This document shows, in pieces, positions 1 to 64,000 of a DNA stretch of 64,000 nt. Below the pieces are notes generated by a model that made no database searches, was not told where the DNA came from, and was given only the letters and a program-made list of their open reading frames with translations. Location of the stretch: the NCBI RefSeq assembly GCF_000967915.1, contig NC_022549.1:1600366-1664365 (forward strand), written 5' to 3'. How positions within the stretch are numbered: the stretch's first letter is position 1; every line of letters begins with the position of its first letter. Source of the DNA: Paracholeplasma brassicae (lineage in GTDB: Bacteria > Bacillota_I > Bacilli_A > Acholeplasmatales > UBA5453). Made by a program: the position numbers and the translations under genes.

Positions 1-951
1 CGTCTCCATTTTGATTTCTTTTGTTTTTACCGCATTCAGTATACCATTTCTCGCAGTCAATTGTTTACCAAATGAATGACTCATCATTACCATGTCCGCA
101 CCCGCGTTTATCGCAAACACTGAGGCCTCTGACAGAGAAAATGCTCTAGAAATCGCGTCCATCTCAAAACAGTCTGTTAAGACTAAACCGTTGTAGTTCA
201 GTTCGTCTCTTAATAACCCTTTAATGATTTTAGAAGAAATGGATGCCGGAAAACGGTCATCGATTTGTTTATATAAAATATGTGCCGTCATGATTGAATC
301 TGATATGAATGAATCCATGTAAGGTACCAACTCTGTTTTTCTTAAATCCTCTAAGGATGTGTTTAAGTGTGGTAAGTCCAGATGCGAATCGACCTCCACG
401 TTCCCATGACCAATAAAATGTTTATAACAAGACAATACCCCGCTTTTTTGCAAACCTCTTGAAAAATCTTTTGCTAAGCCTTTGACCGTTTCCGGGTCAT
501 CTGAAAACGCACGGTTTGCGATGACTGGATTATACGGATTTGTGTTTATATCTACGACAGGCGCTAAATCAAAATTAACCCCACAAGATTTTAATTCTTG
601 ACCTAAGATTGAGCCAATTTCATAAGCTGCCTCTTTATTATGAAAGCTTGCAGCACCAATCGCCATGTGTCCAGGCACATCGGTGAAAGATTCATCATAG
701 ATTCGTCTAATTGACCCACCCTCTTGGTCAATTGCGATAAACGCTTTTACGCCATTATATAAAAGCGATGCTTCTTGAATCTTATCACACATTTGTTTTA
801 ATTCTTCTTTCGTTCCGATATTTCTTGTAAAAAGGATCACATTACCAAAGTGGTACTTTCTGATGAGTTCCACCATTTCATCGACGTCTTTACTTTGCCA
901 GCCAATTAACATCAACTGGCCAACTTTTTGTTCTATCGTTAACTCTTTCAT
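1..951 (-). CDS. nagZ: Glycoside hydrolase family 3 beta-N-acetylhexosaminidase, C-terminus outside window
   Basis: The frame runs open from an ATG at 951 to the window edge, giving 317 residues. The motif KHFIGHGNVEVDSH near residues 177-190 matches the NagZ signature K-H-x-x-G-H-G-x4-D-S-H, which supplies the His general acid in that subfamily. IDQEGG near residue 74 and GLVLTDCFEMDAI, with its Asp as likely nucleophile, also fit GH3. The enzyme would release terminal N-acetylglucosamine from imported oligosaccharides such as chitobiose or muropeptide fragments. No signal peptide is visible, so it is probably cytoplasmic. It is the fourth gene after the ABC importer genes on the same strand, with a 5-base gap, so it probably processes the transported sugar. 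The family is clear; the exact substrate is inferred. Confidence 0.88.
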   Translation of the reverse strand, partial: MKELTIEQKVGQLMLIGWQSKDVDEMVELIRKYHFGNVILFTRNIGTKEELKQMCDKIQEASLLYNGVKAFIAIDQEGGSIRRIYDESFTDVPGHMAIGAASFHNKEAAYEIGSILGQELKSCGVNFDLAPVVDINTNPYNPVIANRAFSDDPETVKGLAKDFSRGLQKSGVLSCYKHFIGHGNVEVDSHLDLPHLNTSLEDLRKTELVPYMDSFISDSIMTAHILYKQIDDRFPASISSKIIKGLLRDELNYNGLVLTDCFEMDAISRAFSLSEASVFAINAGADMVMMSHSFGKQLTARNGILNAVKTKEIKMET

Positions 952-956
952 CAAAC

Positions 957-1790
957 TCACCCCTTAATTGCACCGGCCGTTAAGCCTTTAATGATGTGCT
1001 TTTGAAGTATGAAATAGACGATTAATATTGGCACACTGATTAAGGCAACCGAAGCAGCCATCAAACCAAAATCCGTCCCATACTTCGAACTGATTTCTCT
1101 TAGAATAGCACTAATCGGCATAACCGATTTACGTTTAAGCACCAACATTTGTAAAAACAAATCATTATAGCTCCATAAAAAGACAAAGATTGCCGTTGTC
1201 GCAAATGCGCTTTTTGCCATCGGTAGTATCAAATAAATCAATACTTGAGGCAAATTAGCCCCATCGATGTACGCACTTTCTTCGACTTCTAGTGGTAACT
1301 GTTTGATAAAGCCCGTCAAGATAATGACAGCAAACCCAACGTTACCAGCAGTTTGAGGTAAAATCACCCCAAGATGCTTCCCACCTAAATTAAACTTAAT
1401 TAATAAATCATAAAGAGGAAAAATGATTGAAAAGATTGGAAACATCATGCAGATGATAACTAACCCATAAACCATATTCTTAAACCTAAAGTCGTATCTC
1501 GCAAGTGCAAACGACGCAAGCCCTGCAAATAGCGATACTAAGATCACCACAGAACTCGATATAATCAATGAGTTTACATACGCCCTTAGGATGTTGTATT
1601 CCCCATAAATTGCATTTTTAAAGTTATCAAATGTAAAATTACTGATTGGCAAACTAAACGCGTCTGAAATAATCGCATTTGACGGTTTAAACGCATTAAC
1701 AACGACCCACACAAACGGATAGATCGTCGATAGTGCCCATAGGCTTAAGACCACATAAATCAAAATTGTACTTATCTTATTCTTTTTCAT
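957..1790 (-). CDS. Carbohydrate ABC transporter permease, MalG-type
   Basis: This 277-residue membrane protein has about six hydrophobic segments and starts with a helix at residues 8-30. The cytoplasmic EAA loop (EESAYIDGANLPQVLIYLILP) and the ending GLTAGAIKG are typical of MalG-type permeases in the CUT1 sugar importer class. It forms the membrane pore together with the MalF-type protein encoded 8 bases upstream. No ATPase gene is present in this operon, so it probably uses a shared MsmX-type ATPase encoded elsewhere. The neighbouring GH3 hexosaminidase suggests an amino-sugar oligosaccharide as substrate, which is an inference. Confidence 0.9.
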   Translation of the reverse strand: MKKNKISTILIYVVLSLWALSTIYPFVWVVVNAFKPSNAIISDAFSLPISNFTFDNFKNAIYGEYNILRAYVNSLIISSSVVILVSLFAGLASFALARYDFRFKNMVYGLVIICMMFPIFSIIFPLYDLLIKFNLGGKHLGVILPQTAGNVGFAVIILTGFIKQLPLEVEESAYIDGANLPQVLIYLILPMAKSAFATTAIFVFLWSYNDLFLQMLVLKRKSVMPISAILREISSKYGTDFGLMAASVALISVPILIVYFILQKHIIKGLTAGAIKG

Positions 1791-1798
1791 ATACCCAC

Positions 1799-2677
1799 CT
1801 ACAAGTCCTGATTTGGTCGAAACACCAAATTGCTAATTGAAGACATCAAAAACCCAATAACAACGAGCATTACCGCAAACGCCGCAGCTGAACCAATGTT
1901 TGCCGCATTGCTCTTTTGATACATGTAGGTACCAAGAAAATGAAGTGTCCCATTTGGTCTTCCGGTTGGATTCATAATGTAGGGCAAATCAAACACTTTT
2001 AATGACCCCGTAATCGCAAGCACTAAGACAATTCTTGTGATATTTCTAAGTAGTGGTATTTGAATACGAAAGACCTTCGTTAATGAACTTGCGCCATCAA
2101 TATCAGCCGCTTCTAATAACTCATCTGAAATCGTCGAAAGTCCAGTTAAAAAGATCACAAAATAAAAACCAATGTATTGCCAAATGACTGGTAGAGACAA
2201 GAATATAAATGCCTTAGAGGTCTTCTCATAATCAAGAAACACAAACCCCTCAATATTAACTAACTCTAAGAGTTGAACAAACATCCCACCATCTTTACGA
2301 TAAAACATATTAAACATCAAACCAAGTGCCGTTGCCGAAATGATGATTGGCATAAAAAACGACACTTTATAAAACGTTTGAAATACCTTGATACGATGAA
2401 CCAAAAGACTAAGTATCAATGCAATCCCTGTTTGAAACACAATAACCAACAACACAAGTGAAATGGTATTAACAAACGACGCTTTAAACGTTGGATCTTT
2501 AAACAATTCCACGTAGTTCTTTAACCCATAAAACACTGGATTTGGATCTAGACTGTGCTGAAACTTAAATAAACTATTATAGATGTTTACGGTAAAAGGA
2601 TAGATTAGAAACAATCCTAGAAACAATAACATCGGTAAGATAAACAAATAGGGAATCACCTTACTCTTATACATCAA
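1799..2677 (-). CDS. Carbohydrate ABC transporter permease, MalF-type
   Basis: This 292-residue protein has six predicted membrane segments, the first at residues 8-30 (PYLFILPMLLFLGLFLIYPF). An EAA loop reading LEAADIDGASSLTKVFRIQIP lies near residue 187. Its length and layout match CUT1 MalF-type permeases that lack the long periplasmic loop found in Enterobacteria. It follows the binding-protein gene after a stem-loop at 2700-2726 and has a strong ribosome site (AAAGGAG) in that gap. It pairs with the downstream MalG-type permease to import a sugar, probably an amino-sugar oligosaccharide judging by the GH3 enzyme in the operon. Confidence 0.9.
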   Translation of the reverse strand: MMYKSKVIPYLFILPMLLFLGLFLIYPFTVNIYNSLFKFQHSLDPNPVFYGLKNYVELFKDPTFKASFVNTISLVLLVIVFQTGIALILSLLVHRIKVFQTFYKVSFFMPIIISATALGLMFNMFYRKDGGMFVQLLELVNIEGFVFLDYEKTSKAFIFLSLPVIWQYIGFYFVIFLTGLSTISDELLEAADIDGASSLTKVFRIQIPLLRNITRIVLVLAITGSLKVFDLPYIMNPTGRPNGTLHFLGTYMYQKSNAANIGSAAAFAVMLVVIGFLMSSISNLVFRPNQDL

Positions 2678-2699
2678 TACCCACTCCTTTTATTTAAAA

Positions 2700-2726
2700 T
2701 TAGGTGCCAAGTTCATTGGCACCTAA
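2700..2726 (-). terminator. Intercistronic stem-loop between binding protein and permease genes
   Basis: Two perfect 11-base arms, TTAGGTGCCAA and TTGGCACCTAA, enclose a 5-base loop. On the minus strand four T residues follow. It lies immediately after the binding-protein stop. A leaky terminator or RNA stabiliser here would give more binding protein than permease, as is common in sugar ABC operons. That role is inferred. Confidence 0.7.
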
Positions 2727-2740
2727 CCTTTTTAGAATTC

Positions 2741-4012
2741 TTAAACTTGTTCGTTTAAATAAGCTTTAATTCCTGTAACAGCCGCTTCGCTATTACCTTT
2801 AACAAAGCTATCTGCGTATTCAACTAACTTAGCAAATGTCCCAGCCTTACTTAAATCTGATAAAGGCATTACAGTTCCATCGACCTTCGCAGGTAGTGCA
2901 TTTAATTGTTTTTGTAAGTTCGTTTGAGTGGCGATAACAACGTTGTTATCTGCAGGCACACCACCGACTTTAGCAAACTCAGTTAACGCTGCAGTTGAGG
3001 TCATCGTTTCAATGAACTTAATTGCCATCTCACGTTTTTCTTCATTATCCCATGCTTTTTTACTAATATAGAAACCAGTTGTAAATCCAGCTTGTAAATA
3101 GTGTTCTCCAGTACCACCAAGTGATTCAGGAATGGATGGGAATGGGAAAACCTTAACATTATCAACGTCAGCTAAATGACCAGCTTGATCTTCCTTAGCG
3201 ATATTACCAGCATACCAAGAGCCATCCAAGTACATTGCTGATTTACCTGTTGCGTGGAAATTTGATTTCATCGCATCAGCCGTTTCTTCTTGAGACATGT
3301 ATGGGTCAAGTTGATTTAATAATAACAACGCTTTAGTCCATGCATGATTTGCTGTAATATCAGCAGCTTTAGGCATGTTTTTCGCAAAATCAATTCCTAG
3401 TGAACCAAGTAGGATATGTTCAATCCAGTAGTGTGGTTCAGTTGCACTAAACGCAATTGGGTTAAAGCCATCCACCTCAGCGTTAGCAGCAATTAATTTT
3501 TGATTGATATCTAAGAACTCATCCCAAGTCCAGTTATCCTTAGCTAAATAAGCTTGTAGTTCGGTTGTTGTAAAGAACGTTGTGTTAACGTATAAGCCTT
3601 CAACAAACCCAGTCGTAGGAACACTGTGTGTGCCCATCGTTGCTGGTGAAATGTTCTTAGCGTAATCAGGGTATTCTTTTCTGATGTCTGCAATACTAAC
3701 AACCTTACCTGTTGAAACAATCGGATCTGCAGTTGCGCCTGTAAAGAATTGAAGTACGTCTGGTTCATTGCCACTCTTAAAGTCTGCAATGACCGATGCT
3801 TTCCAGTCTTCGTTCGATGAATTTGAACTATCATCGACCGTCCAACCAGATTCATTCTCAAACTCTTTAATTAACGCTTGGTAGGCATCCGTATTTGGAT
3901 CGGTTCCCCCAAACATACTAACTGTGCGTAATGTGGTACCATTTGACTCTTCACAGCCAACCATCAATAGACCACTGACTAAAACTAACATTAAAACAAA
4001 GATTCGCTTCAT
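2741..4012 (-). CDS. Sugar ABC transporter substrate-binding lipoprotein
   Basis: This 423-residue extracellular solute-binding protein belongs to the MalE/CUT1 class. The N-terminus is a lipoprotein signal ending in the lipobox LMVGC, so the protein is anchored to the membrane by lipid at Cys20. The mature part shows family-1 features: an N-terminal segment TLRTVSMFGGTDPNTDAYQA, an aromatic central region (HYWIEHILLG) and a conserved glycine-rich stretch LGGTGEHYLQAGFTTGFYIS. It is the first gene of the operon and has a strong AGGAGGAGG ribosome site. The ligand cannot be read from sequence. The GH3 hexosaminidase at the operon end suggests N-acetylglucosamine-containing sugars. Confidence 0.92.
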   Translation of the reverse strand: MKRIFVLMLVLVSGLLMVGCEESNGTTLRTVSMFGGTDPNTDAYQALIKEFENESGWTVDDSSNSSNEDWKASVIADFKSGNEPDVLQFFTGATADPIVSTGKVVSIADIRKEYPDYAKNISPATMGTHSVPTTGFVEGLYVNTTFFTTTELQAYLAKDNWTWDEFLDINQKLIAANAEVDGFNPIAFSATEPHYWIEHILLGSLGIDFAKNMPKAADITANHAWTKALLLLNQLDPYMSQEETADAMKSNFHATGKSAMYLDGSWYAGNIAKEDQAGHLADVDNVKVFPFPSIPESLGGTGEHYLQAGFTTGFYISKKAWDNEEKREMAIKFIETMTSTAALTEFAKVGGVPADNNVVIATQTNLQKQLNALPAKVDGTVMPLSDLSKAGTFAKLVEYADSFVKGNSEAAVTGIKAYLNEQV

Positions 4013-4028
4013 TTTTAATTCCTCCTCC

Positions 4029-4077
4029 TGAAAGCGTTTTACACTTACAGTATATCAACGAAAAACCCCTCTAACAA
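4029..4077 (-). promoter_or_regulatory. Promoter of the sugar ABC operon with cre-like palindrome
   Basis: On the minus strand a -35 TTGTTA (4072-4077) lies 17 bases before a -10 TATACT (4049-4054). Just downstream, 4029-4043 reads TGTAAAACGCTTTCA, an imperfect palindrome close to the CcpA cre consensus but with one extra base in the left half. It abuts the AGGAGGAGG ribosome site. A repressor bound there would block transcription, so carbon catabolite or LacI-type control is plausible. Confidence 0.6.
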
Positions 4078-4135
4078 CGTTATTATTTATCATTTATAGT
4101 AATATATTAACATCGATATCTTTAATTTGAAATAC

Positions 4136-4201
4136 AAAAAAAAGAAAAAGGACGTTAAATCCTTGAATGTTTCTAAATTATTCAAAGAATAAACGTCCTT
4201 T
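4136..4201 (-). terminator. Intrinsic terminator of the FMN reductase gene
   Basis: The arms AAAGGACGTT and AACGTCCTTT pair, with an inner stem CTTTGAAT/ATTCAAGG. On the minus strand the hairpin is followed by TTTTTCTTTTTTTT. It starts a few bases after the reductase stop at 4208. Confidence 0.85.
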
Positions 4202-4207
4202 ATCTAC

Positions 4208-4747
4208 TTATCGAATTGTTTTTAACGCTTTTGCCCAGTTTTCAAGTTGAGTCACTTGGTCCTTAACCGCCGCTTCATGAACCGCTCTTGGTTTGAAACC
4301 TTCTGGTGTGAAATCATCAAATAATGACAACGTCACGTGTGAACGCACGTCAGCCACTTGTAATTCACCTAAGATACCTCTTAAGTGTTCAGCCGCGCGT
4401 GCCCCCCCAACAGATCCATACGATACAATACCTGCTGCCTTGTTTGCCCAAGGGTCCCTAGCTAAATCTAAGGCATTCTTTAAAGACGCCGCAATTGAGT
4501 GATTATATTCGCTCACAACAAAGATAAACCCATCAAGTGAAGCTAACTTTTCATTCCAAGCCATAATGCCACTCATGTCAGCCGATTCACCAAGAAGTGG
4601 TAAATTAAATGATTTAACATCCACAACCTCATATGATGCTTGTCCAAACGATTCAGTTAATCCTTTTACCCATTCTCCGACAAAAGGACTGACTCTACCT
4701 TCTCTTGTGCTACCTAAAATAATACCAATTTTTAAATCTTTACTCAT
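4208..4747 (-). CDS. NAD(P)H-dependent FMN reductase family protein
   Basis: This 179-residue flavodoxin-fold protein matches the NADPH-dependent FMN reductase family, which includes azoreductases and quinone reductases. The FMN phosphate loop GSTREGR lies at residues 12-18. SEYNHS at 79-84 and KNALD near 90-94 are the family's conserved flavin-contact segments. It would reduce flavin, quinones or azo compounds with NAD(P)H in the cytoplasm. The start has an AAAGGAG ribosome site. It is divergent from an HxlR-type regulator gene, and the intergenic space carries three copies of a short repeat over its promoter. It is therefore probably repressed by that regulator until electrophilic or redox stress. 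The target substrate is not known. Confidence 0.88.
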   Translation of the reverse strand: MSKDLKIGIILGSTREGRVSPFVGEWVKGLTESFGQASYEVVDVKSFNLPLLGESADMSGIMAWNEKLASLDGFIFVVSEYNHSIAASLKNALDLARDPWANKAAGIVSYGSVGGARAAEHLRGILGELQVADVRSHVTLSLFDDFTPEGFKPRAVHEAAVKDQVTQLENWAKALKTIR

Positions 4748-4767
4748 ATCATTGTTCTCCTTTATAT

Positions 4768-4850
4768 GTAACTTACTTTCTGTAACCTATTATATTCTAG
4801 TAACCTAATGAAGTAAAGTGATTTGCTTTTGAAATGTTTTCGTATATAAT
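4768..4850. promoter_or_regulatory. Divergent promoters with three GTAACYTA repeats (candidate HxlR operator)
   Basis: GTAACTTA at 4768-4775 and GTAACCTA at 4782-4789 and 4800-4807 form direct repeats. The reductase promoter on the minus strand is -35 TTTACT (4812-4817), a 17-base spacer and -10 TATAAT (4789-4794), so the repeats cover it. The regulator promoter on the plus strand is -35 TTGCTT (4823-4828) and -10 TATAAT (4845-4850), 16 bases apart. Confidence 0.6.
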
Positions 4851-4865
4851 AATGATGGTGATATT

Positions 4866-5171
4866 ATGGCAACAGAAATATGCAGTCGATTTGAAGAAGC
4901 ATTTAAATTACTTGGAAAAAGATGGACCGGACTAATTATTAATCAATTACTCGATGGTGCTAAAAGATTCAACGTCCTTGAATCTGAAGTAAAGATTAGC
5001 GGTAAGGTTTTATCTGAACGATTGAAAGAATTAGAATCCTTAGGAATAGTCTCTCGTTTTGTCTATCCTGAAACGCCTGTGCGTATTGAATACGCACTGA
5101 CAAAAAAAGGATACGCCTTAAAACCAATCATGGACGAAGTAGCTAACTGGTCCGTTCATTGGATTGACTAA
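4866..5171 (+). CDS. HxlR-family winged-helix transcriptional regulator
   Basis: This 101-residue protein has the HxlR (DUF24) layout. A Cys sits near the start (Cys6), followed by LLGKRWTGLIINQLLDG, then the recognition region SGKVLSERLKELESLGIVSR and a wing ending RIEYALTKKGYALKPIM. In Bacillus YodB and HypR an N-terminal Cys senses quinones or disulfide stress and controls nitroreductase or azoreductase genes. The same logic is likely here because the gene is divergent from an FMN reductase. A good terminator follows at 5171. The family is certain; redox sensing by Cys6 is inferred. Confidence 0.9.
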   Translation: MATEICSRFEEAFKLLGKRWTGLIINQLLDGAKRFNVLESEVKISGKVLSERLKELESLGIVSRFVYPETPVRIEYALTKKGYALKPIMDEVANWSVHWID

Positions 5172-5201
5172 ACACACCAAATTCAACCGGTGTGTTTTTT
5201 T
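5171..5201 (+). terminator. Intrinsic terminator of the HxlR gene
   Basis: The arms AACACACC and GGTGTGTT surround a 9-base spacer, and a run of seven T follows on the plus strand. The hairpin begins at the regulator's stop codon. Confidence 0.85.
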
Positions 5202-5311
5202 ATAATAAAATCCCTCTAACATCCTTTGAATAAAATGTATTCATGACTTAAATTATACTTTCTAAATATGAAACCAGTATAGTCTCGTATCGATTTTATC
5301 GCTTAAATAAA

Positions 5312-5352
5312 AGAAAAAGACATTTCAAGTTAATTGAGATGTCTTTTTTTTC
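5312..5352 (-). terminator. Intrinsic terminator of corA
   Basis: AAAAAGACATTTCAA and TTGAGATGTCTTTTT form a stem with one mismatch around a GTTAA loop. The hairpin lies directly after the corA stop at 5361. T runs are present on both strands. Confidence 0.8.
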
Positions 5353-5360
5353 TTGTGTTG

Positions 5361-6365
5361 TCATTTAAAATATTTCAATCTTTTAAAGAAGTATAGCATA
5401 CCAAGTGTCAATAACACACAGAGTAAGATGAAAATCATCAACGAGTGCTTGTATTCCAACACATCAAAATACCTAAAATTCATACCAAAGAATCCGGTTA
5501 AAAACGATAATGGAATGAAGATCGCAGAAAACAATGTGAGTGTTTTCATGATCTGATTCATCTGATTTGACTGATTATTCATGTGTAAATCGAGTAGATG
5601 TCTAGTTAACTCTCTTTGTTCTTGAATGTTATCATCTAAACGTTTAAAGTGGTCTTTTAGGTCCTCAAAGTACGCTTCTGAATCTTTCTTGAACAACTTT
5701 TGATTCATTAACGCTTTTTCAAGTTGTGGATGCACTGGACTAGTAATACCTTTAATTCTTAATAAAGACTTTCTAATTTGATAGAAATCTTCTTGATTCA
5801 CACGCTTAGAGTCCAAAATATCCGCCTCAAACTCATCTAGAAATCGCATTGATTCATCAGCAACGTCTAAGTGATGGTCTGTAATGATATCTAAGATATG
5901 GTAGTATAAATAATCAACACCTTTTTCTTTGATTTCTTTATAGTTTTCTAATAACGGGTAGAGCGCATCTAAATAAAGTGGTTCTTTTTCATGAAAGCTG
6001 ATCAAGGTGTTTTCGAACATTAAAAGACTCAAATAGTCTTCAAATGCTTCATTATCCTTAATATAAACAATGTGAAAGACCGAAAAGATATAATCGCCTT
6101 TATCTTCAATTTTGACACGTTGATGCACATTAAATACGTCTTCTAATGTCAAACTATCGATCGGATATATTTCTCTTAAACCTTCAATCACGTTGACATC
6201 ACTCAACCCAATCACTTGGATGTATGACTTTTCACCGTTCTTCTTAAATGTATCGGTTACCCTCAACTCGTTGTCATAAAAATAGTGTTTGATGGTTGTT
6301 TTTACGTTGTCATGTGCGCCAGTATAAACTAACGACTTTGGTGTAAAGTAGTCTTTTATTCTCAT
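5361..6365 (-). CDS. corA: CorA-family magnesium/cobalt transporter
   Basis: This 334-residue protein is a CorA-type divalent cation channel. It has a large soluble N-terminal domain, a long helical stalk rich in charged residues (about 195-265) and two C-terminal membrane helices. The signature GMNF at residues 294-297 ends the first helix (FSAIFIPLSFLTGFFGMNF) and forms the ion entry of the pentamer. The last residues form the usual basic tail (KRLKYFK). It is a single gene with its own terminator at 5312-5352. It probably imports Mg2+. The family is certain; ion preference is inferred. Confidence 0.94.
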   Translation of the reverse strand: MRIKDYFTPKSLVYTGAHDNVKTTIKHYFYDNELRVTDTFKKNGEKSYIQVIGLSDVNVIEGLREIYPIDSLTLEDVFNVHQRVKIEDKGDYIFSVFHIVYIKDNEAFEDYLSLLMFENTLISFHEKEPLYLDALYPLLENYKEIKEKGVDYLYYHILDIITDHHLDVADESMRFLDEFEADILDSKRVNQEDFYQIRKSLLRIKGITSPVHPQLEKALMNQKLFKKDSEAYFEDLKDHFKRLDDNIQEQRELTRHLLDLHMNNQSNQMNQIMKTLTLFSAIFIPLSFLTGFFGMNFRYFDVLEYKHSLMIFILLCVLLTLGMLYFFKRLKYFK

Positions 6366-6557
6366 TGGATCACCTATTTCTTATTATTTATATATTCATT
6401 ATACAATTTTTGGACATAATCTGCATCCTATTACTTTTCCAGCTTGGATAGGCTACAATAAGTTAGACAGAATTAGAATAGACATGTTAAAATCAAACTA
6501 ACAAGAAAGCGAGTGGTTTGTTAATACATATACAAAACCTTTCATTAATTTGTCTCC

Positions 6558-7939
6558 TTACCTTGAATACATTACATCAATTATTACATTTGCAATATCA
6601 TTCCCGTATTTATCAAACTGATATACTGACAAAATATCAGTCTTTTTTAATTCTTCTTTGTTTTTACACAATGATTTCATTATCGATGTCCTTTGCTGAT
6701 TATTAAAAATTACATATGCTTTGACATTCAATTCTCGAGATTTATCCAATCGATATTTATTTAACTTTTCTTCAAGTTCTACTAACTTACCATTTATAAT
6801 TTCAATAATTTCTACACCATATAGTTCATACTTTTTTTCACCAAATCCAGAAATAGATAAGAATTCTTCTTTGGTTCTTGGAAGTTTGTTAATTAAATCT
6901 AAAAGTTCATTATTATTGAATATGAAATACGGTTTAATCTTCAAACTTCTTGCCTTGTTAAATCTGTAATACTTTAGTGTCCTTTCTATTTTGCTGCCAG
7001 ACTCGCTACTAGCTTCAGCCATATCAACATCAGCAGAATCATCAGCAATCGTTTCAGAAATTAATTTTACTTCATTATGTAAAGTTTTATCTGTATCTTT
7101 TAGATTATCATTTGATTCGGTAATCGGAGGGTTAAAAATGTTAGATTCTATGCTATACTTTTGTTCTTCCTCCTCAACTAAATTCGTTTTTTTAGTCATC
7201 TCGATACCGAACTTCTTAGCAACAAAATCACAATTAAGTGGTTCGTGATTTTCTACTATCACATCTGCAATCTCTTTCATATATGAATGTTTCATTCGTA
7301 TAGTTGTATTGTTCTTATCTAATTTATTCAAATATTCAATAAGTCTATCGTGTTTAATAATATTGTCCTTTATATCTTTTGGTGCTTTATCTTTATCAAC
7401 AAGTGTTTTTTCATTAGCAACTACAACAAGTGAATACAACGGACATCTCCTAATGAGCTTATTATTCCTAAGAAATTCATTTAAAAGCTCCAAGTGTTTA
7501 CGATTTTGAACGATTGGACTATAGATACCCTCAGTATATTTGGATTGTCCATAGTTACTTTTTCGACTAAAATTCCCTTCGTTGTCGATCACTATTTCTC
7601 CATACAAATTTTTTGTTTCAATTACTAAAATAAAGTTAGATGCGATAATTATAAAATCAAACTGAGCAACTAAGTCATTATAATTTAATCGAATATCATG
7701 CAAACATATAAATGGAAGTCTTGCATTTTTTAATTCATAATAGACGTTACTCTCACCATGTAGTCCCGCTTTAATAAACATAATTTCTTTATCAATTTTT
7801 TCTGTATCCTCGGATGCAGCAACACCCTTCAACTCCAATAGTGCTTTTAAATAGTTATTGTCCTCTTTATTAAACTCCTTTAAAAATGTAGGACCTTTTT
7901 TATATCATCATAGCCGAAAATCTTTTCAAACAACCCCAT
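6558..7939 (-). CDS. NERD-domain protein with two C-terminal HRDC-like domains, frame broken at a slippery site
   Basis: The protein has an N-terminal nuclease-related (NERD) domain (HGESNVYYELKNA, then DFIIIASNFILVIETKNLYG with the core E-x-K). Two HRDC-like helical repeats near the C-terminus both contain a KARSLKIKPYFIF-type segment, suggesting nucleic acid binding. The gene most likely starts at ATG 7939, with AAGGAG seven bases upstream, encoding MGLFEKIFGYDDIKK. That frame stops at 7880. A one-base backward shift at 7895-7901 joins it to GPTFLKEFNKEDNN and the main frame, giving about 460 residues. Downstream of the shift, the first usable start in the main frame is TTG 7838, with no ATG before it. 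The base composition is more AT-rich than its neighbours, hinting at transfer. The biological role of such NERD proteins is not established. Confidence 0.75.
7895..7901 (-). other. Slippery heptamer A AAA AAG, possible -1 frameshift site
   Basis: The zero frame reads ATA AAA AAG GTC. A shift back by one base re-reads GGT CCT ACA and enters the long NERD frame. The heptamer is the same type as those used by dnaX and many IS elements. It may instead be a simple one-base deletion in an A run. Confidence 0.55.
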
Positions 7940-8053
7940 AACATTACTCCTTGTCTTATCTTTTATATTTAATATACTTCCATAATCATAATTATTTTTA
8001 AAAAAAGTATTATACGCGATTTATAGTTCCTCTGAATACCTATTCTTGCACTA

Positions 8054-8245
8054 TTACTTCTTCTTAATTTCTCTTAGAATTTCTTCAAGTAGTTCAATTT
8101 GTCTTTCTTGTTTTTTGATTCGTTTATTGATTTTCCAGTACCACATAACAAGTTCTCTAATGATTAGAAAAACAAGAATTGTTACTACTAAGGTGATGCC
8201 TAAAACATCCAGGCCAATCTCAGAAAACTGATTTAAATCGTTCAT
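8054..8245 (-). CDS. Small membrane protein with C-terminal coiled coil, unknown function
   Basis: This is a 63-residue protein. The chosen start, ATG 8245, has the ribosome site AAGGAGG six bases upstream; an upstream in-frame start at 8284 lacks one and overlaps rnhA. After a short polar N-terminus (MNDLNQFSEIGLD) a single membrane helix spans about residues 13-34 (LGITLVVTILVFLIIRELVMW). A charged helix rich in Lys, Glu and Leu follows, with coiled-coil spacing (KKQERQIELLEEILREIKKK). It begins 1 base after the rnhA stop, so the two are cotranscribed. No family was recognised. The layout resembles small scaffold or holin-like proteins, but no function is assigned. Confidence 0.7.
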   Translation of the reverse strand: MNDLNQFSEIGLDVLGITLVVTILVFLIIRELVMWYWKINKRIKKQERQIELLEEILREIKKK

Positions 8246-8246
8246 G

Positions 8247-8660
8247 TTATACCTCCTTGGTTTCTTTAACCGCCATTTCATCAACTAAGTTATTTAGTTT
8301 GTCATTTGCGTGTCCTTTGACTTTCATAAATTCGATGTCTTTGAATTTTGAGATTTCATTAAATAGCTCTTCCCATAAATCCTCGTTTTTATTTTTCTTC
8401 CACCCAAGCGTTACGGTCCCAATAACATACTGACTATCGGTATAAACAAGTGTCTTAATGTCATATCGTTTCATTTGTTTTAAGGCGTTAATAATCGCTA
8501 GTATCTCCATTCGATTGTTCGTTGTTTTAACGACTCTGCCAGACCCTTTTTTTACATGGCCTTTGTAGGATAGGTAATACGCCCATCCCCCAATGGATTT
8601 TTCAACCTCTTGGTTGTTACTACAAGCACCATCGGTGTAAATTTCAATCTTATTTGTCAT
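8247..8660 (-). CDS. rnhA: Ribonuclease HI
   Basis: This 137-residue enzyme cuts the RNA strand of RNA-DNA hybrids, for example R-loops and primer remnants. All four catalytic carboxylates are visible: Asp10 in YTDGACSNN, Glu52 in NNRMEI, Asp75 in VYTDSQYV and Asp127 in NNLVDEMA. The flexible-loop His lies at 117 in KVKGHAND. The basic protrusion found in E. coli RNase HI is shortened. The gene has a weak ribosome site (TTAGGAATT) and is followed by a small membrane protein gene. An extended -10 element lies upstream near 8713. Confidence 0.93.
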   Translation of the reverse strand: MTNKIEIYTDGACSNNQEVEKSIGGWAYYLSYKGHVKKGSGRVVKTTNNRMEILAIINALKQMKRYDIKTLVYTDSQYVIGTVTLGWKKNKNEDLWEELFNEISKFKDIEFMKVKGHANDKLNNLVDEMAVKETKEV

Positions 8661-8975
8661 ATAATTCCTAATTTCTAATTGATTTTTGTAAAACGTTTTT
8701 ATTTACTTTAATATTATAACACGATAAAGAACGATTTTTAAGCCTTGTTATTGGATTTTCGCTATTTAAGGTTATTGATTTCAAATTTACTCCTTTGTTT
8801 ATTCAACTTTTTCGATTATAAGAAATACTCATTATTACACGTTCTATATACAACCGTAATTAGACCTTGTGACAAAATCCTTAAAATCATAAAGTACCGT
8901 AGAAAAAACACCAAAGCGGCGGGTTGCTTTGGTGTTTTCTATGATTTAATTATCTCAAAAGGGTGTTATTGATCA
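8661..8975. other. Non-coding gap with rnhA promoter and a palindrome
   Basis: No convincing gene is present. On the minus strand TGTTATAAT (8713-8721) is an extended -10 for rnhA. Between it and the gene, 8686-8700 contains the motif TGTAAAACG followed by TTTTTA, the same core as the palindrome at 4029. The left part is plain AT-rich sequence. A terminator occupies 8903-8939. Confidence 0.5.
8903..8939 (-). terminator. Intrinsic terminator of the acidic-repeat lipoprotein gene
   Basis: The 13-base arms AAAACACCAAAGC and GCTTTGGTGTTTT enclose a GC-rich loop. On the minus strand a run of six T follows. It lies after the lipoprotein stop at 8976. Confidence 0.9.
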
Positions 8976-10067
8976 TTAAGGACGATTGCCTTTGTCTTCA
9001 TGATCGTCGTGTTCATGATGTCTGCCACCACGTTCGATGTCCTTTTGTTTGCCGTTTTCTTGGACTTTGTAAGTATAAGTGACGTTACCGAGTTCATCGG
9101 TTGTTTCAAATACTTTAACTTGACCTTTGACGTTACCAATTTCGTATTGGAATTTGTAGAAAGTCACACCGTCTTCAGTCTCTTTTTTGAATTTGTAACG
9201 AGATTCTGTTTCACCATTTTCGACTCTTAAATCGACTTCGGTTTCTTCGTCATCTTGTTCAAATTTAATTCTTGTTCTGGTTTCAACGCCATTGACGCTT
9301 GTGCGAATATCAAATTTTTGTTCATCGTCTTCGACCTTTGAAATCACATGAACGTAATCGCCACTACGGTTAAAGTCTTGTGTCTTAAACCAAGTTTTAA
9401 CTTCGTCATCTTCGATTTCTCTTGCGCCTTCAAGAATAAATTCGACGCCATCAATCACAATTAATCCATTGATTTCAAAAAATTGTTCGTCATCGATTTC
9501 ATCAATGTCATCGTCATCGTCTTCTTCGACAACTGCGTCGTCATCGATTTCATCAATGTCATCGTCATCGTCTTCTTCAACAAGAGCGTCATCATCGTTT
9601 TCTTCAACAACAGGATCCGTTTCGTCGGTTGTGACTGCTTCTTCTGGTAAGACTTCTTCAGTCACCATTGAATAATAGATCGTGTAAGTTAAACCATCGA
9701 TGTTGTAAGTCACTTCAAAATCATAACCTTCTCTAGTTGATGGTACTTCACTGACGTTAAGCACGTTATCGACGCCTTGATCCATAAACACTTTAAGCTT
9801 ATCAAAGTACTCGTTAACTTCGTCTAGTTCACTTTCTAAGGTTAGTGTGTCACTTTGTGTGAAACTTCTTAGTCTTACTTCTTTGGTCGAAACCGTTTGA
9901 TTTGTACCTGCTGCTAGAAAGCTTGTCCCTAGGTAGGTTGAAAATGACATCGATTCCTTACTTGATAAGGAAACACTTTGAACGACACTGGCTTCTTCTT
10001 GTGCACATGAAGCAAGTGTCACCATTGACATCACACTTAAAACCCCAACCAATAATTTTTTAAACAT
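8976..10067 (-). CDS. Lipoprotein with tandem acidic repeats and His-rich tail, unknown function
   Basis: This is a 363-residue protein starting at ATG 10067, behind the ribosome site GAGGGGGG. The signal peptide ends in the lipobox TLASC (Cys21), so it is surface-anchored. Residues of about 150-200 are almost entirely Asp, Glu, Ile, Val and Ala. They contain two 17-residue units, DDDALVEEDDDDDIDEI and DDDAVVEEDDDDDIDEI, and part of a third. The remaining C-terminal half is predicted beta-strand-rich with regular Glu/Asp/Lys alternation. It ends in RHHEHDDHEDKGNRP, which could bind metal ions. No known domain was recognised. Calcium or metal binding at the cell surface is possible but not shown. 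It has its own terminator downstream. Confidence 0.8.
   Translation of the reverse strand: MFKKLLVGVLSVMSMVTLASCAQEEASVVQSVSLSSKESMSFSTYLGTSFLAAGTNQTVSTKEVRLRSFTQSDTLTLESELDEVNEYFDKLKVFMDQGVDNVLNVSEVPSTREGYDFEVTYNIDGLTYTIYYSMVTEEVLPEEAVTTDETDPVVEENDDDALVEEDDDDDIDEIDDDAVVEEDDDDDIDEIDDEQFFEINGLIVIDGVEFILEGAREIEDDEVKTWFKTQDFNRSGDYVHVISKVEDDEQKFDIRTSVNGVETRTRIKFEQDDEETEVDLRVENGETESRYKFKKETEDGVTFYKFQYEIGNVKGQVKVFETTDELGNVTYTYKVQENGKQKDIERGGRHHEHDDHEDKGNRP
9487..9590. repeat. 51-bp tandem repeat inside the lipoprotein gene, about two copies
   Basis: TCGTCATCGATTTCATCAAT begins at 9487 and again at 9538, a period of 51 bases or 17 codons. The copies differ at only a few positions, mostly in the GACAACTGCG/AACAAGAGCG part. 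The repeat is a whole number of codons, so copy changes would keep the frame. Confidence 0.85.
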
Positions 10068-10152
10068 AATAATTCCCCCCTCTTCTTTCTGCTCGCTTAT
10101 ATAACAATCAAGCGAAGCCCTTTTGACAGTAAAAAGTGAAAAAAGATGTTTT

Positions 10153-11913
10153 TTATGTTTTTTTTCTTGTCGCCTCCATAAATACGTCATAAAGATGCGC
10201 GTTGATTTCGTTGATTTTTTCTTCATCGACCTTAATGACACGGCGGTCAAATGTAATTAACCCATTGACTTCATCAAACACATCCGATAACTGCGTATAG
10301 ACAAGAACTGAGAGACCTTTTTTAATCTTGCTTGCGACTTTCTTTAAATAGAGTTTCTCAAGCGCCTTCATTAAGGCGTCTTTGTCTTTAAATACTTTAT
10401 AGCCAAAGACGACGTCTTCTTGGTAGATGTGATTGTTGATTTTCAAACTATACCCACCAAACTCACTTAACGAAGCGATGCGTTTTTTTGCCTTAGATTT
10501 TCTAAACCAAATTGGCGTGAAATAGATGTGTCTTGAATAATAATCACTAATGCCTTGATCACTCCAGCCTGAGGCGTGATCAATCAACCTTGTTTGATCG
10601 ACCCTTTTTATGATTTCAACGGCCTTTTTTGAATCAAACTGCCCCCATGCCTCATTAAAAGGAACCCAAGTAAAGATTGAGGTGACGTTTTTTAGCTGGT
10701 TTAGGGTTCTGTTCAAATCTCTTAAGTAATTTTTTCTGCCCTCTAGGTGTTTTCTACCAAATAGCTTGTATCTGCTGTCTTTTGGGTGAATCCCAAGAAT
10801 GGCTAAGATGCCAAAGAAGATAATGTCTTGTCGCTCGGTTGAATTTGGCATGTCTTGCATCACAAGCATGCCTAAACGATCGCAGTGATAATACCACCGA
10901 TAAGCCTCAATCTTTATGTGTTTTCTTAAAAAATTAAAGCCCATGCGCTTGGCAAGTAAAATATCATCAATCAGTGCTTGATCGCTTGGGTTGGTTAAAT
11001 AGGTGTCGCTATAGTACCCTTGATCGAGTAACCCATTCAAAAAATAAGGTTCATGATTCAAATAAAACCGCATCAAACCTTGATCGTCTTTTTTTCGTTC
11101 AAACAACCGAATTCCGACGTAGGTTTTTACCTCATCGGTCGTGGTTTTGATCACAACCTCGTATAAGTTAGGCTCTGATGGAGACCACAACTTAGGCGCC
11201 TCAAGCGGAATAAACACCTCGTGATTGAGGGTTTCTATCCTATGCACACACTTGCCATTAAAATACGTTTCTATTGTGATTCTATCTTTGGTGTCTGTCT
11301 CTAGTTTTAAATGATAACCATCTAACCTACTTGATGGTGTAATCGTTAAATTTTTAATGTAATCTTTATGGACCGCTTCTAAAAAGACTGGTTGATAAAT
11401 TCCTGATTGCCCTTTATACCAAATACCACCATGCTTAATGCGCTGTTTTCCAGTTAACTCAAACGAGTCATCCGTTAAATCAAGAACATAGACCTCGATT
11501 AGGGCAACATTGTCTTTAATATAAGGGGCAATATCAATCTCAAAGGCAAAAAAGCCGCCTTCGTGTGTGTAGGCATGTTTTTGATTGATGTAGACGTCAC
11601 ACACTTGATCAACCGCTAAAAAGTGCAGTAAAATGTGCTCTTTATTCGCAAATTCTTCAAGACTCACTTCTTTTTTATAATAAAGATAGTAGCCCTGTGG
11701 TATCTCTTCATGAATTAATGACCGGTTCGTCTCTGGTGAAAATGGGACAAGAATTTCTCTTTTCTCACTTGGTATGAACTTCTCTTTTCTAATCTCAAAA
11801 TGCCAAAGGCCATTTAGTGAGCGATAACTATCTCTTCTAAGTTGCGGTCTTGGATACTCATTTAGTGGAAAATCATTCACATCATAAGGGGTATACAAAT
11901 CCGTTCTTACCAT
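10153..11913 (-). CDS. Glycoside hydrolase family 2 (beta-galactosidase/beta-glucuronidase-like)
   Basis: This 586-residue protein has the GH2 order: a sugar-binding jelly roll (about 30-190, RSLNGLWHFEI and GGIWYKGQSGIYQPVFLE), an Ig-like domain (about 190-285) and a TIM barrel. The acid/base Glu421 sits in WVPFNEAWGQF, and the likely nucleophile Glu484 in SEFGGYSL. No signal peptide is seen, so it acts in the cytoplasm. It would cleave a beta-linked galactoside, glucuronide or mannoside; the exact sugar cannot be told. Its start overlaps the end of the DUF2804 gene by 7 bases, showing an operon. It is shorter than LacZ and close to compact GH2 enzymes of Firmicutes. Confidence 0.88.
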   Translation of the reverse strand: MVRTDLYTPYDVNDFPLNEYPRPQLRRDSYRSLNGLWHFEIRKEKFIPSEKREILVPFSPETNRSLIHEEIPQGYYLYYKKEVSLEEFANKEHILLHFLAVDQVCDVYINQKHAYTHEGGFFAFEIDIAPYIKDNVALIEVYVLDLTDDSFELTGKQRIKHGGIWYKGQSGIYQPVFLEAVHKDYIKNLTITPSSRLDGYHLKLETDTKDRITIETYFNGKCVHRIETLNHEVFIPLEAPKLWSPSEPNLYEVVIKTTTDEVKTYVGIRLFERKKDDQGLMRFYLNHEPYFLNGLLDQGYYSDTYLTNPSDQALIDDILLAKRMGFNFLRKHIKIEAYRWYYHCDRLGMLVMQDMPNSTERQDIIFFGILAILGIHPKDSRYKLFGRKHLEGRKNYLRDLNRTLNQLKNVTSIFTWVPFNEAWGQFDSKKAVEIIKRVDQTRLIDHASGWSDQGISDYYSRHIYFTPIWFRKSKAKKRIASLSEFGGYSLKINNHIYQEDVVFGYKVFKDKDALMKALEKLYLKKVASKIKKGLSVLVYTQLSDVFDEVNGLITFDRRVIKVDEEKINEINAHLYDVFMEATRKKT

Positions 11914-12914
11914 TTGTTTCTTACCTTTTCCGCAAACCCGAAGAGATGGTTTACGCGAACAATCTTACCTTCAATTCTGACGTAGCCTTTAAATATACCA
12001 AAGACTTGGTGCGCGTGTTGTCCTAAAATAACAAAATCTGTTTTTGTGTGGTTATCGTAAATCGGATAAAAATCAAAATAAAGCGAATCATCACTTGAAA
12101 CTACCTGCCATGGGCTAATATAGTCATCACTTATTTTAAAAGTAACGTCATTTATTTTATAGCCTAGTCCATCATAAAAAATCATGTTTTCGGTAGCGGA
12201 CTTTGTAATTCCAAACCCGTAGCCTAAATTAAACCCTATGCGTTTGTCATCCTCTAAGCCTGAAGCACTTGCCCAGTACCAGGTGTTATCATATGTCCAA
12301 ACCCCACGACCAAAATCCAAGACGCCGTAAAAGTCATCAAAAGCATAAGTTTGATTACCTTTGATGAACCTACCTTTTGACTTGAGATGATTAATCTTGT
12401 GGTTATAATAAAACGCCTTTTTCTTCTTAAAAGGAATCACGATGCCTAAGTGGTCTTGGTTTTGTCTTTCTAATACCAAATCGATCACACAGTCTTCTTG
12501 GTTTTTAAATCCTTTGGTTTGTCCTTTAATCAAGACCAATTGGTCCTGATACTCATAAGAAAGACTTAAGTTTTTACTTTCGTATTTAATTAATCCTTTA
12601 AATACCTCATTTGGCATATTTAAGTGCCTTCTTGAAGTAACTAACATCTTTGTATAATCGTATTTTTTTTTATTTTTAAAATCAAGAAAGACAAAGCCTA
12701 CCAAGCCCATGTAGTTGTTGTCAGCTATCGTTATAGCAAGCCCGTATGCCTCGTTTCCAACAAAATAATAATCCCATTCCTTTAAGCGAAACCTTGATGC
12801 CTTAACTTGTTTTTTATCGTAATGTAGCACTTCTTTCCTACTAAACCCCGCTTCGATGACTCTCCCCTTATCATCAAGCACGTTATGTAGGCTTTTGATT
12901 TCGTGTTGTTTCAT
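11907..12914 (-). CDS. DUF2804 family protein
   Basis: This 335-residue protein fits DUF2804, a family of beta-rich, lipocalin-like proteins of unknown role. Typical parts visible are the N-terminal LDDKGRVIEAGFSRKEVLHYDKK, RFRLKEWDYYFVGN, LAITIADNNYMGLVGFVFLDF and the WYWASASG segment. It overlaps the GH2 glycosidase gene by 7 bases and is translated first. It may help in the metabolism of the same glycoconjugate, or bind a glycolipid, but neither is shown. The start at 12914 has GAGGGC as ribosome site. Confidence 0.8.
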   Translation of the reverse strand: MKQHEIKSLHNVLDDKGRVIEAGFSRKEVLHYDKKQVKASRFRLKEWDYYFVGNEAYGLAITIADNNYMGLVGFVFLDFKNKKKYDYTKMLVTSRRHLNMPNEVFKGLIKYESKNLSLSYEYQDQLVLIKGQTKGFKNQEDCVIDLVLERQNQDHLGIVIPFKKKKAFYYNHKINHLKSKGRFIKGNQTYAFDDFYGVLDFGRGVWTYDNTWYWASASGLEDDKRIGFNLGYGFGITKSATENMIFYDGLGYKINDVTFKISDDYISPWQVVSSDDSLYFDFYPIYDNHTKTDFVILGQHAHQVFGIFKGYVRIEGKIVRVNHLFGFAEKVRNKW

Positions 12915-13013
12915 ATGCCCTCCTAAATAATTGAATCGTTAACGTTATTTTATCACAAATTCAAATCAATGTCCTTTCTAATTCTTTATTATTTCGAATT
13001 CGAAGCATTTTAC

Positions 13014-13042
13014 TTGTATCCAAAAGAAAGGTTCGGTAGAAT
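13014..13042 (+). promoter_or_regulatory. Promoter of the mhq-like operon
   Basis: A -35 TTGTAT (13014-13019) and a -10 TAGAAT (13037-13042) are separated by 17 bases. It lies 46 bases before the first gene's ATG. No clear operator palindrome was seen next to it. Confidence 0.55.
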
Positions 13043-13087
13043 AAACTTACAAAAGGTAACAAACTACTTTTGGATTGGAGTATACAT

Positions 13088-14032
13088 ATGAATAGTCAAA
13101 CTTACGGATTTCACCACATCACAGCCATCTCAGGTCACCCTCAAATCACCATGGATTTTTATCATGGTATTTTAGGGCTAAGACTTATCAAACAAACCGT
13201 TAATTTTGATGACCCAAACACCTACCACTTCTATTTTGGTGACTATAATGCTTCACCTGGCTCTGTGCTGACGTTTTTTCCTTGGGCATTTTCAAAACCA
13301 GGCGTCATTGGTGATTCTCAAGTCTCAGAAATTGGGCTATTAATTCCTAAAGGCGCTTATGATTTTTGGAAACATAGATTAACCTCATTTAATACCACAG
13401 TGACCGAAGAAATTCGGTTTAATGAAAAACTAATCAAGTTTAAAGACCCCTTTGGTCTACCGCTTTACTTAAAAGAAAGCGACAAAGAGATCACTAAATC
13501 CTATGTCTTTGATGACATCAACGAATCATCCTCAATCATTGGTGTAGGCGGTGTGGTTTTAAGTTTAGAAGATTATACTAAAACCAAAGATTTGTTAGTA
13601 AACACCTTCTTCTATCATCAAACAAACGAAGATGATATCTTTGTAAGGCTTAGTTCAACCGATCATCATCACACGATTGATTTAAGAAAGAAACCTTCTC
13701 TTAAGGCAACCATGGGGGTTGGTATTGTCCACCACATCGCCTTAAGTGTAGACTCATTAGAAGAAGAAAAAGTGTTTCAATCACAGTTAAAGCGTCTTGG
13801 TTATACTCCAACCGAAGTCAAAGACAGAAACTATTTCAAATCCATTTATTTTAGAGATCACAACCAAATATTATTTGAACTCGCAACCAAAAACCCTGGT
13901 TTTACGATAGACGAACCCTTAGAAACTTTAGGTGAGACCTTAAAACTACCCAAACAGTATGAGCCTTACAGACATCAAATTGAAGCGGTCTTACTGCCAT
14001 TTAATAAACGCGTCTTAAGGAAATCTAAATGA
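13088..14032 (+). CDS. Ring-cleaving dioxygenase of the MhqA/MhqO type (glyoxalase fold)
   Basis: This 314-residue protein has two vicinal-oxygen-chelate halves. The first begins GFHHITAISGHPQ and contains YHFYFGDYNASPGSVLTFFPW. The second contains GIVHHIALSV and ends with QILFELATKNPGF. The His in HHIT, the His in VHHIA and the Glu in LFEL are the expected metal ligands. MhqO-type enzymes open hydroquinone or catechol rings and protect cells against quinones. ATG 13088 is preferred because TGGAG lies eight bases upstream; an in-frame TTG at 13070 lacks a site. The next gene overlaps by 4 bases (ATGA), so this is an operon. The true substrate is unknown. Confidence 0.85.
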   Translation: MNSQTYGFHHITAISGHPQITMDFYHGILGLRLIKQTVNFDDPNTYHFYFGDYNASPGSVLTFFPWAFSKPGVIGDSQVSEIGLLIPKGAYDFWKHRLTSFNTTVTEEIRFNEKLIKFKDPFGLPLYLKESDKEITKSYVFDDINESSSIIGVGGVVLSLEDYTKTKDLLVNTFFYHQTNEDDIFVRLSSTDHHHTIDLRKKPSLKATMGVGIVHHIALSVDSLEEEKVFQSQLKRLGYTPTEVKDRNYFKSIYFRDHNQILFELATKNPGFTIDEPLETLGETLKLPKQYEPYRHQIEAVLLPFNKRVLRKSK

Positions 14033-14637
14033 CCCAGTTGCACACAAAAAGCCTAACGGATAGGGAAATCTACAAGTTATTAATTGGTAGTATTCTACCA
14101 AGACCCGTGGCATTAATCACAACACTTAATGAGAATAAGACGACAAACGCTGCGCCATTTTCTTATGTCAACATTGTCTCATCAAGCCCAGCGATCATCA
14201 GTTTAAGTGTCAAACGAAAAAACCATGAACCAAAAGACACCGCAAGAAACATCTTAAGAGAAAAGAGTTTTGTCTTACATGTTGTGGATGAATCCTACCT
14301 TGAAGATGCAAATAAAACCTCTAAACCACTACCTTATGGTAAATCAGAAATAACAAACAGTAAACTCACCTTGATTGACTCCAGCCTTATTTCAACCAAA
14401 AGTATCAAAGAAGCTAAAATACGCATGGAAATCAAACTTTATGCCTACCTACCGATCGAAAAAGACAACCAAATAGAAACAGATTTCTTCTTAGGTGAAG
14501 TCGTCATGTTTCATATCGAAGAAGGCCTCCTAAAAGACGGCAAAATCAATAAAGACCTATTAAAGCCCATCGGCAGACTTGCAGGCAACGACTACACGAC
14601 CTTAGGCACGACCATAACCATAGAAAGAGAGAACTAA
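14029..14637 (+). CDS. Flavin reductase-like, FMN-binding split-barrel protein
   Basis: This 202-residue protein matches the flavin reductase-like domain. LLIGSILPRPVALITTLNE is the typical opening, followed by NAAPFSYVNIVSSSPAIISLSV, which forms the flavin pocket. The C-terminal LLKPIGRLAGNDYTTLGTTI is also typical of this group. It would bind FMN and reduce it or a small substrate. Its start overlaps the dioxygenase stop by 4 bases and its stop is 4 bases before the hydrolase gene. In Bacillus mhq operons a nitroreductase or other flavoprotein occupies a similar position. A direct role in quinone reduction is an inference. Confidence 0.87.
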   Translation: MTQLHTKSLTDREIYKLLIGSILPRPVALITTLNENKTTNAAPFSYVNIVSSSPAIISLSVKRKNHEPKDTARNILREKSFVLHVVDESYLEDANKTSKPLPYGKSEITNSKLTLIDSSLISTKSIKEAKIRMEIKLYAYLPIEKDNQIETDFFLGEVVMFHIEEGLLKDGKINKDLLKPIGRLAGNDYTTLGTTITIEREN

Positions 14638-14641
14638 ACCA

Positions 14642-15229
14642 ATGAACCATATCTATCTAAAAGGAAACAATCAAAAAACACTTATTTTGCTTCACGGCAC
14701 AGGCGGTAGTGAACAAGATTTAATTCCCCTAGCCAAAACAATTGATAAAAACGCCAACATACTAAGCCTTAGAGGCAATGTCAAAGAAGGTCATATGAAC
14801 CGCTTCTTTCGCCGGTTGGCCTTTGGTGTCTTTGATTTAGAAGACGTCACTTACCGTTCAAATGAAGCCCTTGACTTTATCATAGAAGCGAGTACCCGCT
14901 ATGGTTTTGATATCAAACAGACAACCGCCATTGGGTATTCAAATGGTGCTAATCTTCTTTTATCTATGCTATTTCTTAAAGAAGTACCATTCGAACAACT
15001 GATTTTATCACACCCAATGCTCACCTATAAAGATAAAAAACCACTCAAACAGCAAACTAAAACCCTAATTACCTACGGGAATAACGACCCGATGACTTCC
15101 TTAGTTGAGACACAATACCTCATCAAACTGATGGATGAGGCGCTTGTCTTAACGACCTTTTCTCATCAAAACGGCCATCAGCTAACAAACGAGGAAGTTA
15201 GAGAAATGAGTCGCTTTTATCAATCATAA
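14642..15229 (+). CDS. MhqD-like alpha/beta hydrolase (phospholipase/carboxylesterase family)
   Basis: This 195-residue alpha/beta hydrolase is of the small carboxylesterase type. The oxyanion segment HGTGGSE is at 18-24. The nucleophile Ser100 sits in GYSNGAN, the acid Asp149 in GNNDPM and His179 in NGHQL, so the triad is complete. The SHPML segment near 123 is typical of MhqD, which is induced by hydroquinones in Bacillus and may hydrolyse ring-cleavage products. It is the last of three tightly packed genes and is followed by a terminator. No signal peptide is present. Substrate unknown. Confidence 0.87.
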   Translation: MNHIYLKGNNQKTLILLHGTGGSEQDLIPLAKTIDKNANILSLRGNVKEGHMNRFFRRLAFGVFDLEDVTYRSNEALDFIIEASTRYGFDIKQTTAIGYSNGANLLLSMLFLKEVPFEQLILSHPMLTYKDKKPLKQQTKTLITYGNNDPMTSLVETQYLIKLMDEALVLTTFSHQNGHQLTNEEVREMSRFYQS

Positions 15230-15234
15230 AAATA

Positions 15235-15282
15235 AAAACACGCCTAAGGCCCTGATGTATGCTAGCCACAGACGTGTTTTTT
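15235..15282. terminator. Bidirectional terminator between converging operons
   Basis: The arms AAACACGCCT and AGACGTGTTT pair with one mismatch around a 30-base loop. T runs occur on the plus strand (nine T) and A-rich sequence precedes it, serving the genes on both sides. Confidence 0.7.
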
Positions 15283-15287
15283 TTTCA

Positions 15288-17321
15288 TTATTCGTAACGG
15301 CTTAATGCTTCTTTTGTTAAATAGGAGACTCTTTCTTGGATTTGAAGAAGCCCATAGGTCTCATCGTATGCTTCTTTCGAGTCTAAAGGCACGACGAAAT
15401 ACGCATTCAAATTGATTGGTAAAATCGTCATTAATGCCTGGTGGTTTCTAGGTGGGGTTAGGCTTAAGAAAACAAACGTTGGTAATTGTGTTTGATTGAG
15501 TTCTAAGGTCAAATGCGTCATTTGACTCACGGTCTTTGGGATCACAATCTTTGTAAACTGATGCATATCATCCACTCTTGAAAATAAATTCGATGATAGG
15601 CTAGTCACATTGATACCGTTGATTTGTTCTTTTATGCTAAGGTTTGTCTCATCACCAGTGTAATAAACCAACTCAAGCCCATCATTAAGTAAAACATACA
15701 CATAACCCTCACTCGTTAAAAATTCAGTTTCATAAGGGTAATAGTGATTTAAATCAAGTAAACCACGATACGCTTCATATTCACTTTGATCGACTAATAG
15801 TTCAAACCCAGCAATTGGTCGGTATAGTGTCTGATACGTGCTTAAATAATTACTTGGTAGACTTATTGTCCTTACCTCGTCTTTACTTAATTTCCTTAGG
15901 CTAAATGCATGCTCTTCTAGGACAAGATTACTATGTGCTTTATGAAAGCTGACATTCACATCAATCGAATAGAACGCTTGTTTTTCAATGAGTGTCAAAC
16001 TAACGGGTATCACCAAATCGTTAGTTAAATTAATACCCGCAAACGCGCTTTCTTTAATCTCTTTAATCCCTTCTTCTATGATTAATGCATCAAATGTTAT
16101 GTCATCTATTAATCTACTAGAACTAAACGCCTCTTTCTTAATGCTTGTGACTGGCTTTCCTAAATAACTTGATGGTATGACTAACGTCTTAGGTATCATT
16201 CCTTCTTTTAGCCCAACGACGTCATAGGCGTCAAATTCATTTATCTCAAACACGATAAAGGCTTCATTTGGTATGGTTCTTTTAAGCTTTATTTCATCAG
16301 GGTAAATGTTTAGTGGTAAATAATCACTATAAAAAGTCTCAAAGGAAACAATCACTTCATCGCCTTTTTGAAGTTGATCATATGTGATTATGTTATCTAT
16401 CAAATCAGATATGATCGTTTTTTGATTGTAGTTTAAATAGACTACAACCTCTTTTTCAAACGTTTCTTGAAGAAGATATAGTTTTTGATGACCTACTGCC
16501 TCAACCACATCAACAACAGAAAAAGCCATGCTCGTTTTAATCTTTTTTCCAGGTGCACTAAAGTCAATGGTTGCCTCACTTCGAATGAGACTATAAGAAT
16601 CTTCAATGATTGGACTGTAACTTCCACTACCTACACCGTTTACAAGATTAGTCACATATAAATGTGTAAAATCATTTGATAGTTTGGTTACTGTTTGTTC
16701 CTCTGTTTTAATGTAACTGATCACCTTTTCTTGATATAAATAATGATGGTCACTAAAATAAAGGTTGTTTTCATCCTTTTCATTCGTGCTCAATAGACCA
16801 ATCGCTTGATCACCTACTTTTACAAATAGTACGCTCGTTTTAACCCAATTCGTGCTATTTTTTTCTTTCAAACGTATCTTAGAAACAATGAATTCGACTG
16901 CGTCTTCGGTTTGATTTAAGCTGTAGCGTTCACTAAACCTTCCTAAGTCAACCAAAGCGATGAAATAATAGCTGTCTTCTAAAACGACTTCATCGTATAA
17001 GAAGTACTTTGAAAAATCTGAGATTTGATCAATCTCAACCGGTTTAAACGCTTTATCTTTAATGGATTCGTTATAGACATAATTCATTAAACGTTTGTTA
17101 TCTTTAATGATGGTTTGATAAGGTATGCTTGGTTTGATGTTTAGTATAATCACAAGTAATATAACCGAAATAGACAGTACTAAAATCAGTCCTTTTTTAT
17201 AATTAAAAAGGCTTTGTTGTGGTTTAATCTGATACTGTAGTTCAAGTGCTTCAATTCGCTTGTCAAACAAATGATCTAGCGTTGGAATTTGATTCCTAGA
17301 TTGTCTAATCTTATCGTCCAT
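15288..17321 (-). CDS. Membrane protein with BspA-like leucine-rich ectodomain, likely partner of the ECF sigma factor
   Basis: This 677-residue protein has a short cytoplasmic N-terminus (about 1-45), one membrane helix (about 46-65, KGLILVLSISVILLVIILNI) and a long extracellular part. Residues of about 365-500 carry BspA-type leucine-rich repeats (VTSIKKEAFSS, IKEIKESAFAG, LTLIEKQAFYS). The gene overlaps the ECF sigma gene by 11 bases and is translated after it, which is the usual place for an anti-sigma factor. No zinc anti-sigma HxxxCxxC motif is visible in the short N-terminus. A role as membrane-bound sensor controlling the sigma factor is therefore inferred from context. The ectodomain could bind a surface ligand. 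Confidence 0.75.
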   Translation of the reverse strand: MDDKIRQSRNQIPTLDHLFDKRIEALELQYQIKPQQSLFNYKKGLILVLSISVILLVIILNIKPSIPYQTIIKDNKRLMNYVYNESIKDKAFKPVEIDQISDFSKYFLYDEVVLEDSYYFIALVDLGRFSERYSLNQTEDAVEFIVSKIRLKEKNSTNWVKTSVLFVKVGDQAIGLLSTNEKDENNLYFSDHHYLYQEKVISYIKTEEQTVTKLSNDFTHLYVTNLVNGVGSGSYSPIIEDSYSLIRSEATIDFSAPGKKIKTSMAFSVVDVVEAVGHQKLYLLQETFEKEVVVYLNYNQKTIISDLIDNIITYDQLQKGDEVIVSFETFYSDYLPLNIYPDEIKLKRTIPNEAFIVFEINEFDAYDVVGLKEGMIPKTLVIPSSYLGKPVTSIKKEAFSSSRLIDDITFDALIIEEGIKEIKESAFAGINLTNDLVIPVSLTLIEKQAFYSIDVNVSFHKAHSNLVLEEHAFSLRKLSKDEVRTISLPSNYLSTYQTLYRPIAGFELLVDQSEYEAYRGLLDLNHYYPYETEFLTSEGYVYVLLNDGLELVYYTGDETNLSIKEQINGINVTSLSSNLFSRVDDMHQFTKIVIPKTVSQMTHLTLELNQTQLPTFVFLSLTPPRNHQALMTILPINLNAYFVVPLDSKEAYDETYGLLQIQERVSYLTKEALSRYE

Positions 17322-17802
17322 TGGTTTTAGCCTCCCACGTCTTTTTTAATTGACTCCTTGCTCGTTCAAGTCTTTTTTTAATCGTTGATTCACTTGTTTT
17401 TAACACCTTAGAAATCTCTTTGACGGATAAATCTTCGTAATAATAGAGGATGATACACGATTTGTACATCGGTTCTAACAAACAAATCAGTTCAAACATG
17501 TGTTTGCTATTTTCATCCTCATGCTCATCTGCGATAGCCTCACTGATTTTAATTTGATCAACATGAATTTGAGGTCGATTCTTTTTGTAGAAATCATGAC
17601 AGCGGTTGATTGCCACACGAATCAACCAGTACTTCTCATGTGCCTGGTCTTTAAAGACTGGTCTTTTTTCCAAATACTTAATAAAGACGTCTTGAACCAA
17701 ATCCTCCGTGTCGAAGATATTTTTTGTATAGCTATAGCATATTTGAGTCACTGTCTGTTTGTGTCTGTGATAAAACAAATTAAAGTCTGTTGTCTCATTC
17801 AT
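17311..17802 (-). CDS. RNA polymerase ECF-type sigma factor
   Basis: This 163-residue sigma-70 family protein has only regions 2 and 4. Region 2 spans about 10-78 (DTEDLVQDVFIKYLEKRP, then HEKYWLIRVAINRCHDFYKK). Region 4 spans about 104-155 (MYKSCIILYYYEDLSVKEISKVLKTSE, then TIKKRLERARSQLKK) with a clear helix-turn-helix. It would direct RNA polymerase to a small stress or surface regulon. The start has AAGGATGG eight bases upstream. The overlapping downstream gene encodes a membrane protein that probably regulates it. No convincing ECF autoregulatory promoter was seen upstream. Confidence 0.92.
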   Translation of the reverse strand: MNETTDFNLFYHRHKQTVTQICYSYTKNIFDTEDLVQDVFIKYLEKRPVFKDQAHEKYWLIRVAINRCHDFYKKNRPQIHVDQIKISEAIADEHEDENSKHMFELICLLEPMYKSCIILYYYEDLSVKEISKVLKTSESTIKKRLERARSQLKKTWEAKTNGR

Positions 17803-17981
17803 AAAGAAGCCATCCTTTCACTATTAAAACGATTGAAGTAACCATTTGGTGACATTGATTCTCTTTTGACTCTTTTTTTCTCGTGGTATCTTATTTTATA
17901 GTAACACGAAATCTCTTAGTTATTTCAAAATAATCAGCTTGTTTTTTGACTTCTTTTTGCCTTAAGCCTAATACCTGCAAG

Positions 17982-18015
17982 AAAAAAAGCACGTCTAGTC
18001 AAAGACATGCTTTTT
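17982..18015 (-). terminator. Intrinsic terminator of the beta-propeller lipoprotein gene
   Basis: AAAAGCACGTCT and AGACATGCTTTT pair with one mismatch around a short loop. A run of seven T follows on the minus strand. The hairpin is 13 bases after the stop at 18029. Confidence 0.82.
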
Positions 18016-18028
18016 AAGTACTTAGCGT

Positions 18029-19789
18029 TTAATCAAAAACAACGCTAGCCGTTTCGTTAAACTGATTGCCAATGTCGTGTTTTGTAATGAAACTAGGACT
18101 AATCACGTACAAATAATTGCCCACATAGACTGCCCGTTTGATAGACACATGATAATTCGAATTAGATTCATTTGATTGATGACTTATGGTTTTAATAATC
18201 TCAATTGGGGTTTCTTTTTCTAAATCCACCCCGAAAAGGACATATTCATTGATGTAGTTGTAGCGATAATCATCGTAAGTGTATCGCTCAACACTAAAAC
18301 CAAAATAATCGTTTTCAATATCAAATAAAATCGCTTTATGATTGTAGAGTGCCTCACCATAGGTATACCCAAATTCATCGTTTCTAAGTACCAATGGTAA
18401 CCCAATTTCAACTGGCTTATCTTGATTAGAGACATCATACATCGAGAGCTTCAAACCGACTTGGATTTGCCCTTCGGTTTCTACACCTATACCTAAAACG
18501 ACGTTTTCTTGATAGACGTGTTGATAAGTTGAAAAACCTGGTATTTCAAGTTGCCCAACGACCACAGGGTTTGTTTGATCACTTAAATCAATGACGTAGA
18601 ATGGATCTGTTTGTTCAAAGGTGACGACCGTCAGTTCGTCTTGATTAAACCGTGCCGAAAATATTCGTTCTCTTGGTTTACCAATGCCCTCATCTAAGTG
18701 CGAAACCAATTCAAGCTGATTTATGCCATCAACTAAAATCTTCTTATAAATATAAAGATGGTTAACAATTGAATCACCAAAACCCTCGGTTGAGAGTAAC
18801 CTTAAGTGCCCATCGTACTCATCGATTGAAAACTGGTTGAGCACATAGCCTTTAAAGCTTTGATAACCACCAAAAACAATCGCACTATTCTCAAACAAAA
18901 ACGCAAACACACGGTGGTCTTCTAAATAACTACTATCAATAAACTCATAACGATAGCTTGTTAGATAGATACCGTTTTTCGATACATAACTAACCCCATA
19001 ATAGTAACTGCCTAAAAACACAAAGCGTTCTTCTTTGATTACCTCATCCAACTCGATGAGGTAAATCGTATTAAATACTTGTTTTTCTAATGACTCATGA
19101 TAGTAGATTTCCTCATAACTAGGTCTATTTATCACACCATCAATCACATCCACCGGTCTTGGGTCTTCAAGCTCTAGGTCAATGTAGGTAGAAGTCATCA
19201 CCACAAGCGTTTGATCGATTTGTCTAGATAAATTCAAATACCCTGAGAGTTCATAGGTTTTTACGAGTGAAAACGTTTCTAACTCAAACACATAAATGGT
19301 CGTTTGATTAGAACCTCTAACGTAGTAAAAATCTTCTTTATTATCTTCGTAAAAATAAGTGTAAGTGTAACCTATCACCACCAAATAATCAGGGGTTAAA
19401 TAAAGATCACTTAAATACGTGTATGTGTTATCACTTGATAATGTTTGGTTATATACTACCTCTAATGATCCTTTAATTGAAGTGATTTTCAACTTATCTT
19501 GATCAATTTGATAAATGTAGTTTTCATCCACTTTAACCACATCACCCTCAATAACGCCTTCTACTTGACTGTTAGTTTCTGAGGTTCTATCTTCTACCTT
19601 TTGATCACCAACGGCATCCGTTGTTTCCTCAGGCCCATAATTAAACACGTCTCTTGAAGATGTCACTAGTGTTTTTAATGTTTCTTTTGACCCAACGCTT
19701 TGTAATCCAATTTCACTGGTCGTTTGTTGGCATGCGGCTAAGCCAAAGCCAATCAAAAGGACCATCAGTGCTAATAAACTTCGTTTCAT
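18029..19789 (-). CDS. Secreted beta-propeller domain lipoprotein
   Basis: This is a 586-residue protein starting at ATG 19789; an upstream GTG at 19798 lies too close to the AAAGGG site. The signal peptide ends with the lipobox GLAAC, so it is lipid-anchored outside the cell. The segment TNSQVEGVIEGDVVKVDENY is the hallmark opening of the Beta_propel domain family. That family consists of large extracellular proteins with repeated four-strand blades, and blade-like repeats fill the rest (YIYQIDQDKLKI, TIYVFELETF, FYVIDLSDQTNPVVVGQLE). The family's function is poorly known; roles in surface binding or peptidase regulation have been suggested. It is monocistronic with a terminator. Confidence 0.85.
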   Translation of the reverse strand: MKRSLLALMVLLIGFGLAACQQTTSEIGLQSVGSKETLKTLVTSSRDVFNYGPEETTDAVGDQKVEDRTSETNSQVEGVIEGDVVKVDENYIYQIDQDKLKITSIKGSLEVVYNQTLSSDNTYTYLSDLYLTPDYLVVIGYTYTYFYEDNKEDFYYVRGSNQTTIYVFELETFSLVKTYELSGYLNLSRQIDQTLVVMTSTYIDLELEDPRPVDVIDGVINRPSYEEIYYHESLEKQVFNTIYLIELDEVIKEERFVFLGSYYYGVSYVSKNGIYLTSYRYEFIDSSYLEDHRVFAFLFENSAIVFGGYQSFKGYVLNQFSIDEYDGHLRLLSTEGFGDSIVNHLYIYKKILVDGINQLELVSHLDEGIGKPRERIFSARFNQDELTVVTFEQTDPFYVIDLSDQTNPVVVGQLEIPGFSTYQHVYQENVVLGIGVETEGQIQVGLKLSMYDVSNQDKPVEIGLPLVLRNDEFGYTYGEALYNHKAILFDIENDYFGFSVERYTYDDYRYNYINEYVLFGVDLEKETPIEIIKTISHQSNESNSNYHVSIKRAVYVGNYLYVISPSFITKHDIGNQFNETASVVFD

Positions 19790-19945
19790 TTGCCACACAC
19801 CCTTTCTAAGTTCACTATATCACAACAAAGAAAAAACAATACCTTTAGAACAATCAAAATATCTCTTTTTTTGAAAAAAAGACGAAATCATATAAAAAAC
19901 AATCATTTATGATGAAAAAACCTCACATATGATTGTATTTTATCT

Positions 19946-21259
19946 CTATTGATGATTTTTAATCGCTTGATTCACATAATGGATCGGATAAAAACTAAGA
20001 AGCCCTACAATCGCCCCAGCAATAAAGATACCAGGGTTAGGAATCGATTGTAATACGCCAAACTCATCGATAAACGTGCCTTTACCTTGGCTTATCACAA
20101 ATGCCCCAATGAATGGTCCAATCACCATGGGGATTAGAATAAAGAAAATCATTCGAATCCCGCTAAAGACACCCACGTAGGCCTTAGGAACTAAATCACG
20201 ATAAAGGCTATTTAATACCACCATCGCCCCTAAGTAAAAGCCCATCATCAACACACCAAAAATCAATGTCAAAAGAAAACTAATGCCGTCGTTCTTTTGA
20301 TAGTAAAATCCTAAAAACCCTAAGGCAAACATCGAAAGAACATAGATCGCCACACTTAATGTCAAATAGCCTTTTTTACCGCTTTTATCGACCTTTCTTC
20401 CAAAAGATATGCTAAGAATCGATGCTAAAATGAGCACAGCACCTAGTAATATGACGTAATTTCCAAAGCCCATGTAAAACTCAAAATATATGATGAAATA
20501 CGGCAAAAAGATTTGTTGCGCAATCCCTAAAATAGAGACCACAACAAAAATCAAATACATTGGTTTGTTTTCTTTGATCGTAGTTATTCTAAACCCATGA
20601 AACAAATCCTTAAGATATGACGACTCTTTTTTTTCAAGTGGGGCATCCTTAATCATAAAAAGACCAATAAAACCCACAAGAAAGACGAGCACGCCAACGC
20701 TTAAGAAAAACAAAAACCACTGGCCATTTTTAGTAAATCCATCAAAACCCCCAAATACCAAAAGCATACCAAACAGAGGCATACTCGATAATACCCCTTC
20801 GACTTTTGCCCGGTTTGATGACGTTGTATTATCCGTCACCCACGCATTAAACGCCGCATCGTTTGCACTTGATCCGATGAAAGTCATGAGACAATCTAAC
20901 ACAATAATCAAAAATACGGTTAAAAAGACCACATCAACATTCGGAAACAAACGGCTGACGTTATCTTTTGTTATCAAGGCGAACAAAACAATCGATAAGC
21001 CCCAAAACAAATACCCATAACTCATAAAGACTTTGCGTTTTCCGATTTTATCGGATAACGCCCCCATCGTTAAGGTTGAAAAAGTAGCGATAACACCTGA
21101 AATGGAAACCATATAGGCAATCGCTTTTGGGTCATAGGTGACTGTCTTATAAATATAGACATTCAAATACATGTTTTCAATCGTCCATGCCACCTGTCCG
21201 ATTAAACCAAACAAAACTATAATTAACCACTTCTTACTCGTTAATCTTGACTCATTCAT
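19946..21259 (-). CDS. Major facilitator superfamily transporter
   Basis: This 437-residue protein has about 12 hydrophobic helices. The loop after helix 2 reads GALSDKIGKRKVF, the MFS signature G-x3-D-x2-G-x-R. A related loop, SFGRKVDKSGKKGY, sits in the second half. The N-terminus (MNESRLTSKKWLIIVLFGLIG) resembles MFS proteins found in Acholeplasma and other Firmicutes next to sugar genes. The substrate cannot be read from sequence; sugar or sugar-derivative transport is possible. It has an extended -10 promoter at 21292-21300 and stands alone. Confidence 0.88.
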   Translation of the reverse strand: MNESRLTSKKWLIIVLFGLIGQVAWTIENMYLNVYIYKTVTYDPKAIAYMVSISGVIATFSTLTMGALSDKIGKRKVFMSYGYLFWGLSIVLFALITKDNVSRLFPNVDVVFLTVFLIIVLDCLMTFIGSSANDAAFNAWVTDNTTSSNRAKVEGVLSSMPLFGMLLVFGGFDGFTKNGQWFLFFLSVGVLVFLVGFIGLFMIKDAPLEKKESSYLKDLFHGFRITTIKENKPMYLIFVVVSILGIAQQIFLPYFIIYFEFYMGFGNYVILLGAVLILASILSISFGRKVDKSGKKGYLTLSVAIYVLSMFALGFLGFYYQKNDGISFLLTLIFGVLMMGFYLGAMVVLNSLYRDLVPKAYVGVFSGIRMIFFILIPMVIGPFIGAFVISQGKGTFIDEFGVLQSIPNPGIFIAGAIVGLLSFYPIHYVNQAIKNHQ

Positions 21260-21291
21260 TTTATTTCTCCCATAAGCTTATTTTTAGCTCT

Positions 21292-21300
21292 ATTATAGCA
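21292..21300 (-). promoter_or_regulatory. Extended -10 promoter of the MFS gene
   Basis: TGCTATAAT on the minus strand combines a perfect -10 with the TGn extension. It lies 33 bases upstream of the start codon. No good -35 is seen. Confidence 0.5.
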
Positions 21301-21493
21301 CATAATCAGAACCAATCAGTGAAATTAAAACGACTGATTGTTCATTGATTATTGATCCAAAACACATAAACTTGGGATAGATTATCGCCAACAACGGGAT
21401 AAAAAGTGTCCAGTTTCTAGCAATTTGTGGTAAAATAAGCCTGCTAGATTACATTATGTAAAAAGTAAATATCAAATTTAAAGGAGTTTTAAT

Positions 21494-22894
21494 ATGACAC
21501 CAAATCAAATCGGATTAAGTATCTTGGTACTAGCGATTGCTTTATTAATTGCTAAAATCATTCGGATCAATTTTAAGATATTTTCTAAGTTCTTTCTACC
21601 CTCTTCTGTAATCGCTGGTTTTTTACTACTGATGATTGGACCAGAGGTTTTAGGCAAGTTCTTAGATAAAAGCCCTTATGGGTTATTAACGGTCGAAATG
21701 CTCACCGTATTTAAATCCTTACCGGGTTTATTAATTACGATCATTTTTGCAAGTCTATTCATCGGTAAAAAACTACCAAAAGTTAAAGATATTTGGAAGA
21801 CCGCAGGTCCTCAAGTCGCCTTTGGTCAAACACTTGCTTGGGGTCAATACGTTGTTGGTACGCTTGTTACCTTACTCATACTTGTGCCCTTCTTTAACGC
21901 AAGCCCAATGGCTGGTGCGTTAATTGAAATCGCCTTTGAAGGTGGACATGGTACAGCCGCTGGTTTAAAAGACACGTTTATTGAACTTGGCTATCCGGAT
22001 GGTGCTGAACTCGCCATGGGGCTTGCGACGGTTGGAATCGTCTTTGGCGTATTGATTGGCGTCTTTATGATCAACTGGGCCGTAAGAAAAGAAAAAACCG
22101 CCTTTTTGAAAGAGAAAAAAGATATGGACGTAACGGAGGTCACCGGCATCATTCCAAAAGAAGAACGTGTGCCGACGTCATTTATGACTGTATCGCCTGA
22201 ATCCATTGAACCTTTAGCCCTTCACTTAGGTGTGATTGCAATGGCCGTTGTTTTTGGTGTATTAATGCAAAAAGGCCTCATTTGGATTGAAGACATCACT
22301 TGGGGAAAAACAGGTTTTTACATGTTTAAATACATTCCACTGTTTCCACTTGCTATGCTTGGCGGAGTTATCGTGCAGTTTTTTATTAACAAATTTGATA
22401 AACCCGAAATCATTAACCGTCAAATGATTGTCAGACTACAAGGCCTTGCACTCGATTTCTTGTTGGTTGCTGCAATCGCTGCGCTTTCATTAACGGTAAT
22501 TGGATCAAACATCGAGGTATTTTTAATTCTAAGCATCACAGGTATTTTATGGAACACACTGGTCTTTATGTTTTTAGCTAAACGTATGTTACCTGAATAC
22601 TGGTTTGAAAGAGGCATTGGGGATTATGGCCAATCCATGGGAATGACCGCGATTGGTTTAATGCTGATTAGAATCGTCGATACCAAAAATAAATCCAAAG
22701 CCCTCGAAGCCTTTGGCTATAAACAACTCTTGTTTGAGCCATTTGTAGGTGGGGGGATTATGACTGCAATTTCAGTACCTCTAATCTATCAATTTGGTTT
22801 AATCCCTGTGTTTATCATTACACTTCTGATTACACTATTTTTCTTACTACTTGGTTTATTTCACTTTGGTAAGAAAAAACAAACAACCAAATAA
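21494..22894 (+). CDS. gltS: Sodium/glutamate symporter GltS family
   Basis: This 466-residue membrane protein has about 10-12 helices. The motif EGGHGTAAGLKDTF near residue 155 matches the GltS signature G-G-H-G-T-A, which lies in the pore-loop of the first half. The second half repeats it weakly as GGGIMTAISVP. GltS imports glutamate with sodium. The start has AAAGGAG nine bases upstream. It is flanked by its own terminator and is not obviously in an operon. The loop near 210-235 is unusually charged (KEKTAFLKEKKDMD). Family assignment is strong; other anions cannot be excluded. Confidence 0.9.
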   Translation: MTPNQIGLSILVLAIALLIAKIIRINFKIFSKFFLPSSVIAGFLLLMIGPEVLGKFLDKSPYGLLTVEMLTVFKSLPGLLITIIFASLFIGKKLPKVKDIWKTAGPQVAFGQTLAWGQYVVGTLVTLLILVPFFNASPMAGALIEIAFEGGHGTAAGLKDTFIELGYPDGAELAMGLATVGIVFGVLIGVFMINWAVRKEKTAFLKEKKDMDVTEVTGIIPKEERVPTSFMTVSPESIEPLALHLGVIAMAVVFGVLMQKGLIWIEDITWGKTGFYMFKYIPLFPLAMLGGVIVQFFINKFDKPEIINRQMIVRLQGLALDFLLVAAIAALSLTVIGSNIEVFLILSITGILWNTLVFMFLAKRMLPEYWFERGIGDYGQSMGMTAIGLMLIRIVDTKNKSKALEAFGYKQLLFEPFVGGGIMTAISVPLIYQFGLIPVFIITLLITLFFLLLGLFHFGKKKQTTK

Positions 22895-22899
22895 TCGAA

Positions 22900-22931
22900 A
22901 AACGTGTGCACTTTTTGTCGTGCACACGTTT
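22900..22931 (+). terminator. Terminator after gltS
   Basis: The perfect 12-base arms AAACGTGTGCAC and GTGCACACGTTT enclose an 8-base loop; TTTGTTTC follows. Confidence 0.85.
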
Positions 22932-23000
22932 GTTTCATTCTTGCACATATTCCTAATCCTTGATAAAATAACGCATACGCTCTAAAAAGGAGAATCATTA

Positions 23001-23954
23001 ATGGCACTAAAGCACATCAAACACCCCGAGCTCTTTCAAGGGTCTAAAAAGAAAAACAATTACTTTGAAGGTTGGTACTTCAAGTTTGTTAGTAAAAAAG
23101 AAGAAAGCTCAATTGCATTTATCCCTGGGGTTTCAATCAACAAAAAAGACCCACACTGTTTTATTCAAGTATTCATCAGCACAAAAGACTCTTTAAAAAC
23201 ACATTACTTTAAGTTTCCTTTAAGTGATTTCACCTACAACAAAGATGAATTTAAAATCGATATTAATCACAATCATTTCGAAAAAGATTATGTTCGAATT
23301 CACTTAACAGACGAACAAACCACTATCTCTGCAACCTTTGATTTAAACTCACACACCCCGATTAAGACAAACTTCTATCAACCAAACATCATGGGGCCAT
23401 TCGCGTATTTGAATTTTATGGAATGTTATCATGGGATTGTCTCTATGCGTTCAGTTTTTAGTGGACATTTAACAATCAATCAAGAGACCACCACTTACAA
23501 AGACGAGGTTTCCTACATTGAAAAAGATTGGGGTAAATCCTTTCCTAGTAAGTACATCTGGCTTCAGTCAAATCATTTTAAAAACGAGAAAACGTCTTTC
23601 ATGTTTTCTTACGCAGTGATCCCATTCAAACTTTTCTTCTTCAAGGGATTGATTGTTAACCTCATCTATGACAACAAAGAATACAGATTCTCAACCTATA
23701 ACCGATCAAAAATCACGATAGAATCCTTAGATTCGATGACGTCTTCATTCAAACTTAAAAAAGGTAGCTACACCTTAGTGGTGACAGCCAAAAAAGAGAA
23801 AGATGCCGTGTTGATATCCCCAACAAATGGACAAATGATCAACACCATAAAAGAAGGTCTATCTGGGACCATCACTTTAAAGCTATATCATAAAAAAACA
23901 CTTCTTTATGAAGACACAGGTATACACGCTGGGATTGAATTAATGTGGGATTAA
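23001..23954 (+). CDS. Tocopherol cyclase-like family protein
   Basis: This 317-residue protein matches the tocopherol cyclase-like family. The opening HPELFQGSKKKNNYFEGWYF and FIPGVSINKKDPH are typical, as are GPFAYLNFMECYHGIVSM and VSYIEKDWGKSFPSKYIWLQ. Plant members cyclise prenylated quinols, but the bacterial Firmicutes members have no shown activity. They are beta-rich lipocalin-like proteins and may act on or carry a lipid. The window also has a carotenoid desaturase-like gene, so isoprenoid lipids are plausible ligands. The start has AAAAAGGAG, and a terminator follows. It stands alone. Function not assigned. Confidence 0.82.
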   Translation: MALKHIKHPELFQGSKKKNNYFEGWYFKFVSKKEESSIAFIPGVSINKKDPHCFIQVFISTKDSLKTHYFKFPLSDFTYNKDEFKIDINHNHFEKDYVRIHLTDEQTTISATFDLNSHTPIKTNFYQPNIMGPFAYLNFMECYHGIVSMRSVFSGHLTINQETTTYKDEVSYIEKDWGKSFPSKYIWLQSNHFKNEKTSFMFSYAVIPFKLFFFKGLIVNLIYDNKEYRFSTYNRSKITIESLDSMTSSFKLKKGSYTLVVTAKKEKDAVLISPTNGQMINTIKEGLSGTITLKLYHKKTLLYEDTGIHAGIELMWD

Positions 23955-23959
23955 TCATA

Positions 23960-24003
23960 AAAAGATACGAACCGACTTTTTAGTCAATTCGTATCTTTTT
24001 TTC
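23960..24003. terminator. Bidirectional terminator
   Basis: AAAGATACGAA and TTCGTATCTTT pair, with an inner GACTTTTTAGTC hairpin. A T run follows on the plus strand and A residues precede it, serving both converging genes. Confidence 0.82.
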
Positions 24004-24030
24004 TCTATAAGTTGTTGATTTTAGAAGTTA

Positions 24031-24606
24031 CTAATTTAATATCTTCTTCAGTTGTTCTAGCGTAAACTCGAGTGCTTCTTCATCATTCATCTTCATGTCA
24101 TTATTTGCTTGTTGAAGTATAAGCCCTGAAATCAATGCTTGAACAACGTACTTATGTTCTTTTCTTGGTACTAAGATTTGATTATCCAAAATACCCTTTT
24201 CAAAAATTCGGTTAAACCTATCCGTCATGTTTGATTGAATGACTTTAATGCGTTCTTCATGCACTCTTGATAAAAAAGGCACTTCTTTGATGCTTTGATT
24301 CATAATCGCATCCATCAATTGTTTGGCATCTCTCATGACCTTTAGAATTAAAGACAGTTGAAACCGCATTTGCTCATTAAAATCGCCTTCAATCAAATCG
24401 GTTAACAAGATGCCTTCATACGTCTGTAATAAATATAGATAGGTATTTGATATCATCTCATCTTTACTTTTAAAATACTCATATACCGTGCTTTTACCGA
24501 TGTTTGCTTCTTTTGCAATTTGATTTAAAGAGAGCTCCGATAAATTACTACCATCTTTGATGTGATTAACAACCACTTCAATGATTTTATCTTTGGTTTG
24601 AATCAT
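24031..24606 (-). CDS. TetR-family transcriptional regulator
   Basis: This 191-residue protein has an N-terminal TetR helix-turn-helix at about 22-48 (LSLNQIAKEANIGKSTVYEYF), followed by an alpha-helical ligand and dimer domain. Its start overlaps the end of the RND pump gene by 20 bases, so both are cotranscribed. A perfect 12-base palindrome of the kind bound by TetR proteins lies in the pump promoter region at 27988. The regulator therefore probably represses its own operon until a toxic compound binds. The inducing ligand is unknown. Confidence 0.92.
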   Translation of the reverse strand: MIQTKDKIIEVVVNHIKDGSNLSELSLNQIAKEANIGKSTVYEYFKSKDEMISNTYLYLLQTYEGILLTDLIEGDFNEQMRFQLSLILKVMRDAKQLMDAIMNQSIKEVPFLSRVHEERIKVIQSNMTDRFNRIFEKGILDNQILVPRKEHKYVVQALISGLILQQANNDMKMNDEEALEFTLEQLKKILN

Positions 24607-27600
24607 CTTGAATCGCTTCTTTCTTAATATTCTTCCTATTAAATAACGCGTAAACCACTGGAATGACTAGTAGGGTTAAAATGGTTGAGTATAGTAAGCC
24701 ACCAATCGCAGTAATTGCCATCGGTTGGAGTAACTCTGAGCCTTCACCAATACCTATTGCCATCGCACCAAGACCAAGAATGGTCGTAAGTGAGGTCATG
24801 AAAATTGGACGCAGTCTGGTTTTCCCGGCTTCAATAATTGCATCAGTTACCCCCATACCATCTTCTCTTAATTTATTGATATAGTCAATAAGAACAATCC
24901 CATTATTGACTACCACACCAACTAAGATAATCAAGCCCATCATAGAAACAAGACTTAAATAGCCGCCAGTGACAAATAACCCAATCATCCCACCGGTAAA
25001 CGCAAGTGGAATCGTCATTAGAATGATGAATGGATAAACTAGGGATTGGAACTGAATGGCCATCACCATGTAGACAAGCAATATCGCTACGACTAACGCT
25101 AGACCTAAATCACTAATTGCAGACACAATTTCTTCTGATTCACCCGCAATTTCTACACGATAACCCATACCATAAGCCTTAAACTCATTAGAGTTCAAAT
25201 ACGAATTAATCTTTTGATTTACCTCGCTAGAAACAAGTGTTACATTATAACCTTCTTCGATTTGAGCTGTCACATTAAAATATCGTTGACTACCGTCGGT
25301 ATTGATCACACTAAATCCTGTAACGTATGATACATCTGCAATTGGATTAGTTGTCTCAAATAAAGAAACACCTAAACTACTTAATGAAACAAGCGTACTT
25401 AGCGGATCTGTATCTTTTACAATCATACCACCATCAACTTTTAAACTTGAATCAACAACCAAACGCAGTGGTAGTATTGGAACAACTTGACCTTCAATTA
25501 CTTCAAAACCACTAGGCATAATTGTATAAATACTGCCATTATTAGCTACATATTGATCAATCAAAGCTTGTGTGCTTGAATCAAACACATAAACACCTGA
25601 TAAGAAATCTTGATAACTGCCAAACGCTTCTAAAGATATCCCTGCTTGAAGTGACTCGTTTGGTAGATTGATATCATATATAATGCCATCTAATGTCACA
25701 GTGGCTTCATTACTTGCCCCTAGGGCATCAAGACCAACAAACAGATTAGAAATGCTCTGGTTAAAATCTTTAACTGTCAAATTGTGTTTGATTGCTTCTT
25801 CTTTGATTACCGTCACTTTGACATTATTCTCACCCACACTAATACCGTTATCGGCTTTTGTTATGCCTTCTGAATCATTTAAAATAGAAACTAAATCATT
25901 GGTGATTTGTTCTAGCGTATATAAATCATAACCAGAAACCTTAATATTAATCCCACTAGAGCCTAAGAGAGCCCCTGTGCTATTTTGTGAACTCACGGTT
26001 GATTCAATTAAATTAAATGAACTTAAGTGATCGTATTTAAACTCACTGACTAACGCTCGTATTTCTTTTTCTAATGTCTTCGTATTCTTACTTCTGTTTT
26101 CATCTAAGGACACACTAATAGAAATATCCGAACTTGAGCCCATCGCCATTAGATTCATACCACCAGAAGCCCCAATCGATGCACTCACAGATTCAATGTC
26201 TTTTCCAAACGTTGAAAGTAGTAATTCTGTTAATTCATCGGTATAAGTCGCTTTATCACTAAAACTTGTGCTTGAGGAGGTAACCACACTAATTGAAACC
26301 ACGCCTTCATCAGACTCAGGAATTAAGATCAATCCTTTTCTTGCAACTAAGAAGGTCGATAACACGAGTAATACCACCACCGAAACAAGCGTTAGTACTT
26401 TTCTTTTTAAGGTAAAACTAACCGCTTTTTCATACGCCAGTTTTAACCCTTTGATCCATTTACCTTCTTTTTGAGGTTTTTGATCATTTAATAAGCGTGA
26501 AGCCATTGAAGGCACCACGGTTAACGCAATAAATAAGGAAGCACCCAAGCTAAACGCAATGGTTAGTGCCATCGACATAAAGATATCTGCAATCATCCCT
26601 TCAATAAAGACAATCGGTAAGAAAACAGCGACCGTCGTGATTGTTGATGCTGTAATCGCACCTGCTACTTGTTTAGCACCTTCAATTGCAGCTTCTGTTT
26701 TTGACTTACCAATGGAAATCATACGGTAAATATTTTCAATCACAACGACCGCATTATCCACAAGCATGCCGATAGCAAGTGCAAGACCACCCATTGAAAT
26801 TAAGTTCAAACTCACCCCAGCAAAATACATCAACATAAATGAGGTGATTACAGAAATCGGTATCGCTAGACCAACAATCAAGGTTGGTTTAATATCTTTT
26901 AAGAACATAAATAGTATCACAATGGCTAGTAAGCCACCAATGATTAGATTTTGTAAAACAGATCCAATCGATAAGTTAATGTACTCACCTTGGTCTAATA
27001 TCACTTCATAATGCGCACTCGAATCTTCTTTTACTAACTCATCCATTCTAGCTAAGATGGCTTTTGACACATCGGTAATTGCCACATTCGATTGTTTGGT
27101 AAATGAGACTTGAATGCCTTGTTGTAAGTTAATCTTTGAATACGTATCAGTATTCGCATTTACATACTTAATCCCACCCTCAATGCTCAAGTCTTCTAAG
27201 TAGATAACTTCATTATTGATGAATGTAATCGGTAAAGCTTTAATCTCATCAAGAGATGCAATTTCATTACCCAAATAAAGCATGCGAAGTTGCCCATTGT
27301 CAAGCGCAACCCCAACCAAACCAGAAATGTTTTGGTTTTCAATGGTTTGTAAGACCTGATCGTGTGTTAACGACACCGCTGCAAGCTTAGTTTGATCTAA
27401 GTTAATCTCTAAGACCACATCGGCATTACCAGTAATACTGACATCAGCAACCCCAGGAATACTTTGTAGTTCTTGTAGAACCGTTTCATTTAACCACTGT
27501 GTGTTTAGAATCAAAATCTCATCATCTGTTAAATCCGCCTCGTAGTCTTTAAATAAGGTTAACGTAACAACCGGTAACATATCTGGACTGATGCGTAGAA

Positions 27601-27970
27601 TTCTCGTACTACCCACGCCACTTGGAAACGAAATGTTGTTTAAGAGTTCCCTCATTTCAACCACAATTGAATCCATGTTTGATCCTTCACTAAAGGTAAT
27701 CATAGAAATCCCAAAATGTTCGTTTGACATCGAAGAAATCTCACTAAAATTACCAATTGTGGCAACACTTGCCTCTATTTTTTTGGCGACTTCTTTTTCA
27801 ACGACCTCAGGACTTGCCCCTTGATAATCTGTAATTGTCACCACATATGGTAGTTCTAAATCAGGAAATAGTGTCAAAGGCAATCTCGTTAAAGAAAACG
27901 CCCCTAACACCACTAGAATTAAAACACCCATTAAAACGGTGATTGGTTTTTTTACACTGTATTTACTCAT
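24587..27970 (-). CDS. RND-family efflux pump (HAE1/SwrC-like)
   Basis: This 1127-residue inner membrane pump has two repeats. Each has a membrane helix, a large extracellular loop and further helices. The N-terminus (KKPITVLMGVLILVVLGAFSL, then LFPDLELPYVVTITDYQGASPE) is typical of AcrB/SwrC proteins. TM4 reads GMLVDNAVVVIENIYR, with one proton-relay Asp kept and Asn at the second position. The matching TM10 segment is LVGVVVNNGIVLIDYIN. Gram-positive SwrC members export surfactants or drugs without an outer membrane channel. It is the first gene of an operon with TetR and has a GGAGGG ribosome site. The substrate is unknown. Confidence 0.93.
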   Translation of the reverse strand: MSKYSVKKPITVLMGVLILVVLGAFSLTRLPLTLFPDLELPYVVTITDYQGASPEVVEKEVAKKIEASVATIGNFSEISSMSNEHFGISMITFSEGSNMDSIVVEMRELLNNISFPSGVGSTRILRISPDMLPVVTLTLFKDYEADLTDDEILILNTQWLNETVLQELQSIPGVADVSITGNADVVLEINLDQTKLAAVSLTHDQVLQTIENQNISGLVGVALDNGQLRMLYLGNEIASLDEIKALPITFINNEVIYLEDLSIEGGIKYVNANTDTYSKINLQQGIQVSFTKQSNVAITDVSKAILARMDELVKEDSSAHYEVILDQGEYINLSIGSVLQNLIIGGLLAIVILFMFLKDIKPTLIVGLAIPISVITSFMLMYFAGVSLNLISMGGLALAIGMLVDNAVVVIENIYRMISIGKSKTEAAIEGAKQVAGAITASTITTVAVFLPIVFIEGMIADIFMSMALTIAFSLGASLFIALTVVPSMASRLLNDQKPQKEGKWIKGLKLAYEKAVSFTLKRKVLTLVSVVVLLVLSTFLVARKGLILIPESDEGVVSISVVTSSSTSFSDKATYTDELTELLLSTFGKDIESVSASIGASGGMNLMAMGSSSDISISVSLDENRSKNTKTLEKEIRALVSEFKYDHLSSFNLIESTVSSQNSTGALLGSSGINIKVSGYDLYTLEQITNDLVSILNDSEGITKADNGISVGENNVKVTVIKEEAIKHNLTVKDFNQSISNLFVGLDALGASNEATVTLDGIIYDINLPNESLQAGISLEAFGSYQDFLSGVYVFDSSTQALIDQYVANNGSIYTIMPSGFEVIEGQVVPILPLRLVVDSSLKVDGGMIVKDTDPLSTLVSLSSLGVSLFETTNPIADVSYVTGFSVINTDGSQRYFNVTAQIEEGYNVTLVSSEVNQKINSYLNSNEFKAYGMGYRVEIAGESEEIVSAISDLGLALVVAILLVYMVMAIQFQSLVYPFIILMTIPLAFTGGMIGLFVTGGYLSLVSMMGLIILVGVVVNNGIVLIDYINKLREDGMGVTDAIIEAGKTRLRPIFMTSLTTILGLGAMAIGIGEGSELLQPMAITAIGGLLYSTILTLLVIPVVYALFNRKNIKKEAIQDDSNQR

Positions 27971-27987
27971 AAACCCTCCTATACCGA

Positions 27988-28041
27988 CCGACCGGTCGGA
28001 CTGCTAGTTTGTATTATATCAATTAATTATTTAACAAGCAA
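27988..28041 (-). promoter_or_regulatory. RND operon promoter with TetR-type operator
   Basis: On the minus strand a -35 TTGCTT (28036-28041), a 17-base spacer and a perfect -10 TATAAT (28013-28018) precede a 12-base palindrome CCGACCGGTCGG at 27988-27999. The palindrome is strikingly GC-rich for this genome and lies just past the expected start of transcription. Confidence 0.8.
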
Positions 28042-28061
28042 CAAATATACCATAAAAATAA

Positions 28062-28091
28062 CAAAAAAGAGATTCTATAAAAAGAACCTCT
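28062..28091 (-). terminator. Terminator after the EAL pseudogene
   Basis: AGAGGTTC and GAATCTCT pair (one G-U) around an 8-base AT loop, followed on the minus strand by TTTTTTG. It probably ended the original EAL gene or its operon. Confidence 0.75.
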
Positions 28092-28159
28092 GATTGTTTT
28101 TCTTTGCCTACTTAGGGTTTTACTCGGTTGATTGCCTCACCTTAAATCAGTGGCTTACT

Positions 28160-28267
28160 GAGTGAACTACCCACCACTTAATCGAAGTGGGGGCTTCCTA
28201 TCCAAACCGATGTACCCACCAGTGACTCAATAGGCTATCCCCGTAGTCCCTACGGTTCTGAATCCTT
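28160..28267 (-). ncRNA. Right end and probable 3' part of the TnpB guide RNA (omega RNA)
   Basis: In IS200/IS605 elements the guide RNA covers the 3' end of tnpB and the right end, and its guide is the flanking host sequence. Here the right end holds a hairpin CCACTT/AAGTGG (28174-28190) and the conserved tip GGTGGGTAGTTCAC. The guide would be read from about 28160 downward, beginning CAGTAAGCCACTG. The RNA start is not visible; it probably lies inside tnpB. Confidence 0.5.
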
Positions 28268-29368
28268 TTATAACTGAAATGCTAACTTATATTGTCTTAA
28301 TCCTTCTCTGTTGATATTGATCGCTGCGTTATGATCTCTATCAAGATGTAACTCACAATTTGGACAATAATAGACTCTCTCAGATAACTTCAAATCTGTT
28401 TTGATGTCCCCACAACAACTACATCTCTTAGATGATGGATACCACTGATCCATCATCATCAGGCTTTTACCCTGTGTTTCTAACTTGTACTTTAAGAAGG
28501 ATACAAATCTAGTCCAACCAAATCTAGATATCTGTTTGGCGTAATATGGACTTGTTTGAGACATATCTATCAGATTCAAACCTTCTACACTCACCAAATC
28601 ATAACGCTTGGCTATCGCGTTAGATAGTTTATGTAGGAAGTCATCTCTTTTATGTTTGATTCTTTCATATAACAAGGCGATTTCTAATGCCTTCTTATCA
28701 TAGTTACTAGACCCTTTGACTCTTCTAGATAAACTTCTTTGTAGGATTCTTAATGTCGTAAAGTCTGTTTGAATGGCTTTAGGATAATCCATCTTGAATC
28801 CTTGGTCATCTATATAGAAATGATTCATTGAGAAATCTAGACCTATTGAATGATTGACTGCTTGTTTCTTAATCTCTATTTGGTATTCATATAGAATAGA
28901 AACATAATACTTACCTGTACTTGTTTTAGATACCGTAACGTTCTTTATAGACATATCACTAGGTATGGTTCTGTGTTGTTTGATTTTAACATCACCTAGT
29001 TTAGGTAGTTTGATATAACCCTTCTTTAGTACGATATTGTTATTAACGAAATTAGTCGTATAACCATAGTCTTGTTTCTTAGAGTGAAACTTAGGCAGGT
29101 CTTGTTTTCGTCTAAAGAACATTCTAAAGGCTTTTTCTAAATTGAGTTGGGTATTGGCTAAGGATAACGAGTCAATATCCTTTAAGAAGGGATACGTATC
29201 TTTATACTGAGCAGGACGGTTATATAACATGCCCTTAGTTAACTCATAATGTTTTTGTTTGTCTTCTAACATCTTATTCCATAGAAAGCGATTATGGCCT
29301 AAGGTCATATGAATCAAAGTCTTTTGAGTGTCCGTTGGATAGATTCTAAACTTAAAGGCTTTATTCAT
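28268..29368 (-). CDS. tnpB: TnpB, RNA-guided transposon endonuclease
   Basis: This is a 366-residue OrfB-type protein starting at ATG 29368 behind AGGGTG; a GTG at 29377 is in frame. The N-terminal helical part begins KAFKFRIYPTDTQK. The RuvC core is intact, with Asp in GLDFSMNHF, Glu in VSVEGLNL and Asp in LDRDHNAAIN. The zinc ribbon CSCCG and CPNC lies between the last two carboxylates. TnpB nicks or cuts DNA beside a transposon-specific motif under guide RNA direction, which helps keep the element after TnpA excision. Full length and intact catalytic residues suggest an active nuclease. Confidence 0.93.
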   Translation of the reverse strand: MNKAFKFRIYPTDTQKTLIHMTLGHNRFLWNKMLEDKQKHYELTKGMLYNRPAQYKDTYPFLKDIDSLSLANTQLNLEKAFRMFFRRKQDLPKFHSKKQDYGYTTNFVNNNIVLKKGYIKLPKLGDVKIKQHRTIPSDMSIKNVTVSKTSTGKYYVSILYEYQIEIKKQAVNHSIGLDFSMNHFYIDDQGFKMDYPKAIQTDFTTLRILQRSLSRRVKGSSNYDKKALEIALLYERIKHKRDDFLHKLSNAIAKRYDLVSVEGLNLIDMSQTSPYYAKQISRFGWTRFVSFLKYKLETQGKSLMMMDQWYPSSKRCSCCGDIKTDLKLSERVYYCPNCELHLDRDHNAAININREGLRQYKLAFQL

Positions 29369-29768
29369 CTTTTTCACCCTGACTTTCGATATACTGTTTA
29401 ATCACATCGATCGGTGCACCACCCGAAGTTAACAAACAAAAACTTTGACTCCAAAAGTAAGACTGCCATAACTTGTTACGTACAGATTCAAACTCTTGTT
29501 TGATTAATCGAGATGAAGCTGATTTATAGGCATTAATGAATTTGGATAGTTCGGTTTTTGGGTGACTCCTAAATAAAACGTGAACATGATCTGAATCGTG
29601 GTTCCACTCAATTAAGGTAATATGATAATTAGTAGCTATATTTTCAAAAATCTCTTTAGCACGATTAGAGATGTCATCTGTAAAGACTTCACGTCTATAT
29701 TTAGTGACTAAAATCAAGTGATACCACAACATAAAGACTGAATGTGAATTCGTGTCTAATTTTAACAT
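29361..29768 (-). CDS. tnpA: IS200-type Y1 transposase TnpA
   Basis: This 135-residue HUH transposase has the metal-binding pair His61-Val-His63 in HVHVLF and the nucleophile Tyr126 in VIKQYIESQ. It cuts and rejoins single-stranded transposon ends. The N-terminus MLKLDTNSHSVFMLWYHLIL is typical of the family. Its end overlaps the start of tnpB by 8 bases. The ribosome site GAAGG lies eight bases before ATG 29768. All catalytic residues are present, so the element may still move. Confidence 0.94.
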   Translation of the reverse strand: MLKLDTNSHSVFMLWYHLILVTKYRREVFTDDISNRAKEIFENIATNYHITLIEWNHDSDHVHVLFRSHPKTELSKFINAYKSASSRLIKQEFESVRNKLWQSYFWSQSFCLLTSGGAPIDVIKQYIESQGEKDE

Positions 29769-29859
29769 TATATAGCCTTCTTTCCGTAATTATACCGAAT
29801 GTTCATTATATTTATATTATACCATGTTTTATATATAATATTCCAAAAAAAAACAAAAA

Positions 29860-29904
29860 AATCAATTCATCCCGCTACCTATAGAGGAAGGGGACTTCTT
29901 GATT
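29860..29904. repeat. Left-end stem-loop of the IS200/IS605 element
   Basis: An outer stem AATCAA/TTGATT encloses a hairpin formed by CCCGCTACCT and AGAGGAAGGGG. Such imperfect subterminal hairpins are the sites bound by TnpA. Confidence 0.7.
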
Positions 29905-30426
29905 AGATTGTTAAATAGCCTTGAATCAGATCACAACCAACAGAATCCAAGTATGACTTTTGTTCTAATGTTTAAACACCTTCTGCCACTGCTTTGTACC
30001 CCATTTTATGAATAATAGATACAATGTCGGTTGTAAGTAAGCGATCGGTTTTTGTTGAAAGAATACGGTCGATAAAATACTTATCAATCTTTACGTAATC
30101 AATAGGGTAATGGTATTTCTGTTAGAATGTGACTTGAAATCAAGAGTTTTTCTTCAATCAATCCTGAGATGATCTCAAATGCCATCATTGAGTTTTCGAT
30201 CGAAGTTTGAGAGCTTTCGACCAATCCAGAGACCTTTTCCTGATAAATTTCTGGTTGTTTTACCTTTTCATTTTGGACTGAGTTAATCGCAACCCCTGTA
30301 AAAAATAGCGTAATGATCACTGACAAGCCAATAAAAAAGTAAATATAAAATTTTAAGTGCTTGTGCTTACTCAAACGTTATGTCCCCCATATCTCCCTAA
30401 ACAAAACCAAGTTGCTATCTTTTGCT

Positions 30427-31878
30427 TTATAGATAGTTTTTTAATATTAATGCCGACTGATAGATCGTTGGCAACCCAGAGCCTGGGTGTGTGCCACCAC
30501 CAACCAAATACACGTGATCAATCTCTTCAAATTTGTTTTGTGGTCTTCTGTTTAACATCTGACCTAAGTTATGCGCTAAATTAAAGACCGCCCCTAGGTA
30601 AACGTTGTGATTTTTTTGCCAATCGTTTGGCGTAATGACTTTTTTAGCCACGATGTGATCTTCAATTTTGATGCCATAGGTTTGATTTAATAGCTTAATA
30701 GCCTTTTGTGTGAGTTCGTCTTTTCGGTTTTCAAAATCAATTGTAGATGCTACGTTTGGTACAGGCATCAACACATAAAGACTTGAGTGTCCATCCTTAG
30801 CATAGGATGGGTCTGTTTTCGAAGGATTATGCACATACAAACTAAAGTCATCAATTAACTCATCATTCATCAGCCCTTTTAAATAGCTTTCGTAATCCTT
30901 AGAAAAAATAATCTCATGATGATTAATGTCTAATATCGTATCTAGTCCTAAATAAAGCATGAACGTTGAAACGCTGTATTTTTTCTTTGCAAGTTTTTCT
31001 TTCTTGTATTTCTTTAAATTGTCTTGGCTCACTAAGTTATCCATCGCGTAAGCAAAATCCGCATTAATGATCACTTCATCAAATAAATGCGTCTCATTAC
31101 TGATTCTTAACCCATACGCTTTTTGATCTTTGACTAATATTTCTTCTACTGGTGTGTTTAGATGCAAATGCCCACCTTTGGCTTGAATGATTTTAGCCAT
31201 TTGTTCGCTGATTTGGTTTAACCCACCTTTAACGTGGTATAGACCAAGATCGTGTTCTAAAAAGGGTAGAATTGTAAATAACGATGGTGCCTTGTAAGAC
31301 GCCATCCCCAAATACTTCGCTTGAAAGGATAATGAATGAATGAACGCTTCGTTCTTTGAAAACTTAGACAAGTTTTTATAAACCGATTGAAGCGGGTGCA
31401 CGTATGGTGCCATCCTTAAAACGTCTTTTCTAAAAAAGTGGGTGTAATTCGGAAATGGTTTTTTAAGTATCGGTGCCGCTAGTTTTAATTTCTTTTCTTG
31501 TGCTTGATACCATTTAACGTAAGCATCGCCTAAGCCTTTTTGGTACTCCTCATACATTAAATAGTTTTTTTCTTTGTTTTTATTCATATTAAATGTGACG
31601 TCATTAAAACGCAGTTTATAAAGTTCGTCTAATTGAATTAGTTCTAAGTGATCCCTTAAATTCTCACCGGCTTCCTTAAAAACATCTTCTAGAATTTCTA
31701 AATACATTAAGAAGGTTGGGCCTAAATCAAATTGATACCCTGACACATCCATTCGTTGATTTCTACCACCGACTCGATCGTCTTTTTCAAACACATGCAC
31801 TTCATAGCCTTTAGTCACTAACACCATCCCAGCGGATAGCCCACCAGGGCCTGCCCCGATAATCGCAATTTTTTTCAC
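30427..31878 (-). CDS. Carotenoid desaturase-like FAD oxidoreductase (CrtI/CrtN type)
   Basis: This 483-residue enzyme has the N-terminal dinucleotide fold KIAIIGAGPGGLSAGMVL, then FEKDDRVGGRNQRM. The C-terminal signature HVYLVGGGTHPGSGLPTIYQ is that of phytoene/diapophytoene desaturases and related carotenoid enzymes. It would introduce double bonds into, or oxidise, a C30 or C40 carotenoid in the membrane. It overlaps the AarF-type kinase gene by 4 bases (ATGA), so both are co-expressed. No phytoene synthase gene is in the window. Acholeplasma makes carotenoids, which fits. Desaturase versus ketolase or oxidase activity cannot be told. Confidence 0.85.
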   Translation of the reverse strand: MKKIAIIGAGPGGLSAGMVLVTKGYEVHVFEKDDRVGGRNQRMDVSGYQFDLGPTFLMYLEILEDVFKEAGENLRDHLELIQLDELYKLRFNDVTFNMNKNKEKNYLMYEEYQKGLGDAYVKWYQAQEKKLKLAAPILKKPFPNYTHFFRKDVLRMAPYVHPLQSVYKNLSKFSKNEAFIHSLSFQAKYLGMASYKAPSLFTILPFLEHDLGLYHVKGGLNQISEQMAKIIQAKGGHLHLNTPVEEILVKDQKAYGLRISNETHLFDEVIINADFAYAMDNLVSQDNLKKYKKEKLAKKKYSVSTFMLYLGLDTILDINHHEIIFSKDYESYLKGLMNDELIDDFSLYVHNPSKTDPSYAKDGHSSLYVLMPVPNVASTIDFENRKDELTQKAIKLLNQTYGIKIEDHIVAKKVITPNDWQKNHNVYLGAVFNLAHNLGQMLNRRPQNKFEEIDHVYLVGGGTHPGSGLPTIYQSALILKNYL

Positions 31879-33098
31879 TTTCTTACCTTCTTTCTAGCTT
31901 CATTGAATTCTTCAATAAACCGTCTCATCTCAACCATTAAAACCGTATCTGGTGCGCCTTTTAAGACCATCCCATCCAAATACATCATACTCTTAATGAT
32001 TGGAAACATTCCTTTTTCAAACTCCATACCGGAATTAACCCCAAGCTTGATGGTTTCCATCATTTTTTTGGTTAACGATTCTTCGCTGACGGTAGTACCT
32101 TCAAAACCGACGTAGAGTTTTAATAGTTTTTCTTTAAATGCCTCATATTGTTTGCCGTGGATTTCGACTTCTGCCATCTCATTTAAGCTTTTTGCACAAC
32201 CCTCAAAGTCGTAATAAGCCAAATGTGCCATGAAATTAAATAGTCCGGTTTGAATTTTAGTGCCTACTTTAGAAATCGCACCCGTATCGATAAAGTAGTA
32301 GTTTTGATCTTTAATGATTAAATTACCTGGGTGAAGATCTCCATGAAATGTCCCTACTAAAAAGATATAGAACCCGTGGATATGGAAGATCTCTAAAATA
32401 TCATTAAACGGCAACTTCTTTTCCTCAAGTAATAAATCAACGGTCGGTCCTTCAATGAACTCTGATACCAGCACATGTTCATTTGACAACGCTTCATAGA
32501 GCGTTGGAAACTTTAAACGGTCTAAACTAAAATCGTCCTTATTCTTTAAATAAATCTCTTTTAGTACCTTGGCGTGTTTGATTTCATTTCTTAAATCAAG
32601 CTCAGCAAGGGTATATTCTTCAATGTGTTCAATAATGCCTTGTGGGTCAGCCACTTTTTTTAATTTGGGATAGAAGAAAATAATAAAAGAAATAAAACGT
32701 CTTAAAGACCTGACGTCTTTTTCGAATTTCTTCTTGAAGTCTTTTTTGATGAACTTAATCACGACTTCCTCTCCATTTTTTAGTCGTGCTCGGTGGACTT
32801 GTCCCACCGAAGCACTGCCGATCGGCTCTTCATCAAAGTACTCAAACTGATCTAGGAAGTCTTTGTTTGTGTAACTTTGAATCAGTGCTTTCGTATCTTC
32901 TTTTAAAATGGGGGTTGTCTTGGTGTATAACTTTGATAAATGAACGCACGTTGCCTCACTTAAAAAATCAATTCTTAAGGCGAAGGTTTGCGCGATTTTA
33001 ACCGCTAATAACCCTTCATTTTGAATGAAATCCAAATCAGGCAATCGTTTTTTATTAAATATCTCTCTAAATAGTCTGATAAACCTTAGCCATCTCAT
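31875..33098 (-). CDS. AarF/UbiB/ABC1 family kinase-like protein
   Basis: This 407-residue protein belongs to the atypical kinase family of UbiB and COQ8, which supports isoprenoid lipid or quinone synthesis. Visible motifs are KIAQTFALR (the family's KxGQ helix, with Ala for Gly), IGSASVGQVHRARL (alanine/serine-rich nucleotide loop), VVIKFIKKD (catalytic Lys), LVSEFIEGP, HGDLHPGNLII and YFIDTGAISK (metal-binding Asp). The key residues are kept. It precedes and overlaps a carotenoid desaturase-like gene, suggesting it acts on the same isoprenoid pathway. It lacks long C-terminal membrane helices. A precise reaction is unknown for bacterial members. Confidence 0.88.
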   Translation of the reverse strand: MRWLRFIRLFREIFNKKRLPDLDFIQNEGLLAVKIAQTFALRIDFLSEATCVHLSKLYTKTTPILKEDTKALIQSYTNKDFLDQFEYFDEEPIGSASVGQVHRARLKNGEEVVIKFIKKDFKKKFEKDVRSLRRFISFIIFFYPKLKKVADPQGIIEHIEEYTLAELDLRNEIKHAKVLKEIYLKNKDDFSLDRLKFPTLYEALSNEHVLVSEFIEGPTVDLLLEEKKLPFNDILEIFHIHGFYIFLVGTFHGDLHPGNLIIKDQNYYFIDTGAISKVGTKIQTGLFNFMAHLAYYDFEGCAKSLNEMAEVEIHGKQYEAFKEKLLKLYVGFEGTTVSEESLTKKMMETIKLGVNSGMEFEKGMFPIIKSMMYLDGMVLKGAPDTVLMVEMRRFIEEFNEARKKVRK

Positions 33099-33118
33099 TT
33101 GTTCACGTCCTTTTCCTT

Positions 33119-33127
33119 ATTATATCA
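33119..33127 (-). promoter_or_regulatory. Extended -10 promoter of the kinase-desaturase operon
   Basis: TGATATAAT on the minus strand gives a perfect -10 with TGn extension, 21 bases before the start codon at 33098. The ribosome site AAAAGGA follows. Confidence 0.55.
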
Positions 33128-33193
33128 AGAATCACTTCATAAAAACGTAAAAATCTTGACAATTCTCATATGAAATTCTGTTAAATTCTATTT

Positions 33194-33219
33194 GAAAAAA
33201 AAGAAGGTCAATGTCCCTC
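33194..33219 (-). terminator. Terminator of the lipid kinase gene
   Basis: GAGGG and CCTTC (one G-U) form a short stem around ACATTGA; eight T residues follow on the minus strand, three bases after the stop. Confidence 0.65.
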
Positions 33220-33221
33220 TC

Positions 33222-34133
33222 TTATTTTTTGATGAATAATTGCTTACTTGCTCGTTTTGAGACAATCATTTCTAAGGCTTCTTGATGCACCTTAACCTTG
33301 ATTGTTCCTTGATGTGTTTTCTCACCATCGGTATTCCATTCAACCGATGCTGGTGCTTGAATTTCATAATATGGCGATTTCAATGTTTTGACGTATTTGT
33401 TTGAAAATCCGCCAAACCCAAAGAATGACAGTATCGTAAATAACGTTCTACCTTTTCTTCTTCTAAATACTTTAGCTTCAATTACGCCATCATTCAGTTT
33501 TGACTTTTTAATTAAAAATAGATTAACCCCACCGACTCTTGGCCCATTTAAGACTAAAATTAAACCGAAAGTGTCTTCTAAAACGCCACCGTCATAAGTG
33601 ATTTTCATTGGCATTTTATAGTCAACAAACGCGTCTTTGATACCTCTTGCGACGTAGGCTAAATGGCCAAATCGAACTTTATCGATTTTCTTAACATCGT
33701 AGGACGCTTTGGCAAACTTACCTGTGGCAGCCGCGTAAGTGAAATAGGTGTTGTTGATTTCAGAAATATCCATCTTCTCTTTAACGCCGTCTTTTAGTAT
33801 AATTCTTAAGGCTTTTTTGATTTTTCTAGGTAAGCCAAGCATGTGGGCTAAATCGTTGGTTGTTCCTGTTGGGATATAGCCAACGGTTGGCCGTTTTTCT
33901 AAGGTCATCAATCCATTAACAACCTCACTCAACGTCCCATCGCCGCCCGCACAAATAAGCAAATCGTACCCTTTGCCGTATTCGATCGAGAGGTCTTTCG
34001 CATCCCCTGGTTTGTTTGTTTTAATGATGGTTGGTAAATACCCATGATCAATAAATTCTTTTTTGATCAACTCGATGTTTTTATTGATTCTACCTTTACC
34101 GGATTCCGGGTTATAGATAAATAGAACGTTCAT
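33222..34133 (-). CDS. Diacylglycerol kinase / YegS-BmrU family lipid kinase
   Basis: This is a 303-residue enzyme starting at ATG 34133, with AAAGGAG eight bases upstream. The catalytic-domain signature AGGDGTLSEVVNGL is near 63-76. It is followed by GYIPTGTTNDLAHMLGLP and the conserved KMDISEINN. The C-terminal beta domain ends with VEWNTDGE. These enzymes phosphorylate diacylglycerol or related lipids with ATP, recycling lipid by-products in Gram-positive cells. It is soluble or peripheral, with no membrane helix. It stands alone with its own terminator. DgkB-type activity is likely; the lipid substrate is not proven. Confidence 0.9.
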   Translation of the reverse strand: MNVLFIYNPESGKGRINKNIELIKKEFIDHGYLPTIIKTNKPGDAKDLSIEYGKGYDLLICAGGDGTLSEVVNGLMTLEKRPTVGYIPTGTTNDLAHMLGLPRKIKKALRIILKDGVKEKMDISEINNTYFTYAAATGKFAKASYDVKKIDKVRFGHLAYVARGIKDAFVDYKMPMKITYDGGVLEDTFGLILVLNGPRVGGVNLFLIKKSKLNDGVIEAKVFRRRKGRTLFTILSFFGFGGFSNKYVKTLKSPYYEIQAPASVEWNTDGEKTHQGTIKVKVHQEALEMIVSKRASKQLFIKK

Positions 34134-34184
34134 ATTAAACACTCCTTTTACGTATTATAACCTATTTAGATAATAATATAAAGT

Positions 34185-34222
34185 AAAAGAAACACACAAA
34201 TGGAAAATTGTGTGTTTCTTTT
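34185..34222 (-). terminator. Terminator of the glycine betaine transporter operon
   Basis: The perfect 15-base arms AAAAGAAACACACAA and TTGTGTGTTTCTTTT enclose an 8-base loop, just after the stop at 34226. Confidence 0.88.
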
Positions 34223-34225
34223 ATG

Positions 34226-35392
34226 TTAAGCTAAGGCTTTGATCATGTCATTCTTTGAAATCGAGCCTTTATAATAGCCATCTTTATTGATGACTGGCAA
34301 ATCCGTTTCAACCACATCAAATCGTTCCCATAACGACTTAATGTAGGTATTGCGATAAACAGCCTCAAGTGGCTGGATCAAATCTTTAATCTCGGTACTT
34401 CTTGAACGTGCAACGTCGTTTCGATGCACAATGCCTTGATATAAATTATTCTCATCAACGATGAATAAATGGTTCTTCTTGTAAAGATCCATGGTTTCTA
34501 AGACGTCACTTCTAAGTGATGTGTCTTTAGCAACCACCGTTGTTTTGTTCATCACCGAACGCACTTTAATGATTTGCGTCTTATCCACATCGGAAATGAA
34601 GTCTCTCACGTAGTCGTTTTTAGGGTTTGAGAAAAATTCTTGTGGTGTCCCAATTTGAACGACTTCACCATCTTTCATTAAGGCGATTCGATCACCCATC
34701 TTAAAGGCTTCGTTCATGTCGTGTGTAATAAAGACGATGGTTCGGTTAATGTAGTCCTCTAAGTTTAGTAATTCGTTTTGCATTTCTCTTCTAATGAGTG
34801 GATCAAGTGCGCTATAGGGTTCATCCATTAATAAGATGTCTGGTTCGGTTATCAGCGCTCTTGCGATCCCTACTCTTTGTTTCATCCCACCCGATAATTC
34901 GTGTGGAAATTTGGTTTCATTGCCTTCAAGTCCAACGACTTTAATCGCAGTCATCGCTTTGTCTTTTCTGGTGTCTTTATCAACACCTTGAACCTCAAGA
35001 CCATATTCAACGTTTCTTAAAATCGAACGATGGCTTAATAATCCAAAGTGCTGGAATACCATTGAAATACGATTACGTCTAAAATTTAATAGTTTTTCTT
35101 TATCGTAGGCGAGAATATTTTCATCGCCAACATAAATTTCACCTCTTGTTGGCTCATTTAAACGGTTTAGACAGCGAATTAGTGTGGATTTACCACTACC
35201 TGATAGTCCAACAATAACGAATAATTCAGTGTCTTTAATTTCAAAACTAACGTTTTTTAAAGCTACTGTCGTGTCTGTTTGTTTCATTACTTCTGCAATA
35301 TCGATGCCTTCATCAATTAATCTTAGTGCTTCAACTTGATTTTTCTTTTTACCAAAAATCATCGATAAATTTTCAATTTTAATATGACTCAT
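34226..35392 (-). CDS. opuAA: Glycine betaine/proline ABC transporter ATPase with CBS pair
   Basis: This 388-residue ATPase is of the ProV/OpuAA type. Walker A GLSGSGKST, the signature LSGGMKQRVG, Walker B ILLMDEPYSALD and the switch His in VFITHDMNE are present. The C-terminal 110 residues form two CBS domains, which in OpuA sense ionic strength and switch uptake on under osmotic stress. The N-terminal extension (MIFGKKKNQVEALRLIDEG) is also typical. The gene starts on the last base of the permease stop (TAATG), so translation is coupled. It works with the two following proteins of this operon. Confidence 0.94.
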   Translation of the reverse strand: MSHIKIENLSMIFGKKKNQVEALRLIDEGIDIAEVMKQTDTTVALKNVSFEIKDTELFVIVGLSGSGKSTLIRCLNRLNEPTRGEIYVGDENILAYDKEKLLNFRRNRISMVFQHFGLLSHRSILRNVEYGLEVQGVDKDTRKDKAMTAIKVVGLEGNETKFPHELSGGMKQRVGIARALITEPDILLMDEPYSALDPLIRREMQNELLNLEDYINRTIVFITHDMNEAFKMGDRIALMKDGEVVQIGTPQEFFSNPKNDYVRDFISDVDKTQIIKVRSVMNKTTVVAKDTSLRSDVLETMDLYKKNHLFIVDENNLYQGIVHRNDVARSRSTEIKDLIQPLEAVYRNTYIKSLWERFDVVETDLPVINKDGYYKGSISKNDMIKALA

Positions 35393-36246
35393 TACGCTTC
35401 ACCTCTTTTTAACTTCATAACAAACCCTTGTAGAAGTCTATCTAGGATGATTGCTAAAAATACAATCGCAAGACCCGCTTGGATCCCTCTTCCGACCTCG
35501 ACACGACGAATGGCGATTAAGACTTCATGTCCAATGCCTTCTGCCCCAATCATCGATGAAATAACGACCATCGCTACGGCCATCATTGTGGTTTGATTCA
35601 CACCCGTCATGATGGTCGATAAGGCTTGTGGAAATTCGATTTTTAATAACATTTGAAGTGGGGTAGACCCAAAAGACTTCCCTGCTTCAACGACTTCTTC
35701 ATCCACGTTCGTAATCCCTAAATAGGTCAGTCTAATGAGCGGTGGTAGTGCGTAGATGGTGGTTGCGAAAACCGCAGGCACACGTCCTAGCCCAAAGAGC
35801 ATCACCGCAGGAATCAAATAGACAAACGATGGCATGGTTTGCATCCCATCTAATATGGGTTTTAGTATTTTTTCTGTTCGGTTTGATTTTGCCATCAGTA
35901 TCCCCGCAGGAATACCGATAATTAATGAAACAAACACACTCATTAAGACAATGGCTAAGGTGTAGAGCATCATGTCCCACAAACCAAACATCCCAATCGC
36001 AAACAGCATTAAGCCTAAAGTGATCCCTGTTTTAATCGAATAAAGTTTTATGGCTAGTACAATAACGATAAGTAGGTAAACCCACCACGGTACGTACCTA
36101 AGTAATAAAATGGTTGTGTCGAATGTTTCTGAAATAATCAGGTTAATGAAATCAAATAGAAATTTAAACTTTTCTAGGATGAATTCGACGCCTTGATCAA
36201 TGTATTTTGAAATTTGATAGACCAGTTGTTCTGGAAAATGTATCAT
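35392..36246 (-). CDS. opuAB: Glycine betaine/proline ABC transporter permease
   Basis: This 284-residue permease is of the ProW/OpuAB type, with about six to seven membrane helices. The amphipathic N-terminus (HFPEQLVYQISKYIDQGVEF) matches the family. The ATPase-contact loop lies around VDEEVVEAGKSFGSTPLQMLLKIEFP. GMQTMPSFVYLIPAVMLFGLG is the conserved core. It lies between the binding-protein gene (across a hairpin) and the ATPase gene. It forms a homodimeric channel in the membrane. Confidence 0.94.
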   Translation of the reverse strand: MIHFPEQLVYQISKYIDQGVEFILEKFKFLFDFINLIISETFDTTILLLRYVPWWVYLLIVIVLAIKLYSIKTGITLGLMLFAIGMFGLWDMMLYTLAIVLMSVFVSLIIGIPAGILMAKSNRTEKILKPILDGMQTMPSFVYLIPAVMLFGLGRVPAVFATTIYALPPLIRLTYLGITNVDEEVVEAGKSFGSTPLQMLLKIEFPQALSTIMTGVNQTTMMAVAMVVISSMIGAEGIGHEVLIAIRRVEVGRGIQAGLAIVFLAIILDRLLQGFVMKLKRGEA

Positions 36247-36266
36247 AAGTTGTCCTCCTTCTTTTT

Positions 36267-36294
36267 AAAATGGACGCCCGTAGGCATCCATTTT
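36267..36294 (-). terminator. Intercistronic stem-loop between betaine-binding protein and permease
   Basis: AAAATGGATGCC and GGCGTCCATTTT pair with one mismatch around a TACG-type loop. It lies right after the binding-protein gene, the same layout as at 2700-2726. It may reduce permease relative to binding protein. Confidence 0.65.
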
Positions 36295-36309
36295 GACTAT
36301 TTTATCTTG

Positions 36310-37278
36310 TTATTTAAGACTATCTAATACGTTTGTTTTGACATCCTCAGGTACCCAAGTACCCCATAGGTCTTCATACGTTTCTAAAAACCAAATCGCC
36401 GCATCGTATGCTTCAACGTCGTTTTCTTGCATATAGGCAAGTGCTTTGTTGGTTATTTCGGTTGAAGTTTGGTAGTTACTAAAGAAATCATAGAGCTCTG
36501 GGAATTCTTTCTTAAACCCATCTCTTACGACCACCGTCACGTCAACGCTTGGAAACGCGCCTCTACCGACGGCATAGTCTTCTTCGCTATATGCGCTATC
36601 TTCTAATAAAACCATGTCATAAATCCCCATAATCCAAGTAGGTTCCCAGTTATAGCCAACCCAAGGTAACTCATTATCATAAGCTGCCTTTAAGGTAGCC
36701 GATAAAATAGCGTTTGAATCGATTGTTTTAAAATTGTAGAACTCATCTAATCCGTATAATTCAACTTTTTTATACATAAACTCTGTAGCAGCCCAGCCTT
36801 CAGGCCCACCATAAATCACTTGATCACCAGACCCATTTGGATCATCAAATAAATGACTATATCTTTTTAAATCCTCAACACTCACTAAGTCTGGGTATTG
36901 TTCTTGTAGGTATTTAGGAATATATAACCCTTGTTTATTATCTGCGAAATTCGTTGAAACCTCTTCATAATGACCCGCTTCTAAGTCACTGTCATAAGAA
37001 GGGATGTTATCGGTCCAAAGTTCAAGCGACACATCAACGTTGTTCGATTTTAATGCCGATAAGAGTAGTGCTGTATCAGCTAAAACAATATTAACTTTCA
37101 CGTCATACCCGTTTTCTATGATATATTTAGCAATTTGGTCATGGACTTGGTTGGAATCCCAGTCACCTTCCCCAATCGTCAGTTCTTTTTGTTTTGTACC
37201 GCATGAGGCAAGCATTACCACTGCGACTAAGGCGATAAATACGCCTAAAATTTTCTTCATGTTTGTTTGTTTAAACAT
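36310..37278 (-). CDS. opuAC: Glycine betaine-binding lipoprotein (OpuAC/ProX type)
   Basis: This 322-residue substrate-binding protein has the lipobox MLASC near residue 25, so it is lipid-anchored outside. Family features are KELTIGEGDWDSNQVHDQ, VNIVLADTALLLSALKSNN and VDVSLELWTDN. A tryptophan-rich half includes GGPEGWAATEFM and LPWVGYNWEPTWIMG; such Trp residues form the cage for quaternary amines. ATG 37278 is chosen because AAAGGAG is eight bases upstream; an in-frame ATG at 37260 is not. It is the first gene of a three-gene osmoprotectant operon. Confidence 0.93.
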   Translation of the reverse strand: MFKQTNMKKILGVFIALVAVVMLASCGTKQKELTIGEGDWDSNQVHDQIAKYIIENGYDVKVNIVLADTALLLSALKSNNVDVSLELWTDNIPSYDSDLEAGHYEEVSTNFADNKQGLYIPKYLQEQYPDLVSVEDLKRYSHLFDDPNGSGDQVIYGGPEGWAATEFMYKKVELYGLDEFYNFKTIDSNAILSATLKAAYDNELPWVGYNWEPTWIMGIYDMVLLEDSAYSEEDYAVGRGAFPSVDVTVVVRDGFKKEFPELYDFFSNYQTSTEITNKALAYMQENDVEAYDAAIWFLETYEDLWGTWVPEDVKTNVLDSLK

Positions 37279-37655
37279 TTAATCACTCCTTTTCTCTACC
37301 TAAAAGTCTATCATAAAAAATTCATTGTTTCAAACTCATAACCTATATTCTAAGCCATTTTGGGGTTTTTGAAAACAGTTACATCAGCTCATTTCAATTG
37401 AACTTTAAGTCACTTCACTTGACCTTGTTACACGCCTTTACAAAGGTAAATAGTCTTGTTTAGACCTAGCTTAATTCCTGTATTTTTTCTATGAAATAAC
37501 TAAACAAAATTAAAAAAGTTTTAAAAAATGTCTTGATTTCATCTAAAACGATTGATATTTAAAAGTGATTTAAGCGAAATTTTAATACCGATAATCAAAA
37601 AAAATGCCTGATGGTATTTGATCTACCACAGGCATTTTTAACGTCATTTTTTTCT
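37279..37655. other. Gap holding the betaine operon promoter and mscS terminator
   Basis: No gene is seen. The betaine operon promoter on the minus strand is -35 TTGAAA (37328-37333), 17 bases, -10 TAGACT (37305-37310). The middle (about 37370-37600) is AT-rich without clear structure. The mscS terminator is at 37600-37637. Confidence 0.6.
37600..37637 (-). terminator. Terminator of mscS
   Basis: AAAAATGCCTGTGG and CATCAGGCATTTTT pair with small mismatches around a 10-base loop; eight T follow on the minus strand. Confidence 0.85.
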
Positions 37656-38699
37656 TTAATCGTTTTTTTGATGAACAACCACTTGAGGAAATGGAATTTC
37701 AATGTTGTTTTCATCAAGTATTTCTTTGATTCGTTGTCTTATTTTACGTTCGACGCCAAAATGTTGAAGATTTAATGTCTTAGCAGTCACACGCATGTTC
37801 ACACTTGAATTTGCAAGATCAATCACACCTAACACGGTTGGACCTTCAATAATTACAGGTAATTCATTTGCAAGTTTTGGCAACTCTTGATTTAAGATAT
37901 CAATGGTTTGTTGCATATTCGCATCATATGAAATACCAAATTCAACAATCGCAAGTGATGGTAATTTCGAATGGTTGATGAGCGTTGTTACGTCACCATT
38001 GGCGATAATCTTAACCTCACCCTTAAAATTTTTCAGTTTGGTTGTCTTTAACCCAATTTCGGTAACTTCACCTCTAAACCCACCAGCTTCAATCGTATCA
38101 CCCACATCATAATGATGCTCAAATACGATAAAGAATCCACTAATTAAATCGTTAATGAATTTTTGGGCCCCTAAACCAATCACTAGCCCTGCAATCCCAA
38201 GACCAGCTAAGGCAGGTGCCACATTCACGCCCCAAATTGCTAAGACGATTAATATCGCAATAATCCCTAACACATATCTAAATAAGCTTAATGTCAATTT
38301 AGCAATCGTACGCTTACGACGTTGGTTTTGGCTTTCTTTAACACCAACACGGTTTAAAGAGGTTTTCGCTACTTTTAAGACAAACATCAAAATAAAAATA
38401 ACAATTAAACTTGAAACTACCCTGCCAATGGATTGTTCAATAAACTCGATAAACCCACCTGATATATTATTAAAATACGCATTTAGATCGTAATTCCATA
38501 TATATAGAATCACACCAAACGCTACTATAAGCACACCAAATAAAACGAGATAAACAATCAGTAATAGTAGTTTGCTCATTTTTTCTTCGTGCTTCTTCAT
38601 CAATTGTTTTTCAATCAACCAAAAGACAATAACCCCTAACACAACTAAACCTGTGTATAAAGCATTAAGCCCTGTTGATGACGTTAATAATGTAAACAT
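37656..38699 (-). CDS. mscS: MscS-family mechanosensitive channel
   Basis: This 347-residue channel has four to five membrane helices. The pore-lining helix is VAPALAGLGIAGLVIGLGAQ, followed by KFINDLISGFFIVFEHHYDVGD, the best-conserved MscS segment with its Gly/Ala packing. The cytoplasmic beta domain contains GDTIEAGGFRGEVTEIGLKTT. It opens under high membrane tension during osmotic downshock. It lies near a betaine uptake operon, which fits osmotic adaptation, and has its own promoter (38724-38732) and terminator. Two extra N-terminal helices are present relative to E. coli MscS. Confidence 0.93.
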   Translation of the reverse strand: MFTLLTSSTGLNALYTGLVVLGVIVFWLIEKQLMKKHEEKMSKLLLLIVYLVLFGVLIVAFGVILYIWNYDLNAYFNNISGGFIEFIEQSIGRVVSSLIVIFILMFVLKVAKTSLNRVGVKESQNQRRKRTIAKLTLSLFRYVLGIIAILIVLAIWGVNVAPALAGLGIAGLVIGLGAQKFINDLISGFFIVFEHHYDVGDTIEAGGFRGEVTEIGLKTTKLKNFKGEVKIIANGDVTTLINHSKLPSLAIVEFGISYDANMQQTIDILNQELPKLANELPVIIEGPTVLGVIDLANSSVNMRVTAKTLNLQHFGVERKIRQRIKEILDENNIEIPFPQVVVHQKND

Positions 38700-38723
38700 A
38701 ACCTCACTCCTTTATCTTTTTCC

Positions 38724-38732
38724 ATTATATCA
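38724..38732 (-). promoter_or_regulatory. Extended -10 promoter of mscS
   Basis: TGATATAAT on the minus strand lies 25 bases before the start codon. An AAAGGAG ribosome site follows. Confidence 0.55.
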
Positions 38733-38788
38733 TAAGATTATTTATAATTTTAGTCGTTAGCCCATAAACCACAAGAAACATCTCTATC

Positions 38789-38817
38789 TTGAACCAATGC
38801 ATATAAAGGGGTATAAT
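38789..38817 (+). promoter_or_regulatory. Promoter of the secreted endonuclease gene
   Basis: A -35 TTGAAC (38789-38794) and a perfect -10 TATAAT (38812-38817) are 17 bases apart, 26 bases before the start codon at 38843. Confidence 0.7.
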
Positions 38818-38842
38818 AGAACGTGCATCGGAGGAAATAGTT

Positions 38843-40069
38843 ATGAAACGAATTGTATTACTACTGACGCTCTTATTTTCAAGCCTCAGTTTAGCCTCTT
38901 GTTTAACGACAACAGATCCGTTAACGGTCACGTTTGAAGTAAACAACGAGGTCTATGAAACCCTTGAAGTCAACTCAGGTGAGGTCCTTACCTTACCAAA
39001 TGATCCAAGTGTTGAAAACTACGAGTTTAAAGGTTGGTTTTTTGACCCTTTATTCACAGATCCTTTCTCAAACGAATCTTATGAAGTCACTTACAGCTTC
39101 ACCTTATACGCAAAAATGCGTGAGCTTGACCCAGAAGCTGTGTATTTTCTAGTCACTTTTTATGATGATCAAACAGAATTAGCGTCATTACTTGTTGAAG
39201 AGAACACCACCATCCCAAACACAGTTGACACTTCAAAAGAAGGTTATTACTTTGCTGGTTGGTTTACCGATCAAGCACTAACAACGCCTTATGGCAGTCA
39301 AACACCAGTGGTAAGTGAACTTACCTTATACGGCAAATGGCATGAACAATCAGACGAGTACTTAGCTTATTATAGTGGCATTGAAGACCTTAGTGGGTCG
39401 ACACTCAAAAATAAGCTTGCAGAGATCATCAAAACAGGTTATAAATCGATTGGGTATTCTTCTACTTCCTACATCATTGAGGATTCTGATAAAACTACCC
39501 CACAAGCAAACACGTTATGGTTAATCTATAACAGTGGTAGTGCTAATGCTAAATGGGATAGTGCAGAAACGTGGAATAAAGAACACGTCTGGCCACGTTC
39601 GAAATTACCAAATTCAACCGCAGAATCCGATATCCATAACCTAAGAGCTTCAAATGTACAAGTCAATAGCTCAAGAGGTAATATGCCTTTTAGAGATTCA
39701 AGCGGTTCTTACAAATCCATTAGCGGTGGCTGGTACCCTGGGGATGAACATATCGGTGACGTTGCACGTATTGTTTTATACATGCATCTAAGATGGAACA
39801 TCGCCATCACCTCATCATCGATTGGTGATTTATCGATGTTCTTAGCATGGCACTTAGAAGATCCAGTCTCAGACTTCGAACGTAATCGCAACGAAGTCAT
39901 CTATCAAAACCAAAAAAATAGAAACCCGTTTATTGATCACCCAGAACTGGTTAGCATGGTCTTTGGAAACCAAAGCGTTTCTAATCAAGTGATTGAAGAA
40001 AAAACAACACTTGAACTGCCAACGACGTTAAGTTTTATCTTACCTTCGGTTGATTATCGAGTACAATAA
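38843..40069 (+). CDS. Secreted lipoprotein endonuclease I with two InlB-type repeats
   Basis: This is a 408-residue surface protein. The signal peptide ends in the lipobox SLASC. Two InlB B-repeat modules follow at about 25-95 and 98-165 (YEFKGWFFDPLF and GYYFAGWFTDQALTTP). The C-terminal half is an endonuclease I domain with KEHVWPRSKLPN (catalytic His), DIHNLRASNVQVNSSRGNMPF, YPGDEHIGDVARI, DPVSDFERNRNEVIY and KNRNPFIDHPEL. Endonuclease I enzymes cut DNA and RNA non-specifically with Mg2+. Outside the cell it would degrade environmental DNA for nucleotide uptake, a known lifestyle of Izemoplasma-like bacteria. It is monocistronic with a strong promoter and terminator. Confidence 0.92.
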   Translation: MKRIVLLLTLLFSSLSLASCLTTTDPLTVTFEVNNEVYETLEVNSGEVLTLPNDPSVENYEFKGWFFDPLFTDPFSNESYEVTYSFTLYAKMRELDPEAVYFLVTFYDDQTELASLLVEENTTIPNTVDTSKEGYYFAGWFTDQALTTPYGSQTPVVSELTLYGKWHEQSDEYLAYYSGIEDLSGSTLKNKLAEIIKTGYKSIGYSSTSYIIEDSDKTTPQANTLWLIYNSGSANAKWDSAETWNKEHVWPRSKLPNSTAESDIHNLRASNVQVNSSRGNMPFRDSSGSYKSISGGWYPGDEHIGDVARIVLYMHLRWNIAITSSSIGDLSMFLAWHLEDPVSDFERNRNEVIYQNQKNRNPFIDHPELVSMVFGNQSVSNQVIEEKTTLELPTTLSFILPSVDYRVQ

Positions 40070-40168
40070 AGTTGAGTAGTCGTTAATCATTATTATGTTT
40101 CGCCTCTCTTATCCCACCAGACGGTTTAGAGCTACGGCGGTTCATTCTATCTTACAATATAGTTTTTT

Positions 40169-40206
40169 AAATAGAGGACACGTGAATGCACGTGTCCTCT
40201 ATTTTA
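40169..40206 (+). terminator. Terminator with perfect 16-bp stem
   Basis: AAATAGAGGACACGTG and CACGTGTCCTCTATTT pair perfectly around AATG, followed by T. It lies 99 bases after the nuclease stop. The stem is nearly symmetric and could act in both directions. Confidence 0.82.
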
Positions 40207-40435
40207 TAGACGTATATGACAAATGACTCGTCAGATTGCCTGTGGGTATGCGATTAACTGATTAACTCGTTAACACGAAATATAATCAATCACGATCATC
40301 AAGAATCCATGTTAAAATAGTTACTCTTGCCATATAGAATACCCCAAATGACTATCGTATGAGCGATTATGTCGCTAATCGGTGTATCAACAGGGCGTTT
40401 GTTTCTAATAAACCCATACTCTTAATCAAATAATC
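40207..40435. other. Non-coding gap, nothing recognised
   Basis: Short frames only. The longest, about 40 codons on the minus strand near 40310-40425, contains IIAHTIVIWGILYG, a possible membrane-gene remnant. It has no start or ribosome site, and no family was recognised. Confidence 0.4.
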
Positions 40436-40457
40436 AAAAAGACCCGAAAATCGGGTC
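40436..40457 (-). terminator. Terminator of the aldose epimerase gene
   Basis: GACCCGA and TCGGGTC pair perfectly around a 3-base loop; TTTTT follows on the minus strand. Confidence 0.85.
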
Positions 40458-40466
40458 GTTTGTCTG

Positions 40467-41384
40467 TTAGATACTTTCAAAATGAAACGTCATTTCATGA
40501 TGATACTTATCGCCTTTTTTAAGTAGCGGTACGTCTGCTTGAACGTACTGTGGTTCAATCGCAAGCCCACCATGAAGATTATTTAGTGTGTGGTTATTCG
40601 ATAATGGGTAAATTGAATCTCTATTTTGAGAGAATATCACAATTGCAGGATAGCTTGAACTTACTGAAAGTTTGATGCCTCCTGCACGTAGAGTCGCTTG
40701 AATGGAATTTTCTTTGACTTCATAAACGTGATCTAATACCTCATTTTTTAACGTGTCTTTTAAACACGTTTCTTCTCTAAAGTCATCAAACCCTCGTTTG
40801 ACTTCAAATCGTTTGCCTGTTTTATAATCATTCGAACGTCTCACGTGCGCCTTAGAAGGGACCATCAAATAGTGATTCATAATGTCTTTTTCCCCCGAGA
40901 GGTTAAAATAAGGATGTGTGGTGATGTTGGCGTAGGTATCTTTAGTTGAATGTCCTTCAACGATAATGATTAGGCGACTGCCATCAAGCTTGTAAGTTAC
41001 CTTTACCTCAAAATCCCCTTGATAAAACCCATCTTTCTCAAGTTCTAAAAACCCCAAGGTAACCTCATCTTCTTTGACTGATAAGACATCAAAGAATTGT
41101 TTGTTAAACCCGCTTTTCCCACCATGTGAAAAATCTGTGGTCACCCCGTGATAACAAGCATCTTCTTTTACTACTTCATGAAACGTCTTACCTGCGGTTC
41201 TACCAATCAATCGACCTTTATTAAGGTCGTCTATTAAAAATGTCTCTATGTCTTTTGACGTCGATAACACTTGTCTCATGTTACCTTCATGGTTGTACCT
41301 AATATCAAAAATGGATGCCCCATAAGTCAAAATGGTTACTTCTAAATCCTTATTTTTTAACACATTGGTTTGATTTCTATTCAT
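40467..41384 (-). CDS. galM: Aldose 1-epimerase (galactose mutarotase family)
   Basis: This 305-residue enzyme starts at ATG 41384 behind AAAGGAGG; the open frame reaches further upstream without a ribosome site. THPYFNLSGEKD holds the conserved catalytic-region His, and LAIEPQYVQADVP near the C-terminus holds the catalytic Glu. TNKQFF-type and AGGIKLSVSSSYP segments fit the beta-sandwich fold. It interconverts alpha and beta anomers of aldohexoses in the cytoplasm. It is divergent from a ROK-family gene, suggesting shared sugar metabolism. Confidence 0.9.
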   Translation of the reverse strand: MNRNQTNVLKNKDLEVTILTYGASIFDIRYNHEGNMRQVLSTSKDIETFLIDDLNKGRLIGRTAGKTFHEVVKEDACYHGVTTDFSHGGKSGFNKQFFDVLSVKEDEVTLGFLELEKDGFYQGDFEVKVTYKLDGSRLIIIVEGHSTKDTYANITTHPYFNLSGEKDIMNHYLMVPSKAHVRRSNDYKTGKRFEVKRGFDDFREETCLKDTLKNEVLDHVYEVKENSIQATLRAGGIKLSVSSSYPAIVIFSQNRDSIYPLSNNHTLNNLHGGLAIEPQYVQADVPLLKKGDKYHHEMTFHFESI

Positions 41385-41574
41385 AATTTGACCTCCTTTA
41401 GACTCATTAACTCTATCATAGCACCCAATGATAAGAAAAACCATATCAAATAATGACCAAAAGATGAAAAAAGGATTCATCATTTACCGTCATATTTTAA
41501 CCGATAAACTTGATAAACCCCTTATTAAAGCCATTTATATCACTTAAATCTTTCAACATTACATTTTCATAAGA

Positions 41575-41603
41575 TTGCATTGTCTAGTCAAATTTGATAC
41601 AAT
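41575..41603 (+). promoter_or_regulatory. Promoter of the ROK-family gene
   Basis: A -35 TTGCAT (41575-41580), a 17-base spacer and a -10 TACAAT (41598-41603) precede the gene. Confidence 0.5.
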
Positions 41604-41677
41604 CAATAAGGATTACAACTTTAACAATAGATAATTTAAAAGAAAGGCTCATGTGTATGCATGAAGGGTGTATAACT

Positions 41678-43060
41678 ATGTTAGACAATATCAAACGACC
41701 ACTGAAGTACGACTGTGAATTTCAGCCAATGTATTTGTTCGTACTCGCTTATCAAAAGAAAGTAGCGACCGATGAAAATAGAGAAATCGTCAAAGTACTC
41801 ATTGAAAGAGACAACGCTCAAACCGCTTTATTAAATCTTGAAATCTTTAGCCAAGATCACGAAGATGCGTCCTACAACTACTTGTACGTTGAAAGACAAA
41901 TCAAAACCATTTTATGGCTAAAAGGTGGTTATAAAATCACTTATTTCGGACCAAAATACTTATTTAACCAACTCGAAGATGATTACTTAAATAAAGACCG
42001 TCGATTCGACTATGACTTTATGAGTAAGGTATATCAAAAACCATTTAGCCTAACTTATGTCACATCAGATAAGGGATTTAGTGAAATTGAACACCGTGTT
42101 GAATTATCGAAAAACTTAGATGGCAACCGCATCGGTTTTGACCTAGGTGGATCAGACATGAAGATTTCATGTGTACAAAACGGGACTTCCATTTTCTCAG
42201 AAGAAATCGTATGGCATCCTAAAACAAATGAAAACCCAGATTATCACTATGAGATGATCCGCAAAGCCTTAAACATGGCAAAAGAAAAAATGCCACAAAT
42301 TGATGCAATCGGGATTAGTTCTGCTGGTATTTTCGTTGATAACGAAGTCCGTGTGGCTTCCCTATTCTTAAAAGTGCCTGAGGCAGTTTATCAAGAAAAA
42401 ATCACACCAATCTATAAGATTTTAACCAAAGAACTTGCTGATGTACCAATGGTGGTTGCTAATGATGGCGACGTCACTGCACTGGCTGGTTCAATGAGTT
42501 TAGGTGTTAATTCACTACTAGGTATTGCGATGGGCACAAGCGAAGCTGCTGGCTACATCGATCACTCAGGTAAGATCACAGGATGGTTAAATGAACTTGC
42601 ATTTGTCCCTATGGATATTAACCCAAAAGCGATGATTGACGAGTGGAGTAATGACATTGGTTGTGGGGTAAAATACTTATCTCAAGACGGTGTCATCAAA
42701 CTAGCTGAATCCGCAGGTATCGACTTATCAATGTATAACGCACCAGCTGAAAAACTAAAACATATCCAAAACATGCACCAAAAAGGAAACGAAGTTGCTG
42801 AAAACATCTTTGAAACGGTTGGTTCTTATCTAGGTTATGCAATCTTATACTACAGCTTATTCTATGACATCAAGCACGTGTTAATCTTAGGCCGTGTGAC
42901 CTCAGGTATTGGCGGACACATCCTCTTACAAAACGCACTTGATGTGGTTAAAAAAGAAAACAAAGCTTTATTTGATGCATTATCCATTAACTTACCAGAT
43001 GAAAAGAGCAGACGCGTTGGTCAGTCCATCGCTGCAGCAAGTCTACCAAAAATCAAATAA
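41678..43060 (+). CDS. ROK-family protein with long N-terminal extension
   Basis: This is about 460 residues from ATG 41678; in-frame ATGs at 41651 and 41657 are alternatives. An N-terminal region of about 145 residues has no recognised domain (YDCEFQPMYLFVLAYQKKV). The ROK ATPase fold follows. Phosphate 1 reads RIGFDLGGSDMKISCV, with an Asp-x-Gly-Gly core, and AIGISSAGIF and MVVANDGDVTALAG hold the sugar-kinase Asp. The usual ROK zinc motif C-x-C-G-x2-G-C is not complete; DIGCGVKYL stands at that place. It may phosphorylate a hexose or be a sugar-sensing relative. It has no DNA-binding domain. A strong terminator follows, and galM is divergent. Confidence 0.78.
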   Translation: MLDNIKRPLKYDCEFQPMYLFVLAYQKKVATDENREIVKVLIERDNAQTALLNLEIFSQDHEDASYNYLYVERQIKTILWLKGGYKITYFGPKYLFNQLEDDYLNKDRRFDYDFMSKVYQKPFSLTYVTSDKGFSEIEHRVELSKNLDGNRIGFDLGGSDMKISCVQNGTSIFSEEIVWHPKTNENPDYHYEMIRKALNMAKEKMPQIDAIGISSAGIFVDNEVRVASLFLKVPEAVYQEKITPIYKILTKELADVPMVVANDGDVTALAGSMSLGVNSLLGIAMGTSEAAGYIDHSGKITGWLNELAFVPMDINPKAMIDEWSNDIGCGVKYLSQDGVIKLAESAGIDLSMYNAPAEKLKHIQNMHQKGNEVAENIFETVGSYLGYAILYYSLFYDIKHVLILGRVTSGIGGHILLQNALDVVKKENKALFDALSINLPDEKSRRVGQSIAAASLPKIK

Positions 43061-43063
43061 TAC

Positions 43064-43101
43064 AAAAAGGCACTGTTCATTCTTTGAACAATGCCTTTTT
43101 T
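43064..43101 (+). terminator. Terminator of the ROK-family gene
   Basis: AAAAAGGCACTGTTCA and TGAACAATGCCTTTTT pair with one mismatch, followed by T residues, starting four bases after the stop. Confidence 0.88.
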
Positions 43102-43157
43102 TCTATTCAAATAGTGTTCTTTTGCAATTTTTCTAATAGCGTTTCTTTGCTATTATT

Positions 43158-44279
43158 CTAATAGCGTTGATGATAATATCTGGATTTCTTTTCTTCTTTT
43201 TGTTGGTAGAGACGTTGGTCGACCTTCATGAATAACTTATCCATCGTTAAAGCTTCAATGTAGCGCTCATACCCATAAGAAAAACGAATTTGTTTCATGA
43301 ATTTACGTGGATGCGCTTTTAGCTTTTGTTGTAGATCATTTGAGAGTTTGACAATGTCTTTTTCTTTTTCAATAATCACGATGAACTCATCCCCACCAAG
43401 TCTTGCAATCATTTTTTCGTCATAGGTTTCTTGTAGCATTTTTGAAAACTCTTTTAACACCAAGTCACCCATGTGATGGCCTTGTTCGTCGTTTAGATTT
43501 TTAAACTTATCCAAATCAATCATCAATAATGTGAAATCTTTTTTCTTTTCAATCATGAACTTCAAGTAGTCGTCTAAGGTTTGCCTTGTGTACAAATTCG
43601 TTAGAAAGTCTTTGGTCCCTGTGGTTGTTTCTAGATAAACGTAGATAAACAAACACGCAAGACCCATTAGTGGCCAAGTAAAACTGTCAGTGACCTCTAA
43701 CATCTCTAAGATAGACCCCATAATCGGTAGAATAAAAAACAAGACCGCCATTAAAATGGGTTTAAATTCAATGAACCTGCGACTTTTAATTAAAATCAAA
43801 AAAATATAACCGTACATCAAATAATTACCAAGGAACATCAGATAATAATAAGGTGCGCGTTCATATAAGCCGGTCTCGTTATTGATGATGAAAAACAGCG
43901 GGTAAAAATAATTAAGAAATGACAACCCAATGATGACGTATAAAAAGTGCATGTAGTAATGCCTTTTAATGATTCGTGATAAATTCCCTAAGAGTTTGTA
44001 GTCAAAATAACTAACAATCATGCCTGCGATGATTGGTGGTAAAAATAGTTCTAATGTGAAAAACAAATAAGACACGTTTATATCTAATATTATTGAACCC
44101 GCTCTAACTAAATCAAGAAAAACATCCAAAGAAATCAGTATCGTCAAATACGCCACAACAAAAACAAGTAGTCTTGAAGAAAACTTGTGAATCTCTTTAC
44201 GTATATTGATCAAAATTAAAAGAATCAGTAAGAATATAATTGAAAACAACCCAATACTTTCATTTAGAAGTTGTTGCAT
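43158..44279 (-). CDS. Membrane diguanylate cyclase (GGDEF)
   Basis: This 373-residue protein has six to seven membrane helices in residues 1-215. They are followed by a GGDEF domain (about 215-370) beginning DFLTNLYTRQTLDDYL, with LLMIDLDKFKNLNDEQGHHMGD and the active site RLGGDEFIVIIE. It would make cyclic di-GMP from two GTP. The RxxD inhibitory site is not seen upstream of GGDEF. The membrane part resembles no known sensor domain but likely detects a membrane or extracellular signal. A second GGDEF gene lies at 48171. Confidence 0.92.
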   Translation of the reverse strand: MQQLLNESIGLFSIIFLLILLILINIRKEIHKFSSRLLVFVVAYLTILISLDVFLDLVRAGSIILDINVSYLFFTLELFLPPIIAGMIVSYFDYKLLGNLSRIIKRHYYMHFLYVIIGLSFLNYFYPLFFIINNETGLYERAPYYYLMFLGNYLMYGYIFLILIKSRRFIEFKPILMAVLFFILPIMGSILEMLEVTDSFTWPLMGLACLFIYVYLETTTGTKDFLTNLYTRQTLDDYLKFMIEKKKDFTLLMIDLDKFKNLNDEQGHHMGDLVLKEFSKMLQETYDEKMIARLGGDEFIVIIEKEKDIVKLSNDLQQKLKAHPRKFMKQIRFSYGYERYIEALTMDKLFMKVDQRLYQQKEEKKSRYYHQRY

Positions 44280-44456
44280 GCCATCACCTCTTTTTAGTTA
44301 ATCGATAATTATTTATAATATCATACTTTAAAGTGCTTAATTTGTATAGGTCAAAATTAACGAATACCACGTTGGGTGAAATATAACGATGATTTTATGT
44401 TTATTTATGTCTTTTTCGCTTCGATTGCGTTTCAATATTCATTCAAGTTTACGAAC

Positions 44457-44488
44457 AAAAAAGACTCAACCGAAGTTAAGTCTTTTTA
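44457..44488 (-). terminator. Terminator of htpG
   Basis: AAAAGACTCAAC and GTTAAGTCTTTT pair with one mismatch around CGAA; six T follow on the minus strand. Confidence 0.85.
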
Positions 44489-44492
44489 TATG

Positions 44493-46343
44493 TTACATCT
44501 TTTCTAACATTAAATCCGTTAAGTTTTTAGCAAACTCGCTAGGATCTTCAATTGGATAACCTTCAATCAATAGTGCTTGATGGTATAAGATACTTGCGTA
44601 TTTATCAAGTTTGGTTGCGTCATTCTCAAAGACTTGTTTTAACTGAACAAAAATTGGGTGATCTGGATTAATCTCTAAGATTTTCGATGCCTTAACGTCA
44701 CTTTGATTTGGCATTTGTTTTAGTACTTTTTCCATTTCAAGTGAGATGCCTTCACCAGAGACTAAGCACACCGGTGCGTCTTTTAGACGTCTTGATAACT
44801 TCACGTCACTGACTTTGTCATTAAGTGCGCCTTTAATGGCACCTAAGATGTCTTTGGCTTCTTTTTCTTTCTTATCGATTTCTTTTTTCTTTTTGTCGCT
44901 CGCCACATCCAAATCAGCGGTTTGGATCGACTTAAAGTTCATGTCTTCGTATTTCATCATGACTTGAATCATGAATTCATCGATTTCATCGGTGAAGAAT
45001 AACACTTCAAACCCTTCTTCTTTCATCACATCCATTTGTGGTAGATTCATGATGGCTTGTTTGGTTTTACCGGTTGCGTAATAAATGTCTTTTTGATTTT
45101 CTTTCTTACGACTGACGTATTCTTTTAAGGTAATGTAGTCATCACTTTGACTCGTCTTAAATAAGAGTAAGTCTTGAAGTAAGTCTTTATTTAAACCAAA
45201 CTGGTTGTAAATCCCATACTTGAGTGTGTTTTTATAAGCTTCATAAAAACTCACGTATAATTCTCTTTCGCTTTCAAGCATACGTTCTAATTCACTCTTG
45301 ATTTTTTTATCTAAGTTTTGTTGGATTTTCTTTAATTGCTTGTCGTGTTGTAACAACTCTCTTGAGATGTTTAATGATAAATCACTCGAATCAACTAAGC
45401 CTTTAACAAACTTAAAGTGATCGCTGATGAGATCCTTATTCTTGTCTTGGATAAAAACACCCTTAGAGTAAAGTTGCAAGCCTTTTTCATAGGATTCACT
45501 GTAAAAATCATACGGTGGGCGTTTTGGAATAAATAGTAATGCTTGATACTCTAACAACCCTTCGACTTTTGTGTGTATCGTCTTTAACGGTTCTTCGTAA
45601 TCATTAAACTGATGTTTATAAAACGCATTTAAAGCCTCATCGGTAATTTCATTCTTATCTTTTTTCCAAATTGGTGTCATTTGGTTGAGTGTGTTTTCTA
45701 AGTCCGATGCTAAATAGATTGGGTATCTAACGTAGTCAGAATATTTTTTAACCAAACTCTTAATCTCATAGTCTTCTAAGAACTGGCTAAACTTCTCTTC
45801 ATTCTCTTCGTTTTCTTCTTCATCTTTTCTGAGGTATAAGATGATTTCAGTACCTACTTCTTCTTTATCTATCGCTTCAATCGTATAGGTGTCAACGCCA
45901 TTAGAACGCCATAAGTACCCCATATCTGAATAAGGGCTCTTTGTTTTTACAACAACCTCATCGGATACGATGAAGGAAGAATAAAACCCAACCCCAAATT
46001 GACCAATGATATCGACGTCTTTACTGTCTAGTTTTTCCATAAATGATTTTGATCCACTTTGGGCAATGGTTCCTAGGTTTTCAATTAACTCTTCTTCGGT
46101 AAACCCAATCCCATTATCCTTAATCGATATGGTGTGTTCGTCTTTGTTTAACGTGATGATGATTTTATAGTCCGCAGAGCCTACTTGTTCATCGGTTAAA
46201 GACAAATAGTGTCTTTTGTCAATTGCGTCACTACTATTGGAAATAAGTTCCCTTAAAAAGATTTCTTTTTGTGTGTAAATCGAATGAGTCATTAAATGAA
46301 GTAGCTTCTTTGACTCGGTTTTGAATTGATTTGTTTTTTTCAT
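44493..46343 (-). CDS. htpG: Chaperone HtpG (Hsp90)
   Basis: This is a 616-residue Hsp90 starting at ATG 46343 with GGAGG seven bases upstream; the open frame continues further upstream into the transposon without a ribosome site. N-terminal ATPase motifs are ELISNSSDAIDK (catalytic Glu), DNGIGFTEEELIENLGTIAQSG and IGQFGVGFYSSFIVSD. The middle domain contains NISRELLQ with the ATPase Arg. The C-terminal dimer domain ends without the eukaryotic MEEVD. It helps refold client proteins after stress. A CIRCE-like element overlaps its promoter, pointing to HrcA control. Confidence 0.95.
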   Translation of the reverse strand: MKKTNQFKTESKKLLHLMTHSIYTQKEIFLRELISNSSDAIDKRHYLSLTDEQVGSADYKIIITLNKDEHTISIKDNGIGFTEEELIENLGTIAQSGSKSFMEKLDSKDVDIIGQFGVGFYSSFIVSDEVVVKTKSPYSDMGYLWRSNGVDTYTIEAIDKEEVGTEIILYLRKDEEENEENEEKFSQFLEDYEIKSLVKKYSDYVRYPIYLASDLENTLNQMTPIWKKDKNEITDEALNAFYKHQFNDYEEPLKTIHTKVEGLLEYQALLFIPKRPPYDFYSESYEKGLQLYSKGVFIQDKNKDLISDHFKFVKGLVDSSDLSLNISRELLQHDKQLKKIQQNLDKKIKSELERMLESERELYVSFYEAYKNTLKYGIYNQFGLNKDLLQDLLLFKTSQSDDYITLKEYVSRKKENQKDIYYATGKTKQAIMNLPQMDVMKEEGFEVLFFTDEIDEFMIQVMMKYEDMNFKSIQTADLDVASDKKKKEIDKKEKEAKDILGAIKGALNDKVSDVKLSRRLKDAPVCLVSGEGISLEMEKVLKQMPNQSDVKASKILEINPDHPIFVQLKQVFENDATKLDKYASILYHQALLIEGYPIEDPSEFAKNLTDLMLEKM

Positions 46344-46356
46344 ATGTTCGCCTCCA

Positions 46357-46391
46357 TTAGCAATATTATACCAAGAGTGCCAATTTGTCAA
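46357..46391 (-). promoter_or_regulatory. htpG promoter overlapped by a CIRCE (HrcA) element
   Basis: Plus-strand half-sites TTAGCAATA (46357-46365) and GAGTGCCAA (46375-46383) are exactly 9 bases apart and match the CIRCE halves at 15 of 18 positions. The minus-strand promoter is -35 TTGACA (46386-46391) with -10 TAATAT at 17 bases or TATAAT at 15 bases, so the operator covers it. Confidence 0.82.
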
Positions 46392-46488
46392 GAGGTTGAA
46401 TCTAATGTGTGAAAAAGAAGATAAAAAAAACCGCTCGCATCTAGTCGCTAGACTGAACCGCCCCCTGTCAAGTAGACAGTGGAAATAA

Positions 46489-47319
46489 TTAAATAACTGA
46501 TTCAATTTTTAAGGCTTGATTCCGAAATTCCATCGGAGTTAAGCCTTTTAGTTTTTCTTGGTACCTTTGTTTATTATAAAACTGGATGTATTGATCAATC
46601 GCTACTTTGAGTTGATTGATGTCGTGAAACTGGGTTAAATAGTACATTTCTGATTTAAGTGTACCCCAAAAACTCTCCATCGGTCCATTATCAATACACC
46701 TACCAACTCTAGACATACTGACTGTCATGCTTCTAGAAGTGAGCTTCTTTTGAAACACTTTATTCGTATATTGATACCCGCGGTCACTGTGTACCATCGG
46801 TTTGGCTTCCGGATTAAGTTGGAATGCTTTCTCGAAGGTTTCATTTACCAGTTGGTTATTATTCGATATACCCATTTTGTAACTGATAATACTGGTATCA
46901 CACAGATCGATGATGGCACTTAAGTATAACTTAGTATTCGATCCAATCACCTTGAACTCGGTAACGTCTGTTAACCATTTCTCATTGGGATTATTAGCCT
47001 CAAATTGTCTGTTTAAGACATTCTCTGCTGTGATCTCTGGTCTTACTTTAATATACCCCTTACGCACTCTACGGATAACCGACGATACACCTAATTTCTT
47101 CATCAATCGTCTGATGCGTTTTACATTATAGTTCGTTTGATTCCGCTTATTAATCCATAAAGTCATCCGTCTATAGCCTAAGATACCTTTAAACTCATCA
47201 TGATATTCAAGAATCAATTGAGATAACTCATGATTAATCTTTTCTTCATTTGTTTCTTCATGTTTTAACCACTTATAATAGCTGCTACGAACAATCAAAA
47301 GGATTTCACATAACACCAA
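46489..47319 (-). CDS. IS3-family transposase OrfB (DDE integrase domain)
   Basis: The 276 residues shown begin at a TTG, and no ATG starts the frame. Homology extends upstream in frame (KYKTIKGLHEAKNYPIL), so it is normally made as an OrfAB fusion by frameshifting. An HTH_21 region (LGYRRMTLWINKR) precedes the integrase core. The catalytic triad is Asp in WLTDVTEF, Asp in VHSDRGYQY and Glu in NGPMESFWGTLK. It cuts and joins transposon ends. The reading frame stops inside the terminal repeat region. It appears functional. Confidence 0.92.
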   Translation of the reverse strand: MVLCEILLIVRSSYYKWLKHEETNEEKINHELSQLILEYHDEFKGILGYRRMTLWINKRNQTNYNVKRIRRLMKKLGVSSVIRRVRKGYIKVRPEITAENVLNRQFEANNPNEKWLTDVTEFKVIGSNTKLYLSAIIDLCDTSIISYKMGISNNNQLVNETFEKAFQLNPEAKPMVHSDRGYQYTNKVFQKKLTSRSMTVSMSRVGRCIDNGPMESFWGTLKSEMYYLTQFHDINQLKVAIDQYIQFYNKQRYQEKLKGLTPMEFRNQALKIESVI

Positions 47320-47351
47320 AATAGGATAGTTTTTTGCCTCATGAAGCCCTT

Positions 47352-48071
47352 TTATCGTTTTGTATTTGGCTTCTTGGCGGATCTTGCTAAAATATCCCTC
47401 CTTTCGATCTCCTGGAATTTTTTTATGACTTCAGCCTCCATCTCCAGACGTTCATTCTTCCGTCTTAGAAGCTCAACTTCACGTTTTAGTTTCTCAATTT
47501 CACTTAGATTCTCTACAGGCTTTCTCTTGCCTCGTTCGTCCTTTAAACCAGCTTCACCTTCTACGTTGTATTTTCTGACCCAGTTATACACTTGTGAGTA
47601 GGCTGTCTCAAACTTCTCCGCTGCGAGTTTATATTCAAAGTTATGTTCAATCGTCCATTTCACTATATCTAACTTTTCTTCATAACTCACTTTTCTTGAT
47701 TTCGCCATATAAACATACCCCTTTGGATCATACGCTTTGATCTCGTTATGTCTATTATACTTGGAAACCCAACTCTTAATCATTGAGTCTGATGTTATTT
47801 GATATTGTTTGGCCAGTTCTGCGTATGATCCTTTGCCATCGTGGTAAGCTTTAATCACCTCTAATTTGAATGATTTCATATAACTTTGGTTTCTTGGTTT
47901 ATCCTCAAATGCCATACTTCCCATCGATTCATAGTTCCTGACCCATTGTTTAACACTGGATACGTCACATCCTAATTCACATGCGATTTCTAACATTGAC
48001 TTGATTCCTGTTTGATATGCTTTGATTGCTTTGATTTTTGTTTCTTTACTGAATCTTGGTGTTCTTGACAT
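47352..48071 (-). CDS. IS3-family OrfA, DNA-binding protein
   Basis: This is a 239-residue protein from ATG 48071 with GAGGGG upstream. It holds repeated helix-turn-helix segments (KAIKAYQTGIKSMLEIACELG, then LEVIKAYHDGKGSYAELAKQY and LDIVKWTIEHNFEYKLAAEKFE). A leucine-zipper-like coiled coil follows (EIEKLKREVELLRRKNERLE), typical of IS150-type OrfA. It binds the terminal repeats. A run of seven A near its end allows slippage into orfB. Confidence 0.9.
   Translation of the reverse strand: MSRTPRFSKETKIKAIKAYQTGIKSMLEIACELGCDVSSVKQWVRNYESMGSMAFEDKPRNQSYMKSFKLEVIKAYHDGKGSYAELAKQYQITSDSMIKSWVSKYNRHNEIKAYDPKGYVYMAKSRKVSYEEKLDIVKWTIEHNFEYKLAAEKFETAYSQVYNWVRKYNVEGEAGLKDERGKRKPVENLSEIEKLKREVELLRRKNERLEMEAEVIKKFQEIERRDILARSAKKPNTKR
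47418..47424 (-). other. Programmed -1 frameshift site of the IS3 element
   Basis: The orfA frame reads ATA AAA AAA TTC. Slipping back one base gives ATT CCA GGA and then a continuous frame into orfB. A7 slippery sites are standard in IS3 elements. The orfB frame lacks an ATG. Confidence 0.75.
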
Positions 48072-48170
48072 AAGAAAAATCCCCTCTCTGTACACTTCTA
48101 CAAACTTTAATTATTTGTAGTGTCTACTTTAAGGGGATCATATCAGACCTCAACAAGCGGTTTTTTATCA

Positions 48171-49763
48171 TTATCGTCGTTTATTTCGTTTATTTTCATA
48201 CATTTGATCGTCTGCGAGTTTCATGAGCGCTTGACTCTTCATTTCATTTGTTGTCATCGCATAACCAATGCTAACGTCAATTTGGTAATGACTTTTTAGA
48301 TTCAACTCGGTGACGCCTTCTTTTAAACTCACGATTTTGTCATTTAATGAGGCCTCATCTAAGTTCATCAAAACACAGCTAAACTCATCCCCACCAATCC
48401 GAAAGCAGTTATTTTTTTGAAAGACCTGTGTAATTACCCCATACGCCTGGATGATCGCCTCATCACCGACGTTATGCCCGTAGGTATCATTAATCTCTTT
48501 TAAGTGATCTAAATCAAAATAAAACAAATATAGGTTTTTTTCAATCGACTGAAGGTTCTCTTCTAACCTTTTTTCAAACGACAAACGATTATTCGCACCC
48601 GTTAAGTAATCGGTATAGGCTAGTTTTTCAAGCGCACTGGCTTCATAGACTTTTTTAGTATACACATTAATATACTTCAAATAATCATAAAGCATGAACA
48701 CAGAGACAAATAAAAAACCCACAATAACAAACCACGAGGTGTAATTGAATCTACCTATTAAAAAGTAAATAAATTCTGCTAACACAAAAATTAAAAACAC
48801 CCCAAGCACACGAACCGATTTCTTCGCTTCGTTACTTTGTTTTTTTAACCACTCATACAAGAGTAAGCCAACCACCACAATAAATTCTAATATCATCGTG
48901 ATATGAGCGAAAATGACCGATTCAAAATAACCAGCAAGGCCACTAAACTGTAACACAAGCATCATCACAGTGACAAACAAACTCACACTAATCATCACAT
49001 TAAGCACAAGATCATATTTTTTTAACGAGGAAAGTTTAAAGAAATAAAGCATTGGTATTGATATGATACCTAGTGTGATGTAAGACAAGCTTCCAAGCAC
49101 ATCAGGACTACCTATGATAAATTGTAGCAGTCTAGATTCACTAACAATCCAATAAGAAATCAGTAAGAGTGTAATCCCGAAATAGACGTAGTTAGATCGC
49201 TCGTTTTTGTAATACATAAAGCTAATCACAATGATAAATAGCCCAATGATGTTTAACAAAATCCCCATTAAGAATTGTAGCCCATGACTTTGAAAGATAT
49301 AGGCGTATATTTCCGATAAGGTGCCATAGTGTATGTCGTTGATGAGTCCGTTCATACTTTCATAAGGGCTATAAACAACAAGCGTTAGCGTTTCTCCTTC
49401 ACTAATCTCTATGACGTGCCATAAAGAAGCGTACGGGTGATTTTCGTTATTAAACGATTTACTATACACCAACACACCATCAATATAGACAAACAAATCT
49501 TGTAGGGAAGTTCTCAGTAGAAGAAAATCCTCGTCTTTAAACGTCGTCATATCTAAGTCGATCTCAATTGGAAGTTTTGACTCAATTTTTTCTGGGTATT
49601 TCTCATAAGGTGTGCCATTAATGATTAAGGTATCATCGTAACGATTCACCGTTTCGATGGTGAGTTTTTCATTAGAAGAACGATCGAAAACAATCAGCAA
49701 TGAAAAAAACAATACATAGCTTAACATGATTAAAATAGGCATCAATCTTATATGTCTTTTCAT
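48171..49763 (-). CDS. Membrane sensor diguanylate cyclase (7TMR-like plus GGDEF)
   Basis: This is a 530-residue protein from ATG 49763 (GAGG nine bases upstream). One N-terminal helix is followed by an extracellular domain (about 35-165) of the 7TMR-DISM extracellular type (YEKYPEKIESKLPIEIDLDM, LRTSLQDLFVYIDGVLVY). Seven helices follow at about 170-370. The GGDEF domain begins YTDYLTGANNRLSFEKRL, with YFDLDHLKEINDTYGHNVGD and the active site RIGGDEFSCVL. It would turn an extracellular signal into cyclic di-GMP. Its terminator is split by an IS3 element. Confidence 0.9.
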   Translation of the reverse strand: MKRHIRLMPILIMLSYVLFFSLLIVFDRSSNEKLTIETVNRYDDTLIINGTPYEKYPEKIESKLPIEIDLDMTTFKDEDFLLLRTSLQDLFVYIDGVLVYSKSFNNENHPYASLWHVIEISEGETLTLVVYSPYESMNGLINDIHYGTLSEIYAYIFQSHGLQFLMGILLNIIGLFIIVISFMYYKNERSNYVYFGITLLLISYWIVSESRLLQFIIGSPDVLGSLSYITLGIISIPMLYFFKLSSLKKYDLVLNVMISVSLFVTVMMLVLQFSGLAGYFESVIFAHITMILEFIVVVGLLLYEWLKKQSNEAKKSVRVLGVFLIFVLAEFIYFLIGRFNYTSWFVIVGFLFVSVFMLYDYLKYINVYTKKVYEASALEKLAYTDYLTGANNRLSFEKRLEENLQSIEKNLYLFYFDLDHLKEINDTYGHNVGDEAIIQAYGVITQVFQKNNCFRIGGDEFSCVLMNLDEASLNDKIVSLKEGVTELNLKSHYQIDVSIGYAMTTNEMKSQALMKLADDQMYENKRNKRR

Positions 49764-49818
49764 ACGCATTTTCCTCGTTTCTATTTTCATTATATACCAC
49801 AATAACTAATATTATAAT

Positions 49819-50271
49819 TTATACACATTTTTTTATCTTAAGTTGATAGATTGGATCATTGCCATCTAGGTAGTTTGTTTTTACAAAACCTTGTTGTTCA
49901 TAAAAACGAATGGCTCTTTCGTTTTTCACATTGACACTTAAAAACAAATCTGCCACACCTGGATAATCGCTACTAATTGTATCTTTAAACAATTTAAAAA
50001 ATAAGCGTCCATAGCCTTTTTTCTCATATCGATAATCCATTAAAAAGCGATCTAAAAATAAATCCCCCATTGAATTCAACCCTACCATTAAATAGCCAAC
50101 AAATTCGTCTTCTAATTGAAACAGATAGATTTTCCATGCGATATCATAGGCCATTTCATGGTACGCCTTTAATGTGTCTTTCTGACTCTCAATGAATTTT
50201 TCTGATTCCTTTTGAACCTTTAATGACAAAAAGTCCGCTTCGTACTTTGTTTCATATAAAACTAATTTCAT
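49819..50271 (-). CDS. GNAT-family N-acetyltransferase
   Basis: This 150-residue GNAT protein has the acetyl-CoA motif A segment FLMDYRYEKKGYGRLFFKLF, with the pyrophosphate loop K-K-G-Y-G-R. The motif B region is VNVKNERAIRFYEQQGFVKT, typical of family members acting on amines or protein N-termini. The substrate is not predictable; similar proteins act on polyamines. The ribosome site is AAAAAGGAG. It is a cytoplasmic, probably single gene. Confidence 0.88.
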   Translation of the reverse strand: MKLVLYETKYEADFLSLKVQKESEKFIESQKDTLKAYHEMAYDIAWKIYLFQLEDEFVGYLMVGLNSMGDLFLDRFLMDYRYEKKGYGRLFFKLFKDTISSDYPGVADLFLSVNVKNERAIRFYEQQGFVKTNYLDGNDPIYQLKIKKCV

Positions 50272-50296
50272 TTGGTACTCCTTTTTCTAACTTAGA

Positions 50297-50324
50297 TAAA
50301 AACCGCCTAACCTAGGTTAAGCGG
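50297..50324 (-). terminator. Terminator of the FN3-like lipoprotein gene
   Basis: The palindrome CCGCTTAACC/GGTTAGGCGG with one mismatch is followed on the minus strand by TTTTT. Confidence 0.75.
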
Positions 50325-50360
50325 ATAGTGATAAATCCAATTTGAGTGCCGTTTTTATGA

Positions 50361-51353
50361 TCAAAAACATAGGTTAGTATAACGCTCTTTTTGGTTTGGA
50401 TCAAGATATATCAATCGCTCGATGTATTCTTTTTTGATTAACACCTGATCCTCACTAATCACATACTCTTCTTTTTTAATGTTGGGGTTACTTGATAACC
50501 CAACAAATGAGCCCCCATACAAATCAAAGGTAAAAATTAGATCTGAACCGGTATACATGACATCACTACTTGAGGTGATTCTTGGATTAGGGTCAACCGT
50601 CAAATAAATAAATGTCACGTAATTCGTTTCGCCTCTAATTTCAAGCGGATAGATACCATCATTAAACTGATTTAAATAGTCACTAAAGACACTGAGTCGG
50701 TTGTCAATTATTTCATAAGAAGCTTCATCTACTTCATTACCGTTAAAATAGAGAACGCCAAAAAAAGAGGTTTGAAGACTTAATGACGTTTCATCTTTTG
50801 GTTTTGTGTAACCATCCACGTTAATATAAAACTCATGATCATAGACAACAACACCATTAAAAGTCGCTTTTATATGATATAAAACAAGACCATCTAAGGG
50901 CTCATAAGTCAATTGTCGTTCTTCAAGCTCATAGGATTTAACTTCAATGTTCTTATGTTTAACTGACACATGAAATGTTAAATCCGTCACTTCTGTTTGA
51001 AGACGAATAAATGATTCATCATAGATCAGTTCTAATTCAATGTCTTTGATAATGCTAAACTTATAATACTCAGAAAAATAAGACGACGCATCACCTTTAA
51101 CAGTTTTTACCATCACAACATAATTGCCTGTTAGATAATCACTTAAATCCACGAACGTATCTTTCGTTTCAATCAGTTTGTTGTTGATGCTTACGACATA
51201 AGCATCAGCACCACTTACCTCACCCCATGAAAGTAAAGACGTTGATTCACTAAAAACAACCTCTTTTGGAGGGGTTAATATTAATTCCGTTTTTTCTTTT
51301 GAACAGCTCGTTAGCGAGCACATCAATAACATCAATAACAACATTCGTTTCAA
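50361..51353 (-). CDS. Lipoprotein with fibronectin-III-like domain, unknown function
   Basis: This is a 330-residue protein, probably starting at TTG 51353 with AGAGGTG upstream; a GTG at 51362 overlaps that site. The signal peptide ends in the lipobox SLTSC. The first domain (about 35-100) looks like fibronectin type III (STSLLSWGEVSGADAYVVSI and GNYVVMVKTVKGD). The rest is beta-strand-rich without a recognised family. It is surface-anchored and lies next to a secreted nuclease locus, but no functional link is shown. It has its own terminator. Confidence 0.72.
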   Translation of the reverse strand: MKRMLLLMLLMCSLTSCSKEKTELILTPPKEVVFSESTSLLSWGEVSGADAYVVSINNKLIETKDTFVDLSDYLTGNYVVMVKTVKGDASSYFSEYYKFSIIKDIELELIYDESFIRLQTEVTDLTFHVSVKHKNIEVKSYELEERQLTYEPLDGLVLYHIKATFNGVVVYDHEFYINVDGYTKPKDETSLSLQTSFFGVLYFNGNEVDEASYEIIDNRLSVFSDYLNQFNDGIYPLEIRGETNYVTFIYLTVDPNPRITSSSDVMYTGSDLIFTFDLYGGSFVGLSSNPNIKKEEYVISEDQVLIKKEYIERLIYLDPNQKERYTNLCF

Positions 51354-51431
51354 GTAAATCACCTCTGTATTTTATCATATCATAATTTATAAAAATTGGC
51401 ACAAACTCAGTTTAGAGTTTGTGCCAATTAT

Positions 51432-52385
51432 TTAATTAATGAACTGACTTGAATTTGATACTGTAGAAGGATTATTTCCCCACAGTAAAGCAACATAATC
51501 CGGATTATCAATGAATGGATTTCGATTGTTTTGATAGTTATAAATTACTTCATTTCTATTTCGTTCGAAATCATCCACTGGGTCTTCGATGTGCCATTGT
51601 AGAAGTACAGACATCTTAGCCATGTAAGTGCCGTCTTCTTTGTAAGTCGCTTCATCCATCGCGCTTGTAATTACATTGACAATATCGAGATTCGGGTACA
51701 TGACTACCATATAAAATAGTATTCTAGCCACGTCACCCTTATCATCCTCGCCAGGGTAATAAGCGTCATTTGTTGTTGTAAAATCAAAATATTTGTTGCT
51801 TCGTGAGCTGTTTGTTGATTGAATGGTAGCTCTTAAATTATGTAAATCGGTTCCGATATTCTTTGTTGAATTACTTACTCTTGATACTCCAAGTCTAGAA
51901 TTTGGCCATACATGTTCTCTTGTATAAGTGGTTCCGTCCCATGCACCTAAAACTGATTGACGATCATAAATTGTCAATACATTGTTCGAGTTATTTGGGT
52001 CTTGATCAGCTTCATCTAAAATATAACGAGCATCACTATAAGATACCTTAATCATGTCGGCTTGAATGATCGATCTCAATTCTAAAAATAGTGTGTTTCC
52101 TGATAATCCCTCAGCACTACTATAATAAGCAAGCACATCAGGGTTTGATTCAACAACATCAGACACAGTAACGGTAAGCCTTAATTCTGCGGTGTTTCCT
52201 GCATTATCTGTTGCCTGATAAATTAATATATAGGTGCCAGCTATGGATGTATTAACAATCCCGTGACTTAAAAATTCGCAATCAACGGTTTCATCAACAT
52301 TATCTATACCCTCACACCATGTAGAAGCAATAATATCGCTAAAAGGGTCCCCTACAGTGTACGTTAGTATCGCTTCTTCATTCAT
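51432..52385 (-). CDS. Endonuclease I domain, probable C-terminal part of the large secreted nuclease (frame-broken)
   Basis: The frame contains an Ig-like DUF5011-type domain (TYTVGDPFSDIIASTW, ATDNAGNTAELRLTVTV) and a full endonuclease I domain. Motifs are REHVWPNSRLG, TDLHNLRATIQSTNSSRSN, YPGEDDKGDVARI, DPVDDFERNRNEVIY and NNRNPFIDNPDY. The first Met (52385) has no ribosome site and no signal peptide. The same frame continues upstream to about 52430 (VTPIVDNVAPTLS), where it meets the end of the large upstream gene in the other frame. It is therefore most likely the end of one secreted protein of about 1220 residues, broken by a one-base frameshift. If translated alone it would be cytoplasmic, which is unlikely for a nuclease. 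Confidence 0.8.
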   Translation of the reverse strand: MNEEAILTYTVGDPFSDIIASTWCEGIDNVDETVDCEFLSHGIVNTSIAGTYILIYQATDNAGNTAELRLTVTVSDVVESNPDVLAYYSSAEGLSGNTLFLELRSIIQADMIKVSYSDARYILDEADQDPNNSNNVLTIYDRQSVLGAWDGTTYTREHVWPNSRLGVSRVSNSTKNIGTDLHNLRATIQSTNSSRSNKYFDFTTTNDAYYPGEDDKGDVARILFYMVVMYPNLDIVNVITSAMDEATYKEDGTYMAKMSVLLQWHIEDPVDDFERNRNEVIYNYQNNRNPFIDNPDYVALLWGNNPSTVSNSSQFIN

Positions 52386-52423
52386 ACTTAACGTAGGTGC
52401 TACGTTATCAACTATAGGTGTGA

Positions 52424-55108
52424 CTAGTCCAAGTAGGTAATAATTATACTATTGATATATATTGAATTTGTAGTTGTTGTAACTTCAATGCTAACAGCAC
52501 CAGAAAGATTATCAATCGAAACAATTCCCGCAGATCTTGGTGTTACTCCGCCAACTGTCGTTACCATATAAGTTTGAACAATGGATGAGCCAATTGACAC
52601 TTCTATTGTTCCCTTACCTTTAGATGCGTTTGTGGCATATATAACTTCAATTGCGACTATGTTATCGATTGACTTAGAAGTCCCTTTTGCACCAGAAGCG
52701 CCAGTTGAAACCTGAATTCCTTGAGTAGCAAATCCATTACCAGCCTTAACCAAAGTCCAATTTTCTGCAGTCTCATCTCCGCCATCAATCGATGAAGTTG
52801 CTTCCCATGATTTTGATTTAAATTTATATGTTATTTCTTTTTGAACTGCTGAAGAACCTTGTTTGTTTACCGTTATCACAAATGTTTTACTTCTTTCAAC
52901 ACCATTGAACACTCCAGTAGCAGTTAAAATTACTTCTGTATTTTCATCAGTAGGAAGTGTAACTACACCACTTATTGGGTTAATTAGAGTTTCATTTGAA
53001 GAGCTCCATGTAATTGTTGATCCATTAGTACCTATATCTATCAAATCTAATGTCGTGGCTTCAGTAATAACACTTGGCAGACTGATTGAGTTTAGGTCAT
53101 CTAAAACTTTTCCTTCATCTGTTTGTTCCCATTTTGCATACATATTTCTGTTGATTGTAGGCATCTTATATGGATCATCGTACTCAGTTGTTAAACTTTC
53201 ATTAAACCACCCTAAGAAAACATAACCTGTTCTTGTTGGTATTGGCAGAACGGCCTGTGATCCGATTTGAACGACCTGTGTTGCAGGCATTTGTCCACCA
53301 TCAGCACCATTATAATGGAATGTAATGGTCCTTGATTGTATTTCAAATTTTGCATACAACGTTCTTGACTGAATAATAGGACCACTAAAATCTACTTGGT
53401 TATTTTCAGCATCCAAATAGTACCAACCAACAAAATCATGATCTTCCTTGGTAGGTTCATATGTGATGCTACCGTTATTTGCAATCATTTCTTCTGTAAC
53501 AACACCATCGACATTGTACTTGATTTCGTGGATTGGTCCGTTGAAAGCATCAAACATTATATTAATCTCATCGATGTTAATTCTTTCACCTAATACAGCA
53601 ACTTCAAGTTTGACCCTAAGTAATTCTGATGTGGACAATGTTGACTCATTAAATAAACTTGAATTAGTTAAGTTTAAAGAATAGTCTTGTAGTTCCGAGG
53701 AAAGAGTGTTTCCTACCAAAGCATCGGTTACATCTACCCAATTAATCCCGTCGTTTGAAACACTTACTAAGACACTATTTGGATCATCACTACCATAAAT
53801 TGCTGCTTTAAACGTTATGTTAGTTATTCCTGAAAAACCGCTGTTCGTGTAAATTTGTCCTTTAGAACGAACAGAGTGTGTTCCTATTTTTAATGGATCA
53901 TCCGCAGCAACTAATGCCTCATCTAAAGTCCAAGAAATATCATTCACTATGACATCAGCTTTTGCATAACTTGCCTTACTGATTCCATCAAAACCTGCTG
54001 AATAAGTCCCTGCTTCTCCAATTGACTCAGGTGTTCTCTTATAATTCTCACTATAAATAACTTCTTCAACTGCCTCTTCGCCATTAGTGTTTAAGACAAT
54101 CAAGTAAGCTCTAATACTGTTGTAAGCGTCATTTTCAAAGGTTCTAAGGAACTCTCTTGTTTCACCATTGTGAACGTTTGAAGCAATGACCTTAGCGCCT
54201 AATGATTCTAGCGTTAAGACATCACTACTTCTTGAGATAACGAACCCATATTCAATAAGTTCATAGCCACTTGACAGTTCAAATTGACCAACGTATGAGG
54301 TTGTGTTATCACCTCTTAGTGATAACGTATCAGACATATTGACTAATGGTGTTGATGGTTTTTCATTACCATAAACCGCATTAACAGTAATGTCTTTAAA
54401 CACTGTGAACTTGTAAATACGGTTAGTCGATAAGACATGCCCTTTAGCATCTTCATAATGACTAAAAGGTACGCCTTCGTTTTCTAGGTTCGCAGTTAGG
54501 GTTGCTACTTCGTTATATTCATAGTTTGTTTTATTAGTCTCTGCGTTAGTTGTAACTGTAAAGGTAGAAACTTCGCTAACTGAATACTGTAAGAAGTAAA
54601 CACGGCTTGAGCTAATATCATCAAGTGAAGTAATCCCACTGGTTGTTTTCCACTTAGGGTTTGAGTGAACCATGTTTGGTTTACTTGGAAGATTTGCAGG
54701 TTCTGTTACACTTGCACCTGGTATGACATAAGTCACATCAAGTATATGGCCATTGGAATCTGCAAACACAACCACATGTTCAAGCGAACTACCGCCACGA
54801 TTGGCTTTATGAAAGATTGCGGTAATCTTTAGATTCGAGCGAACTGTGAACTGATAGTCTTCTGGTAAATCATCTCGGATGACACCATTGACAGCGTAAA
54901 ATGCGAAATCATAGTCACTAGGACCAGATTTCGAAAATGTAATTTTTTCACCACGTCGTTTGTTTGGTATCCCTGGGGAGGGATTGCCTTTTTGCGTGTT
55001 GTCTAAATACGTTTCAATCTCCACTGTGAAATTGTTGCTTGCCAAGATTGGCATACTTGCAACGAATAAAAATAAACCGAGTAATAGTGTAATAACTGTC
55101 TTTCTCAC
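52424..55108 (-). CDS. Large secreted multidomain protein, N-terminal part of a frame-broken nuclease
   Basis: This is an 894-residue protein from GTG 55108, which overlaps the stop of a 44-codon ORF by 4 bases. It has a signal peptide (MRKTVITLLLGLFLFVASMP, ending ILAS) and several beta domains. Two InlB-type repeats lie near 555-660 (HDFVGWYYLDAENNQ and GYVFLGWFNESLTTEY). An Ig-like region (TWSSSNETLINPISGVVTLP) follows, then a C-terminal domain with EVIYATNASKGKGTIEVSIG ending SIYINSIIITYLD. The stop comes just before an Ig-like plus endonuclease I region in the -1 frame. This and the homologous layout at 38843 suggest one split gene for a surface or released DNase. Confidence 0.82.
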   Translation of the reverse strand: MRKTVITLLLGLFLFVASMPILASNNFTVEIETYLDNTQKGNPSPGIPNKRRGEKITFSKSGPSDYDFAFYAVNGVIRDDLPEDYQFTVRSNLKITAIFHKANRGGSSLEHVVVFADSNGHILDVTYVIPGASVTEPANLPSKPNMVHSNPKWKTTSGITSLDDISSSRVYFLQYSVSEVSTFTVTTNAETNKTNYEYNEVATLTANLENEGVPFSHYEDAKGHVLSTNRIYKFTVFKDITVNAVYGNEKPSTPLVNMSDTLSLRGDNTTSYVGQFELSSGYELIEYGFVISRSSDVLTLESLGAKVIASNVHNGETREFLRTFENDAYNSIRAYLIVLNTNGEEAVEEVIYSENYKRTPESIGEAGTYSAGFDGISKASYAKADVIVNDISWTLDEALVAADDPLKIGTHSVRSKGQIYTNSGFSGITNITFKAAIYGSDDPNSVLVSVSNDGINWVDVTDALVGNTLSSELQDYSLNLTNSSLFNESTLSTSELLRVKLEVAVLGERINIDEINIMFDAFNGPIHEIKYNVDGVVTEEMIANNGSITYEPTKEDHDFVGWYYLDAENNQVDFSGPIIQSRTLYAKFEIQSRTITFHYNGADGGQMPATQVVQIGSQAVLPIPTRTGYVFLGWFNESLTTEYDDPYKMPTINRNMYAKWEQTDEGKVLDDLNSISLPSVITEATTLDLIDIGTNGSTITWSSSNETLINPISGVVTLPTDENTEVILTATGVFNGVERSKTFVITVNKQGSSAVQKEITYKFKSKSWEATSSIDGGDETAENWTLVKAGNGFATQGIQVSTGASGAKGTSKSIDNIVAIEVIYATNASKGKGTIEVSIGSSIVQTYMVTTVGGVTPRSAGIVSIDNLSGAVSIEVTTTTNSIYINSIIITYLD

Positions 55109-55239
55109 CAGTCACTACCCCAAAACTCTTCATTACCACTGGTACCAGAGGTGCCTTGCCCACTTAAAGCAATCGAGTCTTTTAATTCAAACTCTACTAC
55201 TTCTAGGGTAGGTGTTTCGTACTTCTGTTTTTCTTGCAT
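55105..55239 (-). CDS. 44-residue peptide with YxxPxL leader-like motif, candidate RiPP precursor
   Basis: ATG 55239 has a perfect AGGAGG ribosome site nine bases upstream, and a promoter lies at 55280-55308. The peptide begins with a charged leader-like part (KYETPTLEVVEFE, then LKDSIALSG). It ends with a Gly/Ser/Thr-rich stretch (QGTSGTSG) and NEEFWGSDW. The YxxPxL motif is what PqqD-type recognition elements bind in lasso-peptide leaders. The genes directly upstream encode a kinase-PqqD fusion, a peptidase and a nucleotidyltransferase. The TGA stop overlaps the GTG start of the nuclease gene (GTGA). No family is assigned with certainty. It could also be a small coupling ORF for the nuclease. 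Confidence 0.72.
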   Translation of the reverse strand: MQEKQKYETPTLEVVEFELKDSIALSGQGTSGTSGNEEFWGSDW

Positions 55240-55279
55240 ACTTTCTTTCCTCCTAGAGTCTATTTAATTCTATATATAT

Positions 55280-55308
55280 AGAATAGCACAGCAAACAACG
55301 TTTTGCAA
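55280..55308 (-). promoter_or_regulatory. Promoter of the peptide-nuclease operon
   Basis: On the minus strand -35 TTGCAA (55303-55308), a 17-base spacer and -10 TATTCT (55280-55285). The perfect palindrome TTCTATATATATAGAA (55268-55283) overlaps the -10 and could be an operator. Confidence 0.55.
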
Positions 55309-55345
55309 TGCAAAGTAAATAGATTATAGTAAAGATATTGTAAAT

Positions 55346-55372
55346 AAAAAGAAAAGGGCTTAGTAAAGCCCT
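55346..55372 (-). terminator. Terminator at the end of the nucleotidyltransferase gene
   Basis: AGGGCTT and AAGCCCT pair around a 4-base loop and include the gene's last codons; TTTTCTTTTT follows on the minus strand. Confidence 0.85.
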
Positions 55373-56523
55373 AAGGTGTCAAAAATATCTTCTATTTTCT
55401 TTCGTTCTTTTTCGCCTTGATTGAGTAATTTAACTTTTTTTGCGCTTTCTTTATGCCTAAACACAGCTAAATCAAATAAACGCACCAAATAAAACAATGG
55501 AATTAACCAAACATTTTTCTTCAAAATGGGATACATTTCTTTCATGTGCTTAAGACTTGGAAACACGGTTTGTAAAAGCACTCTAAATGGCCTTTTTTTA
55601 CTGTTCTTTGAATTGGATAATCTAGGTGCCATCGGATTGAATTGACTGCCTTTTCCGTGGATACCGGAGACAAAAATATAATCTACTAGCGCTTCTATTT
55701 TATCGTTTTCAATCATAAAACCAGCGTCCAATAAATCGGTTTCAATTTGAAAGAGTTTTTTGTTTAAAAAGAGTAAAACTTGATAAAACCGTTTCATTTT
55801 CATTTCAATAAGATAGGTTTCAATTCTATTATTGTCTATGTTGTCTTCGTATCTTTTTGCATATAAACCAATATCCAGTATACTTCTTAAACCTACACCA
55901 CTACTCTCGAAGTGTTTTGCCAAATGATACATCAAATAAAGCAGTTCAAAGGTTTCATCAAATGTATATTCATACCCTTTTAATGGTTTAAGGTAGTCGA
56001 GTGTGTTTCTAAAAAGTACGTACTTGTCATTAAACTCATGATCAAGTCTTGGATGAAGTTCAATTAATACACCCTCATTTGTTTCATACAAGTCGTGCGC
56101 AAGACTTCTAGATACCAAATTAATGTTTAATTCTTTAAGACATTTTTCCGCCTTTTGTAGTTCTTGATCTAGAAGTAAGACATCAATATCTCCCATACCT
56201 CTCATATAAGTATGCTCATAGAGTTCTTTAACTCTTGTCCCTTTTAAAAAGACAAATCGAATTTGATGCTCTTGAAATGTCTTTCTCAGCAACTCAATGA
56301 CTTTTTGTTGTTTCAGATCGGTTGTCACATAATCATAAAGTACCTGTGTTTTGTAAGTAACAAAGGATTGGCTTCTGTTGGTATCACTGATGTATGGTAA
56401 CACAAGACCAGATAACCCATTTTCCATTAGACGAACAAATATCTGTCTTTCGTCTGTGATTTTGCCTTCAAACGTTTCTTTTGATAACGCCTTAACGACT
56501 AACTCAGTAATTAAAGTTTTCAT
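55360..56523 (-). CDS. Nucleotidyltransferase family 5 protein (PF14907 type)
   Basis: This 387-residue protein matches the uncharacterised nucleotidyltransferase family found in RiPP and lasso clusters (PadeN-like). The motif FVFLKGTRVKELY at about 91-103, followed by RGMGDIDVLLLD with GDID at 111-114, supplies the metal-binding Asp pair. A helical domain follows (LYLMYHLAKHFESSGVGLRS). The C-terminus has hydrophobic and basic segments that may contact the membrane. It would transfer a nucleotide or similar group, perhaps to the peptide, but no substrate is established. It overlaps the peptidase gene by 4 bases. Confidence 0.85.
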   Translation of the reverse strand: MKTLITELVVKALSKETFEGKITDERQIFVRLMENGLSGLVLPYISDTNRSQSFVTYKTQVLYDYVTTDLKQQKVIELLRKTFQEHQIRFVFLKGTRVKELYEHTYMRGMGDIDVLLLDQELQKAEKCLKELNINLVSRSLAHDLYETNEGVLIELHPRLDHEFNDKYVLFRNTLDYLKPLKGYEYTFDETFELLYLMYHLAKHFESSGVGLRSILDIGLYAKRYEDNIDNNRIETYLIEMKMKRFYQVLLFLNKKLFQIETDLLDAGFMIENDKIEALVDYIFVSGIHGKGSQFNPMAPRLSNSKNSKKRPFRVLLQTVFPSLKHMKEMYPILKKNVWLIPLFYLVRLFDLAVFRHKESAKKVKLLNQGEKERKKIEDIFDTLGLY

Positions 56524-56930
56524 TTAAACACCCTAAACAGAAGCTTCTTAAATGGAATTAGTCCATAAAAACACACAATGAATTGATGTGTTATACTCGC
56601 TTCTTCTTTCTTTTTATTGTTGTGTTCGTAAAAGACTACTTTGCCATAAATATCACTTTTGTTTGGGAATTCTTTATAAAGACTGCCATCACCACGACAA
56701 ACCACCAAATGTTGATTGATCTTTTTTATACGATGCAAGTAATAACTGCCCTTATACTTAAATAATACGACGTCATTCTTCTTATAGGTCGATTTTTTTA
56801 AGTACACACTTGTTTTACCATCCTTATAAAATGGCCACATAGACTGCCCTTTAACTTTGAATGAGGTCAGTTTACCTTCATTTAGAGATTCAATGATCAG
56901 TGGCATTAAGGTTTCATTATTAATTATCAT
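56520..56930 (-). CDS. S24/S26-type signal peptidase-like protein
   Basis: This 136-residue protein has the S24/S26 peptidase fold. The nucleophile candidate Ser30 is in KVKGQSMWPFYKDG (G-x-S-M-x-P). A second active-site region is NDVVLFKYKGSYYLHRIKKI, where His66 or the nearby Lys could act as base. A hydrophobic tail (HQFIVCFYGLIPFKKLLF) may anchor it to the membrane. It overlaps both neighbouring genes by 4 bases. In this context it probably cleaves the leader of the modified peptide, which is an inference. It is shorter than ordinary signal peptidase I and lacks an N-terminal membrane anchor. Confidence 0.82.
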   Translation of the reverse strand: MIINNETLMPLIIESLNEGKLTSFKVKGQSMWPFYKDGKTSVYLKKSTYKKNDVVLFKYKGSYYLHRIKKINQHLVVCRGDGSLYKEFPNKSDIYGKVVFYEHNNKKKEEASITHQFIVCFYGLIPFKKLLFRVFK

Positions 56931-58015
56931 TTGAGTAGTTGGTGTTTCTTTAAATGCTCAATAAAACCAATGACGTCTTTTCTCGCAAGTTCTTCTGTTA
57001 CCTCATAACTGGCAGTCAACGCGTTTACTAAATCTTCAACGGTTTGTTCGTCTTTTAAACATTCAAATAATAACTTACCCGTTTTGTTTAATGTCATGAT
57101 ACCATTAAAATCCAGCGACGCTTCTTCTACTGGAATCACGATATATTTGCTACCTACTTCTCTTAGAACATACCCTGGTTTTAGTTGCATAAGTTTCTCC
57201 TTTATGATGTGATAATACGTCAGATAGACGGATTCAATCGAATTTGTTAGTATTGCTTCATGGATTGGTAACGTCAATAAATACTCAATGTTTTTAAAGT
57301 ATGCATCTAGAAGTTCTTTTTTGTCTGGTCTAAAACTGTTCATGATCAACTGCTTTAGTTTCTCATCAATGGTTAAAGTTCTAACTTCTAAAGGTCCTTG
57401 TTTAATGAAATAGATACTTCTTATATGATATACTTCATTTTTATTGTATCGATTTTTACCTGAGAAAGGTGTGCCATAGACCATACCATCTTTGATCAGT
57501 GGCTTATCATCATTTAAAATAAATGCGTCTCTAAATGCTTCTAAGTAATAATTCGAATGCGTACTTTTCCCTGTGCCCGATGGCGCACAAAATAAATACG
57601 CTTCGTTATTCTTAACAACCACAGAGGCATGAAGGTTAATGTAACCTAGACGTAAAGATAGTTCAAGAAAGCTCATCGAAACCAAAATGTATTCTGCTTC
57701 GTCAATCTTCGTTTCTTTCGAAGATATTAAGATAGATTGATTGATACAGTCTTTATCATAACTGATTTGATAACGAATATGGCCTTCTTTATGATAGACC
57801 TGGACCGTTGTATTGCCATCATTTTGGAAAATACGTCGGTAAGTGCTTTCCTTAACTAACCCCTCTGATAAAGGTAATATCTCATCTGCTTGCCTGACGT
57901 CAATGACATAGGCAGGTTGATGTGTCGATTCATACGGCTTTAAACTGTTTGTAAGAAACGATTGTTCAATTTGATTAATCCTAAGATTGATGCCTGCAAT
58001 TTGATAGTTACTCAT
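56927..58015 (-). CDS. HPr-kinase-like domain fused to a PqqD-like RiPP recognition element
   Basis: This is a 362-residue fusion. Residues of about 120-270 form an HPr-kinase/phosphorylase-like ATPase with LHASVVVKNN, Walker A CAPSGTGKST (143-152) and ILNDDKPLI. The last 87 residues (276-362) are PqqD-like: KPGYVLREVGSKYIVIPV, LNKTGKLLFECLKDEQTVED, then an alpha-helical end. HPr-kinase homologues phosphorylate the last Ser of lasso peptides such as paeninodin, and PqqD-type elements bind YxxPxL leaders. Here both are in one polypeptide, so the enzyme likely recognises and phosphorylates the 44-residue peptide or a relative. It is the first gene of the three-gene operon. Confidence 0.85.
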   Translation of the reverse strand: MSNYQIAGINLRINQIEQSFLTNSLKPYESTHQPAYVIDVRQADEILPLSEGLVKESTYRRIFQNDGNTTVQVYHKEGHIRYQISYDKDCINQSILISSKETKIDEAEYILVSMSFLELSLRLGYINLHASVVVKNNEAYLFCAPSGTGKSTHSNYYLEAFRDAFILNDDKPLIKDGMVYGTPFSGKNRYNKNEVYHIRSIYFIKQGPLEVRTLTIDEKLKQLIMNSFRPDKKELLDAYFKNIEYLLTLPIHEAILTNSIESVYLTYYHIIKEKLMQLKPGYVLREVGSKYIVIPVEEASLDFNGIMTLNKTGKLLFECLKDEQTVEDLVNALTASYEVTEELARKDVIGFIEHLKKHQLLK

Positions 58016-58038
58016 TGCTTCACGTCCATTTCAATTTA

Positions 58039-58068
58039 ATTATAGCATAGATAAAACTATATTGTCTT
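58039..58068 (-). promoter_or_regulatory. Promoter of the kinase-peptidase-nucleotidyltransferase operon
   Basis: On the minus strand -35 AAGACA (58063-58068), 18 bases, and an extended -10 TGC-TATAAT (core 58039-58044). The gap to the divergent ABC gene is under 100 bases, so both directions may be co-regulated. Confidence 0.55.
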
Positions 58069-58112
58069 CCCATTATAAAGTTGTGTTACACTATTATTAA
58101 GAGGTGAGGTCA

Positions 58113-59720
58113 GTGCGAATTATTCCAACATTTTTTAAACCCTACTCAGCATTCATTAAGAAACCCGTGATATTATTATCGTTATCATCGATTGTAATGT
58201 CGATTACTGCCGTTTCTTTTGCTTACTATTCAAAAACAACCATCGACTATGCCGTCGATAAAAATGATCAATTTTATAAATATGGTGTCCTACTCATTTT
58301 TATTCTTGTGACACAGCTCTTATTCCAAACGTTTTCATATTACTACAAGTCATACGCTTATAATAAACTCTATTCAATGCTATTTAGGGATTACTATCAA
58401 GTTCTTATTCGTGGTGACTATCAAACACTAAAGAAAACACATAAAGAAACCTACCTTCATCTATTTAAACAAGACTTAATGTTTACAAGTGAAGCGATCA
58501 TTGATGTTTATCCAAAGTTTCTATTCTTCATATTAAGGTTTCTGTTTGCCTTTGTCGTTTTATATCTTGTCTCTGATGTATTTGCGTTACTATTTTTGGG
58601 TCTTGGCCTACTTTTACTAGCCTCGGCCTTACTCATCAAAAAACCAATTAGACAGTCACATCAACAGGCCCTTGAACAAGAATCATTATTATTCCAAGAG
58701 ATGAGTGAGTCTTTAACACACTTAGAAGTGATTAAGAGTTTCCAAATCGAATCACAAATGTCTGATACAATCAAAAAAACTTCTGATGATTTGTTTATTA
58801 GACGAATGAAAAAACAAAAAATTAGCGTTTTTTCATCTCTAGGTATGAATGTATTCTTCGGTTTTGGTTATGCATTCTCTATCGTCTTTGGTGCTTATCA
58901 AATCAGTTTAGGTCTTCTATCAATCGGTTCTTTAACCGCCATTATTCAATTAGTTTCCAATATCCAAAACCCGTTTTCAGGGTTATCTCAATTAATTCCT
59001 AAGTACTTTCAAATGAATGCCTCGATTGAACGTCTAGAGGTGCTAAATCAAATTGAAAAAGAAGTGATTATCAAACAGACACCTACTAAATTTGATAAAA
59101 TCATATTCGATAAGGTGTCATTTTCTTACACTGATAAACCAGTTCTAAAAGATTTGAGTCTGACGTTAGATAAGAACAAAATTTACTGGTTAAAAGGCCC
59201 TTCAGGTTTAGGGAAAACGACCCTATTAAAACTATTACTGAGTTTGTTAGAACCCACTGAAGGACAAATACTACTTGAATCTGAATCCAACATTATTATA
59301 GGAAAACACACCAGAGACTATTTCGCTTACGTCCCTCAAGATTCATTCTTACTTCAACAAACCATCAAAGACAACCTTACTTTGGGTAAGGACGTCCAAC
59401 TAGAAACACTCAATAAAGCTTGTCAAATAGCCTGTGTGCTAGAAGTCATCAATGACCTACCTTTGGGCTATAATACCCTACTAGGTGAAGGTGGCTATGG
59501 GTTATCCAATGGTCAACGCCAACGACTGTCGATTGCAAGAGCACTCATTAAAAACTGCCCAATCGTCCTACTTGATGAAGCAACTTCTGCTCTTGATAGA
59601 GAAACAGAAACTATACTCCTTACAAACCTATCTAAATTAAGTGACAAAACAATTGTCATTGTGTCTCACCATGATTTAAGTGCGTATGGGTTTAATGAAA
59701 TTGATTTATTAAAACACTAA
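58113..59720 (+). CDS. ABC exporter with fused membrane and ATPase domains
   Basis: This is a 535-residue protein, probably from GTG 58113 behind GAGGTGAGG. Six membrane helices lie in about 20-300. The ATPase domain follows: Walker A GPSGLGKTT, signature LSNGQRQRLSIARAL, Walker B PIVLLDEATSALD and switch His in VIVSHHDLS. No C39 peptidase domain is present, so it would need another protease, such as the S24/S26-type protein, to remove a leader. It is divergent from the kinase-PqqD operon and probably exports the modified peptide as a homodimer. Ordinary lipid or drug export cannot be excluded. Confidence 0.87.
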   Translation: MRIIPTFFKPYSAFIKKPVILLSLSSIVMSITAVSFAYYSKTTIDYAVDKNDQFYKYGVLLIFILVTQLLFQTFSYYYKSYAYNKLYSMLFRDYYQVLIRGDYQTLKKTHKETYLHLFKQDLMFTSEAIIDVYPKFLFFILRFLFAFVVLYLVSDVFALLFLGLGLLLLASALLIKKPIRQSHQQALEQESLLFQEMSESLTHLEVIKSFQIESQMSDTIKKTSDDLFIRRMKKQKISVFSSLGMNVFFGFGYAFSIVFGAYQISLGLLSIGSLTAIIQLVSNIQNPFSGLSQLIPKYFQMNASIERLEVLNQIEKEVIIKQTPTKFDKIIFDKVSFSYTDKPVLKDLSLTLDKNKIYWLKGPSGLGKTTLLKLLLSLLEPTEGQILLESESNIIIGKHTRDYFAYVPQDSFLLQQTIKDNLTLGKDVQLETLNKACQIACVLEVINDLPLGYNTLLGEGGYGLSNGQRQRLSIARALIKNCPIVLLDEATSALDRETETILLTNLSKLSDKTIVIVSHHDLSAYGFNEIDLLKH

Positions 59721-59724
59721 TCAT

Positions 59725-59777
59725 TAAAAAAAGAGATGAAGTCCCAAGTTATCTAGGGGATTTCATCTCTTTTTTAT
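59725..59777. terminator. Bidirectional terminator
   Basis: AAAAAGAGATGAA and TTCATCTCTTTTT pair, with an inner TCCC/GGGA stem. It serves the ABC gene and the converging helicase gene. Confidence 0.88.
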
Positions 59778-59785
59778 TTAGGTTA

Positions 59786-61213
59786 CTAACGACCACTCTT
59801 TTTATGATACGTCGTTTGACTTGATGATGATTTTCTTGCAGACGTACGGCCTTGTCTAAAGTCTGATTTTCCGCCTTCAGTTTTCCCAAAAGTTTTCTTA
59901 AAACCACCGACCGAAGAATCACTTTTTGACTCAAAGGTTTTACCAACTTGTTGACGTTCGTCTCTTTTAAATGGTTCTGACTTTTTTTTGTCTGTAAATC
60001 GTTTGTTTGTTTGACCACGTTTTGGTTTTCCTGTTTTTGAAGGTTCTAGTTTTGGTCTTGTGTCTAATACATTCGTTGGCTCTGTTAAGACAAAGCCTTC
60101 TAAGGTTTTGACATCAATTGGGTTTTTAATGTGTTTTTCAATTGCCTTTAATAGGTCTCTTTCTAACACATCACAAAATGAAATCGAAATACCATCTAGA
60201 CCTGCGCGACCGGTTCTACCGATACGATGGATGTAGGTTTCTGGTACTTCTGGTAAATCATAGTTAAAGACGTAAGAAAGGGCTTCTATGTCAATCCCTC
60301 TTGCTGCTATATCGGTTGCTACTAACACGTTTGTTTTACCTTTTTTGAAATTCTCTAACGCTCTTTCTCTGGCATTTTGTGATTTATTGCCATGAATGGC
60401 TTCGGTCCTGATGCCTTTTTCAAGTAACTCTTTAGTGACTCTGTTTGCCCCTTGTTTGGTTCTTGTAAAAACGAGTACAGATGCCATTTTTTCACTTTTA
60501 ATCAGTTCGACTAACAATGATGTTTTCTTTTTCTTTGCGACGTGATAAACCGATTGGGTAATTTGATCTAGTGTTTTTGTCACCGGTGTCACCATCACTC
60601 TAACTGGGTCTTTTAATACCTCAGCCGCCAATTTTTCAATGGTCTTAGGCATTGTTGCACTAAAGAGCATGGTTTGTCTTTCGGTTTTAATCATTTTTAC
60701 AATCTTCTTTACGTCGTTTATAAAGCCCATGTCTAACATTTGATCGGCTTCATCTAAGACAAAGTAAGATACGTCTTTTAAGTCCACAATTTTTTGATTG
60801 ACTAAGTCTAATAATCGGCCTGGTGTTGCCACAAGCACATCAGCGCCACCTCTTAATTGGTGTTCTTGTTCTCTTTGTTTGACACCACCATAAATAACCA
60901 CACTTCGAATACCTAAGTAAATGCTATAAGCGTTGAAGTTTTCAAAAATTTGATTCGCGAGCTCTCTGGTTGGCGATAACACAAGTGCTTTGATCAAGCG
61001 CTTGTCTGTCTTATCTTCATAGAGTCTTTGTAAGATTGGAATGGCAAACGCAGCGGTCTTTCCTGTACCGGTTTGCGCACTTGCTAACATATCTTTACCA
61101 TCTAAAAGCACTGGAATGGCTTCTAGTTGGATCGGTGTTGGTGTTAAATAACCAAATTTCGTTACTGCTTTTGATATTTCATCGATAATACCTAATTTTT
61201 TAAATTCGTTCAT
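59786..61213 (-). CDS. DEAD-box ATP-dependent RNA helicase
   Basis: This is a 475-residue helicase from ATG 61213. All core motifs are present: Q motif GYLTPTPIQ, ASAQTGTGKTAAF, PTRELANQIF, VLDEADQMLDMGF, FSATMP, VLVATDIAARGID and HRIGRTGRAG. The last roughly 100 residues are a basic, Ser/Gly/Lys-rich tail for RNA binding, as in CshA or DeaD. It unwinds structured RNA in ribosome assembly, mRNA decay or cold adaptation. Its ribosome site is weak (AAGAGA). A terminator-like hairpin lies in its short leader, suggesting attenuation. Confidence 0.93.
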   Translation of the reverse strand: MNEFKKLGIIDEISKAVTKFGYLTPTPIQLEAIPVLLDGKDMLASAQTGTGKTAAFAIPILQRLYEDKTDKRLIKALVLSPTRELANQIFENFNAYSIYLGIRSVVIYGGVKQREQEHQLRGGADVLVATPGRLLDLVNQKIVDLKDVSYFVLDEADQMLDMGFINDVKKIVKMIKTERQTMLFSATMPKTIEKLAAEVLKDPVRVMVTPVTKTLDQITQSVYHVAKKKKTSLLVELIKSEKMASVLVFTRTKQGANRVTKELLEKGIRTEAIHGNKSQNARERALENFKKGKTNVLVATDIAARGIDIEALSYVFNYDLPEVPETYIHRIGRTGRAGLDGISISFCDVLERDLLKAIEKHIKNPIDVKTLEGFVLTEPTNVLDTRPKLEPSKTGKPKRGQTNKRFTDKKKSEPFKRDERQQVGKTFESKSDSSVGGFKKTFGKTEGGKSDFRQGRTSARKSSSSQTTYHKKSGR

Positions 61214-61243
61214 AAGTTCTCTTTTCTTCGTTTTTTGCATTAA

Positions 61244-61302
61244 AAAATGAAGTGTCATCCATCAAACACTTCATTTTCAAGTATGCCTTTGTAAGTATAC
61301 CA
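61244..61302 (-). promoter_or_regulatory. Extended -10 promoter and terminator-like leader hairpin of the helicase gene
   Basis: On the minus strand TGGTATACT (61294-61302) is an extended -10. About 20 bases later the perfect 12-base arms AAAATGAAGTGT and ACACTTCATTTT (61244-61277) form a hairpin followed by T residues, only about 30 bases before the start codon. It may be an attenuator, or the terminator of the upstream ABC genes. Confidence 0.6.
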
Positions 61303-61332
61303 CAAGACAATTCAATTTCCTAATTATTTTAT

Positions 61333-62133
61333 TTATATTGGTAAATCACGTTTTTCAAATAACCTAATCCCAAAGTAATAACAACCTATGGCCAGTAAAT
61401 TTAAAACAAGCATGTTCAAATATACCTGGTTTGATTCACTAAAAATCAAGTTTGTGTCAAATAAACTATAAACAGAAAAATACTTCAAGAAATCGAGTTT
61501 ATCGTTCGTATTTCTTAGCATATCAATGACAAAAAACAAGATAGGGATACCTGTGCCATACATAAGTGCGTCTTTGGTTTCATTACAGATTGCACTAAAG
61601 AAAAAGCCAATCCCAGAAAGCAAGTAAAATAAAGCAACGACGTTCAGATTAAGCAGGATAAATCTTGAAAGATTTGCTACCTCGCCAACCATTAAGACCG
61701 CACATAGATAGATAACAAACGCAACCATCATTATGAGTAAGCTAATGGAACTTAATAAGAATATAGCACTCGTAAAACTAATCTTATTTCTTTTATTTGG
61801 TGTGGCAAGCAATAAAGCCATCGAGGTGTTATCGACGTATTTCGATAGAATTCTCATTGAGGCAGACCCCAAATAAATCATTGGAAACAACAACATCAAA
61901 AACCCATAGTAATAGCCCGCGATGTAGCCTACAAAACTTTGATCAAGCACTCGAAATCCCATCGCGTTAATCAATGATTCTGGAAACATCTTTAATAACT
62001 CGTCCCAACTTGCCATGTCTTGTGCATCATACATTGAAACGATGATTACGGCATAAAGACTCATTACACCAAAGACGATTAAAAATAACTTATAATTGTC
62101 TTTAATGGTTTGTTTAAATAACGCATTATTCAT
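61333..62133 (-). CDS. ABC-2 type membrane subunit
   Basis: This 266-residue protein has six hydrophobic helices (the first about 18-38, KLFLIVFGVMSLYAVIIVSMY). The layout matches ABC-2 permeases of the Bacillus drug and antibiotic export type. It pairs with the ATPase gene upstream, which it overlaps by 8 bases. Together they form an exporter, possibly for a drug, lipid or peptide. Substrate unknown. Confidence 0.85.
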   Translation of the reverse strand: MNNALFKQTIKDNYKLFLIVFGVMSLYAVIIVSMYDAQDMASWDELLKMFPESLINAMGFRVLDQSFVGYIAGYYYGFLMLLFPMIYLGSASMRILSKYVDNTSMALLLATPNKRNKISFTSAIFLLSSISLLIMMVAFVIYLCAVLMVGEVANLSRFILLNLNVVALFYLLSGIGFFFSAICNETKDALMYGTGIPILFFVIDMLRNTNDKLDFLKYFSVYSLFDTNLIFSESNQVYLNMLVLNLLAIGCYYFGIRLFEKRDLPI

Positions 62134-63040
62134 GAGTCACCGCCTCGCTTTCTAACGCATTCGTTTCATAAAGTTCAATAAACAATCGCTCAAGTGATTC
62201 TTTTTGCAGTTCAATTTTTGTCACATCGTAGGTGGATAGTTTTAATAAGACTTTATTTAACTCCGTTGTGATTCTAATCATCACATCTAGATTATCCGCA
62301 GTAATGGCGTCTTTGTCATTCAGAAGAAAACGCCTTTTCTCTTCTAGATCCTTAAAGGATACCAAATACGTTTTACTCACTTTATTCTTTAATTCGTCAA
62401 TCGACTCAATTGAAAGCTTTCTGCCTTCTTTGATGATTAAAACCCGATCACACGTCTTTTCTATTTCTTCAAAGCTGTGACTACTCATAAAGATGGTAGC
62501 CCCTTCTCTTTTCTTTTGTTTAATTAAATCAATGAACTTTTTTTGCATGAGTGGGTCTAACCCTGAGGTTGGTTCATCTAGAATCAACAGCTTTGGTTGA
62601 TGCATAAAGCAACAAACAAGCCCAAGTTTTTGTTTCATGCCTTTAGACATTTTTTTGATATAACCGGACGCATCAAGTTCAAAATAAGTAATCAATTCCA
62701 TCATATAGGTTCGATCCGTTAAACCGCGAAGCTCTAGTATATAATTTAAAAAATCAATGCCTCTCATGTGTTCAAAAAACACAATTTCACCAGGTAGATA
62801 CCCCAGGTCTCTTTTAATCTCTAATTCGGCCTCATTCAAGCATTTACCAAACAACTTAAACTCACCTTGTTGGGGAAATATGAACCCGAGTAATTGTCTA
62901 ATGGTTGTGGTTTTTCCTGCCCCGTTCGGGCCTAAAAAACCATAAACCTCACCCTCAAAAATCTCAAACGACAAGTTGAAAACACCTTTATTTTGCCCGT
63001 AAGATTTCGTTAGATTTGCTACTTCAATGATTTTGGTCAT
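62126..63040 (-). CDS. ABC transporter ATPase (ABC-2 type exporter)
   Basis: This 304-residue ATPase contains Walker A GPNGAGKTTTIRQL, Q-loop YLPGEIVFFEHM, signature MSKGMKQKLGLVC, Walker B LLILDEPTSGLDP and switch His in FMSSHSFEE. A C-terminal extension of about 80 residues is typical of drug-resistance exporters. It forms a two-gene operon with the membrane subunit. A promoter lies at 63061-63091. The substrate is unknown, but antibiotic or antimicrobial peptide export is common for this class. Confidence 0.92.
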   Translation of the reverse strand: MTKIIEVANLTKSYGQNKGVFNLSFEIFEGEVYGFLGPNGAGKTTTIRQLLGFIFPQQGEFKLFGKCLNEAELEIKRDLGYLPGEIVFFEHMRGIDFLNYILELRGLTDRTYMMELITYFELDASGYIKKMSKGMKQKLGLVCCFMHQPKLLILDEPTSGLDPLMQKKFIDLIKQKKREGATIFMSSHSFEEIEKTCDRVLIIKEGRKLSIESIDELKNKVSKTYLVSFKDLEEKRRFLLNDKDAITADNLDVMIRITTELNKVLLKLSTYDVTKIELQKESLERLFIELYETNALESEAVTHE

Positions 63041-63060
63041 CTCATCACCTCACTGGTTTT

Positions 63061-63091
63061 ATTATACAACGAAAAAAAGACAAAGCGTCAA
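63061..63091 (-). promoter_or_regulatory. Promoter of the ABC exporter operon
   Basis: On the minus strand -35 TTGACG (63086-63091) and a perfect -10 TATAAT (63061-63066), with a long 19-base spacer. Confidence 0.5.
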
Positions 63092-63255
63092 TTCTTTTGC
63101 CTTTTATTCTGATTTTGGTTAAGCTGTTAATAATCTATGTAAATTTTTTTTTATTTAATACGTCAATCGATTCTATCAAAGTGCCATCTTTTGTAGTAAA
63201 AACTAAGCGTTTCTAATTCAATAAAGTCTGGCTTAATCGATAGAAGTTAGAAAAC

Positions 63256-64000
63256 TTAGAATGATTCGGTTAGGGTTTGAACGTTTGGATAAATATATCT
63301 TTCATCGAAACCGCCAGCCGCCTCTGTAATGTAGAGTTGCCCATGTTTAATAAACGCACGATAGTCTTTATAGGAAGCCACATCAACCCAAAGCTTCGGT
63401 TGTTCGTTTTCCAAATAAAGATTGGCTTTAAAATGAAACACCAGTTGTTCTTTTGAGAACATCTCTGGTTTAAACGTCTTATTTAAATGCCCATAAGGGT
63501 TTGTATTCACCAGAAAACAACCGTCTTGGTTTGTTCGTTCACTCGTATCGCCATAATAGGAGTAAGCGTGAACCAATCGAAGTGAATCAGAATCCATCAT
63601 GTGATCCTTTTCGATTAGACTCTTAAGAATCTCTACTATCGTTTCTTGTTTGTATGCGTATGGATAATTTATCATAACGACACCATCAAATAGATCGGCT
63701 TTATCATCAATCCTAGGTAGATGATAAACGATTTTATCCCCGATGGTGGTCAAAACATACGATAAATAAAGACGAACCTCACAGCGTTGTCTAATCATGT
63801 GTTTTCGAATTAGCTTAAAGGCATCAAGCGAATGTTCAGGCAGGTCACTTAAATCGTAGTTATCGTAGTCGATGGGTATCGTAAAATACACGTCTTTGAT
63901 CGCTAGCTTATATTTTTCTTCAACTACTAATTTCATATCAACGTCTTTTAACACGACTTCTTTTTTACACCCGAAAAAAAGTGTACTAAAAAAGACGATC
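63256..64000 (-). CDS. Lipoprotein of unknown function, N-terminus outside window
   Basis: The frame is open from the window edge and includes a lipobox: IVFFSTLFFGCKKEV. So the gene starts beyond 64000, and the GTG at 63954 is not the true start. The mature part (about 240 residues) has no recognised family. Notable segments are YKLAIKDVYFTIPIDYDNYD, DGVVMINYPYAYKQETIVEI and YITEAAGGFDERYIYPNV. It is probably a surface lipoprotein with a globular alpha/beta fold. No neighbour gives a clue to its role. Confidence 0.7.
   Translation of the reverse strand, partial: IVFFSTLFFGCKKEVVLKDVDMKLVVEEKYKLAIKDVYFTIPIDYDNYDLSDLPEHSLDAFKLIRKHMIRQRCEVRLYLSYVLTTIGDKIVYHLPRIDDKADLFDGVVMINYPYAYKQETIVEILKSLIEKDHMMDSDSLRLVHAYSYYGDTSERTNQDGCFLVNTNPYGHLNKTFKPEMFSKEQLVFHFKANLYLENEQPKLWVDVASYKDYRAFIKHGQLYITEAAGGFDERYIYPNVQTLTESF

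What the first reader, a model, noticed from the sequence alone, without database searches (positions are those of the whole stretch)
55105..59720. RiPP-like peptide locus with lasso accessory parts but no cyclase
A 44-residue ORF with a YxxPxL motif sits beside an HPr-kinase-like/PqqD fusion, an S24/S26-type peptidase, a family-5 nucleotidyltransferase and an ABC exporter. Kinase, PqqD-type element, nucleotidyltransferase and exporter are known accessory parts of some Firmicutes lasso clusters. The asparagine-synthetase-like cyclase and transglutaminase-like protease are absent from the window. This suggests a different peptide modification, perhaps phosphorylation or nucleotidylation, with an S24/S26 protease removing the leader.
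Basis: partly seen in the sequence, partly recalled or inferred. Interest (0 to 1): 0.88.

Follow-up and report, generated by a model that had tools for sequence, protein, structure and literature searches.

The report
Phospho-peptide locus tied to surface proteins
A wall-less bacterium carries the genes to make a small phosphate-tagged peptide of a kind first described in 2026, and here the peptide gene is joined, overlapping, to the gene of a large secreted adhesin-like protein, which gives a first clue to what such peptides may be for.

Summary
The 44-aa ORF is a genuine RiPP precursor: homologues sit in the same slot in five genus-mates, with a conserved leader and a variable core. All five partner genes are intact. 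No Asn-synthetase-type cyclase is detected in the genome. It matches the "linear polyphosphorylated peptide" (LPP) family of Popov et al. 2026 (PMC13381572) gene for gene. Kinase motifs, the Ser-His-Asp peptidase triad and the RRE residues N33/D70 are conserved.

New here: (1) kinase and RRE are one fused protein in this genus. (2) The precursor has its own promoter-like element and overlaps (GTGA) the gene of a large secreted protein that starts with two InlB-B-repeat-like domains. This pairing recurs over Acholeplasmatales, Izemoplasmatales and relatives, even far from the modifying genes, and was not seen for 20 precursors outside this group. A secreted nuclease and a lipoprotein often follow. 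(3) Relatives whose core holds a Cys also hold a radical SAM enzyme.

Verdict: new variant of a known kind. The chemistry in this organism is inferred; the function of the peptide/adhesin pair is open.

The parts
55105..55239 (-). RiPP precursor (LppA-like), 44 aa: MQEKQKYETPTLEVVEFELKDSIALSGQGTSGTSGNEEFWGSDW; leader YxxPxL...EFxLxDSIA, predicted cut after A24, predicted phosphosite S26, variable middle, C-terminal EE[IF]WG
   Evidence: ORF and SD; homologues and alignment; pN/pS. Cleavage and phosphosite are inferred from the conserved [A/T] at P1 and Ser at P2'
55360..56523 (-). NTP_transf_5 nucleotidyltransferase (LppN/PsmN-like), GDxD motif D112/D114 conserved
   Evidence: Pfam PF14907 5e-36; conservation in 35 homologues
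56520..56930 (-). SipW-type signal-peptidase-like leader peptidase (LppS-like), triad S30/H66/D81
   Evidence: PF00717; triad invariant in 42 of 42 homologues; LppS triad S29/H68/D93
57206..58015 (-). HprK-like kinase half (LppK-like) of the fused protein, Walker A S146-GTGKST, N168-D-D-K
   Evidence: HprK-like alignment A3, conservation in 58, PEPCK/HprK fold
56930..57190 (-). PqqD-type RiPP recognition element (LppB-like) fused C-terminally to the kinase
   Evidence: PF05402 1.7e-14; profile hits TfuB1, TbiB1, PbaB1 and LppB structures; N35/D72 of A2; fold match to TbiB1 TMt 0.79
58104..59720 (+). ABC exporter without peptidase domain (LppD/MsbA-like), divergent
   Evidence: Pfam/NCBIfam; at the same place in the genus-mates with intact flanks, and in several other loci
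55355..55372 (-). Terminator-like hairpin at the stop codon of the nucleotidyltransferase gene
   Evidence: similar hairpins visible at that place in L023-L025 and L067
55280..55308 (-). Promoter-like element of the precursor unit (TTGCAA, 17 nt, TGcTATTCT); TTTGAATTGC...TGCTATAAT in genus-mates
   Evidence: read by eye from the alignment of the upstream regions; not listed by the consensus scan
52424..55108 (-). Large secreted protein (894 aa), GTG start overlapping the precursor stop (GTGA); Flg_new x2, aBig_2
54575..55033 (-). N-terminal domain of the secreted protein: two InlB-B-repeat-like beta-grasp modules, the conserved partner of the precursor
   Evidence: alignment A5, model pLDDT 91, Foldseek to InlB B-repeat TMt 0.76, genome search
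51432..52385 (-). Endonuclease_1 (PF04231) with Ig-like domain
   Evidence: PF04231 1.2e-30; recurs in 20 of 47 loci
50361..51362 (-). Lipoprotein of unknown function, recurrent partner
   Evidence: 22 of 47 loci; sub-threshold CBM_X2; LTSC lipobox read from the sequence

Best explanation
This is an LPP-type RiPP locus with a coupled adhesin. The fused kinase-RRE binds the YETPTL leader and phosphorylates a Ser just after the leader (predicted S26). The SipW-like peptidase then removes the leader (predicted cut after A24). The nucleotidyltransferase homologue may decorate the phosphate, perhaps with a hexose as reported for PsmN. The divergent ABC transporter exports the roughly 20-residue linear core. 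The precursor is made from its own promoter together with a large Sec-exported protein that begins with tandem InlB-B-repeat-like domains, plus a secreted DNase and a lipoprotein. I infer that the mature peptide acts outside the cell together with that surface protein, as ligand, cofactor or tag. Shown: gene set, conserved residues, conservation, coupling. Inferred: phosphorylation, cleavage and export in this organism, the promoter, and the peptide/adhesin partnership.
For: Same gene set as the experimentally tested lpp cluster. Triad S30/H66/D81 invariant in 42 homologues; kinase P-loop and NDDK conserved; GDxD of the nucleotidyltransferase conserved. RRE N35/D72 conserved; PDB profile hit to LppB 9x8z at 1.4e-5. 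AlphaFold model: PEPCK/HprK fold plus a TbiB1-like RRE. Leader and [A/T]-x-S junction conserved in most of 24 precursors. Precursor and core co-occur (38 of 66 vs 5 of 329). 38 of 50 precursor hits are followed at -25 to +18 nt by a signal-peptide protein; N-terminal regions of 34 of the 38 are one homologous group. Genome-wide, 33 of 48 N-domain hits have a precursor less than 600 nt upstream. Coupling in 12 of 12 precursors of named Acholeplasmatales and allied records, 0 of 20 elsewhere. Terminator-like hairpin and conserved promoter-like element before the precursor.
Against: No experiment in this organism. The rest of the published LPP leader consensus (HQxIxFET) is not kept literally; ungapped alignment to LppA would put the cut after S22 instead of A24. 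Coupled translation may mean only shared expression. EndoI is multi-copy in this genome, so the nuclease may be incidental. The precursor and N-domain profiles were built from loci near the core genes, so their co-occurrence is partly circular, although many hits lie far away. In two loci (L032, L033) the precursor precedes the kinase gene and no coupled secreted protein was found. The promoter was not flagged by the consensus scan.
Confidence: 0.72

Rival explanations
1. It is an ordinary LPP cluster whose peptide acts on its own (signal, antimicrobial, envelope modifier); the surface protein genes are only co-transcribed and have no direct link to the peptide.
For: LPP clusters elsewhere lie by capsule loci rather than surface proteins; 20 precursors outside this group lack the coupled protein.
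Against: Coupling holds across many genera and for pairs far from the core genes; the N-terminal domain is nearly confined to genomes with precursors (30 of 33 genomes).
Confidence: 0.2
2. A degenerate lasso peptide cluster that lost its cyclase and B2 protease.
For: Kinase, RRE, nucleotidyltransferase and exporter are shared with paeninodin-type clusters.
Against: No cyclase hit in the genome; in 38 related genomes none of the PF00733 hits lies in the fetched core loci; it has its own SipW-type peptidase with an intact triad; leader is YxxP with RRE N/D, not the paeninodin WxxP with Gly.
Confidence: 0.03
3. The small ORF is a translated leader or regulatory uORF of the surface protein gene and not a RiPP precursor.
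For: It overlaps the downstream gene and has its own promoter-like element.
Against: Peptide-level purifying selection, lasso-type RRE-binding motif, co-occurrence with an RRE-containing operon, Cys cores tracking a radical SAM enzyme in relatives.
Confidence: 0.04
4. The nucleotidyltransferase adenylates the conserved C-terminal Glu (EE[IF]WG) and drives a macrocyclisation, so the product is cyclic without a lasso cyclase.
For: The conserved acidic C-terminal motif and the conserved GDxD active site are otherwise unexplained.
Against: PsmN is linked to glycosylation of the phosphate; deletion of lppN changed nothing in the LPP host.
Confidence: 0.04

Closest known systems
Linear polyphosphorylated peptides (LPP), Paenibacillus alginolyticus lpp cluster (PMC13381572)
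   Same: Same six parts: precursor with YxxP leader, HprK-like kinase, RRE, SipW-like peptidase, nucleotidyltransferase, MsbA-like exporter; no cyclase
   Different: Kinase and RRE fused; leader ends DSIA|xS and not FET|AQS; core about 20 aa with C-terminal EE[IF]WG against 45 aa; coupled to a secreted B-repeat protein, nuclease and lipoprotein, not to capsule genes; host is a wall-less mollicute
Paeninodin-like and pseudomycoidin lasso peptides
   Same: HprK-like kinase, RRE, nucleotidyltransferase, exporter
   Different: No cyclase, no B2 found near it; YxxP and not WxxP leader; SipW-type leader peptidase
Sactipeptide-type radical SAM RiPPs (for the Cys-containing relatives only)
   Same: Radical SAM enzyme beside a Cys-containing core in relatives
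   Different: Window locus has neither; relatives keep the LPP set as well

Membership tests
LPP RiPPs | SipW-like peptidase with Ser-His-Asp triad beside an RRE | tested here: met
   S30/H66/D81 invariant in 42 of 42 homologues; adjacent to the RRE gene
LPP RiPPs | HprK-like kinase, NTP transferase and MsbA-like exporter in the cluster | tested here: met
LPP RiPPs | Discrete RRE | tested here: not met
   Fused to the kinase in the window and its genus-mates; discrete in other genera of the group. I therefore call it a variant of the family and not a standard member
LPP RiPPs | RRE with Asn33/Asp70 for a YxxP leader | tested here: met
   N35 and D72 in A2, spaced 37 as in LppB
LPP RiPPs | Leader consensus YxxPxVLxHQxIxFETxxS | tested here: inconclusive
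   YxxPx[LIV] and an [A/T]xS junction kept, the middle differs
LPP RiPPs | RRE falls in the LPP clade of the RRE tree | not tested
   The authors' RRE data set was not at hand
LPP RiPPs | Polyphosphorylated Ser, RRE-dependent leader removal | not testable with these tools
   Needs mass spectrometry
Lasso peptides | Asn-synthetase-like macrolactam cyclase | tested here: not met
   No PF00733 in the complete genome; controls ring in 11 of 14
Lasso peptides | B2 transglutaminase-like protease | not tested
   None among the proteins of the locus scanned; not searched genome-wide
Paeninodin-type lasso peptides | WxxP leader and Gly at the RRE position of N33 | tested here: not met
   YxxP and Asn

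The most novel reading that the evidence does not exclude
A two-part surface system: each mature phosphorylated (or glycosylated) peptide is a dedicated partner, non-covalent or covalent, of the secreted protein whose N-terminal B-repeat-like domains are encoded right behind it. One central maturation operon serves several such pairs per genome, so the peptide is in effect a prosthetic group or tag for a surface protein rather than a free natural product.
Probability: 0.33. Interest if true: 0.85.

Novelty: new variant of a known kind. Interest (0 to 1): 0.63.

Why it matters
The final structure and the biological role of LPPs are stated to be unknown. A precursor that is translationally coupled to one family of secreted B-repeat proteins over many genera, including pairs far from the modifying genes, turns "what are these peptides for" into a direct binding and knock-out test. 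The radical SAM/Cys subgroup suggests that the same chassis carries a second chemistry, and the kinase-RRE fusion offers a single-chain enzyme for in vitro work.

Tried and rejected
Single-sequence scan of genome contigs with the fused protein found nothing; the alignment-based scan worked. Lasso cyclase: none in the genome and none in the fetched related core loci. Rfam: no RNA family in 50-60 kb. An 18-bp palindrome before the precursor (55267-55284) looked like an operator but is not kept in genus-mates, so dropped. EndoI as a strict partner: weakened by four Endonuclease_1 ORFs in this genome and presence in only 20 of 47 loci. Exact radical SAM/Cys match: holds for 9 of 9 core loci with a Cys precursor, but at genome level two Cys genomes lack the enzyme (both also lack the kinase) and two enzyme-bearing fragmented genomes show no Cys precursor. 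Several Pfam calls failed on wrong coordinates and were redone.
Full report
The observation. The window lies in a complete 1.88 Mb genome. One genus-mate, G008, has a contig of 27,574 bases that matches Paracholeplasma vituli NZ_JAOEGN010000019.1 in length and content, so the host is placed in Paracholeplasma or close to it (Acholeplasmataceae, Mollicutes). The size fits what I recall for Acholeplasma brassicae (from memory, not tested). On the minus strand, in order: HprK-like kinase fused to a PqqD domain, an S24/S26 peptidase, NTP_transf_5, the 44-aa ORF, a large secreted protein (894 aa), an Endonuclease I and a lipoprotein. An ABC exporter is divergent.

The small ORF is real. It has a strong Shine-Dalgarno, and homologues lie in the same slot in five genus-mates. 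Substitution pattern: pN/pS 0.26 in the leader and 0.64 in the core. Across 24 precursors Y7 and P10 are invariant, and F17 and A24 nearly so. The shape is a conserved leader YExPxxEVxEFxLxDSIAxS, a variable middle and, in many, a C-terminal EE[IF]WG. A profile of these finds precursors in 43 of 395 class genomes; 38 of the 43 are among the 66 with the HprK/PqqD core, against 5 among the 329 others (Fisher 1.5e-29). This is partly circular, because the profile was built mainly from core-linked sequences, but many hits are remote from the core.

No lasso. No Asn-synthetase domain is found in the genome, while 11 of 14 control genomes ring. In 38 relatives PF00733 hits occur in 16 genomes, none within the fetched core loci.

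What it works like, and what it is. Popov et al. (PMC13381572) described linear polyphosphorylated peptides: LppA precursor, LppK (HprK-like), LppB (RRE), LppS (SipW-like peptidase), LppD exporter, LppN nucleotidyltransferase, no cyclase. In B. subtilis LppK puts several phosphates on core S3 and LppS removes the leader after T-1 with the help of LppB; lppN deletion had no visible effect. The window has every part. Peptidase: S30, H66 and D81 are invariant in 42 of 42 homologues, matching S29/H68/D93 in kind and order. Nucleotidyltransferase: D112 and D114 invariant in 35. Kinase: P-loop and NDDK kept. RRE: N35 and D72 of alignment A2 are 37 apart, as are N33 and D70 of LppB, the two residues that fix a YxxP leader; the profile finds TfuB1, TbiB1, PbaB1 and LppB in the PDB. 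An AlphaFold model of the fused protein (pLDDT 90.6) matches PEPCK and HprK folds in the first part and TbiB1 (TMt 0.79) in the second. The "discrete RRE" feature is not met in this genus (fusion), though it is in other genera, and the middle of the published leader consensus differs. I therefore call it a variant of LPP. Predicted junction: the position 14 residues after the Pro is Ala or Thr in most precursors, which recalls the published Px9Fx[T/A] motif, and two residues on there is a Ser. This gives A24|L25 and S26 as phosphosite; an ungapped match to LppA would give S22|I23. Both are inference. The nucleotidyltransferase step is the least certain: for the homologue PsmN, hexoses on the phosphorylated Ser were reported.

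The new part: coupling to secreted proteins. The precursor stop and the GTG start of the 894-aa protein overlap (GTGA). Among 50 precursor hits in the class, 38 are followed at -25 to +18 nt by a protein with a signal peptide (simple hydrophobicity rule); several of the rest are at contig ends or are fragments, and L032 and L033 are true exceptions with the kinase gene next. N-terminal regions of 34 of the 38 form one homologous group, while the C-terminal parts vary (Flg_new, LTD, F5/8C, aBig_2). The N-terminal domain folds as two InlB-B-repeat-like beta-grasp modules (pLDDT 91; B-repeat TMt 0.76) and members match Pfam Flg_new or MucBP weakly, so it is a relative of known adhesin repeats and not a new fold. 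Searched over 395 whole genomes, 33 of 48 hits at about E<=1e-9 have a precursor less than 600 nt upstream, and 30 of 33 genomes with the domain also have a precursor. Several genomes have more than one pair, remote from the maturation operon. In named records the coupling holds in 12 of 12 precursors of Acholeplasmatales, Izemoplasmatales and allied MAGs, and in 0 of 20 from Clostridia, Streptococcus and others. Some of these named records are the same genomes as the G handles, so the counts are not independent.

Transcription. A terminator-like hairpin sits on the nucleotidyltransferase stop codon and genus-mates share a promoter-like element between that gene and the precursor. The precursor is thus probably transcribed with the secreted proteins and not with the maturation genes. 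The promoter was read from the alignment; the consensus scan did not list it.

A second chemistry in relatives. Nine core loci with a precursor whose core has a Cys all have a radical SAM gene (PF04055) next to the kinase (one only as a fragment at a contig end); the core loci with Cys-free precursors have none. At genome level 13 of 15 Cys genomes have the enzyme (Fisher about 1e-5, table compiled by hand, phylogeny not corrected). The window has neither.

Judgement. The chemistry is best explained by a published family, so the finding is not categorically new. A word search of the main text of that paper finds no mention of radical SAM enzymes, surface proteins or endonucleases, and the "fusion" hits there are cloning constructs; its supplements were not readable here. 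Confidence is 0.72 for the LPP-type mechanism with the surface protein as partner; the last step carries most of the doubt.

Noticed in passing
L063, L065, L072, L073, L075, L080, L082, L084, L092 (core loci); L188: Radical SAM enzyme next to the kinase exactly in core loci whose precursor core contains a Cys (CGEEIF-like); none in core loci with Cys-free precursors.
   Followed up: partly
L072:6879-8762 (+): One 627-aa ORF fuses a radical SAM domain (res 4-319) to the HprK-like kinase (res 342-620), a second fusion of this toolkit.
   Followed up: no
L187, L181, L132: Cricetibacter, Streptococcus merionis and a Synergistaceae MAG carry the same HprK/PqqD/S26/NTP5 set with one to six precursors, such as YQKPEFKTVTFEKEDVITTSGG; no coupled secreted protein.
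   Followed up: partly
window about 39395-39946 (+) and genome positions 634024 and 1237676: Three further Endonuclease_1 ORFs in the same genome beside the one at 51432-52385.
   Followed up: no
genome position 1582083-1582346 (just outside the window): A 6,240-aa open frame with a weak hit to the B-repeat-like N-domain; similar giant ORFs (about 4,400-6,300 aa) in relatives.
   Followed up: no
window 55267-55284: Perfect 18-bp palindrome ATTCTATATATATAGAAT over the -10 region of the precursor promoter; not conserved in genus-mates.
   Followed up: yes
L033:8685-9548 and L032:10685-11612: In other genera of the family the precursor sits directly before a short kinase gene, with core motif GEWW; a sub-type not coupled to the B-repeat protein.
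   Followed up: no
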